44,667 nt of DNA, taken from Thermoanaerobaculia bacterium (GTDB taxonomy: Bacteria > Acidobacteriota > Thermoanaerobaculia > Multivoradales > Multivoraceae). Location of the stretch: assembly GCA_022823665.1 (NCBI GenBank), contig JAJEHN010000002.1, positions 1 to 44,667 of the forward strand, given 5' to 3'. Made by a program: the position numbers and the translations under genes. Positions 1-44,667 of the stretch are shown here, piece by piece (within the stretch, counting starts at the first letter, position 1; every line of letters begins with the position of its first letter). The notes below the pieces were generated by a model that was not told the origin of the DNA, did not search any database, and saw only the letters and a program-made list of their open reading frames with translations.

Positions 1-2094
1 TGCGGAGGCGGCGGTCCCGACCCGGACGGCCCGAACCCCGGCCCCGGCGACGATCCTCTCGGAGGCCCGAACTGCGACCTGAACCCGAACGACTCGCGGT
101 GTCCGGCGAACTGCGCGATCAATCCGAGCCACCCGGATTGCGACAGTTGCATCCTGAATCCGAACCAGCCGAAGTGCGAGAACGTGACGACGTCGGGCTG
201 CGTCTGGTGGCCGGTTCCCGGTCTGGGCTGGGTCTGCATTCCGATGGCGCCGCCGCCGGGCGGCGTTCCCGGCGACCGGTCGGGCACGGTGACCCAGACG
301 AGCGTGTCGGCCTCCATCGACTACCGGATTCACCTGGACTCCCGCGCCATGGTGACGGCGTCGCTGACCGGCATGAGCGAGGACTTCAACTGTCGCCTCG
401 CGGCGGGCGAGCCGCTCGGGGGCACTCCGCCTCCCGCGGCCGTGTCCGGAGGGGAGAGTTCAGAGAACTGCACGAACAGAAGCGGCACGACGAGCGACGC
501 ATGGAGCGGCCTGTTGCCGGCCGGCGCGCACAAGCTGACGGTTTACCCGAGCGGGGGCGTGACCGGCGACTACACGTTGTCGGTGAGGGCGAGCCCCGTC
601 CGCAGCCTGCCGTTCACGGTTTCGGAGACGGGCGTCGGCGGCGACCGCGTCTTCCGTTTCGCTCTGAAGTCGAAGAGCAAGGTGAAGCTGTCCTTGACCG
701 GCATGGACCGCGACATGGACTGCCGGGTGAACGGCGCCCGGTGCAGCAACCGTGGCGGCACGGAGGACGATTCCTGGAACGGTACGCTGGAAGCGGGCGT
801 TCACGCGGTGACCGTTTATCCGTATGGCGGAGGCACGGGGGCCTACAAGCTGAGTGTCGCGGGGGAAGGCGCCTCGACGCCTCCACCCGCGGCGCCGGTG
901 CTTTCGGGCGAGGTCTCGGGACGGAAGCAGGCGCTGAACTGGACGGCGCCGGCGTCGGGGAGTCCGCTGACGCGCTATCAGCTCCAGCTTCGGGAGAGCC
1001 AGGACTGGTACTTCACGAGTTCGGGTTCGCCTTCGCCGTCGTCGAGCATCGACCCGAAGGTGACGTCATGGAGCGTGACGACCCGTGCCGGGATGGTCCT
1101 TCGTTACCGTGTCCGGGCGACGAACGCTGGCGGCGAAGGGGCGTGGTCGAACGTTGTGGAACTCACGTCGGCGTCGGCGACGCGGACGTTGCCGTTCACG
1201 GTGTCCGAGACGGAAGTAGTGGGCGAGCAGGCTTACGCCTTCGTCCTCTCGTCCGAAACGAAGGTGGCGGTGTCCGTGACGGGGATGAGCCGCGACATGG
1301 ACTGCCGGGTCGGTGCGAGCGATTGCACGAACCGGGGCGGCACGCAGGACGATTCGTGGAACGGCACGCTTGCCGCCGGTACGCATACCGTGACGGTGTA
1401 TCCGTACGGCGGCGGTTCGGGCAGCTACACGCTGAAGGCAGCGGCCGCGGGTGGAACCACGACATCGCCGCCCCCTCCTCCGCCGCCCGCGGAACCGCCA
1501 GCGGCGCCGCGACTGACTGGCGCGGTCGCTGGCCGGACGCAAACGTTGAGTTGGCAGCCGCCGTCAAGCGCCTCGGCGATCACGCGCTATCAGTTGGAGA
1601 CCAGGGCGTCGGCGGCTTACTCGTGGCGCTTCACGACGGCGGGCAGTCCTTCGCCGTCGTCGAGCATCGGCGCGAGCGCGCGGTCCTGGAGCGTGACGAC
1701 CGCGGCGGACGTGGTCCGCCAGTACCGGTTGCGCGCCACGAGTTCGCATGGCGACGGGGCGTGGTCGAACGTCGTCACGTTGACGACGCCGTCCGCGCCT
1801 TCACCGCCCCCGCCGGTCACACCGCTGTCGGTTCCGGCGATCCCGAACTTCCGGTTGCCTTCGGCGGGAGTGGTGAACACGGTGTTTCCGGCGGCGTCCG
1901 GAGGCACGCCGCCTTACCGTTACGGGTTGTCGGGGCTGCCGCCGGGGGTCACGTTCTTCCCGTCGACCAGGAGAGCGAGCGGAACGCTGCCGACCGTGGC
2001 GAGCGACACGACGTACCGGGTCACCTACACCGCGACCGACAGCGCCGGCGCCTCGGACTCGGTGACCTTCACGGCGACGGTCGTTCCTCCCTGA
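1..2094 (+). CDS. Secreted multi-domain repeat protein, 5' end missing
   Basis: The frame is open from base 1 to the TGA at 2092-2094, so 697 residues of a longer protein are visible. The first ~60 residues are Cys/Pro/Asn-rich and low in complexity. Three related beta-rich modules follow, at about bases 283-594, 604-864 and 1183-1440. They share a TGM..D..C.R core, an NR.GT..D.W.G.L stretch and a TVYP.GG..G.Y.L end, which resembles bacterial pre-peptidase C-terminal-like domains. Two fibronectin-III-like domains (about 880-1170 and 1495-1780; both end in GAWSNVV.LT) alternate with them, joined by a proline run near 1468-1500. The last ~90 residues resemble putative Ig (He_PIG/cadherin-like) domains (GTPPYRYGLSGLPPGVTF, then YRVTYTATDSAGA). 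No enzyme motif is seen. A role in adhesion or at the cell surface is inferred from architecture. The signal peptide would lie outside the window. Confidence 0.75.
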   Translation, partial: CGGGGPDPDGPNPGPGDDPLGGPNCDLNPNDSRCPANCAINPSHPDCDSCILNPNQPKCENVTTSGCVWWPVPGLGWVCIPMAPPPGGVPGDRSGTVTQTSVSASIDYRIHLDSRAMVTASLTGMSEDFNCRLAAGEPLGGTPPPAAVSGGESSENCTNRSGTTSDAWSGLLPAGAHKLTVYPSGGVTGDYTLSVRASPVRSLPFTVSETGVGGDRVFRFALKSKSKVKLSLTGMDRDMDCRVNGARCSNRGGTEDDSWNGTLEAGVHAVTVYPYGGGTGAYKLSVAGEGASTPPPAAPVLSGEVSGRKQALNWTAPASGSPLTRYQLQLRESQDWYFTSSGSPSPSSSIDPKVTSWSVTTRAGMVLRYRVRATNAGGEGAWSNVVELTSASATRTLPFTVSETEVVGEQAYAFVLSSETKVAVSVTGMSRDMDCRVGASDCTNRGGTQDDSWNGTLAAGTHTVTVYPYGGGSGSYTLKAAAAGGTTTSPPPPPPPAEPPAAPRLTGAVAGRTQTLSWQPPSSASAITRYQLETRASAAYSWRFTTAGSPSPSSSIGASARSWSVTTAADVVRQYRLRATSSHGDGAWSNVVTLTTPSAPSPPPPVTPLSVPAIPNFRLPSAGVVNTVFPAASGGTPPYRYGLSGLPPGVTFFPSTRRASGTLPTVASDTTYRVTYTATDSAGASDSVTFTATVVPP

Positions 2095-2171
2095 TGGCGA
2101 GTACTGGACAACGGCCAACAAACCTCGAGGACGTCGTCTCCCGGTTCGATGTCTGAAGCTGGTCGGGGAAC

Positions 2172-2639
2172 CTACGACGTGCCGGTGGAACCGAAGCCGC
2201 CGTCGTTGCGGTCGCCCTCCGTCGGCTGCCGGCCGAGGGCGTCGTCCTCCCGGAACGTGACTTCGGGAACGGCGGCCACCACTATCTGCGCCAGCCGCTC
2301 GCCGCGTTCGACATCGACGGGCTCGTCGCCCAGGTTGACCAGCAGCAGCTTGACTTCGCCCCGATAGTCGCTGTCGATCGTGCCGGGGGCGTTCAGGACC
2401 GTCAGGCCCTGGCGGAACGCGAGTCCGCTACGGGGCCGGATCTGGGCCTCGTAGCCAGGCGGCAGGCCGAGGATGAGGCCGGTCGGGATCAGGGTGCGCT
2501 CCTCGGGGGCGATCCGGACCGGCCCGGAAGTGGCGGCGCGCAGGTCGTAGCCGGCGCTGCCGGTCGAAGCCCGCTCCGGCAGGCCGGCGGCGTGCGGCAG
2601 CCGCCGGATCCTGACGGCGACGGCGGGTTCCCCGCTCAA
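2172..2639 (-). CDS. dut: dUTP diphosphatase (dUTPase), trimeric type
   Basis: It hydrolyses dUTP to dUMP and pyrophosphate, keeping uracil out of DNA and supplying dUMP for dTMP synthesis. All five trimeric dUTPase motifs are present in order: AGYDLRA, RSGLA, GTIDSDYRGEVK, RGERLAQIV and the C-terminal P-loop-like RNDGGFGSTG. At about 155 residues it has the normal length. The start is not certain. I chose the TTG whose last two bases overlap the TGA of the upstream pseudopilin gene (TTGA), because no ATG or GTG lies between that point and the conserved VRIRRL start. It is the last gene of the pilus/secretion-like run. The link is probably translational read-on rather than shared function. 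Confidence 0.93.
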   Translation of the reverse strand: MSGEPAVAVRIRRLPHAAGLPERASTGSAGYDLRAATSGPVRIAPEERTLIPTGLILGLPPGYEAQIRPRSGLAFRQGLTVLNAPGTIDSDYRGEVKLLLVNLGDEPVDVERGERLAQIVVAAVPEVTFREDDALGRQPTEGDRNDGGFGSTGTS

Positions 2640-3367
2640 CGGGCCTCTCTGCCGGGCGCCGTGCCGTCCTGGACCTTGGGACCGTCGAGCACTCCGGGCG
2701 GGAACGGCTTGCCGATCCACTCGCTGGTCAGCCGCGGCGGCGGCCGTCCGTCGCCGGCGTTGCCGGGCCTGAGCTGGATCAGTTCGCTGGTGAAGTACCA
2801 CTCTCCGACATCCTGCTGGCCGTTGAAGGTGCGCTTCGAGGGACCGGGCGTGGCGCTGTAGACCCCCAGGATCGGCCCGACGACGGGGCCTTCGCCTTCG
2901 TCCTCGTTCGGCGGCGGCACGGCCGTCATGGAACCTCCGCCGGCGGCCGCGACGGCCCCCGCGTTGGTCGCAGGCTGCGCGCCGCCGGTCTGGTTGCCGC
3001 GCTGGCCGGCGTTGTTTGGCCCTCCTTGCATGAGCAGACCCCAGCGACCGTCCTCGGCCATCGGGTTGGGCCACAGTTGGCGAATCGTACGGGGCTCTAC
3101 TTCGACGAGCTCCTCGAGCGCGGTCGGCAGGCGTCCCTGGCGCACACGAAAGATGCGGATCGCCTCGGCGTACTGCAGGCCGCGGAAGATGAGTTCCGCT
3201 TCCTTCTGGCGCTGCGCCCAGCTGCTCCAGTAGGGCAGTGCGGCCGCGACCGCGATGTTCATTACCGTGATCAGGATGGCCAGGGCCACCATGTTGTAGC
3301 CGGCCTCGGAGTGGCTGGCCCGCCTCGGCCTGGGGCGGATCCCGCTGTCACCAGTCGGCATAGGCAT
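2636..3367 (-). CDS. Atypical pseudopilin-like membrane protein
   Basis: This 243-residue protein has a type IV pilin-like N-terminus: a basic leader of about 22 residues, then AGYNMVALAILITVMNIAVA, a single hydrophobic helix. The rest is soluble, with pilin-like features such as paired aromatic/Trp residues after the helix and a Gly/Asn/Pro-rich insert near residues 115-160. The Glu normally found at position 5 after the cleavage site is absent (YNMVA). The C-terminal half contains GEWYFTSELIQL and a Trp-Ile-Gly-Lys-Pro-Phe segment that I do not recognise. It overlaps the preceding gspG-like gene by 20 bases and the dut start by 4. It could be a minor pseudopilin (GspH/I/K-like position in the operon); the exact class is not clear. 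Confidence 0.7.
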   Translation of the reverse strand: MPMPTGDSGIRPRPRRASHSEAGYNMVALAILITVMNIAVAAALPYWSSWAQRQKEAELIFRGLQYAEAIRIFRVRQGRLPTALEELVEVEPRTIRQLWPNPMAEDGRWGLLMQGGPNNAGQRGNQTGGAQPATNAGAVAAAGGGSMTAVPPPNEDEGEGPVVGPILGVYSATPGPSKRTFNGQQDVGEWYFTSELIQLRPGNAGDGRPPPRLTSEWIGKPFPPGVLDGPKVQDGTAPGREAR

Positions 3368-3797
3368 CCCCGTTCAGCGAGCTGTCCTCCGCACCGGAGT
3401 GGACGTCCTCGATTCCCGGATCCCCGAACGGCGAGAGGTCGGTCTCGGCCCAGGGGTCTTCGTCGGCCGAGGAAGGGAACTCGGCGAGAACCTCGACCCA
3501 GGTCTCGGTGCTGCGGGTGATCGGGTCGGGCGGTATCGCGCGCAGGTACTCCTGCTCGACGAGCGCCTGGAGGCTCGGCGGGTAGTGGCCCTTGTCGGCG
3601 TAGTGCTGCTCGATCGCGTCGCGCATGACGCGGAGGTTCTGCTTGAGGGCCGCCTCCTGGGCCCGTCGGGGCGCGTTCTTGAGCAGTGGCACGGCGACCG
3701 CGGCCAGGATGCCGATGATCGCCATGACGATGATGAGTTCCAGCAGCGACATGCCACCCTGGGACCTGGGGCGCCGGGCCCGGATGCTCTCGTTCAT
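3348..3797 (-). CDS. Type II secretion GspG-like major pseudopilin (copy 2)
   Basis: This is a 149-residue prepilin. A 15-residue basic leader ends in Gly, followed by MSLLELIIVMAIIGILAAVA, the canonical class III prepilin signal with Glu at +5. The region after the helix (KNAPRRAQEAALKQNLRVM, then DKGHYPPSLQALVE and IPPDPIT) matches the GspG/PulG pattern, where this C-terminal region binds calcium in known members. The C-terminus is acidic. It would be processed by a prepilin peptidase (not encoded here) and assembled by the ATPase and platform protein of the same operon. It sits one base downstream of the other gspG-like gene and overlaps the next gene. Confidence 0.88.
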   Translation of the reverse strand: MNESIRARRPRSQGGMSLLELIIVMAIIGILAAVAVPLLKNAPRRAQEAALKQNLRVMRDAIEQHYADKGHYPPSLQALVEQEYLRAIPPDPITRSTETWVEVLAEFPSSADEDPWAETDLSPFGDPGIEDVHSGAEDSSLNGDAYADW

Positions 3798-3798
3798 T

Positions 3799-4266
3799 TC
3801 ACCACTCCCGGTAAGGGACCCGGTTCAGACCGAGGCCGTCGCTCAGGGAGTAGACGTCGTAGACGTTCTCGCCTCCCCAGGACCGGTCGTCCGGATCGTC
3901 CTGGTAGCTCAGCATTCCCCACTCCGCTTCGCCCGTCATCGGGTCGACGGGGATGCGTCGGAGAAAACGGATCTCGCCCTCGACCTGCCCGATGAGCTGG
4001 ATCGGCTCCACCAGGTTTTCGAGTTCACTCGGATAGCCGTCGGTGCCGATCTCGATCGGGATGAGTCCCACGTCGCTGTAGCGCTTGTGCTCGTCGATCG
4101 CGTTCCGCATCTGGCGGAGGTGGGAGCGCAGTTCGGCCTCCTTGATTCGCTTGTTCGTGAAGGTCGCGGTGGGCAGGGCAACGGCGGCGAGGACGAGCAT
4201 CACGGCGCAGACCGTGACGAGCTCGACCAGCGTGTAGCCAGCGCGCCGCCGCCCGGCCGTCCTCAT
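3799..4266 (-). CDS. Type II secretion GspG-like pseudopilin (copy 1)
   Basis: This 155-residue prepilin has a very short leader (about 9 residues, basic, ending in Gly), then YTLVELVTVCAVMLVLAAVA with Glu at +5. The body has the GspG hallmarks: a long amphipathic helix (RIKEAELRSHLRQMRNAIDE), a GYPSELENLV segment and RRIPVDPMTGEAEWG, with the DPMTG..W.. signature. Its ATG overlaps the secretin stop (ATGA). Two neighbouring but divergent GspG-type genes suggest heteromeric pseudopili or major and minor roles. The assignment as pseudopilin is firm; which one is the major subunit cannot be told. Confidence 0.88.
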   Translation of the reverse strand: MRTAGRRRAGYTLVELVTVCAVMLVLAAVALPTATFTNKRIKEAELRSHLRQMRNAIDEHKRYSDVGLIPIEIGTDGYPSELENLVEPIQLIGQVEGEIRFLRRIPVDPMTGEAEWGMLSYQDDPDDRSWGGENVYDVYSLSDGLGLNRVPYREW

Positions 4267-6716
4267 GCGACCCTCTCCGGCCGTCCGGGATCCGGCTCCT
4301 CGCCGTCCCGGATCTCGATCTCGAGCGGCTGTACGTCGGGCGAGGCCAGCTCCTCGAGAGCCGGGCCCCTGGGGTTGGCCCGTTCGACGGCGATCGTTGC
4401 CGTGCCGGGACCCTTGGCCCGGACCTCGAGCGCCAGCAGACGTCCCCTGCCGGCCACGCCGGGCCGCTCGCCCAGCCGGCTCAGGCCCACGACGACCGTG
4501 CCCGGGGTCGAGTCGTCGGTCATCAGCGAGACCTCCTCCTCGCCGCCCAGGAAGGAACCTGCCCGCACGGCCGTGACCTCGATCAGGGACGGGTCGAAGC
4601 GCAGCCGCAACGGCAAGTGGGAAAGCGGCGTCGTGGACCGGACGTCCAGCCGCACCTCGACACTGTCGCCGACGCTTGCACGCAGCGCTTCGGGGGCGAA
4701 CGTGAGCTCGATTCCTCCGGTGGAGCTTGCCGCGCGTTCCTGGAGTACCGCCGGGAGGATGACCCGCGGTGAACTGGAGACCCGTGGGGAACCGGGGGCC
4801 GGCCCGGAATCCAGCAGACCGGCGTTGCGCGGCGGATTGCCGGGCGGCGGCGGCACGAGCTCGACGCCCAGCGGCGGGCCTTCGTCTTCCTCCCCCGGTG
4901 GCTGCTCGCCTTCCGGCGCCGCGTCCCGCAGGCCCGGCGGCAGCCGCTCCTGGAGTTCGTCGAGGGCGTCGCCCTCCGCGCCCGGTTCGTCGAAGGGTCC
5001 GTCGACTCCGGAGTCGACCCGGGGGCTCGAGCCCCGATAGACCACGTTGCTTTCCGTGCCGACCCAGATCGGAGCGAGGTCCTCTTCCCGGATGTCGGCG
5101 CGCCGGATGATGTGGGGGGTCAGGGTCAGCACGATGTCGGTGCGCGTGTTATCGGTCGAGCGCCGGGAGAAGAGGCGCCCCAGGACCGGGATCTCGGACA
5201 GCCCTGGAATGCCGCCCTGGCTGTTCGTCTCGGACGTGCGGATCAGCCCGGCCAGGAAGTTCGTCTCGCCATCGCGCAGCCGGATGCTCGTGTTGATGTT
5301 TCGGCTGCCGATGATCGGCTGGCTCTCGATCTGGCCGCTGATGTTGCTGACCTCGATGCTGAGGTCGAGCGAGACCTCTTCGTTGTGATGCACCCGCGGC
5401 GTGATGTCCACCTCGATGCCGACGTTCTGGTACTGGTAGGAGGTGATCGGCACGATGTTGCTGCCGGCCGTGTTGGCCGTGTTGAAGCTGGTGACCGGGA
5501 TCGGCACCCGGTCGCCGATCGAGAACGATCCTTCTTCGCCTTCCGTGATCCGCACCTGCGGTTTGGCCAGGGTCTGCGCGTCCGTCGCGTTCTTCACGAA
5601 CTCGAACAGGAAGCCGGGCACGGCCAGCACCCAGTTGTTCTGATTCAGGGACTCGACATCCGACATGCGAAGCGGCACCTCCTCGCCGCCGATGTCCAGG
5701 CTGATGCCGAGACGGTTCGCGTCGAGCGACAAACCGAGTTCCTGCAGTTTCGACGTGTTGATCTGCAGCAGTTCGACGTCGACGACGACTTCGGCCTTCG
5801 CCTTGTCGTTCTGTTCGATCAACCGTTGCGCGATCTTGACCTTCTCAACGCTGTCGAGCATGGCGATCGCGTTCAGCCGTTCGTTGGTCGCGATGAACCG
5901 CGTGTTCAGCAGGCTGCGCAGGATGGTCATCACGTCGCTCACGTCCGAGTTCGAGAGGAAGAACGTCTGGATGATGCGGTCCTCGAAGCGCTGCCGGTTC
6001 TGCTGCGTGTCCTGGAGGATCATGATCGTCTGTTCGTCGAGCACGCGGTAGAAGTGGCCGAGGCTGTGCATCAGGATCTCCAGACCCTCGATTGCCGTCA
6101 CGTCGCGCAACTCGATGCCCTCGGGCCCGACCGCTGCGTCGCGCAGCCTAGTGTCGAAGACGATGTTGATTCCGAACGCCTGCCCGATCGCCCGATAGAC
6201 CTCCATGAACGTCGCGTTCGGAAAGTCGAAGCTGACCGGCGCGTTGGACAGCGGACTCAGCGTCGGCGGCATCGGCTCGGCGGCGCGGGCGTCGTCCTTC
6301 ATCTGGGAGATGGTTCTGGGCTCGAGACCGCTGGTTTCGATCTCCGTGCGGAGCTTCTCGAGTTCGGTCAGGGCGTACTGGTTGGTCGGATCGAGCTGCA
6401 CGGCCCGCTGCATTTCGAGCATCGCGTCCCGGTCGCGGCCGGCCTCCTGCAGTTTCCTGCCCTCTTCAAAGTGGGCGTGGGCGGCCTGGGTCTTGGCCCG
6501 CAGCAGGCCGGCCCGGTAACGGAGATCGGCCGGGTCGCCGGTGACGAGTTCCATGTAGCGCAGAACGGCGGTGTCCCAGTCGCCCGTGAGCTCCGCGTGC
6601 TGCGCCTCCCGGAAGCCCCGGTAGCCGCTGCAGGAGGCGAGGATCAGGAGCAGCGCCAGCCCCAGCGAGAGAGCGTGCCGTCGTCGTTGTCTTGGCTGTG
6701 AATCGTGTTCGTTCAT
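4263..6716 (-). CDS. gspD: Lipoprotein secretin (GspD/PilQ-type) with C-terminal cohesin-like domain
   Basis: This 817-residue outer-membrane secretin is the gated pore of the secretion/pilus system. The start ATG at 6716 gives a lipoprotein signal (LILASC, Cys29). TPR-like helices (about 35-140) are followed by an STN/N0-type domain (about 160-235; FDFPNATFMEVYRAIGQ), a secretin-N/NolW domain (about 240-305) and the secretin core (about 305-510). The core shows VPGFLFEFV, a GDRVPIPVTS gate region, GIEVDITPRV and the LAGLIRT...GIPGLSEIPVLG.LF signature. After an acidic Pro/Glu-rich linker (about 540-660), the last ~130 residues look like a cohesin-type fold (VGDSVEVRLDV, FDPSLIEVTAV.AG.FL). 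In known proteins such domains bind dockerins or other partners. The stop overlaps the following gene start by 4 bases. Confidence 0.92.
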   Translation of the reverse strand: MNEHDSQPRQRRRHALSLGLALLLILASCSGYRGFREAQHAELTGDWDTAVLRYMELVTGDPADLRYRAGLLRAKTQAAHAHFEEGRKLQEAGRDRDAMLEMQRAVQLDPTNQYALTELEKLRTEIETSGLEPRTISQMKDDARAAEPMPPTLSPLSNAPVSFDFPNATFMEVYRAIGQAFGINIVFDTRLRDAAVGPEGIELRDVTAIEGLEILMHSLGHFYRVLDEQTIMILQDTQQNRQRFEDRIIQTFFLSNSDVSDVMTILRSLLNTRFIATNERLNAIAMLDSVEKVKIAQRLIEQNDKAKAEVVVDVELLQINTSKLQELGLSLDANRLGISLDIGGEEVPLRMSDVESLNQNNWVLAVPGFLFEFVKNATDAQTLAKPQVRITEGEEGSFSIGDRVPIPVTSFNTANTAGSNIVPITSYQYQNVGIEVDITPRVHHNEEVSLDLSIEVSNISGQIESQPIIGSRNINTSIRLRDGETNFLAGLIRTSETNSQGGIPGLSEIPVLGRLFSRRSTDNTRTDIVLTLTPHIIRRADIREEDLAPIWVGTESNVVYRGSSPRVDSGVDGPFDEPGAEGDALDELQERLPPGLRDAAPEGEQPPGEEDEGPPLGVELVPPPPGNPPRNAGLLDSGPAPGSPRVSSSPRVILPAVLQERAASSTGGIELTFAPEALRASVGDSVEVRLDVRSTTPLSHLPLRLRFDPSLIEVTAVRAGSFLGGEEEVSLMTDDSTPGTVVVGLSRLGERPGVAGRGRLLALEVRAKGPGTATIAVERANPRGPALEELASPDVQPLEIEIRDGEEPDPGRPERVA

Positions 6717-6729
6717 GTGGTTCGGATCC

Positions 6730-7338
6730 TTAGCTTCCGCTCGGCCGGCCGCCGATGGCGAGCCGCACCGGCTGTTCGTCCGGGAAACCCACGAAGAGCA
6801 GATCGACCGACTCGTAGCCGATGTTCTGCACTTCGAACTTGTCCTTGACGAGGTCGCCCTCGAGTGCGTTGAAGATGGACTTGTCGGTGTCGATGAACAC
6901 CGCGATCGGATTGTCGCTGCGCCCGAAGGAGCCGATGTAGAAGACGTCGATCGGCGGCGGCGCGGGGCCGATCGGTTCCGGCGCCGGCGTCTCCGGGATG
7001 GTGAGTGGCGCCGGCGTCTCCGGAATCGCGGGCCGCTCGGGTTCGGGGGGCGGGGCCGTCTCCAGCTCGGGGAGGGCCGTCTCGGGCGCCGGCCGGCTGC
7101 CGAACGACCATGGGTCCCGCGTCGGGCTGCTGGGCGGCGGCGGCTGGTCGAGGGTGTAGGCGGCGAGTTCGACGACGTCGATCGAGGTCGAACGCAGGTC
7201 ACCGGCAGTCGTGCTGGTGAAGCCGGGACCGCCGCCGAACGACGGCAGGTAGCGCCACGCGGCGACCACCAGGACGATGCCGAGCAGGCCCAGCAGCAGC
7301 GGGTTCGGCCGGCCGGAGCCGGCCTGGGCGGCGCTCAT
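6730..7338 (-). CDS. PilP/GspC-like periplasmic linker protein
   Basis: This 202-residue protein has one N-terminal membrane helix (about 13-30; LLLGLLGIVLVVAAWRYL), a long Pro/Glu-rich spacer (about 75-130) and a small C-terminal beta domain (about 130-200; IDVFYIGSFGRSD, then IFNALEGDLVKDKFEV, IGYESVDLLFVGF). This layout matches PilP and GspC, which connect the inner-membrane PilNO/GspLM complex to the N0 domain of the secretin. Its position between pilO-like and secretin genes supports that. Sequence similarity alone is weak, so I give no symbol. It overlaps the pilO-like stop by 4 bases and is followed 13 bases later by the secretin. Confidence 0.7.
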   Translation of the reverse strand: MSAAQAGSGRPNPLLLGLLGIVLVVAAWRYLPSFGGGPGFTSTTAGDLRSTSIDVVELAAYTLDQPPPPSSPTRDPWSFGSRPAPETALPELETAPPPEPERPAIPETPAPLTIPETPAPEPIGPAPPPIDVFYIGSFGRSDNPIAVFIDTDKSIFNALEGDLVKDKFEVQNIGYESVDLLFVGFPDEQPVRLAIGGRPSGS

Positions 7339-7916
7339 GCTCCCGCCTCCTGCTGGCCGGTCCGGGAGTCGTTGCCGGAGAACAGGGTCGAGAGCCGGAG
7401 GTCGATGCGCAGGTTCGGCGTCGCTTCGCTCAGGCTGATCGACTCGAGGGCCACGAAGGTGTCCGTGACCTCGAGCAGGTTGACCAGGCCCCGCAACTGG
7501 CGGTAGTTCCCCTCGACCGTGAACACGATCGACTTCTCGACCAGGCCGTACTGCTCCAGGGTCGCCTCCGGGTAGGAGATCGAGCCGGGACGGAGTCCCG
7601 AGCGGTCGGCCAGTTCCTTGACCTCGCCGATCAGGTCGGTCAACCGTTCGCGTTCGGTCGCGAATCCCTCACGGTACAGGGTTCGCACGTGGCCGCGGGT
7701 CGCCTCGACCGTCGTGACCTGGCCCTCGCGGCGGGCCACCTCCTGGGTGGCGCGTGTGCGCAGGTTCTGGACCTGGGCGATCTCGTCCTCGAGCGCCTGA
7801 AAGCGGCCGGCGTAGACGCCGCGGTAGGTGGACAGCAGGGCGGCGTTGAGGACGCACAGGCCCGCGCCGACCCAGAACCAGACGCGCAGGCGCCAGACGC
7901 GCCGCCGCCGTCTCAC
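7335..7916 (-). CDS. pilO: PilO-like inner-membrane assembly protein
   Basis: This 193-residue bitopic protein has a basic start, one TM helix (about 9-27; VWFWVGAGLCVLNAALL), a coiled coil (about 35-85) and a C-terminal ferredoxin-like domain (about 100-180; VEKSIVFTVEGNYRQLRGLVNLLEV) typical of PilO/GspM. Partnering with PilN and the PilP-like protein is expected from family knowledge. The start is a GTG at 7916 that overlaps the TGA of the pilN-like gene (GTGA); the longer open frame upstream is an arginine-rich shadow of pilN. Confidence 0.82.
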   Translation of the reverse strand: MRRRRRVWRLRVWFWVGAGLCVLNAALLSTYRGVYAGRFQALEDEIAQVQNLRTRATQEVARREGQVTTVEATRGHVRTLYREGFATERERLTDLIGEVKELADRSGLRPGSISYPEATLEQYGLVEKSIVFTVEGNYRQLRGLVNLLEVTDTFVALESISLSEATPNLRIDLRLSTLFSGNDSRTGQQEAGA

Positions 7917-8539
7917 GGCTGATCCTCCGCGGCGTCGCCGGCGCCGCCGGGCAGGTAGACGACCGCGATGGTGAAGTCCAGCGGGCCGGCGTCCTGCCGG
8001 CTCTCGTGGAGCAGCTTGGGATCGTCGAAGGCGGGGTGCTCGAACAGGGCGTCGATCAGATCGAGCAGGCCCTGGTCGTCCTGGGTTTCGCCGGTCAGGT
8101 CGAGAGACACCCGGGACTGGTCGCCGGTTCCGAGTTCCGCGCGCCGCCGACGGGTCCGGTCGCCGCGCTCCGGCGCGAGACTTCGCAGGCGCGTGTTCCA
8201 CGGCAGCACCTGCTCGATGTCGTTGAAGAGTTGCCCCCAGGGGAAGCGCCGGTCCGCGATGCGCTCGTTCAGGAAGGCGACTTCGCGGTTCTGCGCCTCC
8301 AGGTCGAGGCGCGCCAGTTCCGCGCTCAGGCGGTCGAGTAGCGTCTGGTCGCCAGCGAGTTCCTCCCGCAGTCCGGAGAGTTCGGCGCGGGCGTCGGCGG
8401 AGCCGGTGAGGTAGCCCCAGTACAGCACCGCGTTCAGGGTCAGCAGGGAGACGCCGAGCGCCCACAGCAGAGCGGTCAGCCGGCGCCAGGGGCGGCGGTT
8501 GACGAACGGTCGGGCCGCCAGGTTCAGGGACCTGCTCAT
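7913..8539 (-). CDS. pilN: PilN-like inner-membrane assembly protein
   Basis: This 208-residue protein has the N-terminal cytoplasmic peptide LNLAARPFVNRRPW, the segment that docks into PilM in the family. It is followed by one TM helix (about 22-43), a coiled coil (about 50-100) and a short ferredoxin-like domain with LFNDIEQVLPWNTRLRSL and VSLDLTGETQDDQGLLDLI. Length and layout are those of PilN. It overlaps both neighbours by 4 bases, so stoichiometric, translationally coupled synthesis of M, N and O is likely. Confidence 0.85.
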   Translation of the reverse strand: MSRSLNLAARPFVNRRPWRRLTALLWALGVSLLTLNAVLYWGYLTGSADARAELSGLREELAGDQTLLDRLSAELARLDLEAQNREVAFLNERIADRRFPWGQLFNDIEQVLPWNTRLRSLAPERGDRTRRRRAELGTGDQSRVSLDLTGETQDDQGLLDLIDALFEHPAFDDPKLLHESRQDAGPLDFTIAVVYLPGGAGDAAEDQP

Positions 8540-9511
8540 GTCCTCACCGAGAGCGAGGCGCCGAGCATCGGCAGGGCGCGGTCGAGTTCAAGCGTCCCGG
8601 CCTCGGGTCCGTCGCCGGAGGTCGTGCTCTGGTCGAGAACGCGGGCCGGTAGTCCCAGGCCGTCTTCGAGCCGCTCGCGCCAGGCCGGGCGGTCGGCCTC
8701 GGTCGCCAGCAGCAGGACGTGCTCGGGCAGGTCGGCCCCGGCGCCGAACAGGCCGCGCTCCTCGATGAAGCCTCTGGTCAACCGCAGTTCGCGCACCGCC
8801 AGTCGGGAAGCGTCCGAGGGAGAAAGGGCCGGGTCGAATGTCTTGTAGCGGTAGAGAGCGGGGCCGTCCTCCGTTTGCGCCAGGAGGGAGTAACCGTCTC
8901 GGTGGGCCAGCAGAAGGAGAAACGCGCCGCCAGCGCCGTGCATCTGCCGGATGCCGAGCGCCGCGCCGAGGCTCGCGTTCGTCACCATGCCGATGTGGAT
9001 GCCGGCACGGCGGAACGAGTCCTCGATCTGGGCCAGCACACGCTCGACGCCGAAGGCGATCAGGAAGCGCGTGGACTCGCCGGCGCCATTGGCGGTCCGG
9101 GCGCCGCGAACGCGCAACTCCTCCACCCGAAAGGGGACCTGCTTGCGCAGCTTGAAGCGAAGGGCCTCCTCGCGATGCTGCGGACTCCGGGGCACGTCCT
9201 CGAGTTCCGCGAAGGTCAGTCGCAGCCAGCGGTCCGGGAGGACGAGTGCGGCGGCCCTCACCTGAGCCCCGGTGGCGGTATCGGCGGCCTGCTGGAGTTC
9301 CGCTACGACATCGTGGAACTGGGCGGGCTCGCGCAACGGACCGCCCAGCGTTCCATCCTGGAACGTGTCCGCGGGCAGTTCCCGGCGCCTGACCGCCTGC
9401 AGCTCGGGCGTGGGGCCGGTCTGGCGCACGAAGTGCGCCAGGACGAGTTCGCGCTCGTCGAGCAGGAACACCGATGCCGGTCCCCGAGGGTCGTCGAGGC
9501 CGGCGAGGCGC

Positions 9512-11196
<1,685 letters not shown>

Positions 11197-11197
<1 letters not shown>

Positions 11198-12435
11198 CAA
11201 CCCTGCACCTGTCCCAGCACGCTGAAGAGCGGCAGATACATCGAGAGCACGAGCAATGCGATGGTGCAGCCCATGACGACCAGCATCACGGGCTCCACCA
11301 GCGAGAGGAGCCGCTCGGTTCGGGTCTCGACATCCTCGTCGAGGAAGTCGGAGACGCTGTTCACCATCTCGTCCAGGGCGCCGGTCGCCTCGCCGACCTT
11401 GACCATGTCGATCGCGAGGTCGGTGAAGACCTCCGATTCCTCGAGGGCCACGTGAAACGCTTCGCCCTCGCGGATACGCGGTCCGAGCGCCACCGCCCGT
11501 TCGTGCAGGAAGCGGTTCGTGACAGCCGACGCCGCGGTTTCGAGCGCCGAAGCGAGCGGCAGGCCGCCGTGCAGCAGGGTGGCCAGGGAACGGCAGAACT
11601 CGGACAGGGCGAAGCGATGGAAGATCGGCCCGATGAACGGAAGCCGCAGTTTCAGGCGGTCGACCAGGGCGCCGATCCGGCCGCTCCTGCCGATCCTCCA
11701 GCTCGCCCAGGCGGCCACGGCGACCGCGGCCATCAGCACGAGGGTGGTCGGGTTGCGCAGCACCTGGGACAAGGCGAGGAGGAGCTGCGTGAGCCAGGGC
11801 AGATCGAGGTCGAGCGCCACGTAGAACTCCTCGAAGCGCGGCATGACGAAGAACATCATCACCGCCACGATGCCGATGGACAGGCAGATCAGGAGCGCCG
11901 GGTAGAAGAACGCGCTGACCACCCGCTTGCGGGAAGTCGTGACGAGCTTGAGCTGGCGGACGTACCGGCGAATGACGCGTTCCAGGCCGCCGCTCTGCTC
12001 GCCAGCCTTGAGCATCGAGCTGTAGATCGGCGGGAAGGAGTTGCCCGCCGCGGCAAAGGCCTCGGAGAGTTCCTCGCCACTCTCGACGCGGTCCCGGATC
12101 TCCCCCAGCGACTCCTTGAAGGCGGCGTGGCGCTGGCGCTCGAAGAGCAGGTCCAGGCACTGGAGCAGGGGCAGTCCCGCGCTGAGCAGGCCCGCCAACT
12201 GCTGGTTGAAGATCAGGAAGTCCTGTCCCGGGACCGCCTTGCGGCTGCTCTCGGCGGCGGCCGAACCCGTGCCGAGAAGCGACCCGAAGAGGTGCTGCAG
12301 TCCGCGGCGCCTGATCTCGAAGACGTACAGCCCGCGACGCTCGATCTCGCGCCGCGCGGTGCGCAGATCCGGCGCCTCGTGGATCTGCTCCACGATGCGA
12401 CCGTCGGCGGTGCCAAGCCGGCAGACGAACTGCAT
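11197..12435 (-). CDS. gspF: Inner-membrane platform protein, GspF/PilC family
   Basis: This 412-residue polytopic protein contains two T2SSF domains. The first, about 75-195, has FNQQLAGLLSAGLPLLQCLD and MLKAGEQSGGLERVI. The second, about 280-400, has FCRSLATLLHGGLPLASALE and MVKVGEATGALDEMV. TM helices lie near 178-205, 230-250 and 380-405. The N-terminal ~60 residues (MQFVCRLGTADGRIVE) form the usual cytoplasmic start. It couples the ATPase to pilin extraction. It is the first structural gene after the short regulatory head of the operon, 13 bases after the preceding stop. Confidence 0.95.
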
Positions 12436-12448
12436 GACCGACCCGCTC

Positions 12449-13201
12449 CTAGTCGCCGGCGCCCAGGCCGTCTTCGCGGGGAGACCGGACGGTCACGGCG
12501 ACCACCAGGCCGCTGGCGTCGGATCCGCGGTAGGGGAGGGCCAGGACCAGCGGCTTGCCGACCCAGACGTTCAGGTGGCCGTTGAAGACGCGTTCGTCGA
12601 GGACGGCGCTGCGGCTGCGCTCGATCTCTACCCCGTACAGCTTGAGGCGGCGGTCGAGCAGCACGGTGCCGACGCGGAAACCGAGCCGGAACTCGGTGCC
12701 GATCTCGTAGCGGACGTTCTCGCCCTCCGTCGCTTCGAACTGGCCCTCGCCGAGCAGTCGGTAACTCGTGAAGGCCAGCCAGTTGCCCAGCTCGTCGGTG
12801 AGCTGCGCGGGCAGCTCGGACCGCGGGTCGCCGCTGCCGCGGCGCGACGCCTCGAGGATGAAGATCTCGAACTCGATCTGCTGGCGGGGGTGATCGAAGT
12901 CGCGCAGCAGGGCGAGCAGGTGCTCGAGCACGCTGCTCCGGTCCCTCAGCACCAGAGTGTTCGTCGCCCGCTGCAGTTCGATCGTTCCCTGGGGCGACAT
13001 CTCGTTCTGCATCCACTCCAGGGCGTCGTCCGCCCGTTGATGCTGGAGCGTGAAGGCGTGGCGGATCTGGGTTTCGGCCTCCTGCTGCGCGTCTCCCGGT
13101 TGCGCGCGACCAGGCTGAGCGAGGGCCGGCTGCAGTGCGCCGGCGGCAGTCAGGAGGGCCAGGGCGGCGAGGGCCCGGCGAATGGCGACGGCGGCTCTCA
13201 T
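12449..13201 (-). CDS. Exported protein with an orphan secretin-N (NolW-like) domain
   Basis: This 250-residue protein has a signal peptide (MRAAVAIRRALAALALLTAA...ALAQ). After a Gln-rich linker, residues about 45-125 resemble the secretin N-domain fold: a short FTLQHQRADDALEWMQ helix region, IELQRATNTLVLRDRSSVLEHLLALL, then RDFDHPRQQIEFEIFILEAS, which matches the end of NolW repeats. No secretin pore region follows. The C-terminal half is beta-rich and not recognised. Its ATG overlaps the anti-sigma gene stop (ATGA). It may act as a periplasmic adaptor or plug for the secretin encoded 5.7 kb further on; that is inference from domain and context. Confidence 0.7.
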   Translation of the reverse strand: MRAAVAIRRALAALALLTAAGALQPALAQPGRAQPGDAQQEAETQIRHAFTLQHQRADDALEWMQNEMSPQGTIELQRATNTLVLRDRSSVLEHLLALLRDFDHPRQQIEFEIFILEASRRGSGDPRSELPAQLTDELGNWLAFTSYRLLGEGQFEATEGENVRYEIGTEFRLGFRVGTVLLDRRLKLYGVEIERSRSAVLDERVFNGHLNVWVGKPLVLALPYRGSDASGLVVAVTVRSPREDGLGAGD

Positions 13202-13752
13202 GGCGCCACCACCAGGACCACGTCGAGACCGGAGCCGTGGCCGCTGCCGGGAAGCTGGTAGACCTGCATCGGTTCGTCGCCGAGCGGCTCCACGAGCGGC
13301 GCCATCGCGATGTGGTCGGGCAGCACGGGCGGGTCGCCCGCGATCTCGTCCGCCGGCGGCGCGCTCTCGGGCCACAGCAGGAAACTCAGACCGATCGCCG
13401 CGGCCGCGACCCCGGCGGCCAGTACCGAAGCCATGGGCAGGCGCCGCCGGGCGCTCCGCGCCTCGTTCAGGCGCCTCTCGGTCGCCCGTCCGTCGAGCTC
13501 GAGCCGCACGCGCTGGCGGATCGCGTCGACGTCGGCCGCGCTGACCTCGTCGTCGTCGCGGGCGAGGTTGCCGCTGAACAGCAGCAGTGGATCGGCGTCG
13601 AGCGAGGCGGCGCGACAGCGTTCGCAGTCCTCGCGGTGGCGGAGCGCGTCTTCCCAGGCGGCGTCCACCGCCGCGTCGCCGATCTCCGGACTCCGTTCGG
13701 CCTGCTCGCGTTCGCGCAGGAGGGCGGCCCAGTCGGGGCAGGGAGAGGTCAT
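13198..13752 (-). CDS. Membrane anti-sigma factor with zinc-finger-type motif
   Basis: This 184-residue protein lies directly downstream of, and overlaps by 4 bases, the ECF sigma gene. The N-terminal cytoplasmic part carries HREDCERC (about residues 38-46), the HxxxCxxC of zinc-containing anti-sigma factors. A single TM helix (about 107-127; MASVLAAGVAAAAIGLSFLL) leads to a short extracytoplasmic tail. It should hold the sigma factor at the membrane until released by a signal; the sensing mechanism cannot be read. Because it is co-transcribed with the secretion genes, it may report on the state of that machine. Confidence 0.82.
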   Translation of the reverse strand: MTSPCPDWAALLREREQAERSPEIGDAAVDAAWEDALRHREDCERCRAASLDADPLLLFSGNLARDDDEVSAADVDAIRQRVRLELDGRATERRLNEARSARRRLPMASVLAAGVAAAAIGLSFLLWPESAPPADEIAGDPPVLPDHIAMAPLVEPLGDEPMQVYQLPGSGHGSGLDVVLVVAP

Positions 13753-14456
13753 GGGCGCTCCTTTCTCCCGGCACGGGTTGCGGCTGGCTGCGCGTACTCG
13801 GGGTACCGCTTGAGCAACTCCTCGCGGAGCAGCTTGCGGCTGTTGAACAGGTGGTTGCGGACGGTCGAGGGACGGATGCCGAGGATGGCGGCGATCTCCT
13901 TGCCGGCCAACCCCTCCATCTCGCGCAGCACGAACACCGCCCGTTGCTTGTCGCTCAGAGTGGACGCGAGTTCATGGAACACGGACCGGACCTCGCCGGC
14001 GGACAGCGAATCGAGCTGTCGCGCGGAGACTTCGCCCCGTTGATGCTCGTCGTGCAACTGGAAACCCTGCAGCGAGCGGAGGCGGGAGGCGCGGGAGCGC
14101 AGGTGGTCGATCGCGAGGTTCGAGACGATCCGGTAGATCCACGTGTTCGGGCTGTAGCGGCGGTCGAAACGATGCCGCGAGTTCCAGATCCGCAGGAAGG
14201 CGATCTGGACGATGTCGCGGGCGTCTTCCCGGTCGCCCACCAGCCGGGTCGCCAGTTGAACCAGAGGCGTCGTCTTGCGGCGCATCAGTTCGTCGAGCGC
14301 CAGGTCGTCGTCGCGGCCCAGGCCCTGCAGGAGTTCGAGGTCGGACGCGTCGGCCCACGCCACCTGACGCTGGTGGCGGGAGTACGCGATCGTGAGACCG
14401 CTCCGGGGAGGATCTTCGCGTGGCGGTTCCATGCGGATGGCTTGCGCGGATCTCAT
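13749..14456 (-). CDS. ECF-type RNA polymerase sigma factor
   Basis: This 235-residue group 4 sigma factor shows region 2 at about 38-125 (DLELLQGL, LATRLVGDREDARDIVQ, AFLRIWNSRHRFD, NTWIYRIVSNLAIDHLR) and region 4 at about 155-215 (LSDKQRAVFVLREMEGLAGKEIAAIL, then RPSTVRNHLFNSRKLLREEL). The linker is ordinary and no extra C-terminal domain follows. The first ATG (14456) has a GAGG only one base away, so the second ATG at 14432 is also possible. It heads the whole minus-strand run to 2172. ECF factors usually activate their own operon, so the secretion genes are the likely regulon, though the target promoter is not proven. Confidence 0.93.
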   Translation of the reverse strand: MRSAQAIRMEPPREDPPRSGLTIAYSRHQRQVAWADASDLELLQGLGRDDDLALDELMRRKTTPLVQLATRLVGDREDARDIVQIAFLRIWNSRHRFDRRYSPNTWIYRIVSNLAIDHLRSRASRLRSLQGFQLHDEHQRGEVSARQLDSLSAGEVRSVFHELASTLSDKQRAVFVLREMEGLAGKEIAAILGIRPSTVRNHLFNSRKLLREELLKRYPEYAQPAATRAGRKERP

Positions 14457-14545
14457 GCCTCGCTGTTGATACGGAGGCCCGGGGCAAAGCGTCCAAGAGG
14501 CCGCGCGTCGGGAGACTGGAGAGCCCTCCGCCAGCAGGCGGCGGA

Positions 14546-14551
14546 ATTATA
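14546..14551 (-). promoter_or_regulatory. Possible -10 element of the ECF/secretion operon
   Basis: On the minus strand these bases read TATAAT, a perfect -10 hexamer in otherwise GC-rich DNA, about 90 bases before the sigma gene start. No convincing -35 lies 16-18 bases upstream. The plus strand reads TATACT at 14548-14553, which could equally serve waaA. Orientation is therefore uncertain. Confidence 0.3.
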
Positions 14552-14566
14552 CTCGTCCGTCAATAC

Positions 14567-14583
14567 GGGGCTTCGGCAGCCCC
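14567..14583 (+). other. Small perfect hairpin before waaA
   Basis: GGGGCT-TCGGC-AGCCCC forms a 6-bp stem with a 5-base loop, 54 bases before the waaA start. A second small one, CCGCC-AGCA-GGCGG, lies at 14528-14541. Neither has a T tract, so they are not standard intrinsic terminators. They may shape the waaA leader or be chance pairings in GC-rich DNA. Confidence 0.3.
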
Positions 14584-14636
14584 ATGAGTTCACTGCGCGT
14601 CGCACCGGAAGCGGTTGGGCGCCTGGCCGTCACCTT

Positions 14637-15986
14637 ATGTGGTTCCTCTACCAGCTCGCGATGGCGGCAGGGTTGGGCGTGGCGGCGCCCGTCCTGCTGG
14701 CGCGGCGCGGCCGGCACTACCTGTCGACCCTTCCTGCCCGGCTGGGGCGCTTGCCGGAGGCTGGGGGGACCAGACCGCTGTGGCTGCACGCCGCGTCGGT
14801 GGGCGAGGCCGGCGTGGCGGCGACCCTGGCGCGGGCCCTGCCGCCGGACCTCGACCTCGTCGTGACGACGGTGACGCCCACCGGCCAGGCGGCGGCGAAG
14901 AGGCTGTTCGAGCCGCTGGCCGCGAACGGCCGGAGCGTGGTCGTCACCTACCTGCCGTTCGACCTGGGGTTGCTGGTCGGCCGTTTCCTGGACCGGTACG
15001 CGCCGCGGGCGCTGGTCCTCTTCGAGAGCGAGCTCTGGCCCCTGCTCCTTCGGGACTGCCGCCGCCGGTCGATTCCCGTGGCGGTTCTCAACGCCCGGAT
15101 CAGCGACCGCAGCTACGGGCGGATGAAGCGGGCCGGCCGTCTCTACCGGCGGTTCCTGCTCGACCCGCTGGGGAGGCTGGGCGCGCAGAGCCCGCAGGAC
15201 GAGGAGCGTCTGCTGAGCCTCGGCGCCGGGTCGGCCCGCACGTCGATGACGGGGAACCTGAAGTTCGACACGCCGGAACCGGCTCCGGTGGCCGGCCTGG
15301 AGCAGGCCCTGCGGGACCTCGCAGGGAATCGGCCGATCCTGATCGCGGGCTCGACGATGCCCGGCGAAGAGCTGATCGTCCTCGACGCCTTCGAACGAGT
15401 GGATCGCGAGGCGTTGCTGGTCCTGGCGCCCCGCCATCCGGAACGCTTCGACGAGGTATGGCGAGAGATGGAGGATCGGCCCCTGTCGGCAATCCGGCGG
15501 AGCCGGATGGACGCTGCCGGGGGCACTGCGCCGCGGCCGGCCTCGCCGCCCGGGATCGTCCTGCTCGATTCCCTGGGCGAGCTGGCCTCGATCTACCGGC
15601 TCGCGTCCGCCGCCTTCATCGGCGGCACGCTCGTGCCGACCGGCGGCCACAACCCGATCGAGGCGGCGCGTTTCGGCGTGCCCGTAATCGTCGGTCCGTC
15701 GATGGAGAACTTCCGGCGCATCGCGCGCGACTTCGAGGCCGCCGGCGCCCTCACGGTGGTGCGGGACGGACAGGCGTTGACCCGTGCCTGGCGGCAGGTT
15801 CTGGACCGGCCGAACGAGGCGGCAGAGCTGGGCGCCCGCGGCCTGAAGCTCGTCGACCGCACCCGCGGCGCCGTCGAGCGCTCCGTGGAGTTGCTCCGCC
15901 AGGTCGTTGACCTGTCCGTTCCGCCAGCCGCCGCCGGTCCCACTGGGCGCGCCGGCGTCTCCACCTGCACTCCGGACGGCGACTGA
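14637..15986 (+). CDS. waaA: Kdo transferase (3-deoxy-D-manno-octulosonic acid transferase)
   Basis: This 449-residue inner-membrane GT30 glycosyltransferase adds Kdo from CMP-Kdo to lipid IVA. An N-terminal hydrophobic helix (MWFLYQLAMAAGLGVAAPVL) is followed by the glycosyltransferase-N domain, with WLHAASVGEAG (containing the likely catalytic Glu), TTVTPTGQA, YLPFDL, LFESELWP and VLNARISDRS. The C-terminal donor domain has TGNLKFD, AGSTMPGEE, LAPRHPERF, FIGGTLVPTGGHNPIEAA and PVIVGPSMENFR. The start ATG at 14637 gives the normal length; no strong Shine-Dalgarno precedes it. It overlaps no gene and is followed one base later by lpxK, forming a lipid A operon. Confidence 0.95.
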   Translation: MWFLYQLAMAAGLGVAAPVLLARRGRHYLSTLPARLGRLPEAGGTRPLWLHAASVGEAGVAATLARALPPDLDLVVTTVTPTGQAAAKRLFEPLAANGRSVVVTYLPFDLGLLVGRFLDRYAPRALVLFESELWPLLLRDCRRRSIPVAVLNARISDRSYGRMKRAGRLYRRFLLDPLGRLGAQSPQDEERLLSLGAGSARTSMTGNLKFDTPEPAPVAGLEQALRDLAGNRPILIAGSTMPGEELIVLDAFERVDREALLVLAPRHPERFDEVWREMEDRPLSAIRRSRMDAAGGTAPRPASPPGIVLLDSLGELASIYRLASAAFIGGTLVPTGGHNPIEAARFGVPVIVGPSMENFRRIARDFEAAGALTVVRDGQALTRAWRQVLDRPNEAAELGARGLKLVDRTRGAVERSVELLRQVVDLSVPPAAAGPTGRAGVSTCTPDGD

Positions 15987-15987
15987 C

Positions 15988-16971
15988 ATGGCCGGGAGCC
16001 CCTGGCAACGGTTCTACGAGTGGGGACACCGCCGCCGTCGCCGCCACTGGTCGACTCGGGCCGCGAGCCTGGGCCGGCCCACCGTCAGCATCGGCAACCT
16101 GCACTGGGGCGGCAGCGGCAAGACGCCGGCTGTGATCGCCGTGGCGCTCGGCCTGGTGGGTGGCGGCCAGCGAGTGGCCGTGCTGTCGCGCGGCTACCGT
16201 CGCAAGGGCCGGGAACCTCTGATCGTGAGCCTCGGCGAGGGGCCGCTCGTGTCGGGGGAACAGGCCGGCGACGAGCCGGTGATGATCGCGGAGCAGGCGC
16301 CGGGCGTGGTGGTGGCGGTCGGCGCCGACCGCCGCGCGGCCGCTGCCCTGGCCCTCGAGCGGGCGCCCGACGTCGACGTCTTCTTGCTCGACGACGGCTT
16401 CTCCCACCTCCGGGTGCGCCGCGACGTGGAGATCCTGACCTTCCCGGCCACCGACCCGTTCGCCGGCGGCCTGCTGCTGCCCGGAGGCCGCCTGCGCGAG
16501 CCTCTGGGCATGGTGCGCCTGGCCGACGCCGCGGTGATCACCGGCCTCGAGAGAGGCTCCGAACCGCCGTCCGATTTCGAACCGACCCTGCGCCGCCACG
16601 GCTTCAAAGGCCCGGTGTTCACCTCGACGCTTCGGTCCGAACTCCTGGGCGGCCCGTCACCGGAGCGAGCGCTGCTGGTGACCGGCGTCGCCGGCCCGGA
16701 TCGCGTAGCCCGCACCGCGGCGGCCGCGGGCCTGGAGTGCGTGGACCACCTCCGCTTCCCCGACCACCACGGCTACCCGCCGCGCTCCCTCCGCGCGATC
16801 GAATCCGCATGCACCCGCCATCGCTGCGACGCCGTCGTCACGACATCCAAGGACGCCGTCAAGCTCCGCGGCCGGCTACCTGCGGCCTCGCCGCCGCTAC
16901 TGGAACTCAGGGTCGAAGCGGAGATCGACCCGGACTTCCTGCCCTGGCTCGCCGATCGGCTACGAGGCTGA
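15988..16971 (+). CDS. lpxK: Tetraacyldisaccharide 4'-kinase
   Basis: This 327-residue enzyme phosphorylates the 4' position of the lipid A disaccharide using ATP at the inner membrane. The start is short (MAGSPWQRFYEWGHRRRR) and lacks part of the usual N-terminal TM helix. The P-loop is GNLHWGGSGKTP, followed by VLSRGYRRKG, GDEPVMIAEQ, VGADRRAAA, FLLDDGFSHLRVRRDVEIL and LLPGGRLREP. The C-terminus has VTGVAGPDRV, FPDHHGYP and TTSKDAVKL, all family signatures. The ATG is one base after the waaA stop, indicating translational coupling. Confidence 0.95.
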   Translation: MAGSPWQRFYEWGHRRRRRHWSTRAASLGRPTVSIGNLHWGGSGKTPAVIAVALGLVGGGQRVAVLSRGYRRKGREPLIVSLGEGPLVSGEQAGDEPVMIAEQAPGVVVAVGADRRAAAALALERAPDVDVFLLDDGFSHLRVRRDVEILTFPATDPFAGGLLLPGGRLREPLGMVRLADAAVITGLERGSEPPSDFEPTLRRHGFKGPVFTSTLRSELLGGPSPERALLVTGVAGPDRVARTAAAAGLECVDHLRFPDHHGYPPRSLRAIESACTRHRCDAVVTTSKDAVKLRGRLPAASPPLLELRVEAEIDPDFLPWLADRLRG

Positions 16972-17021
16972 ACGAGGTTTGCGGCTTCCGCCGGAGGGCG
17001 CCGCGAACTGGAACGCTTGCC

Positions 17022-17027
17022 TATACT
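17022..17027 (+). promoter_or_regulatory. Likely -10 element for the hicBA-HNH cassette
   Basis: TATACT matches 5 of 6 -10 positions, about 48 bases before hicB, in the only AT-rich patch of the 103-base gap after lpxK. A good -35 is not visible at 17 bp spacing. A Shine-Dalgarno-like AAGGGAG lies at 17060-17066, 8 bases before the ATG. Confidence 0.4.
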
Positions 17028-17074
17028 GTCCGGGACGCGCGTGCCGTGCGCGGAAACTGAAGGGAGTTCTGGTT

Positions 17075-17374
17075 ATGGCCTCTTGGCAGTTGGTCTTGTC
17101 GGCGAAGTTCGAGCAGGAGGGGGATGTGTGCGTGGCATGGTGCCCCGAGCTTGACGTCGCGAGCCAGGGGTCGGACGAAGCCGACGCGCTGGAGATGCTG
17201 AACGACGCGGTCTCTCTGTTCCTGGCCACATGCCACGAGATGGGCACGCTGAACGAAGTGCTGGTGGACTGCGGCCTAGTGCCGCTCAAGCTGCACGCGG
17301 AGCCGGCAGAGAGCGCGATCTCCGTGCCGATCGACCTGGTGGTCCACCGTGTCGCGGAAGCTGCCCCAGGTTAG
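17075..17374 (+). CDS. hicB: HicB-family antitoxin-like protein
   Basis: This 99-residue protein has the HicB/UPF0150 partial RNase H fold: WQLVLSAKFEQEGDVCVAWCPELDVASQGSDEADALEMLNDAV is the conserved beta-hairpin, the P.LD..SQG turn and the ALE.L..A helix (shown here as landmarks at residues 3-46). The start ATG is set by an AAGGGAG 8 bases upstream. There is no obvious C-terminal helix-turn-helix or ribbon-helix-helix, so it may neutralise the toxin without binding DNA itself, or bind it weakly. It precedes and overlaps by 26 bases the toxin gene, the reverse of the classical hicA-hicB order but a known arrangement. Confidence 0.85.
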   Translation: MASWQLVLSAKFEQEGDVCVAWCPELDVASQGSDEADALEMLNDAVSLFLATCHEMGTLNEVLVDCGLVPLKLHAEPAESAISVPIDLVVHRVAEAAPG

Positions 17375-17582
17375 CCGGAAGGAGTTTCGGCGAATCTGCG
17401 GACTCGACGGATGGACGAAGCGGGGCGACTCGGGACCTCATGAGACCTGGACCAAGCCCGGCTTCACACGGCCGATCGTGATCCCCCGAGGGCGGCGCGC
17501 GCTTAGTCGCAGGGTCTTGACTTCCAACATGCGCACCGCCGGATGGACCCGCGAGAGACTGTTCGAGTTACTCGAACAGTAG
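17349..17582 (+). CDS. hicA: HicA-family toxin-like protein (mRNA interferase)
   Basis: This 77-residue dsRBD-like protein has LPQVSRKEFRRIC, GWTKRGDSGPHETW, RPIVIPRG and VLTSNMRTAGWTRERLFELL. These match HicA from its N-terminal Lys-Leu-Pro start to the final R.AG.T...F..LL. The family's GSHH segment is GPHE here, so the catalytic His remains while the Ser is replaced. Family members cleave mRNA and tmRNA. The GTG start lies inside hicB, and the TAG stop is immediately followed by the ATG of the HNH gene, so the three genes are probably one transcript. Confidence 0.85.
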   Translation: MSRKLPQVSRKEFRRICGLDGWTKRGDSGPHETWTKPGFTRPIVIPRGRRALSRRVLTSNMRTAGWTRERLFELLEQ

Positions 17583-18569
17583 ATGCACACTGAACCCGGG
17601 CGGATACAGCCGGTGATTCCAGGTCCAGTGCCTGCCGACCCAGACGCCGCGATTCGAGCGGCTGCCTTCGCTGAACTGGAGAGGCTCGTACTGGCGCATG
17701 GACCCAGACTGCCGTGGAAGTTGATCGACGAGGGCTTCCGCTTCCGTGGTGAGAAGGTCCACTTCGCCGGGCGCGCAACCGGCATCTTCAAGCCGAGACA
17801 GATGAGCGCGGCGCTGAGCATCAGGACGGTGGCGCCGCGCGCGGGCCGCCGGATCTGGTATCGCGATCAGGTGGGTGAACCGGACTACAGCACCGGACTG
17901 CTTGCCTACGACCTCGCCCACGGCGGCAGGGACGATTCCACCAACCGGGCGCTTGACGAAGCCAGCCGCCTGGGTGCGCGCCTGATCTACTTCGTTGGCG
18001 TCGCGCCGGCCGTCTACGAGCCGCTTTGGCCCGTGTGGGCGGAGCCTCCGGACTTTGGCGCGGGTCGCGTGCTCATCGCCGCCGCCGATGCTCTCGAGCC
18101 GACGATGAGCTCGACCCAGGCTGCACAGGCGGGTGTCGCGGCGAACGAACTGCGGGAGAGGTCCTACTCGCTCGTCGCCTCCAAGCGGCGAAATCACCAA
18201 GCATGGTTCAGCAGCCGCACGAAGTCGGCGTACGGCCATCGTTGCGCCTTCAGCGGCCTGACGCTGTCCCGCCTGCTGGTGGGGGCACACATCCTCCCCG
18301 ATGCCGAAGACGGCCCGGCGACCGTGACGAACGGCATCTGCATGTCGACGCTGCACCACACCGCGTTCGACGCCCACCTGATCGGTGTCGATACGGACTG
18401 CCGCGTACACGTGGCGAGGTCCGTCAGGGACGGTCGGGACGGTCCACTGCTTCGGAGCCTCCAGGGGCTGGACGGCGCCCGTCTGCGCCTCCCGCTCCGG
18501 CCCGAGGATCGCCCCGATCGGGAGTTCCTCGATTGGCGGTTCGAGCGCTTTCGCGAAGCGGCTGGCTGA
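17583..18569 (+). CDS. HNH restriction endonuclease-like protein (COG3440 type)
   Basis: This 328-residue protein is likely a DNA-targeting nuclease. The C-terminal HNH_2-type domain (about 210-275) shows YGHRCAFSGL, LLVGAHILPDAEDG, NGICMSTLHHTAFD and HLIGVD, containing the His, Asn and His positions of the beta-beta-alpha-metal fold. The N-terminal part (about 25-170) has GFRFRGEKVHFAGRATGIFK, ALSIRTVAP, IWYRDQVGE, a Tyr-Asp-Leu-Ala-His segment, N.AL.EA and LIYFVGVAPAVYEPLWPVW. This is the pattern found in proteins called putative restriction endonucleases, where the N-terminal domain is thought to read modified DNA. No methyltransferase gene is adjacent, so a modification-dependent (type IV) mode is plausible. 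Its ATG abuts the hicA stop with no gap. Confidence 0.85.
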   Translation: MHTEPGRIQPVIPGPVPADPDAAIRAAAFAELERLVLAHGPRLPWKLIDEGFRFRGEKVHFAGRATGIFKPRQMSAALSIRTVAPRAGRRIWYRDQVGEPDYSTGLLAYDLAHGGRDDSTNRALDEASRLGARLIYFVGVAPAVYEPLWPVWAEPPDFGAGRVLIAAADALEPTMSSTQAAQAGVAANELRERSYSLVASKRRNHQAWFSSRTKSAYGHRCAFSGLTLSRLLVGAHILPDAEDGPATVTNGICMSTLHHTAFDAHLIGVDTDCRVHVARSVRDGRDGPLLRSLQGLDGARLRLPLRPEDRPDREFLDWRFERFREAAG

Positions 18570-18603
18570 GCGCTGCCGCCGTGGCCGCTGGCGACAGCGA
18601 TCT

Positions 18604-20013
18604 CTACGCGAACGACCGTCCCCCGATCACGGCCCAGATGATCCACAGGATCGCGACCGGGCAGACGAAGCGCAGCAGCACGTCGCGCCAGAGGAAGTAC
18701 CAGCGGCTCACGTCGCCATGGCCGTCGGCGAGTGCCTCGCGGGACTTGCGGCGGCTCAGGAACCAGCCGACGAAGATCGCCAGGGTCAGGCCGCCGAGGG
18801 GCAGGATCCAGTTCGAGACGGTGTAGTCCATCGTGTCGAAGAATCCGGCGGTGCGCTCGCCCAGCGGCGCCCAGGAGGAGAAGCCGGTGACGGCGCCCAG
18901 GGATAGCGCCGAGGGGATGCCGAAGAGGAAGACGGCGCCGCCGGAGAGCAGGCTGGCCTTTCGCCGGCTCAGGCCTCGGCGGTCGATCAGGTAGGCGGCG
19001 ACGACTTCGAGCAGCGAGATGGTGGAGGTGAGCGCCGCGAAGCCGACCAGCAGGTAGAACAACGGCGCCAGGACGACGCCGAGGGGCATCTCGTAGAACA
19101 TCTGCGGCAGCGTCGTGAACAGGATCGTGGCGCTCTTGCCGAAGGTCCCGGCCCGTTCCGCCGTATCGACGCTGAAGATGATGGAGAACATGACGATGCA
19201 GGCCATCAGGGCCACCAGGGTGTCGAGCAGGGTGATGGCGGCGGCGCTCCTCGGGATCGACTGCCTCGATCTCATGTAGGAGCCGTAGGTGATCATCGCG
19301 CCCATGCCGACGGAGAGCGTGAAGAAGGCGTGGCCGACCGCCTCCAGCAGGCCGTCGGCGGTGACCGGACCGACATGGAACAGGAAGCGGACCGCTTCGC
19401 CGAAGCCCGGGCTCCAGAACGAGTTGATGACGAGCAGGATGAGGATGGCCCCGAGCACCGGCATGAGCGTCTTGGCCACCCGTTCGATGCCGTCGTGCAC
19501 GCCCAGGGCGACGACGCCGACCGTCACGGCCATGAACAGGGCGTGGAAGCCGATCTGGAGCGGTCCGTTGCCGAGGAAGGCGCCGAAGGAGTCGCCGAGG
19601 GTCTGTCCGCCGGTGTCGAAGCCGCCGAACGACCAGCTCAGGCACTGGCCGAAGTAGTAGACCGTCCAGCCGGCGATCAGCGCGTAGTACGACAGGAGGA
19701 TGAAGCTGCCGAGCGTTCCCAGGGCGCCGACCGCGCCCCAGGCTTTGCCTCCGACTGCCCCTTTTGCCGCCTCGACGAAGGCGCCGACGGGGCTCTGCCG
19801 GGTACTCCGTCCGATGACGAGTTCGGCCATCATGATCGGCAGGCCGATCAGCACGATCGCGGCCAGGTAGACGAGGACGAAGGAACCGCCGTCGTTCGCG
19901 TAGGTGATGTACGGGAACTTCCAGATGTTGCCGAGGCCGATGGCGGAGCCGACGGCGGCGAAGATGAATCCGAGTTGACCGAACCTGCCGCGTCCGCCGG
20001 AGCCGTTTGCCAC
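18604..20013 (-). CDS. Sodium-dependent NSS/SNF family transporter
   Basis: This 469-residue inner-membrane protein of the neurotransmitter:sodium symporter family has a LeuT fold with about 11 TM helices. TM1 has the family signature FIFAAVGSAIGLGNIWKFPY, with the unwound sodium/substrate-binding stretch. YLAAIVLIGLPIMMAELVIG (TM2), FFTLSVGMGAMITYGSYM (TM6), and SIIFSVDTAERAG followed by FALLTSTISLLEV-like TM8 residues also fit. The substrate is probably an amino acid, but none can be assigned. The start is a GTG with a GGAGGG 8 bases before it. It is convergent with the HNH gene (35-base gap). Confidence 0.93.
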   Translation of the reverse strand: MANGSGGRGRFGQLGFIFAAVGSAIGLGNIWKFPYITYANDGGSFVLVYLAAIVLIGLPIMMAELVIGRSTRQSPVGAFVEAAKGAVGGKAWGAVGALGTLGSFILLSYYALIAGWTVYYFGQCLSWSFGGFDTGGQTLGDSFGAFLGNGPLQIGFHALFMAVTVGVVALGVHDGIERVAKTLMPVLGAILILLVINSFWSPGFGEAVRFLFHVGPVTADGLLEAVGHAFFTLSVGMGAMITYGSYMRSRQSIPRSAAAITLLDTLVALMACIVMFSIIFSVDTAERAGTFGKSATILFTTLPQMFYEMPLGVVLAPLFYLLVGFAALTSTISLLEVVAAYLIDRRGLSRRKASLLSGGAVFLFGIPSALSLGAVTGFSSWAPLGERTAGFFDTMDYTVSNWILPLGGLTLAIFVGWFLSRRKSREALADGHGDVSRWYFLWRDVLLRFVCPVAILWIIWAVIGGRSFA

Positions 20014-20091
20014 GTTTGTTCCCTCCCGGTGTGTTCCTGGATGGCGGCCGCGGTGTTGGCGGCGGCCGGCGGTAGCGTAGCGGAGTCGGCG

Positions 20092-23000
20092 CTAGCGGCT
20101 CGAGGAAGCCGGGCTGAAGGGCGTCTCCGGGCCGACGATCCTCGTCAGCCACTGTTCGCGGTAGGCGTCGAGTTCCGGTGTCCGTGGATAGCTCTCGCCC
20201 GGCGCGAACGGGTAGCCGGACATCGCCTGGAAGGGCAGCGGCAGGTTGCTGTCCGCTTTCCAGGTGTTGCGGTCGGCGTCCTTGTCCCAGCCGAAGCTCT
20301 CCAGGAACACGGTGCGGGTGTAGCCCGGCGCGGGCGGCGGCAGCTCCCGGGCATCGAAGAGGACCCGAATCTCGTCGCCGGGGCCGATCACCACCTGGCG
20401 GTCGTCGACGTCGTCGAGCAGTTCGCCGACGTCGCCGAAGCGGGTGTAGCGGCCCGGGAAGGGCAGCCAGGGAGACTCGGCGCTGGTGCGCTGGTAGTCG
20501 AACAGGTGCGGGCCGTTGGGCGCGGGCCGGGTCGGCGCCGAGAAGCCGCGGTACGAGAGGTCGGCGCTCGCCGCGTTCAGACGGGCCTGGACGACGACAT
20601 CGTCGCCGTCGATGCCGTCCGGTTCGGTGCTCCAGGCGACCCGGTCCCAATGCAGCCAGCGGGTGGTCACGATCCGGAGCTTCCGCGCGCCCGCCGGCAG
20701 CGGCGGGGTGTCGACGACCATCGTCTTCGTCTTGCCGGGAGGGAAGCCCATCGGATCGAGCAGGGTCCGCCAGCCGTCCGCGGTCTGGACCTCGAGCCGG
20801 GTCATCACCATCTCCAGGCCGCCGTGCTCCACCGCCTGGGCGATGGCGAGATTCAGGCTCGCGTCGGCGGGAAACACCCAGCCGTCGAGCCACAGCCGGA
20901 CCGGCTTGCCGGGCGCTTCGCCGAGGTCGAAGGTGAAGGTCCAGGGCTCGGCGGCGTGGCCCTGGAAGCGCGAGCGTCGGTAGCCGTCGGCGTAGACCTC
21001 GTCGCGGACCCGGACGCGCTCCGTCACGTCGCGGCCGCGGCCGTCCGTCGCCTGGACCACCGGCCGGACGCCGGTGCTCGCGACCACCTCGTCGGGCGGA
21101 CGGCCGACGTGGCCCCGGCCCGGGACGATCCGGAGGTTGCTCGCCACTTCCACGCCTTCGCGATGGTCGACCACCCAGAGCCGCAGCCGGTCGATGTAGG
21201 CGGCCTCCCAGAGCTCTTCGGTGATCCGCATGTCGTAGAAGCCGTCGCGGGTCCGGGCGCCGTCGACCCGCACGAGCTCGTCCGGGTCGTAGCCGTTCCA
21301 GACGCCGTCGGCGAGCGGCATGCCGAGCGGCGCGCCCCACAGCAGGTCGGTGACGAAGGTGACCTTCTCGCCGTCCCAGGTGTAGAGGAAGGGACAACTG
21401 CCCTTGAGCACCTGCTCCTCGACGATCGTCATGTTCTCGCCCGGATCGAGGCGGTTCTGCGGCACCCCGTTGGCCCAGACGACGCGGATCAGGTCGGGCC
21501 GGCGGCGGTTGCCGAGGCCGATGTGGGTGACCGGCCGGTCGACCTCGATGTACTGGTAGGCGCGCTCCGACTTGACTTCGATCGTGGTGCCGCGGCCGAA
21601 GACGTTGTTCTTCTGATTGCCGATGTCGAGACCGACCAGGCGAACCCGGAGCCAGTTGTTCTCGGAGCCGTTCAGGTTCTCGATCCGGTAGAGGCCGGAG
21701 GCGCCCGCGGCGATCAGATCCTGGTCGCCGTCGCCGTCGAGGTCAGAGGCTTGCACGGCGGTGAAGCCGGCTTCACGGGGCAGACCGGTGACCTGGGCGA
21801 GCTGGAACTCGAGCGCTTCGGGTCCCGAGTCCGATGTCTGGGTCAGCACCCGCAGCTCGCCGTCGGCGACCAGGGCGAGGTCGCGGCGGCCGTCGTTGTC
21901 GGCGTCGAGCAGGGCCAGGTCGGTGGCGCCCGCGGGCAGGCCGACCGATTCCGGGGTCAACGGGAAAGGGGCGAGCGCGCCGTTCTCGCCGGCCCTCAGG
22001 ATGGCCGTGGAAGCGCCGGCGAGCACGAACTCCGCAACGCCGTCGCGGTCGAGGTCGGCCGTGCGAACGACGCGTACCGGGGTCCCGGTCGCGAGCGCGG
22101 GCTCGGAGTCGTCGCCCAGCAGCCGGCCGACGAGCCTTCCCAGGAGGTTTCCTTCGGGTGCGGGAGGCGTTCTCTCGGCGAACCGTCCCTGGCGGAGGTT
22201 GTCCAGCCAGAGGACGCCGGCGTCGTGGGCCAGCAGCAGATCCGTGTCGCCGTCGCGGTCGGCGTCGGTGGCCTGAAGGTGATGGAAGCGTCGCGGTTCG
22301 ACCTCCGGCAGCGCTCGGGCTCCCAGGGCCTCGAGCGGACCCTCGAAAGCCCCCTCGCCGGACACGTTCCGCAGCAGATCGGGCCCGTCGCCGGTCCGTA
22401 TCACCGCGAGATCGAGATCGCCGTCGCTGTCGAAGTCGATCAGGTCGGCGGCGTCGACGGCGAAGGGTTGCGCCAGGAAGCGGTCGCTCGTGTCGGCGAA
22501 GCGGGGCGTGTCGCCCGAGGCGTCCACCTGCCAGACGGCGAGAGGATCGCCGGCGGCGACCAGGTCGAGCCGCCGGTCGTTGTCGGCGTCACCGACAACC
22601 AGCAACCGGGCGTCCGTTTCCGGGGCCGTGCCGGCGGCCGCGAGGCCGGCGGAGGCGCGCCGCAACTGAAGCCGCGGGAGTCCCGTCTCCGAGCCCGTCC
22701 CGGCGGCCGCCCACGCGATGTCGGGCCGGTCGTCGCCGTCGAAGTCCGCGACTTCGAGCGCGCGGCCGGCGGCGGCCGCGTTGTCGATGCGCGTCGCGCG
22801 GAGACGGACCGGGAGCGCCGGTCCGAAGTCCTCGATCGGCGACTCGTCAACGAAACGCTCGACCGGAATGCCCGGGATGTTCGTGTAGACCTCGGCCAGG
22901 CTGCTGCGCCATCCGGCCGTGGCCAGGAGGACGTTCCGGAGCCGGGGAGCGGAGCTCCGGCGGGCGCTTTCGAGGTCGTCGGCTTCCAGGGCGTCGAGGA

Positions 23001-23631
23001 CCCCCTCGACCAGCCGTTCCGCGGTCGGGTGGGCCTGCCAGATGAGTTCCCGTACACGGAGGTAGTCGTCGCTGGCGCGACCGCGGTCGCCGTCTTCGAG
23101 GGCGGCGGCCCCGCTCAACAGCAGGACGACCAGGTTGTCGGGCCGCAGGCCCCGGAGCCGTTCGACCGCGGTTCGGCGATCGGCTTCGGCCTCGGCGCCG
23201 TCCATGATCTCGGCGTGCTGGAAGAGGGCGTACTGCATCTCGGGGTCGTCGGGTTCGGCCCGGGCGGCGCGGCGGTAGTCGGCCAGCGCCTCTTCGTTAC
23301 TGCCGGCGCCCGCGCTGAGAATGGCGGCGCGGATCATCAGCAGGTCGCCCCTGTCGCCGCCCAGTTCCAGCGCGCGGTCGATGGCGGCGAGCGCCTCGTC
23401 CTTCCGGTCCTGCCGCAGCAGCGCGACGGCCAGGTTGGCGTGACCGAGGGGCTCGTCGGGCACGAGGTCGATCAGCTCCCGGTAGGTGCTCTCGGCCTCG
23501 ACCTCGCGCTCGTTCTCGAGTTGCGCGTAGCCGATGCCGTGGAGCCGCACCTGCTCCTCGGTCGGCTGCGCGGACGCCGCGGCCGGAGTGAGCGCGGCGA
23601 GGAGAAGAAGGGCGGGGAGGGTTCGAGGCAT
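20092..23631 (-). CDS. Large exported TPR / FG-GAP (VCBS) / ASPIC-UnbV protein
   Basis: This 1179-residue protein starts at the ATG at 23631, which gives a clean signal peptide (MPRTLPALLLLAALTPAAASAQ). Tetratricopeptide repeats occupy about 25-155 (for example HANLAVALLRQDRKDEALAA). At least six VCBS/FG-GAP calcium-type repeats then follow (DFDGDDRPDIAW, DSDGDLDLAVI, DADRDGDTDLLL, DLDRDGVAEFVL, DADNDGRRDLAL, DLDGDGDQDLIAAG), suggesting a beta-propeller. Next comes an ASPIC/UnbV-type segment (NWLRVRLVGLD, GLGNRRRPDLIRVVWANGV). The last ~450 residues are beta-rich and not recognised, containing FLYTWDGEKVTFVTDLLWGA. The protein is probably periplasmic or surface-located; ligand and substrate are unknown. 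It is separated from the transporter gene by 78 bases without features and is divergent from polA across 67 bases. Confidence 0.85.
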   Translation of the reverse strand: MPRTLPALLLLAALTPAAASAQPTEEQVRLHGIGYAQLENEREVEAESTYRELIDLVPDEPLGHANLAVALLRQDRKDEALAAIDRALELGGDRGDLLMIRAAILSAGAGSNEEALADYRRAARAEPDDPEMQYALFQHAEIMDGAEAEADRRTAVERLRGLRPDNLVVLLLSGAAALEDGDRGRASDDYLRVRELIWQAHPTAERLVEGVLDALEADDLESARRSSAPRLRNVLLATAGWRSSLAEVYTNIPGIPVERFVDESPIEDFGPALPVRLRATRIDNAAAAGRALEVADFDGDDRPDIAWAAAGTGSETGLPRLQLRRASAGLAAAGTAPETDARLLVVGDADNDRRLDLVAAGDPLAVWQVDASGDTPRFADTSDRFLAQPFAVDAADLIDFDSDGDLDLAVIRTGDGPDLLRNVSGEGAFEGPLEALGARALPEVEPRRFHHLQATDADRDGDTDLLLAHDAGVLWLDNLRQGRFAERTPPAPEGNLLGRLVGRLLGDDSEPALATGTPVRVVRTADLDRDGVAEFVLAGASTAILRAGENGALAPFPLTPESVGLPAGATDLALLDADNDGRRDLALVADGELRVLTQTSDSGPEALEFQLAQVTGLPREAGFTAVQASDLDGDGDQDLIAAGASGLYRIENLNGSENNWLRVRLVGLDIGNQKNNVFGRGTTIEVKSERAYQYIEVDRPVTHIGLGNRRRPDLIRVVWANGVPQNRLDPGENMTIVEEQVLKGSCPFLYTWDGEKVTFVTDLLWGAPLGMPLADGVWNGYDPDELVRVDGARTRDGFYDMRITEELWEAAYIDRLRLWVVDHREGVEVASNLRIVPGRGHVGRPPDEVVASTGVRPVVQATDGRGRDVTERVRVRDEVYADGYRRSRFQGHAAEPWTFTFDLGEAPGKPVRLWLDGWVFPADASLNLAIAQAVEHGGLEMVMTRLEVQTADGWRTLLDPMGFPPGKTKTMVVDTPPLPAGARKLRIVTTRWLHWDRVAWSTEPDGIDGDDVVVQARLNAASADLSYRGFSAPTRPAPNGPHLFDYQRTSAESPWLPFPGRYTRFGDVGELLDDVDDRQVVIGPGDEIRVLFDARELPPPAPGYTRTVFLESFGWDKDADRNTWKADSNLPLPFQAMSGYPFAPGESYPRTPELDAYREQWLTRIVGPETPFSPASSSR

Positions 23632-23698
23632 GGCTTGCGCCGGCAGATCGCTGCAGGGCACCGTAATCCTACGACTCGACACTAGAGTAGTGCCCGCC

Positions 23699-26374
23699 GT
23701 GACCGCGAAGCGCCTGTACCTGATCGACGGCTACTCGACGATCTTCCGCGCCTTCTACGCGATCCGGGGTCTGTCGACGTCGGCGGGAGAGCCGACGAAC
23801 GCGATCTACGGCTTCATCAACATGCTGCGGAAGCTCCTGCGGGAGGAAGAGCCGCCGTTGCTCGGCATCGCCCTCGATGTCGGACGGGCAACGGTTCGCA
23901 CCGAGGCGTACGCCGAGTACAAGGCGAACCGGGCGCCGATGCCGGAGGATCTGAAGGCGCAGATGCCGGCGGTCCGGCGGGCGATCGAGGCCTTCCGCAT
24001 CCCGATCCTCGAGCTCGAGCGCTACGAGGCGGACGACGTCATCGGCACGCTGGGGCGCAAGGCGCAGGACGCGGGCTACGAGGTCACGATCGTCAGCGCG
24101 GACAAGGACCTGTTCCAGCTCGTGAGCGATCGCGTGTCGCTGCTCCATACCGGCCGCGAGAAGACCTACGACCCGGCCCTGGTCGAGCAGGACTTCGGGG
24201 TGCCGCCGGAGCAGGTCGTCGACGTGCTCGCCCTGGTCGGGGACAAGGTGGACAACGTGCCCGGCGTCCCCGGCATCGGTCAGAAGGGCGCCCAGACCCT
24301 GATCAGGGAGCACGGCAACCTCCAGGCGCTGCTGGAAGCCGCGTCCGGACTCAAGCGCAAGGCCTACCGCGAGGGGCTGCAGGAACACGGCGACCAGGCC
24401 CTGCTGTCCCGGGAGCTGGTCACGATCCACACGGACCTCGATGTTCCGTTCGAGCCCGAGGCCCTGGAGATGGAAGCCCCGGACTACGAGGCGCTGGCCG
24501 ACCTCTGCCGCGAGTTCGAGTTCTGGAGCCTGCTCAAGGAACTCGAGAGCGAGAGCGGCGGTCCGGAGATCGAGCCCGCCGTCGTCCTGGACTCCGTCGA
24601 GGCGTTCAAGGCCGCGGTCCTGGAGACGGGACCCCGGGTTGCCGTCGGCGTCGTGTTCCGGCGCGGCGGCGAACCGGTCGGACTGTCGTTCGCGGCGGTC
24701 GGGGGCGCGGTGGACGGGGACGAAGAGGTGACGGTCGGTCGTGCCGCCTTCGCGGACTTCGGGCTTCCCGGCATGCGGGAAGCCGTGGCGGCGACCCTGC
24801 GGGCGTGGTTTGCCGACCCGGATCGGGAGCTGATCGGCCACGACCTGAAGGAGGTCGTTCGCCTGTGTCCGCATCACGAGGGCCGGCCGGCGGTCGCCGC
24901 TCGCCTGGTGGACACGATGCTGATGGCCTACCTGGTCCACTCCGCGGTGCGCAGTTTCGGACTGGCGACCGTCGCGCTTGACCGCCTCTTCTACCAGGCG
25001 ACGACGCCGGCGGACGCGGGGCTGGACGCGGGTACCGCGACGCTGGGCGACGACGCCGGGCTCGGCCTCTACGCCGCCGAGCAGGCGGTTCTGCCCGCGC
25101 TGATCCTCGAGGCGCTCGGCGAGCAGTGGCGGGAGTCAGTGGGCGCCCGCGAGGTCTACGAGCGGATCGAGGCGCCCCTGCTGCCGGTCCTCGCGGCGAT
25201 GGAGGAGGAGGGCATCGAGCTCAATTCGGGCGTGCTGGCCGACATGTCGAGGCGCCTCGAGCTCGACGCCGGTGATCTGGCGGAGGAGATCTTCGACGAG
25301 GCCGGAGAACGCTTCAACATTCTGTCGCCACAACAGCTCGGCGTCGTCCTGTTCGACAACCTGGGTCTGCCTTCGCCCGGCCGCACCCGCAAGACGAAGA
25401 AGTACAAGACCGGCGCCGACGTCCTGGAGCACCTGGCGCAGCAGGGCCACCGGGTGCCGGCGAAGGTCCTGCACTACCGGGAACTGACCAAGCTCAAGTC
25501 GACCTACGTCGACGCGCTGCCGAGCCTCGTCGCCGCCGACGGCCGCTTGCACACGCGCTACCATCAGGCGGTGGCGGCCACCGGCCGGCTGTCCTCGCAC
25601 GATCCGAACCTCCAGAACATTCCGATCCGCACCGACATCGGCCGCCAGGTGCGCCGCGCCTTCCGGGCCCGCGACGGCTACCTGCTCCTGGTCGCGGACT
25701 ACAGCCAGATCGAGCTGCGGGTGCTCGCGCACATCTCGGGCGACGAGGCGTTGATCGACATCTTCCAGCACGGCGGCGACATCCATCGGTCGACCGCCGC
25801 CACGGTATTCGGCGTGGCCCCGGCCCTGGTCACCGACGAGCAGCGCCGCGCCTCGAAGACGATCAACTTCGGGATCATCTACGGCATGAGCGCCTTCGGC
25901 CTGGCCCGGGCGCTGGGCATCGCCCGCGGCGAGGCGCAGGCGTTCATCGACGCCTACTTCGAGCGCTTCCCCGGGGTGCGCGCCTACACCGAGCAGACCC
26001 TGGCCAGTGCGGAAGAGACACTCCAGGTAGAGACCCTCTACGGCCGCGTCCGCTACATCCCGGACATCAGGAGCCGCAACCGGGCGGTGCGCGAGAACGC
26101 CCGCCGGATGGCCGTCAACGCCCGCATCCAGGGCACCGCCGCCGATCTTCTGAAGCTGGCGATGATCGCCGTCGACCAGAGGCTGCGGGCCGAACTCGAG
26201 GCGGCCCGGCTGCTCCTGACCGTCCACGACGAACTGGTGCTCGAAGCGCCCTCCGCGGACATGGACGCGCTCACGTCCGTGGTGCGCGAAGAGATGGAGG
26301 GAGTCGCCGACCTCAGCGTGCCCCTCGTCGTCGACATGGACACCGGCCCCGACTGGTACGAAGCGAAGGCCTAG
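23699..26374 (+). CDS. polA: DNA polymerase I, proofreading site lost
   Basis: This 891-residue enzyme acts in Okazaki-fragment processing and repair. The 5'-3' exonuclease domain (about 1-290) has LIDGYSTIFRAFYAI, YEADDVIGTL, IVSADKDLFQLV and VGDKVDNVPGVPGIG. The polymerase domain (about 490-891) has motif A VADYSQIELRVLAH, motif B RRASKTINFGIIYG and motif C VHDELVLEAP. In the middle 3'-5' exonuclease-like domain the metal ligands are gone: by alignment to E. coli Pol I, Asp355 is Gly317, Glu357 is Val319, Asp424 is Val386 and Asp501 is Gln462. This matches non-proofreading Bacillus/Thermus-type enzymes. The start is GTG at 23699; an in-frame GTG at 23690 is an alternative. The stop shares the bases CTAG with the convergent gene. 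Confidence 0.95.
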   Translation: MTAKRLYLIDGYSTIFRAFYAIRGLSTSAGEPTNAIYGFINMLRKLLREEEPPLLGIALDVGRATVRTEAYAEYKANRAPMPEDLKAQMPAVRRAIEAFRIPILELERYEADDVIGTLGRKAQDAGYEVTIVSADKDLFQLVSDRVSLLHTGREKTYDPALVEQDFGVPPEQVVDVLALVGDKVDNVPGVPGIGQKGAQTLIREHGNLQALLEAASGLKRKAYREGLQEHGDQALLSRELVTIHTDLDVPFEPEALEMEAPDYEALADLCREFEFWSLLKELESESGGPEIEPAVVLDSVEAFKAAVLETGPRVAVGVVFRRGGEPVGLSFAAVGGAVDGDEEVTVGRAAFADFGLPGMREAVAATLRAWFADPDRELIGHDLKEVVRLCPHHEGRPAVAARLVDTMLMAYLVHSAVRSFGLATVALDRLFYQATTPADAGLDAGTATLGDDAGLGLYAAEQAVLPALILEALGEQWRESVGAREVYERIEAPLLPVLAAMEEEGIELNSGVLADMSRRLELDAGDLAEEIFDEAGERFNILSPQQLGVVLFDNLGLPSPGRTRKTKKYKTGADVLEHLAQQGHRVPAKVLHYRELTKLKSTYVDALPSLVAADGRLHTRYHQAVAATGRLSSHDPNLQNIPIRTDIGRQVRRAFRARDGYLLLVADYSQIELRVLAHISGDEALIDIFQHGGDIHRSTAATVFGVAPALVTDEQRRASKTINFGIIYGMSAFGLARALGIARGEAQAFIDAYFERFPGVRAYTEQTLASAEETLQVETLYGRVRYIPDIRSRNRAVRENARRMAVNARIQGTAADLLKLAMIAVDQRLRAELEAARLLLTVHDELVLEAPSADMDALTSVVREEMEGVADLSVPLVVDMDTGPDWYEAKA

Positions 26375-27372
26375 AGCGCCGGAATCACACGGTCCCCGTA
26401 CGCGGCGAGAGTGCCCTCCTTGTCGTCGTGCATCAGGTACACGGCGAAGTGGTCCACGCCCAGGGCCTTCAGTTCCCGCAGCTTCGCGATGTGGTCCTCC
26501 GCCGTGCCCAGGACGCACAACCGGTCGACGATGCCGTCCGGCACGAACTCGGTGTCCGGGTTGCCGCTGCGGCCGTGGTGGGAGTAGTCGTAGCCCTGCC
26601 GCTGGCGGATGTACTCGGCGAGCACCTGGGGCACCTTCGAGTCGTCCTCGCCGTAGCGCATGACGAGGTCGTGGATGTGGTTGCCGACCATGCCGCCGAA
26701 CCAGCGCAACTGGTCCCGCTGGTGCTCGATGTCGTCGCCGACATAGGCCGGCGCCACCACGCAGACGGTGATCGCGTCCGGGTCGCGGCCCTCGTCTTCG
26801 GCCGCGTCGCGGACCGCCTGGAGCGTCCACTCCAGGATCTTCGGGTCGGCCAGTTGGAGCACGAAACCGTCGGCGTGGCGGCCCACCACATCAAGCGCCT
26901 TCGGGCCGTAAGCCGCGAACCACACCGGCAACTCGGCGTCCGCCCCCTCGCGCCAGGGAATCGACACGGAAGTGCCGCCCAGGTCCGCTTCGCGGCCCGC
27001 GAACAGCGCCCGGATGACGTTCATCGCGTTCACCGAGGCCGCAAGCGATTCCGGCCGGCGGCCGATGTAGCGCAGCGCCGAGTCGCCCCGGCCCATCGCG
27101 CAGAGCGTGCGTCCCGGATACATGGAGTCCAGGGTCGCGAACAGCGAACCCAGGACCGTGACGTCCCGGGTGCCCGGGTTCGTCACCATGGGACCCACGC
27201 CCATTCGCTCCGTCCTCGCCAGGATCTGCGAGAAGATGACGAACGGCTCGGGCCAGAGGACGTGGGAGTCGAAGAGCCAGCTCTGGTCGAAGCCGTGGCG
27301 TTCGGCCATGACCGCGAGTTCGACGACCCGCGAGATCGGCGGGTCGGGCTGAAGGACCACGCCGAAGGACAT
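26371..27372 (-). CDS. Luciferase-like (LLM) flavin/F420-dependent oxidoreductase
   Basis: This TIM-barrel enzyme of the bacterial luciferase superfamily has about 333 residues. Signature segments: FGVVLQPDPPISRVVELAV, HGFDQSWLFDSHVLWPEP, MGVGPMVTNPGTRDVTVLGS, MYPGRTLCAMGRGDSA, ELPVWFAAYGPKALDVVGR.ADG and VLGTAEDHIAKLRELKALG. The pattern is closest to F420-dependent members, but FMN use cannot be excluded, and the substrate is unknown. I prefer the ATG at 27372 (MSFGVVLQ) because family members begin there; an ATG at 27393 would add seven residues. It is convergent with polA, the two TAG stops sharing the tetramer CTAG. Confidence 0.85.
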   Translation of the reverse strand: MSFGVVLQPDPPISRVVELAVMAERHGFDQSWLFDSHVLWPEPFVIFSQILARTERMGVGPMVTNPGTRDVTVLGSLFATLDSMYPGRTLCAMGRGDSALRYIGRRPESLAASVNAMNVIRALFAGREADLGGTSVSIPWREGADAELPVWFAAYGPKALDVVGRHADGFVLQLADPKILEWTLQAVRDAAEDEGRDPDAITVCVVAPAYVGDDIEHQRDQLRWFGGMVGNHIHDLVMRYGEDDSKVPQVLAEYIRQRQGYDYSHHGRSGNPDTEFVPDGIVDRLCVLGTAEDHIAKLRELKALGVDHFAVYLMHDDKEGTLAAYGDRVIPAL

Positions 27373-27426
27373 CGAACCGCCGTGTGCGCCCATCGAGGGA
27401 GCGTACCAGCGGTCCCGGCTCGCCGG

Positions 27427-28542
27427 TCAGCCGGCCGCTTCGGCCAACGGCATGTACTCGAACCCGTGCGCGCCGGCCACCGCCTCGTGGGTCACGTGCC
27501 CGTCAACGACATTGACGCCTGAGGCGAGGGCGGTGTCGCGGCCCGCGGCCTCGCGCCAGCCGCGGTCGGCGATCTCCAGCGCGTAGGTCATCGTCGCGTT
27601 GGTCAGGGCGTAGGTCGAGGTGTGCGGCACGGCGCCCGGCATGTTCGAGACGCAATAGTGGACCACGCCTTCCTCGACGTACCGGGGGTCGCGGTGGGTG
27701 GTGGGGCGGCTGGTTTCGGCGCAGCCGCCCTGGTCGACGGCGACATCGACGAGCGCGGACCCCGGCTCCATCTGCGCCAGGTGGGCCCGGGTGACGAGAC
27801 GCGGCGCGCGGGCGCCGGGGATCAGCACGGAGCAGACGACGAGGTCGGCCGAAGCCACCGCGCCCTCGATGTTGGCCGCGTTCGACATCAGCGTCGTGAC
27901 GTGGCCCTGGACCACGTCCCGCACGTAGCCGAGGCGCAGCGGGTTGATGTCGAGGATCGTGACCTCCGCGCCGAGGCCGACGCCGACCACGCAGGCGTTC
28001 ATCCCGACGACGCCGGCGCCGATGATCGTGATGAGGCCGCGCCGCACGCCGGAGACGCCGGGCAGCAGGATGCCCTTGCCGCCGGCCCGCCGCTCGAGGC
28101 ACGCGGCGCCGGCCTGAATCGAGAGCCGGCCGGCGACTTCCGACATCGGCACCAGCAGCGGCAGGGTGCCGTCGGCGAGCTGCACCGTTTCGTAGCCGAT
28201 GCCGACGATCCGCCGCTCCAGCAGGCCCGCCGTGAGCTGCTCCGACGCCGCCAGGTGGAGATAGGTGAAGAGGACCTGCCCCGGCCGCATGCGCTCGAAC
28301 TCCGGTTCGAGGGGCTCCTTGACCTTGAGGACGAGGTCGGCACGGTCCCACACGGCGTCCGCGCCGTCGACGATAGCGGCCCCGGCCGCTCGGTACGCGT
28401 CGTCCGGAATCGCGCTGCCGACGCCGGCGCCGGACTCGATCGCCACCTCGTGGCCGCGGGCCGTGAACGCGGCGACGCCTGCGGGCGTGATCGCGACCCG
28501 GTGCTCGTCCGTCTTGATCTCGGTGGGAACGCCGACCCGCAT
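27427..28542 (-). CDS. ald: Alanine dehydrogenase
   Basis: This 371-residue enzyme performs NAD-dependent interconversion of L-alanine with pyruvate and ammonia. Landmarks: [20 protein letters not shown] (substrate Arg region), [20 protein letters not shown] with the catalytic-type His, [13 protein letters not shown], the Rossmann motif [11 protein letters not shown] with LDINPLRL, and [14 protein letters not shown] with the catalytic Asp. Length and order are normal for hexameric Ald. It follows selB by one base and is followed by a 54-base gap before the LLM gene, so it is probably part of the same minus-strand transcript as selB. Confidence 0.96.
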
Positions 28543-28543
28543 C

Positions 28544-30484
28544 TCAGGCCTCCATCCTATGCCGGGGCCGCAGCACCCGCCGCCGATCCCCCTCCCGGCG
28601 CGTCAACCTCTGGCGGTCCAGGTGCTCCAGCAGGGGAATCGCCCACTTCCGGGTGAGGCCGAAGCGGTCCTTGAACTCGGCGACGGTGAAGGTGTCCCAG
28701 CCGGTGGCGAGCAGGTCGGCCTGGAAGCGCTCCAGGGAACTCGCTGCCAGCACGAGGCCGTTCGGAAGCCGGGCCAGCTTGCCGCGCTCGACCAGGTAGC
28801 GGAGAACGCCGTCGAAGACCTGGGGCTTGGCGCCGACGGTGCGGCAGAGTTCCTCGGGCGAGCCGGGGGTGAGCCCCTGCGCCTCGAACCCCTGGACGAT
28901 GTCCTGGGCGAGCCTGGACTCGGCGCCGGTGAGTTCGCTGGCGCGGCCCGGGAGAGTCACGAGTTCGCCGTCCGTGACGATCGCTTCATCCTTGCCGCCG
29001 CGGCTCGACCAGTCCAGGTAGGCCGGGGCGAGGTCGGCGGCGCGCGCGCCCAGCAGCCGGCGGACCAGTTCGGCCTTCGGCATGCCGCGCGACAGGCGGT
29101 CGGCGGCGAAGTGGGCCTCGACCAGACGCCGGGCACGCCGGGTCACGCGACGAACCGTGGTCGCGGTGACGAAGCGGCCGCCGGCGCCCGCCTCGAGCAG
29201 CAGGCCCGCCTGCGCGGCGCCGTTGAGCACCTCCCGGGCGTCGGCGGGGACGACGCCCAGACGCAGGGCGAGTTCGGTCACAGCCAGACCGGCCTCGCGG
29301 CTGCGGGCGGCCCACTGCACGGCGGCGGCCTGCCGGTCGCCGGAGCCGAGCGCGTCGATCGTCGGTCCGAGAGCCTTGCCTCGAGGACGCCTCCAGGCCG
29401 GGTCGAGCACGTCGCCGCCGCCGAGCGTCGTCTGGGGCGAGGGCCTGCGGATGACGAAGCGGTCGCCGCGAACCGCCACCAGAGGCTCGTCGAGCCGGAT
29501 CTCGGCCACCGCTTCCTGGCCGGGCATGAGCCGGGCGGCGTCGAGCGGCCGCAGCTTGCCGATCCGCTGCGCGGCGTTCACGTGAAGCCGCACCGGGCTG
29601 CTGCCGTCGAGCGGTTCGGGCGCCGTGGCGAGCAGCCGGCACCGCACGAGCAGGGAAGTCGTGGCGCGGTAGACGCCGGGCGCGGTCAGTTCGTGGCCGC
29701 GGGCGACCTGCTCGAGGTCGACGCCGACGAGCTGGAGCGACGTGCGCTCGCCGGCCTCCGCCTGTCGGCGGGGGTCGCCGTGGACCTCGATGCTGCGCAC
29801 GCGGGCACGGCCGGCGGCGGGCAGGATATCCAGCTCGTCGCCGACGCTCACGGTGCCCCGGGCGAGGGTGCCGGTGACCAGCACGCCGAGTCCCCGCAGG
29901 TGAAAGGCCCGGTCGATCGGCAGCCGGGCGGGAAGGCGGCGATAACGGTCGATCGGGGCCGCCGACCTGGCGAGTTCCACCAGGGCCGCACGAAGCTGTT
30001 CCAGACCCTCGCCGGTCTGGGCCGACACCGGCAGGATCGGCGCGCCGGCGAACGGGGTTTCGGCAAGCGCCTCCTCGAGCTCCAGCTCGGCAAGCTCCAC
30101 GAGGTCGGCCGACACGAGGTCCGTCTTGGAGAGCACCGCCAGGCCGGCGGGGATCCGGAGCAGCGAACAGATCGCGAGGTGCTCGAGGGTCTGCGGCATG
30201 ACTCCCTCGTCGGCGGCCACGACCAGCACCATCATCTGAATGCCGCCGAGCCCTGCGAGGGCGTTGTGGACGAACCGTTCGTGGCCGGGCACGTCGACGA
30301 AGCCGATCTGCCAGCCGTCCTCGACCATCGAGGCGAAGCCGAGGTCGATCGTGATGCCGCGCTGCTTCTCCTCTTCCCAGCGGTCGCAGTCGACCCCGGT
30401 CAGGGCCTGGACGAGCCGCGTCTTGCCGTGATCGACGTGACCCGCGGTGCCGACGACGAACCGGTTGGCGACCACCCCGTTCAC
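28544..30484 (-). CDS. selB: Selenocysteine-specific elongation factor SelB
   Basis: This 646-residue GTPase delivers Sec-tRNA(Sec) to UGA codons with a SECIS element. The G domain has [33 protein letters not shown] and SKTDLV. Domains II-III run to about residue 340 ([47 protein letters not shown]). The C-terminal ~270 residues hold winged-helix repeats that bind SECIS RNA (last one [37 protein letters not shown]). The SELB versus EF-Tu distinction rests on the GGG.VLDP region and the winged helices. The GTG start overlaps the ntrX stop (GTGA). No selA, selD or tRNA(Sec) gene is visible in the window, and no Sec-type in-frame UGA was recognised. Confidence 0.93.
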
Positions 30485-31848
30485 GAACCGCGTTCGGGGT
30501 CGATGCCGTAGGCCTGGAGCTTGCGATACAGGTGGCGGCGGTCGATTCCGAGGTCCCTGGCGGCCTGGGAGACGTTGCCGCCGGCGGCGCCGAGCCGGCG
30601 CTCGATGTACAGCCGCTCGAAGGTCTCGCGGGCCTCCTTGAGCGAGGCGTAGTCGTTGCCCACCTGGGCGATCGCGTCCGCGCCGCGTACCCGCGGCGGC
30701 AGGTCCGCTTCCATGACCACGTCGCCGGGCGCCATGATCATCAGGCGTTCGCTCAGGTTGCGGAGTTCCCGCACGTTTCCCGGCCACGAGTAGGCGACCA
30801 GCCGTTCGAGCGCCTGGGGGTCGACCGTCTTCGGGCGGCGGCCGGCCTCGGCGGCGAAGCGTTCGAGGAAGTGGTCGATCAGGGCCGGGATGTCCTCGCG
30901 CCGGTCGCGAAGGGCCGGCACGTGGAGCGGAATGACGGCGAGCCGGAAGTAGAGGTCCTCGCGGAACCGGCCGGCGGGGAGTTCACCCTCTTCCAGGTTC
31001 TTGTTCGTCGCCGCCAGCACCCGCACGTCGACCTCGATCGGCTCGGAGCCTCCCACCCGCTCGAACCGCTGCTCCTCCAGCACGCGCAGCACCTTGGCCT
31101 GGGTGTTCAGCGACATGTCGGCGATCTCGTCCAGGAACAGGGTGCCTCCGTCGGCCTGTTCGAACCGTCCGCGGCGGTTTTCCGAGGCTCCGGTGAAGGC
31201 GCCCTTGATGTGCCCGAAGAGTTCGCTCTCGATCAGTTCCTCCGGGATCGCGGCGCAGTTCACTTCGACGAAGGCGCGGCTCCTGCGCTGGGAGAGGCCG
31301 TGGACGCGCCGCGCGACGAGCTCCTTGCCCGTGCCGTTCTCGCCGGTGATCAGGATCCGGCTCTCGGCGCGAGCCGCGAGCTTCAACTCGTCCTTCAGTT
31401 GCCGCATCGACGGTGAGTCGCCGATGAGCTGCCGCTCGGGGTCGAGCCGGTTCGACAGTTCCCGCACCTGGCGTTCGAGTCGGTTCCGCTCCAGGGCGTT
31501 CTCGACCGACACGACGACCCGGTTGAGCGCCAGCGGCTTCTCCAGGAAGTCGTGCGCGCCGACACGCATCGCCTTGACCGCCGTATCGATGTTCCCGTGG
31601 CCGGAGATGACGATGACGGGCGTCTGGAAGTCGCCCTCCCGGAGCTCCTCCAGGATCTCCAGACCGTCGCGGTCGGGCAGCCAGACGTCGAGCAGGACGA
31701 GATCGAACTCGTCGCTCGCCATCAGCGCCTGGCCGCTCACCGCGTCCGCCGCCGCCGTCACCGAGTGGCCCTCGTCCTCGAGGATGTCCCGAAGCGTCTG
31801 GCGGATCCCGGCCTCGTCGTCGACGATCAGAATGCGCGCCTTGCTCAT
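30481..31848 (-). CDS. ntrX: Sigma-54-dependent response regulator, NtrX type
   Basis: This 455-residue protein has a receiver domain (about 1-120; ILIVDDEAGIR, LVLLDVWLPDRDG with the phospho-acceptor Asp, VISGHGNIDTA, DFLEKP) and an AAA+ domain (about 140-380) with Walker A GENGTGKE, an intact GHIKGAFTGA sigma-54 loop, GGTLFLDEIADM, and YSWPGNVRELRN. The Fis-type DNA-binding helix-turn-helix is at the C-terminus (GNVSQAARDLGIDRRHLYRK). It lies 24 bases downstream of its partner kinase gene ntrY. Known NtrYX systems act in nitrogen or envelope/redox responses; which one applies here is not shown. Confidence 0.94.
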   Translation of the reverse strand: MSKARILIVDDEAGIRQTLRDILEDEGHSVTAAADAVSGQALMASDEFDLVLLDVWLPDRDGLEILEELREGDFQTPVIVISGHGNIDTAVKAMRVGAHDFLEKPLALNRVVVSVENALERNRLERQVRELSNRLDPERQLIGDSPSMRQLKDELKLAARAESRILITGENGTGKELVARRVHGLSQRRSRAFVEVNCAAIPEELIESELFGHIKGAFTGASENRRGRFEQADGGTLFLDEIADMSLNTQAKVLRVLEEQRFERVGGSEPIEVDVRVLAATNKNLEEGELPAGRFREDLYFRLAVIPLHVPALRDRREDIPALIDHFLERFAAEAGRRPKTVDPQALERLVAYSWPGNVRELRNLSERLMIMAPGDVVMEADLPPRVRGADAIAQVGNDYASLKEARETFERLYIERRLGAAGGNVSQAARDLGIDRRHLYRKLQAYGIDPERGS

Positions 31849-31872
31849 CGTTGGATGCCGGTGAGCGCGGTT

Positions 31873-34146
31873 CTACCGCGGCAGCTCGGACTGGGGCAAC
31901 CCGGACTGGGGCAATTCAATGGTGAAGGTCGTGCCGTGGGGCTCGTTGTCCTCGACCCGGATCGAACCGTTGTGGTCGCTGACGATGCGCTGGACGATGG
32001 CGAGGCCCAGCCCCGAACCCCGTCCCTTGGTCGAAAAGTACGGCAGGAAGAGCTTCTCGCGGGCCCCCTTCGGCACGCCGCTGCCGGTGTCCCTGACGGA
32101 GAGGTCGAAGGTCCCGTTGCTGCGGCCGGCCCGGACCGTCACCTGACCGGGCGGGTTGGTGGCGGCGATGGCGTTGTCCAGCAGGTTGACCAGGGCGGAG
32201 CGCATCTGGTCGGCGTCGAGCTTGGCGTGGAGACCCTCTTCGCCGGCCTCGATGCGCGCCTCGACCTCGACTCCGGGTTTGAGCTCGCGGTACAGGTCGA
32301 CCGTTTCGCTGATCAGCTTCGCTATGTCGACATCGCGGGGCTGAGGGCGCCGCATGCGGGCGTAGCGCGCGAACTGGTCCACGAGGTTCTGCATGTTGCC
32401 GACCTCGCGGACGACGATCTGCGCTCCCTCCTCGACCGCGACGCCGAGACTCGCGTCGTTGCTCTGCGCCTTGCGCAGCAGTCGCTCCGCGGCGAGCTTG
32501 ATCGGAGTCAGCGGGTTCTTGATCTCGTGCGCGATCCGGCGCGCGGCCTCCGTCCAGGTAGCGGCCTTCTGGGCGTCGAGGAGCGCGGTCAGATCCTCGA
32601 TCACGAGGACGTGGCCGAGCAACTCGAAGCCGCCGCTGCCGTCCGGGGCGCGCAGCGGGCTGGTCTTGACCTCCAGCGTCTTCCAGTCGTCCCTGCCGCC
32701 GAGGCTGACCTCGCGACGGGCCGGGGCCGCCCGGGAGCGGCGCGGCCTGGTCGTCTTCCGGTCCGTCGAATCCGGCAGGTCGGCGAACACGGCCTCGACG
32801 CCCTTGTCGGGGAGCAGTTCGCTCAGCGCTTCGGGCGGCGCGCCGGCGAGCGAGACGTGTTCCGGCAGTCCGAGCATCTCCATCGCGGCGCGGTTGCAGG
32901 TCAGGATGCGGCCGTCCCGGTCGAGCGAGAGCACGCCGGCCGGCCCGCTCTCGAGCACCGCTTCGATGCGGGCGCGCTCGGCGTCCAGGCGTCGGTTCGT
33001 CGCCACCAGGTCGCGGTTCGATTCCTGCAGAGCGTCGGTCATCCGGTTGAAGGAGTCGACCAGGACCTGGACCTCGTCGTCGGCGGCCGCCTCGACCCGG
33101 TGTTCCAGGTCGCCGCCGGCGATGCGCCGGGTGCCGTCCGCCAGCGCTTCGATCGGACCGGTGACCCGTCCGGCCAGATAGAGACCGACCCAGCACGAGA
33201 CGAGCAGGATGCACAGGGTCACGGTGAGAAACAGAAGCCAGTACGCGGCCCGGATCTCGTCGCGTTGCGCGTGCAGTTGCCGCCGGGACTGGTAGGCGGC
33301 GATCAGGATCTCCGTGTTGCCCGCGAGTTCGGCATCGAGCAGCCTGCCGGCGACGGCCACCGTGGTCTCGGCGCCGCCTTCCCGCGCCGCCGCTGCCAGG
33401 ATCAGTCGCTCCTCGCTGCCCGCCACTTCGCCGATGGCCCGGGCGGCGCCGGTGCGGACGGCTTCGAGCAGCATGCCGCGGGTCGGCTCGGGTACCTCGG
33501 AAAGAGCCTGCGGGTTGACCGTGGCCTGGAGAAAGGTGGTGTCCCGGTAGACCGCCAGGTAGTCGAGGTCGGCCTCGGAACGGGCGTCGCCGAGCGCCCC
33601 CAGCAACCTGCCGCGGCCGCGCGGGCTGTCGAGGTCCAGGCTCCCGGTGTCGGCGAGAAAGCGCTCGGCGTCGCGAAGCAGCTCGTCCTGCTGCGTCGAG
33701 GTCAGGGCCTGGGAGACCTGGTTCGCCGGCTCCAGCAGATCGTCGATGTCGGTCCGGAACATGCGGTCGATCGAGCCCTGGAGCAGTTCCGTGGCGTAGG
33801 CGAAGAGGACGAGTCCGGGGATCAGCGACAGGCCGATGTAGGTGAGGATCAGCTTGGTGCGGAACTTGGCGCCCAGACGCTGGCGCCGGCGCTCGATCCA
33901 CAGCTTGGTCAGGTTGCGGACGAGCACGAAGACGACGACCAGGATCAGCACGACATTCAGATTGCGCAGCGCGAACAGCAGGATGCTGTTGTTCAGCACC
34001 GTGGGGTCGATCTCGCGACCGCGCTGGAGCGCGTAGTAGCCCGCCGTCGGCACGGCGAGGGAGAGCGCCAGGAGCCAGACCAGGAAGCGGTTGGTCTTGA
34101 TGAGTTCCCGCAGGGGCGGGCGGGTCGCGGTCAGGCGCCGGATCAC
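31873..34146 (-). CDS. ntrY: Membrane sensor histidine kinase, NtrY type
   Basis: This 757-residue protein has about four N-terminal TM segments (about 20-35, 50-75, 95-115, 305-330) flanking an extracytoplasmic sensor region. A HAMP domain follows (about 330-385; RVTGPIEALADGTRRIAGGD), then a PAS domain (about 400-500; ARIEAVLESGPAGVLSLDRDG), HisKA with the phospho-His motif RRIAHEIKNPLTPIKLAAER, and HATPase_c with NLLDNAIAAT and GRGSGLGLAIVQRI. The GTG start overlaps the stop of the DUF4390 gene (GTGA). It should phosphorylate the neighbouring NtrX. Confidence 0.93.
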   Translation of the reverse strand: MIRRLTATRPPLRELIKTNRFLVWLLALSLAVPTAGYYALQRGREIDPTVLNNSILLFALRNLNVVLILVVVFVLVRNLTKLWIERRRQRLGAKFRTKLILTYIGLSLIPGLVLFAYATELLQGSIDRMFRTDIDDLLEPANQVSQALTSTQQDELLRDAERFLADTGSLDLDSPRGRGRLLGALGDARSEADLDYLAVYRDTTFLQATVNPQALSEVPEPTRGMLLEAVRTGAARAIGEVAGSEERLILAAAAREGGAETTVAVAGRLLDAELAGNTEILIAAYQSRRQLHAQRDEIRAAYWLLFLTVTLCILLVSCWVGLYLAGRVTGPIEALADGTRRIAGGDLEHRVEAAADDEVQVLVDSFNRMTDALQESNRDLVATNRRLDAERARIEAVLESGPAGVLSLDRDGRILTCNRAAMEMLGLPEHVSLAGAPPEALSELLPDKGVEAVFADLPDSTDRKTTRPRRSRAAPARREVSLGGRDDWKTLEVKTSPLRAPDGSGGFELLGHVLVIEDLTALLDAQKAATWTEAARRIAHEIKNPLTPIKLAAERLLRKAQSNDASLGVAVEEGAQIVVREVGNMQNLVDQFARYARMRRPQPRDVDIAKLISETVDLYRELKPGVEVEARIEAGEEGLHAKLDADQMRSALVNLLDNAIAATNPPGQVTVRAGRSNGTFDLSVRDTGSGVPKGAREKLFLPYFSTKGRGSGLGLAIVQRIVSDHNGSIRVEDNEPHGTTFTIELPQSGLPQSELPR

Positions 34147-34757
34147 TCGGCCTCCCCGCTGCCGATCCGGCGCTGGGCGGACCGGAAGGGCGTCGTCTGG
34201 GCCCAGGCGGTATGGACCCGGTCCGGAATCAGGCCGAGCCGGGTTCGGGTCCGGACTTCGGCTCGTACCCGCAAGACCAGGCGCCCCGGCGCTTCGTCGG
34301 CCAGCTCGACCGACGGCAGCCCCTCAAAGGTCGTCAGCGCCCGTTCGAGGTCCTCCTGCGAGGTGACGACACGGCTGGCGTAGAGCTCGCCGTCGCGCTT
34401 GAAGTTGACGAGGTACTCGCGGGTAAGGGCGTTGTACATCGCCACGACCTGCAGCCGGGTGGCGACCACGGCCTTGTCGAACCAGCGCCGCCGGATCCGC
34501 CGGAGCTGAATGTCGTAGGTGAAGCCGGTGGGCAGCCCGCTCTCGATCTTCTCCCAGGTGCGCTCGTCGAGCGCCCGGTCCAGGCGGAAGCTGACCAGGA
34601 GCACTGGACCCTCGCGCACGGCGGAGAGTCCGGCGATGGCCGCTCCGCCAGACCGGACGGAAGCCTCTCGCGGCGGCTGGGCCGCGAGTGCGTCGCCGCC
34701 CAGAACGCTCGACAGGCTGAGCGCGCAGATCAGCCGTCCCGCCCGCGGGACTCCCAT
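34143..34757 (-). CDS. Exported DUF4390-type protein
   Basis: This 204-residue protein has a likely signal peptide (MGVPRAGRLICALSLSSVLGG.ALAA). The remainder resembles DUF4390: LVSFRLDRALDERTWEKIES, PTGFTYDIQLRR.RRRWFDK, NALTREYLVNFKRDGEL and LRVRAEVRTRTRLGLIPD. Proteins of this kind are often encoded immediately before ntrY-type kinases, as here (4-base overlap). A role as extracytoplasmic partner of the sensor is inferred from that conserved neighbourhood; the function is not known. Confidence 0.8.
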   Translation of the reverse strand: MGVPRAGRLICALSLSSVLGGDALAAQPPREASVRSGGAAIAGLSAVREGPVLLVSFRLDRALDERTWEKIESGLPTGFTYDIQLRRIRRRWFDKAVVATRLQVVAMYNALTREYLVNFKRDGELYASRVVTSQEDLERALTTFEGLPSVELADEAPGRLVLRVRAEVRTRTRLGLIPDRVHTAWAQTTPFRSAQRRIGSGEAE

Positions 34758-34781
34758 GGCGTGACACTACCAGCGTTCGCC

Positions 34782-34813
34782 CCGCGTAGGGCTACGCAGG
34801 CCGCGCTACGCGG
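34782..34813. other. Nested palindrome at the end of lpxC
   Basis: CCGCGTAG (34782-34789) pairs with CTACGCGG (34806-34813), and GCGTAG-GG-CTACGC at 34784-34797 is itself a near-continuous palindrome. The lpxC TAG stop sits inside the arm. A hairpin of this kind could end lpxC transcription (minus strand) or block exonucleases, but there is no T tract. It occupies most of the 48-base gap before the DUF4390 gene. Confidence 0.45.
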
Positions 34814-35804
34814 ACGGCGCGGCGAAACCAGGGTGCCAGGTCGCCGGCTGATCTCCCTCGAGGGGGCGGTCCGTCTGTGGCGGCAGTTCGTCGCCCCGCA
34901 TCCAGGTCCAGTACCTGGGGTTGGCAACCAGTTCCCTAAGCAACTCGTAGTGGAGTTGATGCCCGCCCCGCAGAACCTCGAAGTGGCCCCAGATCGGCGC
35001 TCCGAGCAGGGTGAAGTCGCCGACGGCGTCGAGCGCCTTGTGGCGGACCGGCTCGTCCGCGAAGCGGAGGTCCGTGTTCACCGCGCCGTGTTCGTCGAAG
35101 ACGATGCAGTTGTCGACCGATCCGCCCAGACCCAGTCCGGCCCGCTGCATCTGCTCGACGTCCATCTGCCGGCAGAAGGTCCGCGCCGGCGCCAGGCCGC
35201 GCTCGAAGCTGCGCGTGTCGACATCGATCTGCAGCCGCTGGCGTCCCACGGCGCAGCCTTCGAACTCGATCGTGTAGTCCAGGCGCAGGCCGGGGTAGGG
35301 CGATGCACGCAGCCACTTGTCGCCGCGGTCGATCTCGATCACCGAAGTGATCGCGAGGATCCGCCGGTTCGCGTTCTGGGACCTCACCCCCGCCGCTTGC
35401 AGCAGCAGCAGGTAGGGCATCGCCGAGCCGTCGAGGATCGGCACCTCGGGGCCGTCCATCTCGACGACCAGGTTGTCGATCCCGAGGATGTAGACGGCGG
35501 CGAGGAGGTGCTCGACGGTCGAGACAGTCACGTCGTCTCGGCCGAGGGTGGTGGCGAGTTCGAGGGAACTGACGCTCGTGAGGTCGGCGGGAACCTCCAC
35601 GTTGCCGGCATCCGCGCGGCGGAAACGGATGCCCGCATCGGGCGGCGCCGGCAGGATGCGCAGATTCGTCTCCCGGCCTGTGTGAATGCCCACGCCGGAG
35701 ATCGCCGTCGGACGCCGGATCGTCTGCTGGCGGAACAGGCGCTCACGCGTGTCGTTGGACCGTCGCCGGGGACTCCGGCCCGATCCGTTGGCGCGCTTTG
35801 CCAT
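34806..35804 (-). CDS. lpxC: UDP-3-O-acyl-N-acetylglucosamine deacetylase
   Basis: This 332-residue zinc hydrolase catalyses the committed step of lipid A synthesis. Landmarks: QQTIRRPTAISGVGIHTGRE, VSTVEHLLAAVY (zinc His and catalytic Glu), DNLVVEMDGPEVPILDGSA, ARTFCRQMDVEQMQRAGLGLGG, RHKALDAVGDFTLLG (second zinc His and Asp) and GHFEVLRGGHQLHYELL (general-acid His). I chose the ATG at 35804 (MAKRANG); an upstream in-frame ATG at 35864 would add 20 residues without family support. A basic N-terminal extension of about 30 residues precedes the enzyme fold. It is transcribed away from smpB. Confidence 0.95.
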   Translation of the reverse strand: MAKRANGSGRSPRRRSNDTRERLFRQQTIRRPTAISGVGIHTGRETNLRILPAPPDAGIRFRRADAGNVEVPADLTSVSSLELATTLGRDDVTVSTVEHLLAAVYILGIDNLVVEMDGPEVPILDGSAMPYLLLLQAAGVRSQNANRRILAITSVIEIDRGDKWLRASPYPGLRLDYTIEFEGCAVGRQRLQIDVDTRSFERGLAPARTFCRQMDVEQMQRAGLGLGGSVDNCIVFDEHGAVNTDLRFADEPVRHKALDAVGDFTLLGAPIWGHFEVLRGGHQLHYELLRELVANPRYWTWMRGDELPPQTDRPLEGDQPATWHPGFAAPSA

Positions 35805-35892
35805 CGGGATAGGTGTTTCAGCACGGATCGTGCCAGCCCGGCGACGGCCGTGCGTCTCTTGCAAGTTCCTTGTTTTTCAGTCATTTACGTTC

Positions 35893-35948
35893 GCCACAAG
35901 GGTCCGTCGACGATCCGGTCTGTGGCGTTTTAGCCACACCTCTGTGGC
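35893..35948. promoter_or_regulatory. Alternating GCCACA / TGTGGC operator-like repeats
   Basis: The hexamer occurs four times in alternating orientation: GCCACA at 35893 and 35933, TGTGGC at 35921 and 35943. TGTGGC-GTTTTA-GCCACA (35921-35938) is a perfect inverted repeat, and TCTGTGGCG recurs exactly 22 bp apart (35919, 35941), two helical turns. It lies in the 235-base divergent gap between lpxC and smpB, the position of an operator. The binding protein is unknown. Confidence 0.5.
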
Positions 35949-36039
35949 GCTTCGGCCGCATCGCGGCTGCCTGCGTCGGGGCGTCCGCGGCGAGTAGACT
36001 CACTCGGGAAGATGCACCCAACGCCGGAAACGAACACCG

Positions 36040-36557
36040 ATGGCCAGGCGCAGCAAACAGAAGCAGCGGTCGCTCGCGGGCGGGAACGCCCTGGCGGTCA
36101 ACCGGAAGGCGCGGCGGGAGTTTCACGTCCTGGAGCGGCTCGAGGCCGGCATTGAGCTCCTGGGCACCGAGGTCAAGTCGATCCGGAGCGGCAAGATCCA
36201 GTTGCGCGACAGCTACGTCGCCTTTCGTGACCACGAGGCCTGGCTGGTGGACGCTCACATCTCCGCGTACAGCCACGGCAACCGGGAGAACCACGATCTC
36301 GAGCGGCCCCGGCGGCTGCTGCTGAATCGGCGTGAGATCGACCGCCTGTTCGGCCGTACCCGCGACCGGGGCCTGACGGTGGTGCCGCTGTCGGTCTATC
36401 TGAAGGGCAACCGGATCAAGGTCGAACTGGCCCTGGCCCAGGGCAGGAAGTTGCACGACAAGCGGGAGCGGGAACGGGAGCGGACCCTCGACCGCGAGGC
36501 CGGCGAAGTGTTTCGCGGCCGGCGGCGCCTGCGGGCGGACGCGCCAGGGGAAGCGCG

Positions 36558-36561
<4 letters not shown>
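36040..36561 (+). CDS. smpB: SsrA (tmRNA)-binding protein
   Basis: This 173-residue protein is required for tmRNA-mediated ribosome rescue. Landmarks: [96 protein letters not shown] and the C-terminal tail [18 protein letters not shown] that enters the mRNA channel. The tail after this is longer than usual by about 20 residues ([15 protein letters not shown]). The tmRNA gene itself is not in the window. The stop overlaps the uvrA GTG start (GTGA). Confidence 0.96.
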
Positions 36562-39419
<2,858 letters not shown>

Positions 39420-39421
39420 GC

Positions 39422-40930
39422 GTGGCCGACCGCGGATCCTCCCCCTCCCGGAAGGCGTCAACGGACTTTGCCGGCCGCCGCCAACGGCTGCAGCTCGAGA
39501 CGCTCTACGACCTGGTCGTGGCGCTCCACTCCCACGAATCCGAGCAGGGACTGCTGGACGACCTCCTGCAGCGTCTCTGCACGATCGTCGACCCGGCGGC
39601 TGCCGCGACCGTCACCCGCGACCGGTTCGGGGTCGCGCGGTCGGCGTCCACGGTCGGCTTCGGCAGCGATTCCCCGGCAGCCGAGGCATTGCTTGCCGGA
39701 CCCTTGTGGGACGATCTCCTGGCCCGGGACGACCTCCTGGCGCGCAGCGGCGGCTCGCTGGCCGGTCGAGAGTTCCAGTCCCTGCTGGCGGCGCCGCTCA
39801 AGTCCCGTGATGCCGTGCTGGGCTTCGTCGCCGTCCTCGACAAGGAGGTCCGGGGCAAGGGCCAACCGGGCTTCAGTGACGGCGACCGGAGGTTTCTCCG
39901 GTCCGTCGCGGCGCTGGCCGGAGTGGCCCTGGACGGTCTGCGCCAGGTGGAGCGGCTGGTCGTCTCGCGGGAACGGCTGGCGGAGGAGAACAAGCTGCTC
40001 AAGGAGCGCCTCGACGACCTGGCGGAGGTCGGCGGCAGGCGGATCGTGGCCCATGCGCCGGCGATGCGCCGCATCCTGGAGGTGATCGACCGGGTCGCGC
40101 CGCGGAGCGTTGGCGTCCTGCTTCGCGGCGAGAGCGGCACGGGCAAGGAACTCATGGCGGCCTTTCTCCACCAGCGATCCGAGCGGACCGGCCCGCTGGT
40201 GGCGGTGAACTGCGCCGCGCTTCCGGAGAGCCTGCTGGAGAGCGAACTGTTCGGCATCGAGGGCGGCGTGGCCACCGGCGTGAGGGCGCGCCTCGGCCGC
40301 TTCGAACTGGCCGAGGGGGGCACCCTCTTCCTCGACGAGGTCGCCGATCTCGATGTCGCGCTGCAGGTCAAGCTGCTGCGCGCGCTCCAGGAGCGCGAGA
40401 TCGTGCGGGTCGGGGGTCAGCGGGCGATCGCCGTCGACGCCCGGGTCGTTGCCGCGACCCACCAGCCGCTGGAACGGCTGGTCGAGGAGGGCCGGTTCCG
40501 CGAGGATCTGTACTACCGCCTCAAGGGAATCAGCGTCGAGCTGCCGCCGTTGCGGGAGCGACGGCGGGACATCCCGCACCTGATCCGCCACTTCGCCGAA
40601 CGGTTCTGCGAGCGGGAATCGGTCGAGTTGCCGCAGTTCGACCGGACGGCGCTGAACTTCCTGCTGGCGCACGACTATCCCGGCAATGTGCGGGAACTGC
40701 AGAACATCGTGGAGGGCGCGGTCTCCCTGGCCGACGGCGTCGTCGACGTGGCCCTGATCCAGTCGCTGATGGGCGGCGCGGTCGGCCTTCAGAGCCCGGA
40801 GCCGCTCGACCTCGAGACGGTCAAGCGGCGTCACGTACGCCGGGTCATCGGAATGACGGGGGGCAACAAGAGCGCCGCCGCGAGGCTTCTCGGCGTCAAC
40901 AGGCGCACCCTGACGCGCGGAGGGTACTGA
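39422..40930 (+). CDS. GAF-AAA+ sigma-54-type transcriptional activator with altered GAFTGA loop
   Basis: This 502-residue protein has an N-terminal GAF-like sensor (about 25-180; LETLYDLVVALHSHES, FQSLLAAPLKSRDAVLGFVAVLD), a short coiled coil and an AAA+ domain (about 215-440). The AAA+ domain has Walker A GESGTGKELMA, ELFGIEGGVATGV, GGTLFLDEVADLD, VAATHQPLE, FREDLYYRLKGISVELPPLR and DYPGNVRELQN. A Fis-type helix-turn-helix is at the very C-terminus (GGNKSAAARLLGVNRRTLTR). The sigma-54-contacting loop reads GVATGV (282-287) instead of GAFTGA, losing the aromatic residue. The HTH ends about five residues earlier than usual. There is no receiver domain, so the input is probably a ligand or redox signal through GAF. 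The start is GTG, two bases after uvrA. Confidence 0.9.
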   Translation: MADRGSSPSRKASTDFAGRRQRLQLETLYDLVVALHSHESEQGLLDDLLQRLCTIVDPAAAATVTRDRFGVARSASTVGFGSDSPAAEALLAGPLWDDLLARDDLLARSGGSLAGREFQSLLAAPLKSRDAVLGFVAVLDKEVRGKGQPGFSDGDRRFLRSVAALAGVALDGLRQVERLVVSRERLAEENKLLKERLDDLAEVGGRRIVAHAPAMRRILEVIDRVAPRSVGVLLRGESGTGKELMAAFLHQRSERTGPLVAVNCAALPESLLESELFGIEGGVATGVRARLGRFELAEGGTLFLDEVADLDVALQVKLLRALQEREIVRVGGQRAIAVDARVVAATHQPLERLVEEGRFREDLYYRLKGISVELPPLRERRRDIPHLIRHFAERFCERESVELPQFDRTALNFLLAHDYPGNVRELQNIVEGAVSLADGVVDVALIQSLMGGAVGLQSPEPLDLETVKRRHVRRVIGMTGGNKSAAARLLGVNRRTLTRGGY

Positions 40931-40967
40931 TCGATCCGCTGTCGGTGCGGCATCCCGCGATGGCAAT

Positions 40968-40982
40968 GGGTCATTTTGGCCC
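40968..40982. promoter_or_regulatory. Palindromic operator-like site, copy 1
   Basis: GGGTCATTTTGGCCC fits the shared pattern GGGnCA-N3-TGnCCC, extended by flanking AT/AT into ATGGG...CCCAT. Its centre is about 227 bp before the predicted start of the sigma-54 transcript, a normal distance for an upstream activating sequence. Confidence 0.55.
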
Positions 40983-40987
40983 ATCAT

Positions 40988-41002
40988 AGGACATATTGTC
41001 CC
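40988..41002. promoter_or_regulatory. Palindromic operator-like site, copy 2
   Basis: AGGACATATTGTCCC has a perfect GGACA-TAT-TGTCC core. The centre is 20 bp from copy 1, about two helical turns, so both sites face the same side of the DNA. Confidence 0.58.
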
Positions 41003-41069
41003 TAGTGCATGTGAGGCGGGCGTAACGTCTCACCAGAGCCGGCCCAAGCCCGAGTGGCGCGACTCGGTC

Positions 41070-41084
41070 GGGACAAATTGCCCC
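41070..41084. promoter_or_regulatory. Palindromic operator-like site, copy 3
   Basis: GGGACAAATTGCCCC has the same arms and AT-rich centre as copies 1 and 2, centred 82 bp downstream of copy 2 and about 100 bp upstream of the -24 element. Between the copies lie other small palindromes (41050-41067, CCGAGT...ACTCGG; 41123-41145, AAACCC...GGGTTT). No gene is seen in 40931-41223. Confidence 0.55.
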
Positions 41085-41175
41085 GAATCGACCATCCGGT
41101 CGCGACGGTGCCGCTCGTCGTCAAACCCGCGTGAAAGCTGGGTTTACGGACGGTTTGCCCTCGTATCTCCCCGGC

Positions 41176-41191
41176 TGGCAGAGGACTTGCT
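41176..41191 (+). promoter_or_regulatory. Sigma-54 (-24/-12) promoter
   Basis: TGGCAGAGGACTTGCT matches the consensus TGGCAC-N5-TTGCW with GG and GC separated by exactly ten bases. Transcription would start near 41202, giving a short leader with GGGGAGG at 41211-41217, six bases before the ATG at 41224. Position and orientation fit control of the four genes to 43926. Confidence 0.78.
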
Positions 41192-41223
41192 CTCTACCAG
41201 GGTCACCAACGGGGAGGTCGAAC

Positions 41224-41412
41224 ATGATGGTAGGGTCGCCGTTCAGTTTTTTGGACCGTGGGGGCGTCACCGCGCCGGTTTCGTGGGCGGGGAGTCTCTC
41301 CGCCGGTGTGTTCTGGTCGTCCGTGGTGGTCGCCAGCTTTCTCTGGTTTCTGCTGAACGACCGGATCCAGCCCGTGGTGATCTACTGTCTCAAGCTCTTT
41401 CTTGTCGCCTAG
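41224..41412 (+). CDS. Small membrane protein heading the partner-switch operon
   Basis: This 62-residue protein (MMVGSPFSFLDRGG...) has one clear TM helix (about 24-43; GVFWSSVVVASFLWFLLND) and a hydrophobic C-terminal stretch (IQPVVIYCLKLFLVA) that may form a second. It is preceded at six bases by a strong GGGGAGG and at 33 bases by the sigma-54 promoter, which is the main support that it is real. I recognise no family. Being first in the operon, it might anchor or sense for the RsbW/V/U-like proteins downstream; that is inference. The ATG at 41227 is an equally good start. Confidence 0.65.
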   Translation: MMVGSPFSFLDRGGVTAPVSWAGSLSAGVFWSSVVVASFLWFLLNDRIQPVVIYCLKLFLVA

Positions 41413-41448
41413 GATCCCGGCCGCTGGGACGCCGATCGCCTACCCCCG

Positions 41449-41892
41449 ATGTCTGAGCTCGGAGTTCTTGAAGAAACCCACCTGACTTTCAGGCTCGCGC
41501 CTGAAATGGAACTGGAGGTGCGGGCCTGCGCCTGCGAGATGGCGAAGTCCATCCGGATGAGCACGGACAAGGTCGAGGAAGTGGGCATGGCGGTGGTAGA
41601 GGCGTGCATCAACGCGATCGAACACAGCCGGGCCGCCGACGGCCAGCTTCATCTCGGGCTTGCGGTACTGGGTTCGGCCGAGGCGGACGAGCCGCAGGTG
41701 CTCCGGATCACGATTCAGGATCAGGGAGTCGGCTTCGACTGTTCGAAGCTCGTGCCGCCCCGGATCGAGGACAACCTGAAGTCGATCCGGAAGCGTGGCT
41801 GGGGGTTGAAGATCATTGAAGGACTGATGGACGAGGTGAACGTGCTCTCGGGCGAGGGCGGCACCTCCGTCGTGATGTTGAAGGTACTCTGA
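41449..41892 (+). CDS. RsbW-type serine kinase / anti-sigma factor (HATPase)
   Basis: This 147-residue GHKL-fold protein begins at an ATG 36 bases after the small membrane protein. ATP-binding motifs: N box EVGMAVVEACINAIEHS, G1 DQGVGFD, G2 RGWGLKIIEGLMDEV and the final GGTSVVMLK. The size and motif set are those of RsbW/SpoIIAB-like kinases, which bind a sigma factor or other client and phosphorylate the STAS antagonist. The segment between G1 and G2 is short, as in single-domain members. The STAS and PP2C proteins encoded next are its expected substrate and the opposing phosphatase. Confidence 0.9.
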   Translation: MSELGVLEETHLTFRLAPEMELEVRACACEMAKSIRMSTDKVEEVGMAVVEACINAIEHSRAADGQLHLGLAVLGSAEADEPQVLRITIQDQGVGFDCSKLVPPRIEDNLKSIRKRGWGLKIIEGLMDEVNVLSGEGGTSVVMLKVL

Positions 41893-41926
41893 CGCTCTTG
41901 CTGAGCGAGGAAGTCTGGTTGGTTCC

Positions 41927-42286
41927 ATGACCGAGGGTCTGAAGTTGAAGGTGGAGCGCCGCGACGGTCTGGCGGTGATCTACACGGACGGCTACATCAA
42001 CAATCAGGGCGGCGAGGAGATCGCGGAGGCGGCGTACGGCCTGCTGGACGAGGGCTTCAGGACGCTGCTGCTGAACCTCGCCGGGACGAAGATCGTCAAC
42101 TCGATCGGCATCTCCATCCTGATCGAGATCATCGAGAAGATGATCGAAGTGGAGGGCCGGCTTTCCTTCTGCGATCTCACGCCGACGATCGAGAAGACCT
42201 TCCACATCATGGGCCTGGCGCAGTACGCCAGCATCTTTCCGGACGAACAGGCGGCGGTGACCGGACTTCAGGCCGGGGCCTCGTGA
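41927..42286 (+). CDS. RsbV-type STAS anti-anti-sigma protein
   Basis: This 119-residue single STAS domain protein has GLAVIYTDGYINNQGG, LLLNLAGTKIVNSIGISILI and GRLSFCDLTPTIEKTFHIMG. The phosphorylatable serine is most likely Ser59 in VNSIG, the usual position in the loop before helix 2. Its unphosphorylated form would bind the RsbW-type kinase and free the kinase's client. The stop overlaps the GTG start of the phosphatase gene (GTGA). Confidence 0.9.
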   Translation: MTEGLKLKVERRDGLAVIYTDGYINNQGGEEIAEAAYGLLDEGFRTLLLNLAGTKIVNSIGISILIEIIEKMIEVEGRLSFCDLTPTIEKTFHIMGLAQYASIFPDEQAAVTGLQAGAS

Positions 42287-43926
42287 CTTCGCCGGCCGCC
42301 GGTGCCGCTCAGGCGTCGGAGTCGACCTCGGCGGCTGGAGCGGGTCTCGGAGCCGAACTCTGGCGGCTGGCGGCGGCGGCGGAAACCGCGGAGTGGGAGA
42401 GCGGCGCGGCGCAGACCCGGCTGGTCGGGCACTGGTGCCGGACGCAGGGGCTGGCCGGCGCCCAGATCTACCGCCGCGACGGGGGTCCCGTGGCGTCGTG
42501 GGGCGTGCTCGGCACTCGCGAACGGAGCCTGGAGCACGGCCTGATCCTCTACTACGCGGCCGTGGACGATGCGACTCGCGATGACGGCGCCGGCGGCGGA
42601 CAGGAAAGAACGCCGGAGGAGCACGACCTCGCCGGAGTGCTGGCCATCGGCCTCAGGCTGCGGGAACTGGCCGACGAGCTGAAGGACCGGAAGTTCCAGG
42701 ACAACTACAACGTCGTCACGCTGGAGGCGGTCTACGACGTGGGGCTGGCGATCGCTTCGACGCTGAACCTGGATGAACTGACCGAGGAGATCCTGCTGCG
42801 CGCGGTTTCGCTCCTGGACGCCCGGCGCGGCGCCTTCTACCTGCTGGACGACGAAGGCCGCCTCGCGCTCGCCGGCACGATCGGCGGCGGCGCCCGCGAG
42901 GCGATCGAAGCGCCGCCGGCCGGTTTCGACGAAGCCGGCATCGAAGCGGTAGCGGCGGGCGTGATGCCGGCCGCGGAACACTCGCTCGCGGTCCCCATCG
43001 AAGGCGACGGGGGCAGCGGCAGCGTCGGCCTGCTCGTGGTCGCGGACAAGGAGAGCCGGACCGGAGTCGGCCCGTTCGCCGCGGCCGATCATCGGGCGCT
43101 CTCGCTGTTCGCCAACCAGGCCGCGATCGCGTTGACCAACGCGAAGCTCCATCGGCAGGCGCTCGAGAAGGAGCGCCTCGAGCGCGAGGTGGAGCTCGCC
43201 GCCGAGATCCAGCGCAACATCCTGCCCGCGGAGATGCCGAGCGCGGGCTGCTTCGAGACGGTTGGCTGGAGCCGTCCCTCGCGCCAGGTCGGCGGCGACT
43301 ACTACGGCTCGCTCCGGTTGGCCGGGTCGCGCCGTGGTCTGGTGGTCGCGGACGTCACGGGCAAGGGCATGCCGGCCGCGCTCCTGGTCTCTACCCTGGA
43401 CTCGGCGTTGCGGTTGCTCGTCGACGACTGCCGGCTGGGCGGAGAAGGCGTGGGGGCGGAACTCTCGCCGGACCTCTTCGACCGCCTGAACAAGCACATC
43501 CTCGAGAGCAGCGCCAGCAATTGCTTCATCACCCTGATCCTCGCGGAGATCGATCCGCGAAACCGCGCCGTCCGCTACCTCAATGCGGGACACAACCCGG
43601 GGCTCCTGGTGCGCGGGGACGGCGAAGTGACGCCGCTTCCGGCCAGCGGCCTGCCGCTGGGCCTGCTTCCCACCGCGAGCTACCAGGTGGAGCCGCTCGA
43701 GATGGGGCCGGGCGATCTCCTCTGCCTGTACAGCGACGGGATCACGGAGTGCGAGTCCCCGGACGGCGAAGAGTACGGCCAGGAGCGGCTCGAGGACTTC
43801 CTTCGCTCTCGCCGCGAGCGGCCGCTGTCCGAGGTCGTGGACGCGATCGACGCCGACGTGAGGCGCTTCGGGGCCGGCCTTCCCCAGGGCGACGATCAGA
43901 CGGTCGTGCTGATTGGTAGCCGCTGA
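42283..43926 (+). CDS. GAF-PP2C (SpoIIE/RsbU-type) serine phosphatase
   Basis: This 547-residue protein has an N-terminal ~130 residues that I do not recognise (contains VGHWCRTQGLAGAQIYRRDG), a GAF domain (about 155-295; ALEAVYDVGLAIASTLNLDE-like start, SLFANQAAIALTNAKLH end), a short coiled coil and the SpoIIE-type PP2C domain (about 325-547). The metal motifs are intact: VGGDYYGS, VADVTGKGMPAALL, YLNAGHNPGLL, LYSDGITECES and GDDQTVVLIG. It should dephosphorylate the STAS protein encoded upstream in response to a GAF ligand. The start GTG overlaps that gene by four bases. Confidence 0.93.
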   Translation: MTSPAAGAAQASESTSAAGAGLGAELWRLAAAAETAEWESGAAQTRLVGHWCRTQGLAGAQIYRRDGGPVASWGVLGTRERSLEHGLILYYAAVDDATRDDGAGGGQERTPEEHDLAGVLAIGLRLRELADELKDRKFQDNYNVVTLEAVYDVGLAIASTLNLDELTEEILLRAVSLLDARRGAFYLLDDEGRLALAGTIGGGAREAIEAPPAGFDEAGIEAVAAGVMPAAEHSLAVPIEGDGGSGSVGLLVVADKESRTGVGPFAAADHRALSLFANQAAIALTNAKLHRQALEKERLEREVELAAEIQRNILPAEMPSAGCFETVGWSRPSRQVGGDYYGSLRLAGSRRGLVVADVTGKGMPAALLVSTLDSALRLLVDDCRLGGEGVGAELSPDLFDRLNKHILESSASNCFITLILAEIDPRNRAVRYLNAGHNPGLLVRGDGEVTPLPASGLPLGLLPTASYQVEPLEMGPGDLLCLYSDGITECESPDGEEYGQERLEDFLRSRRERPLSEVVDAIDADVRRFGAGLPQGDDQTVVLIGSR

Positions 43927-43986
43927 CTTGGGCACTGGCGGACGGAGTCCGATAGCAGCCGTCCGACTTCCGGAAAGCCGCGACCG

Positions 43987-44009
43987 GGCGTGTACGGTGG
44001 CGTGTACGG
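43987..44009. repeat. 12-bp tandem direct repeat
   Basis: GGCGTGTACGG occurs twice with a one-base spacer (43987-43997 and 43999-44009), immediately upstream of the -35 element of the next gene. It may be a regulator half-site pair or a simple local duplication. Confidence 0.5.
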
Positions 44010-44017
44010 GCGACCAT

Positions 44018-44046
44018 TTGACATCTCCAGGGATCGGGGTTAGGTT
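44018..44046 (+). promoter_or_regulatory. Sigma-70-type promoter for the exported protein
   Basis: A perfect -35 TTGACA (44018-44023) is followed after exactly 17 bases by TAGGTT (44041-44046), a weak -10 keeping the T, A and final T. The predicted start near 44052 gives a leader of about 70 bases holding the hairpin and repeats. Confidence 0.5.
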
Positions 44047-44066
44047 CCGCTCACAGTTTGATTGGC

Positions 44067-44084
44067 GGGGTTCGCGAGAACCCC
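44067..44084 (+). other. Leader hairpin with GNRA-type loop
   Basis: GGGGTTC-GCGA-GAACCCC is a perfect 7-bp stem closed by a GCGA tetraloop (a GNRA loop) in the leader. No T tract follows. It may stabilise the mRNA or control access to the first of the repeated start sites. Confidence 0.5.
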
Positions 44085-44127
44085 GGAATGCAAGGGGTCC
44101 CCGGAATGCAAGGGGTCCCCGGAATGA
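44081..44127 (+). repeat. 18-bp tandem repeat carrying repeated ribosome sites and ATG codons
   Basis: CCCCGGAATGCAAGGGGT occurs twice (44081-44098, 44099-44116), and a third partial copy (44117-44127) holds the gene start. Because 18 is a multiple of three, the ATGs at 44088, 44106 and 44124 are all in the reading frame of the following gene. The ATGs at 44106 and 44124 each have AAGGGG 8-9 bases upstream. Confidence 0.7.
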
Positions 44128-44667
44128 GACGGTGCTCGGCGCCTCGTCAATCCGTCGGCGCTTCCGATCGCTGGCATGAGCCGGAAGACAGCGGCCCGCC
44201 GCTGAGGGCTGGGGTCGCTGCCGTTCCGCTGTTCGTACTGCTGGCGCTCGGCTTGGCGGCGCTGTTCTTCGGCGGGCACTCGTCGGTGGAAGCGCAGAGC
44301 AGCTCGACCACCCTCATGTGCGCTCCGGGATGGGAGATGGTCGGCACCCGCTGCAAGTACTTGAGCTTTGGCATTCAGGTCCTGTGGCGCGACGCCATCT
44401 ACTGCGGGGAAGGAACGCAGCCGAACCCCGCGCACAGCAGGTGCGTGTCGATTCCGGAACCCGACCCGGTTTCGCCGTCGCCTTCGGACGACGACGAGGA
44501 CGAGGGCGACGATGACGACAACCCGAATGGTCCCACGGGCGTTACTCCCGGCCCTCTCTACTTCTGCAACGAGGGATACACCTTCAACCATGCCACGAAC
44601 CGGTGCGAGGCGGATTCACCGCCGCTTGCGGCGCCGTCCGTTTCCAACTTCCGGGTGCCGTCCAGCG
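44124..44667 (+). CDS. Exported Cys-containing protein, 3' end missing
   Basis: 181 codons are visible, running off the window. The protein has a long N-terminal region with a hydrophobic helix (about 30-50; AAVPLFVLLALGLAALFFGG), probably a signal anchor or a signal peptide ending near EAQS. Two Cys-containing stretches follow (CAPGWEMVGTRC and CNEGYTFNHATNRC, both of the form C..G......(T)RC), separated by a strongly acidic Asp/Glu run (about 120-135). The last residues, APSVSNFRVPSS, resemble VPAIPNFRLPSA at the start of the C-terminal Ig-like domain of the protein at the left edge, so the two may be related. I chose ATG 44124; ATG 44106 or 44088 would add MQGVPG units. Function unknown. 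Confidence 0.7.
   Translation, partial: MRRCSAPRQSVGASDRWHEPEDSGPPLRAGVAAVPLFVLLALGLAALFFGGHSSVEAQSSSTTLMCAPGWEMVGTRCKYLSFGIQVLWRDAIYCGEGTQPNPAHSRCVSIPEPDPVSPSPSDDDEDEGDDDDNPNGPTGVTPGPLYFCNEGYTFNHATNRCEADSPPLAAPSVSNFRVPSS

What the first reader, a model, noticed from the sequence alone, without database searches (positions are those of the whole stretch)
39422..43926. A sigma-54-controlled partner-switching circuit with its own activator
A GAF-AAA+ activator gene is followed by repeated operator-like palindromes, a -24/-12 promoter and an operon of small membrane protein, RsbW-type kinase, STAS protein and GAF-PP2C phosphatase. Partner-switch modules usually sit beside the sigma factor or client they control. 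Here none is encoded, and the module itself appears to be switched on by sigma-54. Two GAF inputs (activator and phosphatase) would give transcriptional and post-translational control of one switch.
Basis: partly seen in the sequence, partly recalled or inferred. Interest (0 to 1): 0.8.

Follow-up and report, generated by a model that had tools for sequence, protein, structure and literature searches.

The report
Sigma-54 switch operon, odd activator
In most sampled members of one class of acidobacteria, a kinase-STAS-phosphatase gene set sits beside its own activator gene and behind a conserved match to a sigma-54 promoter, yet the activator carries a fixed variant of the loop that normally touches sigma-54, so it is likely a working exception to a textbook rule and is predicted to switch the set on.

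Summary
The five genes, three palindromes and a -24/-12 match (41176-41190, predicted start 41202) are there and are conserved well beyond the genus, while the spacer between them is not. GG-N10-GC is kept in 35 of 35 aligned intergenic regions. Of 80 named loci, 69 have enough upstream DNA: 67 carry the activator and 65 the promoter match; the four misses are each accounted for. Published work says only Tyr can replace that Phe in PspF, and surveys discard proteins without GAFTGA; the conserved promoter and enhancer-like sites argue that this one works. In six loci fetched from outside the class, kinase, STAS and PP2C occur without activator or such a promoter, so sigma-54 control looks lineage-specific. 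The first gene is a conserved 50-73-residue, probably membrane, protein of unknown function. The client is unknown; no SigB/SigF-type sigma was found. Two-level control of a STAS switch is already known (SypG/SypA/SypE). Nothing was tested at the bench.

The parts
39422..40930 (+). activator gene: GAF domain, AAA+ (Sigma54_activat), Fis-type HTH, 502 aa; starts 2 nt after the preceding ORF (uvrA by sequence, name recalled)
   Evidence: orthologues upstream of the kinase in 52 of 56 relatives' loci
40265..40282 (+). codons of the variant L1 loop GVATGV (residues 282-287), followed by a one-residue deletion relative to GAFTGA proteins
40967..40983 (.). upstream palindrome 1 (TGGGTCATTTTGGCCCA)
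40987..41003 (.). upstream palindrome 2, 20 bp from palindrome 1
41069..41085 (.). upstream palindrome 3, 82 bp from palindrome 2 and 107 bp before the -24 element
41176..41190 (+). -24/-12 element TGGCAGAGGACTTGC (sigma-54 promoter match; predicted +1 at 41202)
41224..41412 (+). small, probably membrane protein, 62 aa, first gene of the predicted operon, preceded by GGAGG; family C-terminal motif WLL..D.IHP..VYLLQLYL
41449..41892 (+). RsbW/SpoIIAB-like serine kinase, 147 aa, N-box (E51, N55) and G-boxes kept (box names recalled)
41927..42286 (+). STAS protein, 119 aa; Ser59 (codon 42101-42103) aligns with the phosphorylated serine of SpoIIAA (which serine is phosphorylated is recalled)
42283..43926 (+). 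GAF + PP2C (SpoIIE-type) phosphatase, 547 aa, aspartates D339, D357, D485, D537 and D538 invariant in A4

Best explanation
The locus carries an activator gene, three conserved palindromes, a conserved match to a sigma-54 promoter and a four-gene set (small protein, kinase, STAS protein, phosphatase), and it likely works as a partner switch that its own GAF-domain activator would turn on through sigma-54 RNA polymerase despite a non-canonical GVATGV contact loop. Shown by sequence and comparison: gene order, domains, three sites with near-fixed spacing in the order, the -24/-12 match, the invariant variant loop, kept catalytic residues in kinase and phosphatase, an invariant candidate phospho-acceptor serine. 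Inferred: the activator binds the palindromes; a ligand on its GAF domain frees the AAA+ ring; the ring remodels the sigma-54 closed complex; one transcript from about 41202 makes all four proteins. The kinase would phosphorylate Ser59 of the STAS protein and so be free to hold an unknown client; the GAF-phosphatase, on its own signal, would dephosphorylate the STAS protein, which captures the kinase and frees the client. The transcriptional layer would set how much switch there is, the GAF-PP2C layer its state. The small protein may tether or sense at the membrane (weakest step).
For: Synteny: activator upstream of kinase in 52 of 56 order/genus loci; of the other four, three start at a contig edge and in one (L071) DNA is inserted. 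Named loci: 69 of 80 have >2.7 kb upstream; 69 kinase, 67 activator, 65 promoter match, 58 with two or more palindromes and 45 with three or more at PWM >= 9. Order-level alignment (window + 34): GG-N10-GC 35 of 35, TGGC 35, next A 33, TTGC 33; palindromes 1-2 18-20 bp apart in all, 2-3 77-84 bp in all but L049 (115) and L053 (57, no real third site), while the spacer DNA is not conserved. In L071 the palindromes, promoter match and small ORF stayed together although DNA lies inserted on both sides (ORF read by eye). Own genome has one rpoN match. In six loci from outside the class, kinase-STAS-PP2C occur with neither activator nor TGG..GC promoter. The small ORF starts 43-53 nt after the start of the promoter match in 45 of 50 loci.
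Against: The activator breaks the GAFTGA rule: in PspF only Tyr can replace the Phe (PMC2941729, passage citing Zhang 2009; the original is not held); PMC3162934 (passages) treats such losses as sigma-54-independent (TyrR, DhaR, HupR). One class genome (G338, L194) keeps a -24/-12 match 655 bp before the kinase but no activator was matched in that 12.5-kb locus, and its three best activator matches elsewhere all read GAFTGA. The palindrome motif fades in several class-level loci outside the order, and its PWM was built on order members. That the activator binds the palindromes rests on proximity. No client was found: no convincing conserved co-directional gene follows the phosphatase in the 33 loci examined.
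Confidence: 0.72

Rival explanations
1. The 39422 protein has lost sigma-54 contact and acts as an ordinary DNA-binding regulator or repressor at the palindromes (like TyrR), while another GAFTGA activator of the genome drives the -24/-12 promoter.
For: GVATGV plus a one-residue deletion; published loss-of-contact cases (PMC3162934, passages); own genome holds other activators, five of whose loops were readable and read GAFTGA (4) or GSFTGA (1); G338 keeps the promoter match without a matched activator beside it.
Against: The loop is not decaying: 240 of 240 listed database proteins (the best 120 of two capped searches) read GVATGV with the same deletion, and Walker A, Walker B and the arginine-finger region (names recalled) are kept. 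The palindromes lie at enhancer distance (centres -227, -207, -125 from the predicted start), not over the promoter. The six outside-class loci lack both activator and promoter match, so the two tend to come together.
Confidence: 0.18
2. Mixed ring: the GVATGV protein forms hetero-oligomers with a GAFTGA activator, lending GAF sensing and DNA targeting while the partner supplies the contact loops.
For: Mixed activator pairs are known (HrpR/HrpS, recalled). PMC12054792, seen only in the search listing, concerns subunit specialization in such rings.
Against: With the window activator as query no second activator gene was matched beside the locus in the 56 and 20 loci examined; no partner identified.
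Confidence: 0.07
3. The -24/-12 match and palindromes are not regulatory and the genes are expressed by read-through or from a sigma-70 promoter.
For: In the window the activator gene starts 2 nt after the preceding ORF. The strict -24/-12 pattern is no commoner in the genome than its reversed control. No scan for sigma-70 promoters was run.
Against: 65 of 69 intergenic regions against a background of 49 in 1,377,256 strand-positions, with near-fixed spacing to the small ORF.
Confidence: 0.03

Closest known systems
SypG / SypA / SypE of Vibrio fischeri (PMC3610818 passages; PMC10804989 passages)
   Same: A sigma-54-dependent activator turns on operons of which one is led by a STAS protein gene (sypA), and a kinase/phosphatase protein controls that STAS protein after translation through a serine: two layers on one switch, with SypA's way of acting unknown.
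   Different: SypG is a response regulator, not a GAF protein; kinase and phosphatase are one protein (SypE) with a receiver domain; the locus builds a polysaccharide; SypG's loop was not compared here.
DVUA0100 of Desulfovibrio vulgaris (PMC4641369, passages)
   Same: The one print mention of a GVATGV activator found (53 papers hold GVATGV or GAFTGA, 40 listed, this the only listed one with GVATGV); also co-located with sigma-54 promoters and judged functional by regulon prediction.
   Different: Predicted to control type III secretion operons, not a partner switch; no loop deletion mentioned in the passages read. Its sequence was not obtained, so kinship was not tested.
RsbU/RsbV/RsbW and SpoIIE/SpoIIAA/SpoIIAB
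   Same: Kinase profile matches RsbW and SpoIIAB structures, STAS profile SpoIIAA; phosphatase model matches SpoIIE and Rv1364c.
   Different: No SigB/SigF-type sigma found in the genome; sigma-54-type promoter match; extra small protein.
SiaA of Pseudomonas aeruginosa
   Same: Best structural match of the phosphatase domain is SiaA (6k4e).
   Different: The SiaA system's non-sigma client and its transcriptional control are recalled, not tested here.

Membership tests
sigma-54-dependent enhancer-binding proteins | AAA+ Sigma54_activat domain with Walker A and B | tested here: met
   Pfam 202 bits; GESGTGKE and GTLFLDE in A1
sigma-54-dependent enhancer-binding proteins | GAFTGA loop (Phe or Tyr at position 3) | tested here: not met
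   GVATGV in 23 of 23 rows of A1, 50 of 52 order/genus proteins, the other two being partial, 71 of 80 named loci, the rest without a readable loop, 240 of 240 listed proteins, always one residue shorter
sigma-54-dependent enhancer-binding proteins | C-terminal Fis-type HTH | tested here: met
   HTH_8 match
sigma-54-dependent enhancer-binding proteins | acts on a -24/-12 promoter in a genome with rpoN | tested here: inconclusive
   promoter match and rpoN present; action itself untested
RsbW/SpoIIAB partner-switch modules | GHKL serine kinase with N and G boxes | tested here: met
RsbW/SpoIIAB partner-switch modules | STAS protein with phospho-acceptor serine | tested here: met
   S59 invariant in 23 of 23, aligned with the DS motif of SpoIIAA
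RsbW/SpoIIAB partner-switch modules | PP2C phosphatase with metal-binding aspartates | tested here: met
   22 of 22 in A4; fold match
RsbW/SpoIIAB partner-switch modules | cognate SigB/SigF-class sigma as client | tested here: not met
   13 Sigma70_r2 places: two RpoD over the cut-off; nine over the ECF superfamily cut-off and one just under it, none with SigBFG among the listed families; one weak place (L291) not scanned. Genome 96.7% complete, so absence is not absolute
RsbW/SpoIIAB partner-switch modules | phosphorylation and partner exchange | not testable with these tools
   needs biochemistry
Syp-type two-layer switch | receiver-domain activator and fused kinase-REC-PP2C protein | tested here: not met
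   GAF activator, separate kinase and GAF-PP2C; Syp layout from PMC3610818 passages

The most novel reading that the evidence does not exclude
GVATGV with a one-residue-shorter loop marks a functional class of sigma-54 activators that opens promoters without the aromatic contact thought essential; here it is fixed across a bacterial class and dedicated to one target, a partner switch led by a new family of tiny membrane proteins. Genome surveys that filter on GAFTGA have been throwing this class away.
Probability: 0.5. Interest if true: 0.82.

Novelty: new variant of a known kind. Interest (0 to 1): 0.64.

Why it matters
It is a ready natural test of a textbook rule. Activators with Ala where Phe is said to be essential sit next to a conserved sigma-54-type promoter, so one in-vitro transcription assay would show either a second way to open sigma-54 complexes or a sigma-54-independent family member parked at sigma-54 promoters. 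Surveys that require GAFTGA (PMC12316311) or an accepted variant of it (PMC3162934; passages) would likely miss it. It also shows a kinase-STAS-phosphatase set that has sigma-54-type control in one lineage and not in the six outside loci looked at, and an uncharacterised small-protein family (438 database hits; no Pfam domain in any of the 120 listed).

Tried and rejected
Chance or decay of the loop: rejected, since the variant is invariant and tied to a fixed deletion, whereas 31 canonical-type loops read in the same call (24 GAFTGA, 4 GSFTGA, 2 GAFTDA, 1 GAFTSA) all have one residue more. The 240 database proteins are top hits to GVATGV queries, so they show constancy within the group, not its frequency among all activators.

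A frameshift at the short C-terminus (RRTLTRGGY*): rejected, relatives in the order end at the same place (RRTLQRKGF* and the like).

A wider regulon of the activator: the strict palindrome pattern has 27 places in the genome against 22 for the reversed control; of 20 TGGCA-N6-TTGC places, the 19 others have best sites within 450 bp upstream of at most 12.6. A dedicated single target is favoured; places with a laxer promoter were not looked at. A first search with the wrong spacing (N7) was useless.

Client by neighbourhood: 33 loci; a family in 17 of 33 is convergent in the members printed, and a looser cluster spanning 20 of 33 seems to rest on low-complexity ORFs that I did not trust.

Structure: the activator model was poor in the AAA+ part (mean pLDDT 67.5) and was not used; the phosphatase model (81.5) matched SiaA, SpoIIE, RssB and Rv1364c.

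GVATGV beyond acidobacteria: the plasmid search gave nothing usable; one listed protein, P0243, bears a Nitrospirae MAG label, not followed up. PMC3804575 (passages) was read for Sfa2/Sfa3 and says they carry GAFTGA; not used.

The two activator misses: L222 again, and L257, which has only 2.7 kb upstream.
Full report
What is there. The window is all of a 44,667-base contig of a 4.5-Mb MAG, 96.7% complete. The promoter match is TGGCAGAGGACTTGC, 41176-41190; three 17-bp palindromes lie at 40967, 40987 and 41069.

Conservation. The kinase was sought in 60 genomes (own included): 57 have a match at 1.4e-20 or better, three only weak ones (G027, G035, G050). I fetched wider regions for the 56 other than the window's own. 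In 52 of 56 the activator precedes the kinase; L047, L051 and L068 start at a contig edge; in L071 DNA is inserted. I aligned the window with 34 of those 52 intergenic regions, leaving out 16 near-identical genus members and two with long spacers (L070, L072). They show three palindromes (consensus YGNGRCA-WWW-TGYCNCR) at near-fixed spacing and the -24/-12 element; TGGC in 35 of 35, A at the next place in 33, TTGC in 33, GG-N10-GC in 35.

A named scan with the STAS alignment found 98 relatives and kept 80 loci. Many are the same genomes as above, so the counts are not independent. Of the 80, 69 have more than 2.7 kb upstream: kinase 69, activator 67, promoter match 65 (TGGCA form 52), two or more palindromes 58, three or more 45. 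The palindrome PWM was built from order members, so its scores on them are favoured; in class members outside the order the motif fades.

Range. The STAS profile matches 53 of 297 genomes drawn from the phylum at 1e-15: 16 of the order or nearer, 16 of the rest of the class, and 21 elsewhere, several of them weak. The one class genome shown without a match is G249; 224 further rows without a match are not listed, and I take the list to be ordered by kinship. Of 20 loci then fetched, 14 are from the class (two matching class genomes were not fetched): 12 have a readable GVATGV activator, L185 is cut by N, L194 (G338) has none matched; 11 show a clear promoter match within 520 bp of the kinase, L185 a weaker one, L194 one 655 bp away, and L187 none with that pattern, though the same contig (by length; L250) matched the looser pattern. 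Six of the 21 outside-class genomes were fetched: all six have kinase, STAS and PP2C and no activator or TGG..GC match; L192 has one weak AGG..GC candidate.

The loop. Each copy that could be read reads GVATGV: 23 of 23 in A1, 50 of 52 order/genus proteins with the other two partial, 71 of 80 named loci with the rest unreadable or without activator, 240 of 240 proteins listed by two capped database searches; these sets overlap. In the 240 it is followed by two residues before the R-x-G, where the canonical ones have three. The profile alignment to ZraR, NifA and an NtrC-family structure shows the same gap. Of seven strong AAA+ activator hits in the own genome, five others showed a readable loop, four GAFTGA and one GSFTGA; L006 gave none with my pattern. 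In ten genomes chosen as exceptions or outgroups, 30 loci were fetched from a longer, capped list: one GVATGV (G021); the other readable activator loops were GAFTGA, GSFTGA, GAFTDA or GAFTSA; five loci gave no readable loop.

Why this is odd. PMC2941729 (passages) reports that in PspF only Tyr replaces the Phe. PMC12316311 kept only sequences with GAFTGA, and PMC3162934 sorted substitutions into functional and abolishing ones (passages). PMC4641369 (passages) is the one listed paper with GVATGV: DVUA0100, predicted to be functional. I read passages only, no whole paper. My literature searches were made, in an open-licence library; they found no account of this locus.

The switch. Kinase profile matches RsbW and SpoIIAB structures, STAS profile SpoIIAA, the phosphatase model SiaA, SpoIIE, RssB and Rv1364c. 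Key residues and Ser59 are invariant in the alignments. The first gene encodes 50-73 residues in 50 of 56 loci; in three of the other six one was seen further upstream (L070, L072; L071). 33 of the 50 reach a Kyte-Doolittle mean of 1.6 over 19 residues, so 'membrane protein' is likely, not proven. The database holds 438 relatives, called only 'hypothetical' where a name is shown among the 120 listed.

Client. Of 13 Sigma70_r2 places in the genome, two are RpoD, nine are over the ECF superfamily cut-off, one just under it and one weak place was not scanned; there is one rpoN match; no SigB/SigF-type was identified. The client stays open.

Verdict. A conserved sigma-54-type arrangement around a partner switch is well supported by comparison; its activator is formally not a canonical sigma-54 activator (defining loop not met) but most likely works like one.

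Noticed in passing
L147 (own genome C38:136753-136767, minus strand): A TGGCATTACTCTTGC element lies about 139 bp before an ORF upstream of and running toward the rpoN match (C38:135075-135551, minus); it looks like rpoN itself, suggesting autoregulation (ORF read by eye).
   Followed up: partly
L131, L134, L136, L143, L144, L145, L148: Other TGGCA-N6-TTGC places in the own genome precede ORFs that look by eye like envelope proteins (TonB-type receptors, VWFA-like, HtrA-like, porin-like); no family search was run.
   Followed up: no
window 44081-44126: Perfect 18-bp tandem repeat, 2.6 copies, just after the operon.
   Followed up: no
window 30481-34146, minus strand: A second activator with GAFTGA (L005) beside a sensor kinase-like ORF, NtrX/NtrY-like by eye.
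   Followed up: partly
L184 6691-9556: In one class member two ORFs, one looking by eye like a serine/threonine protein kinase on the other strand, lie between the STAS and PP2C genes.
   Followed up: no
L188, L189: Outside the class, the kinase-STAS pair is followed by two PP2C-matching ORFs, one of 852 or 877 residues.
   Followed up: no
L072 2018-2720: The kinase gene appears duplicated in tandem in one relative.
   Followed up: no
window 36558-39419 and relatives: The ORF before the activator (uvrA by sequence, recalled) also precedes it in many relatives.
   Followed up: partly
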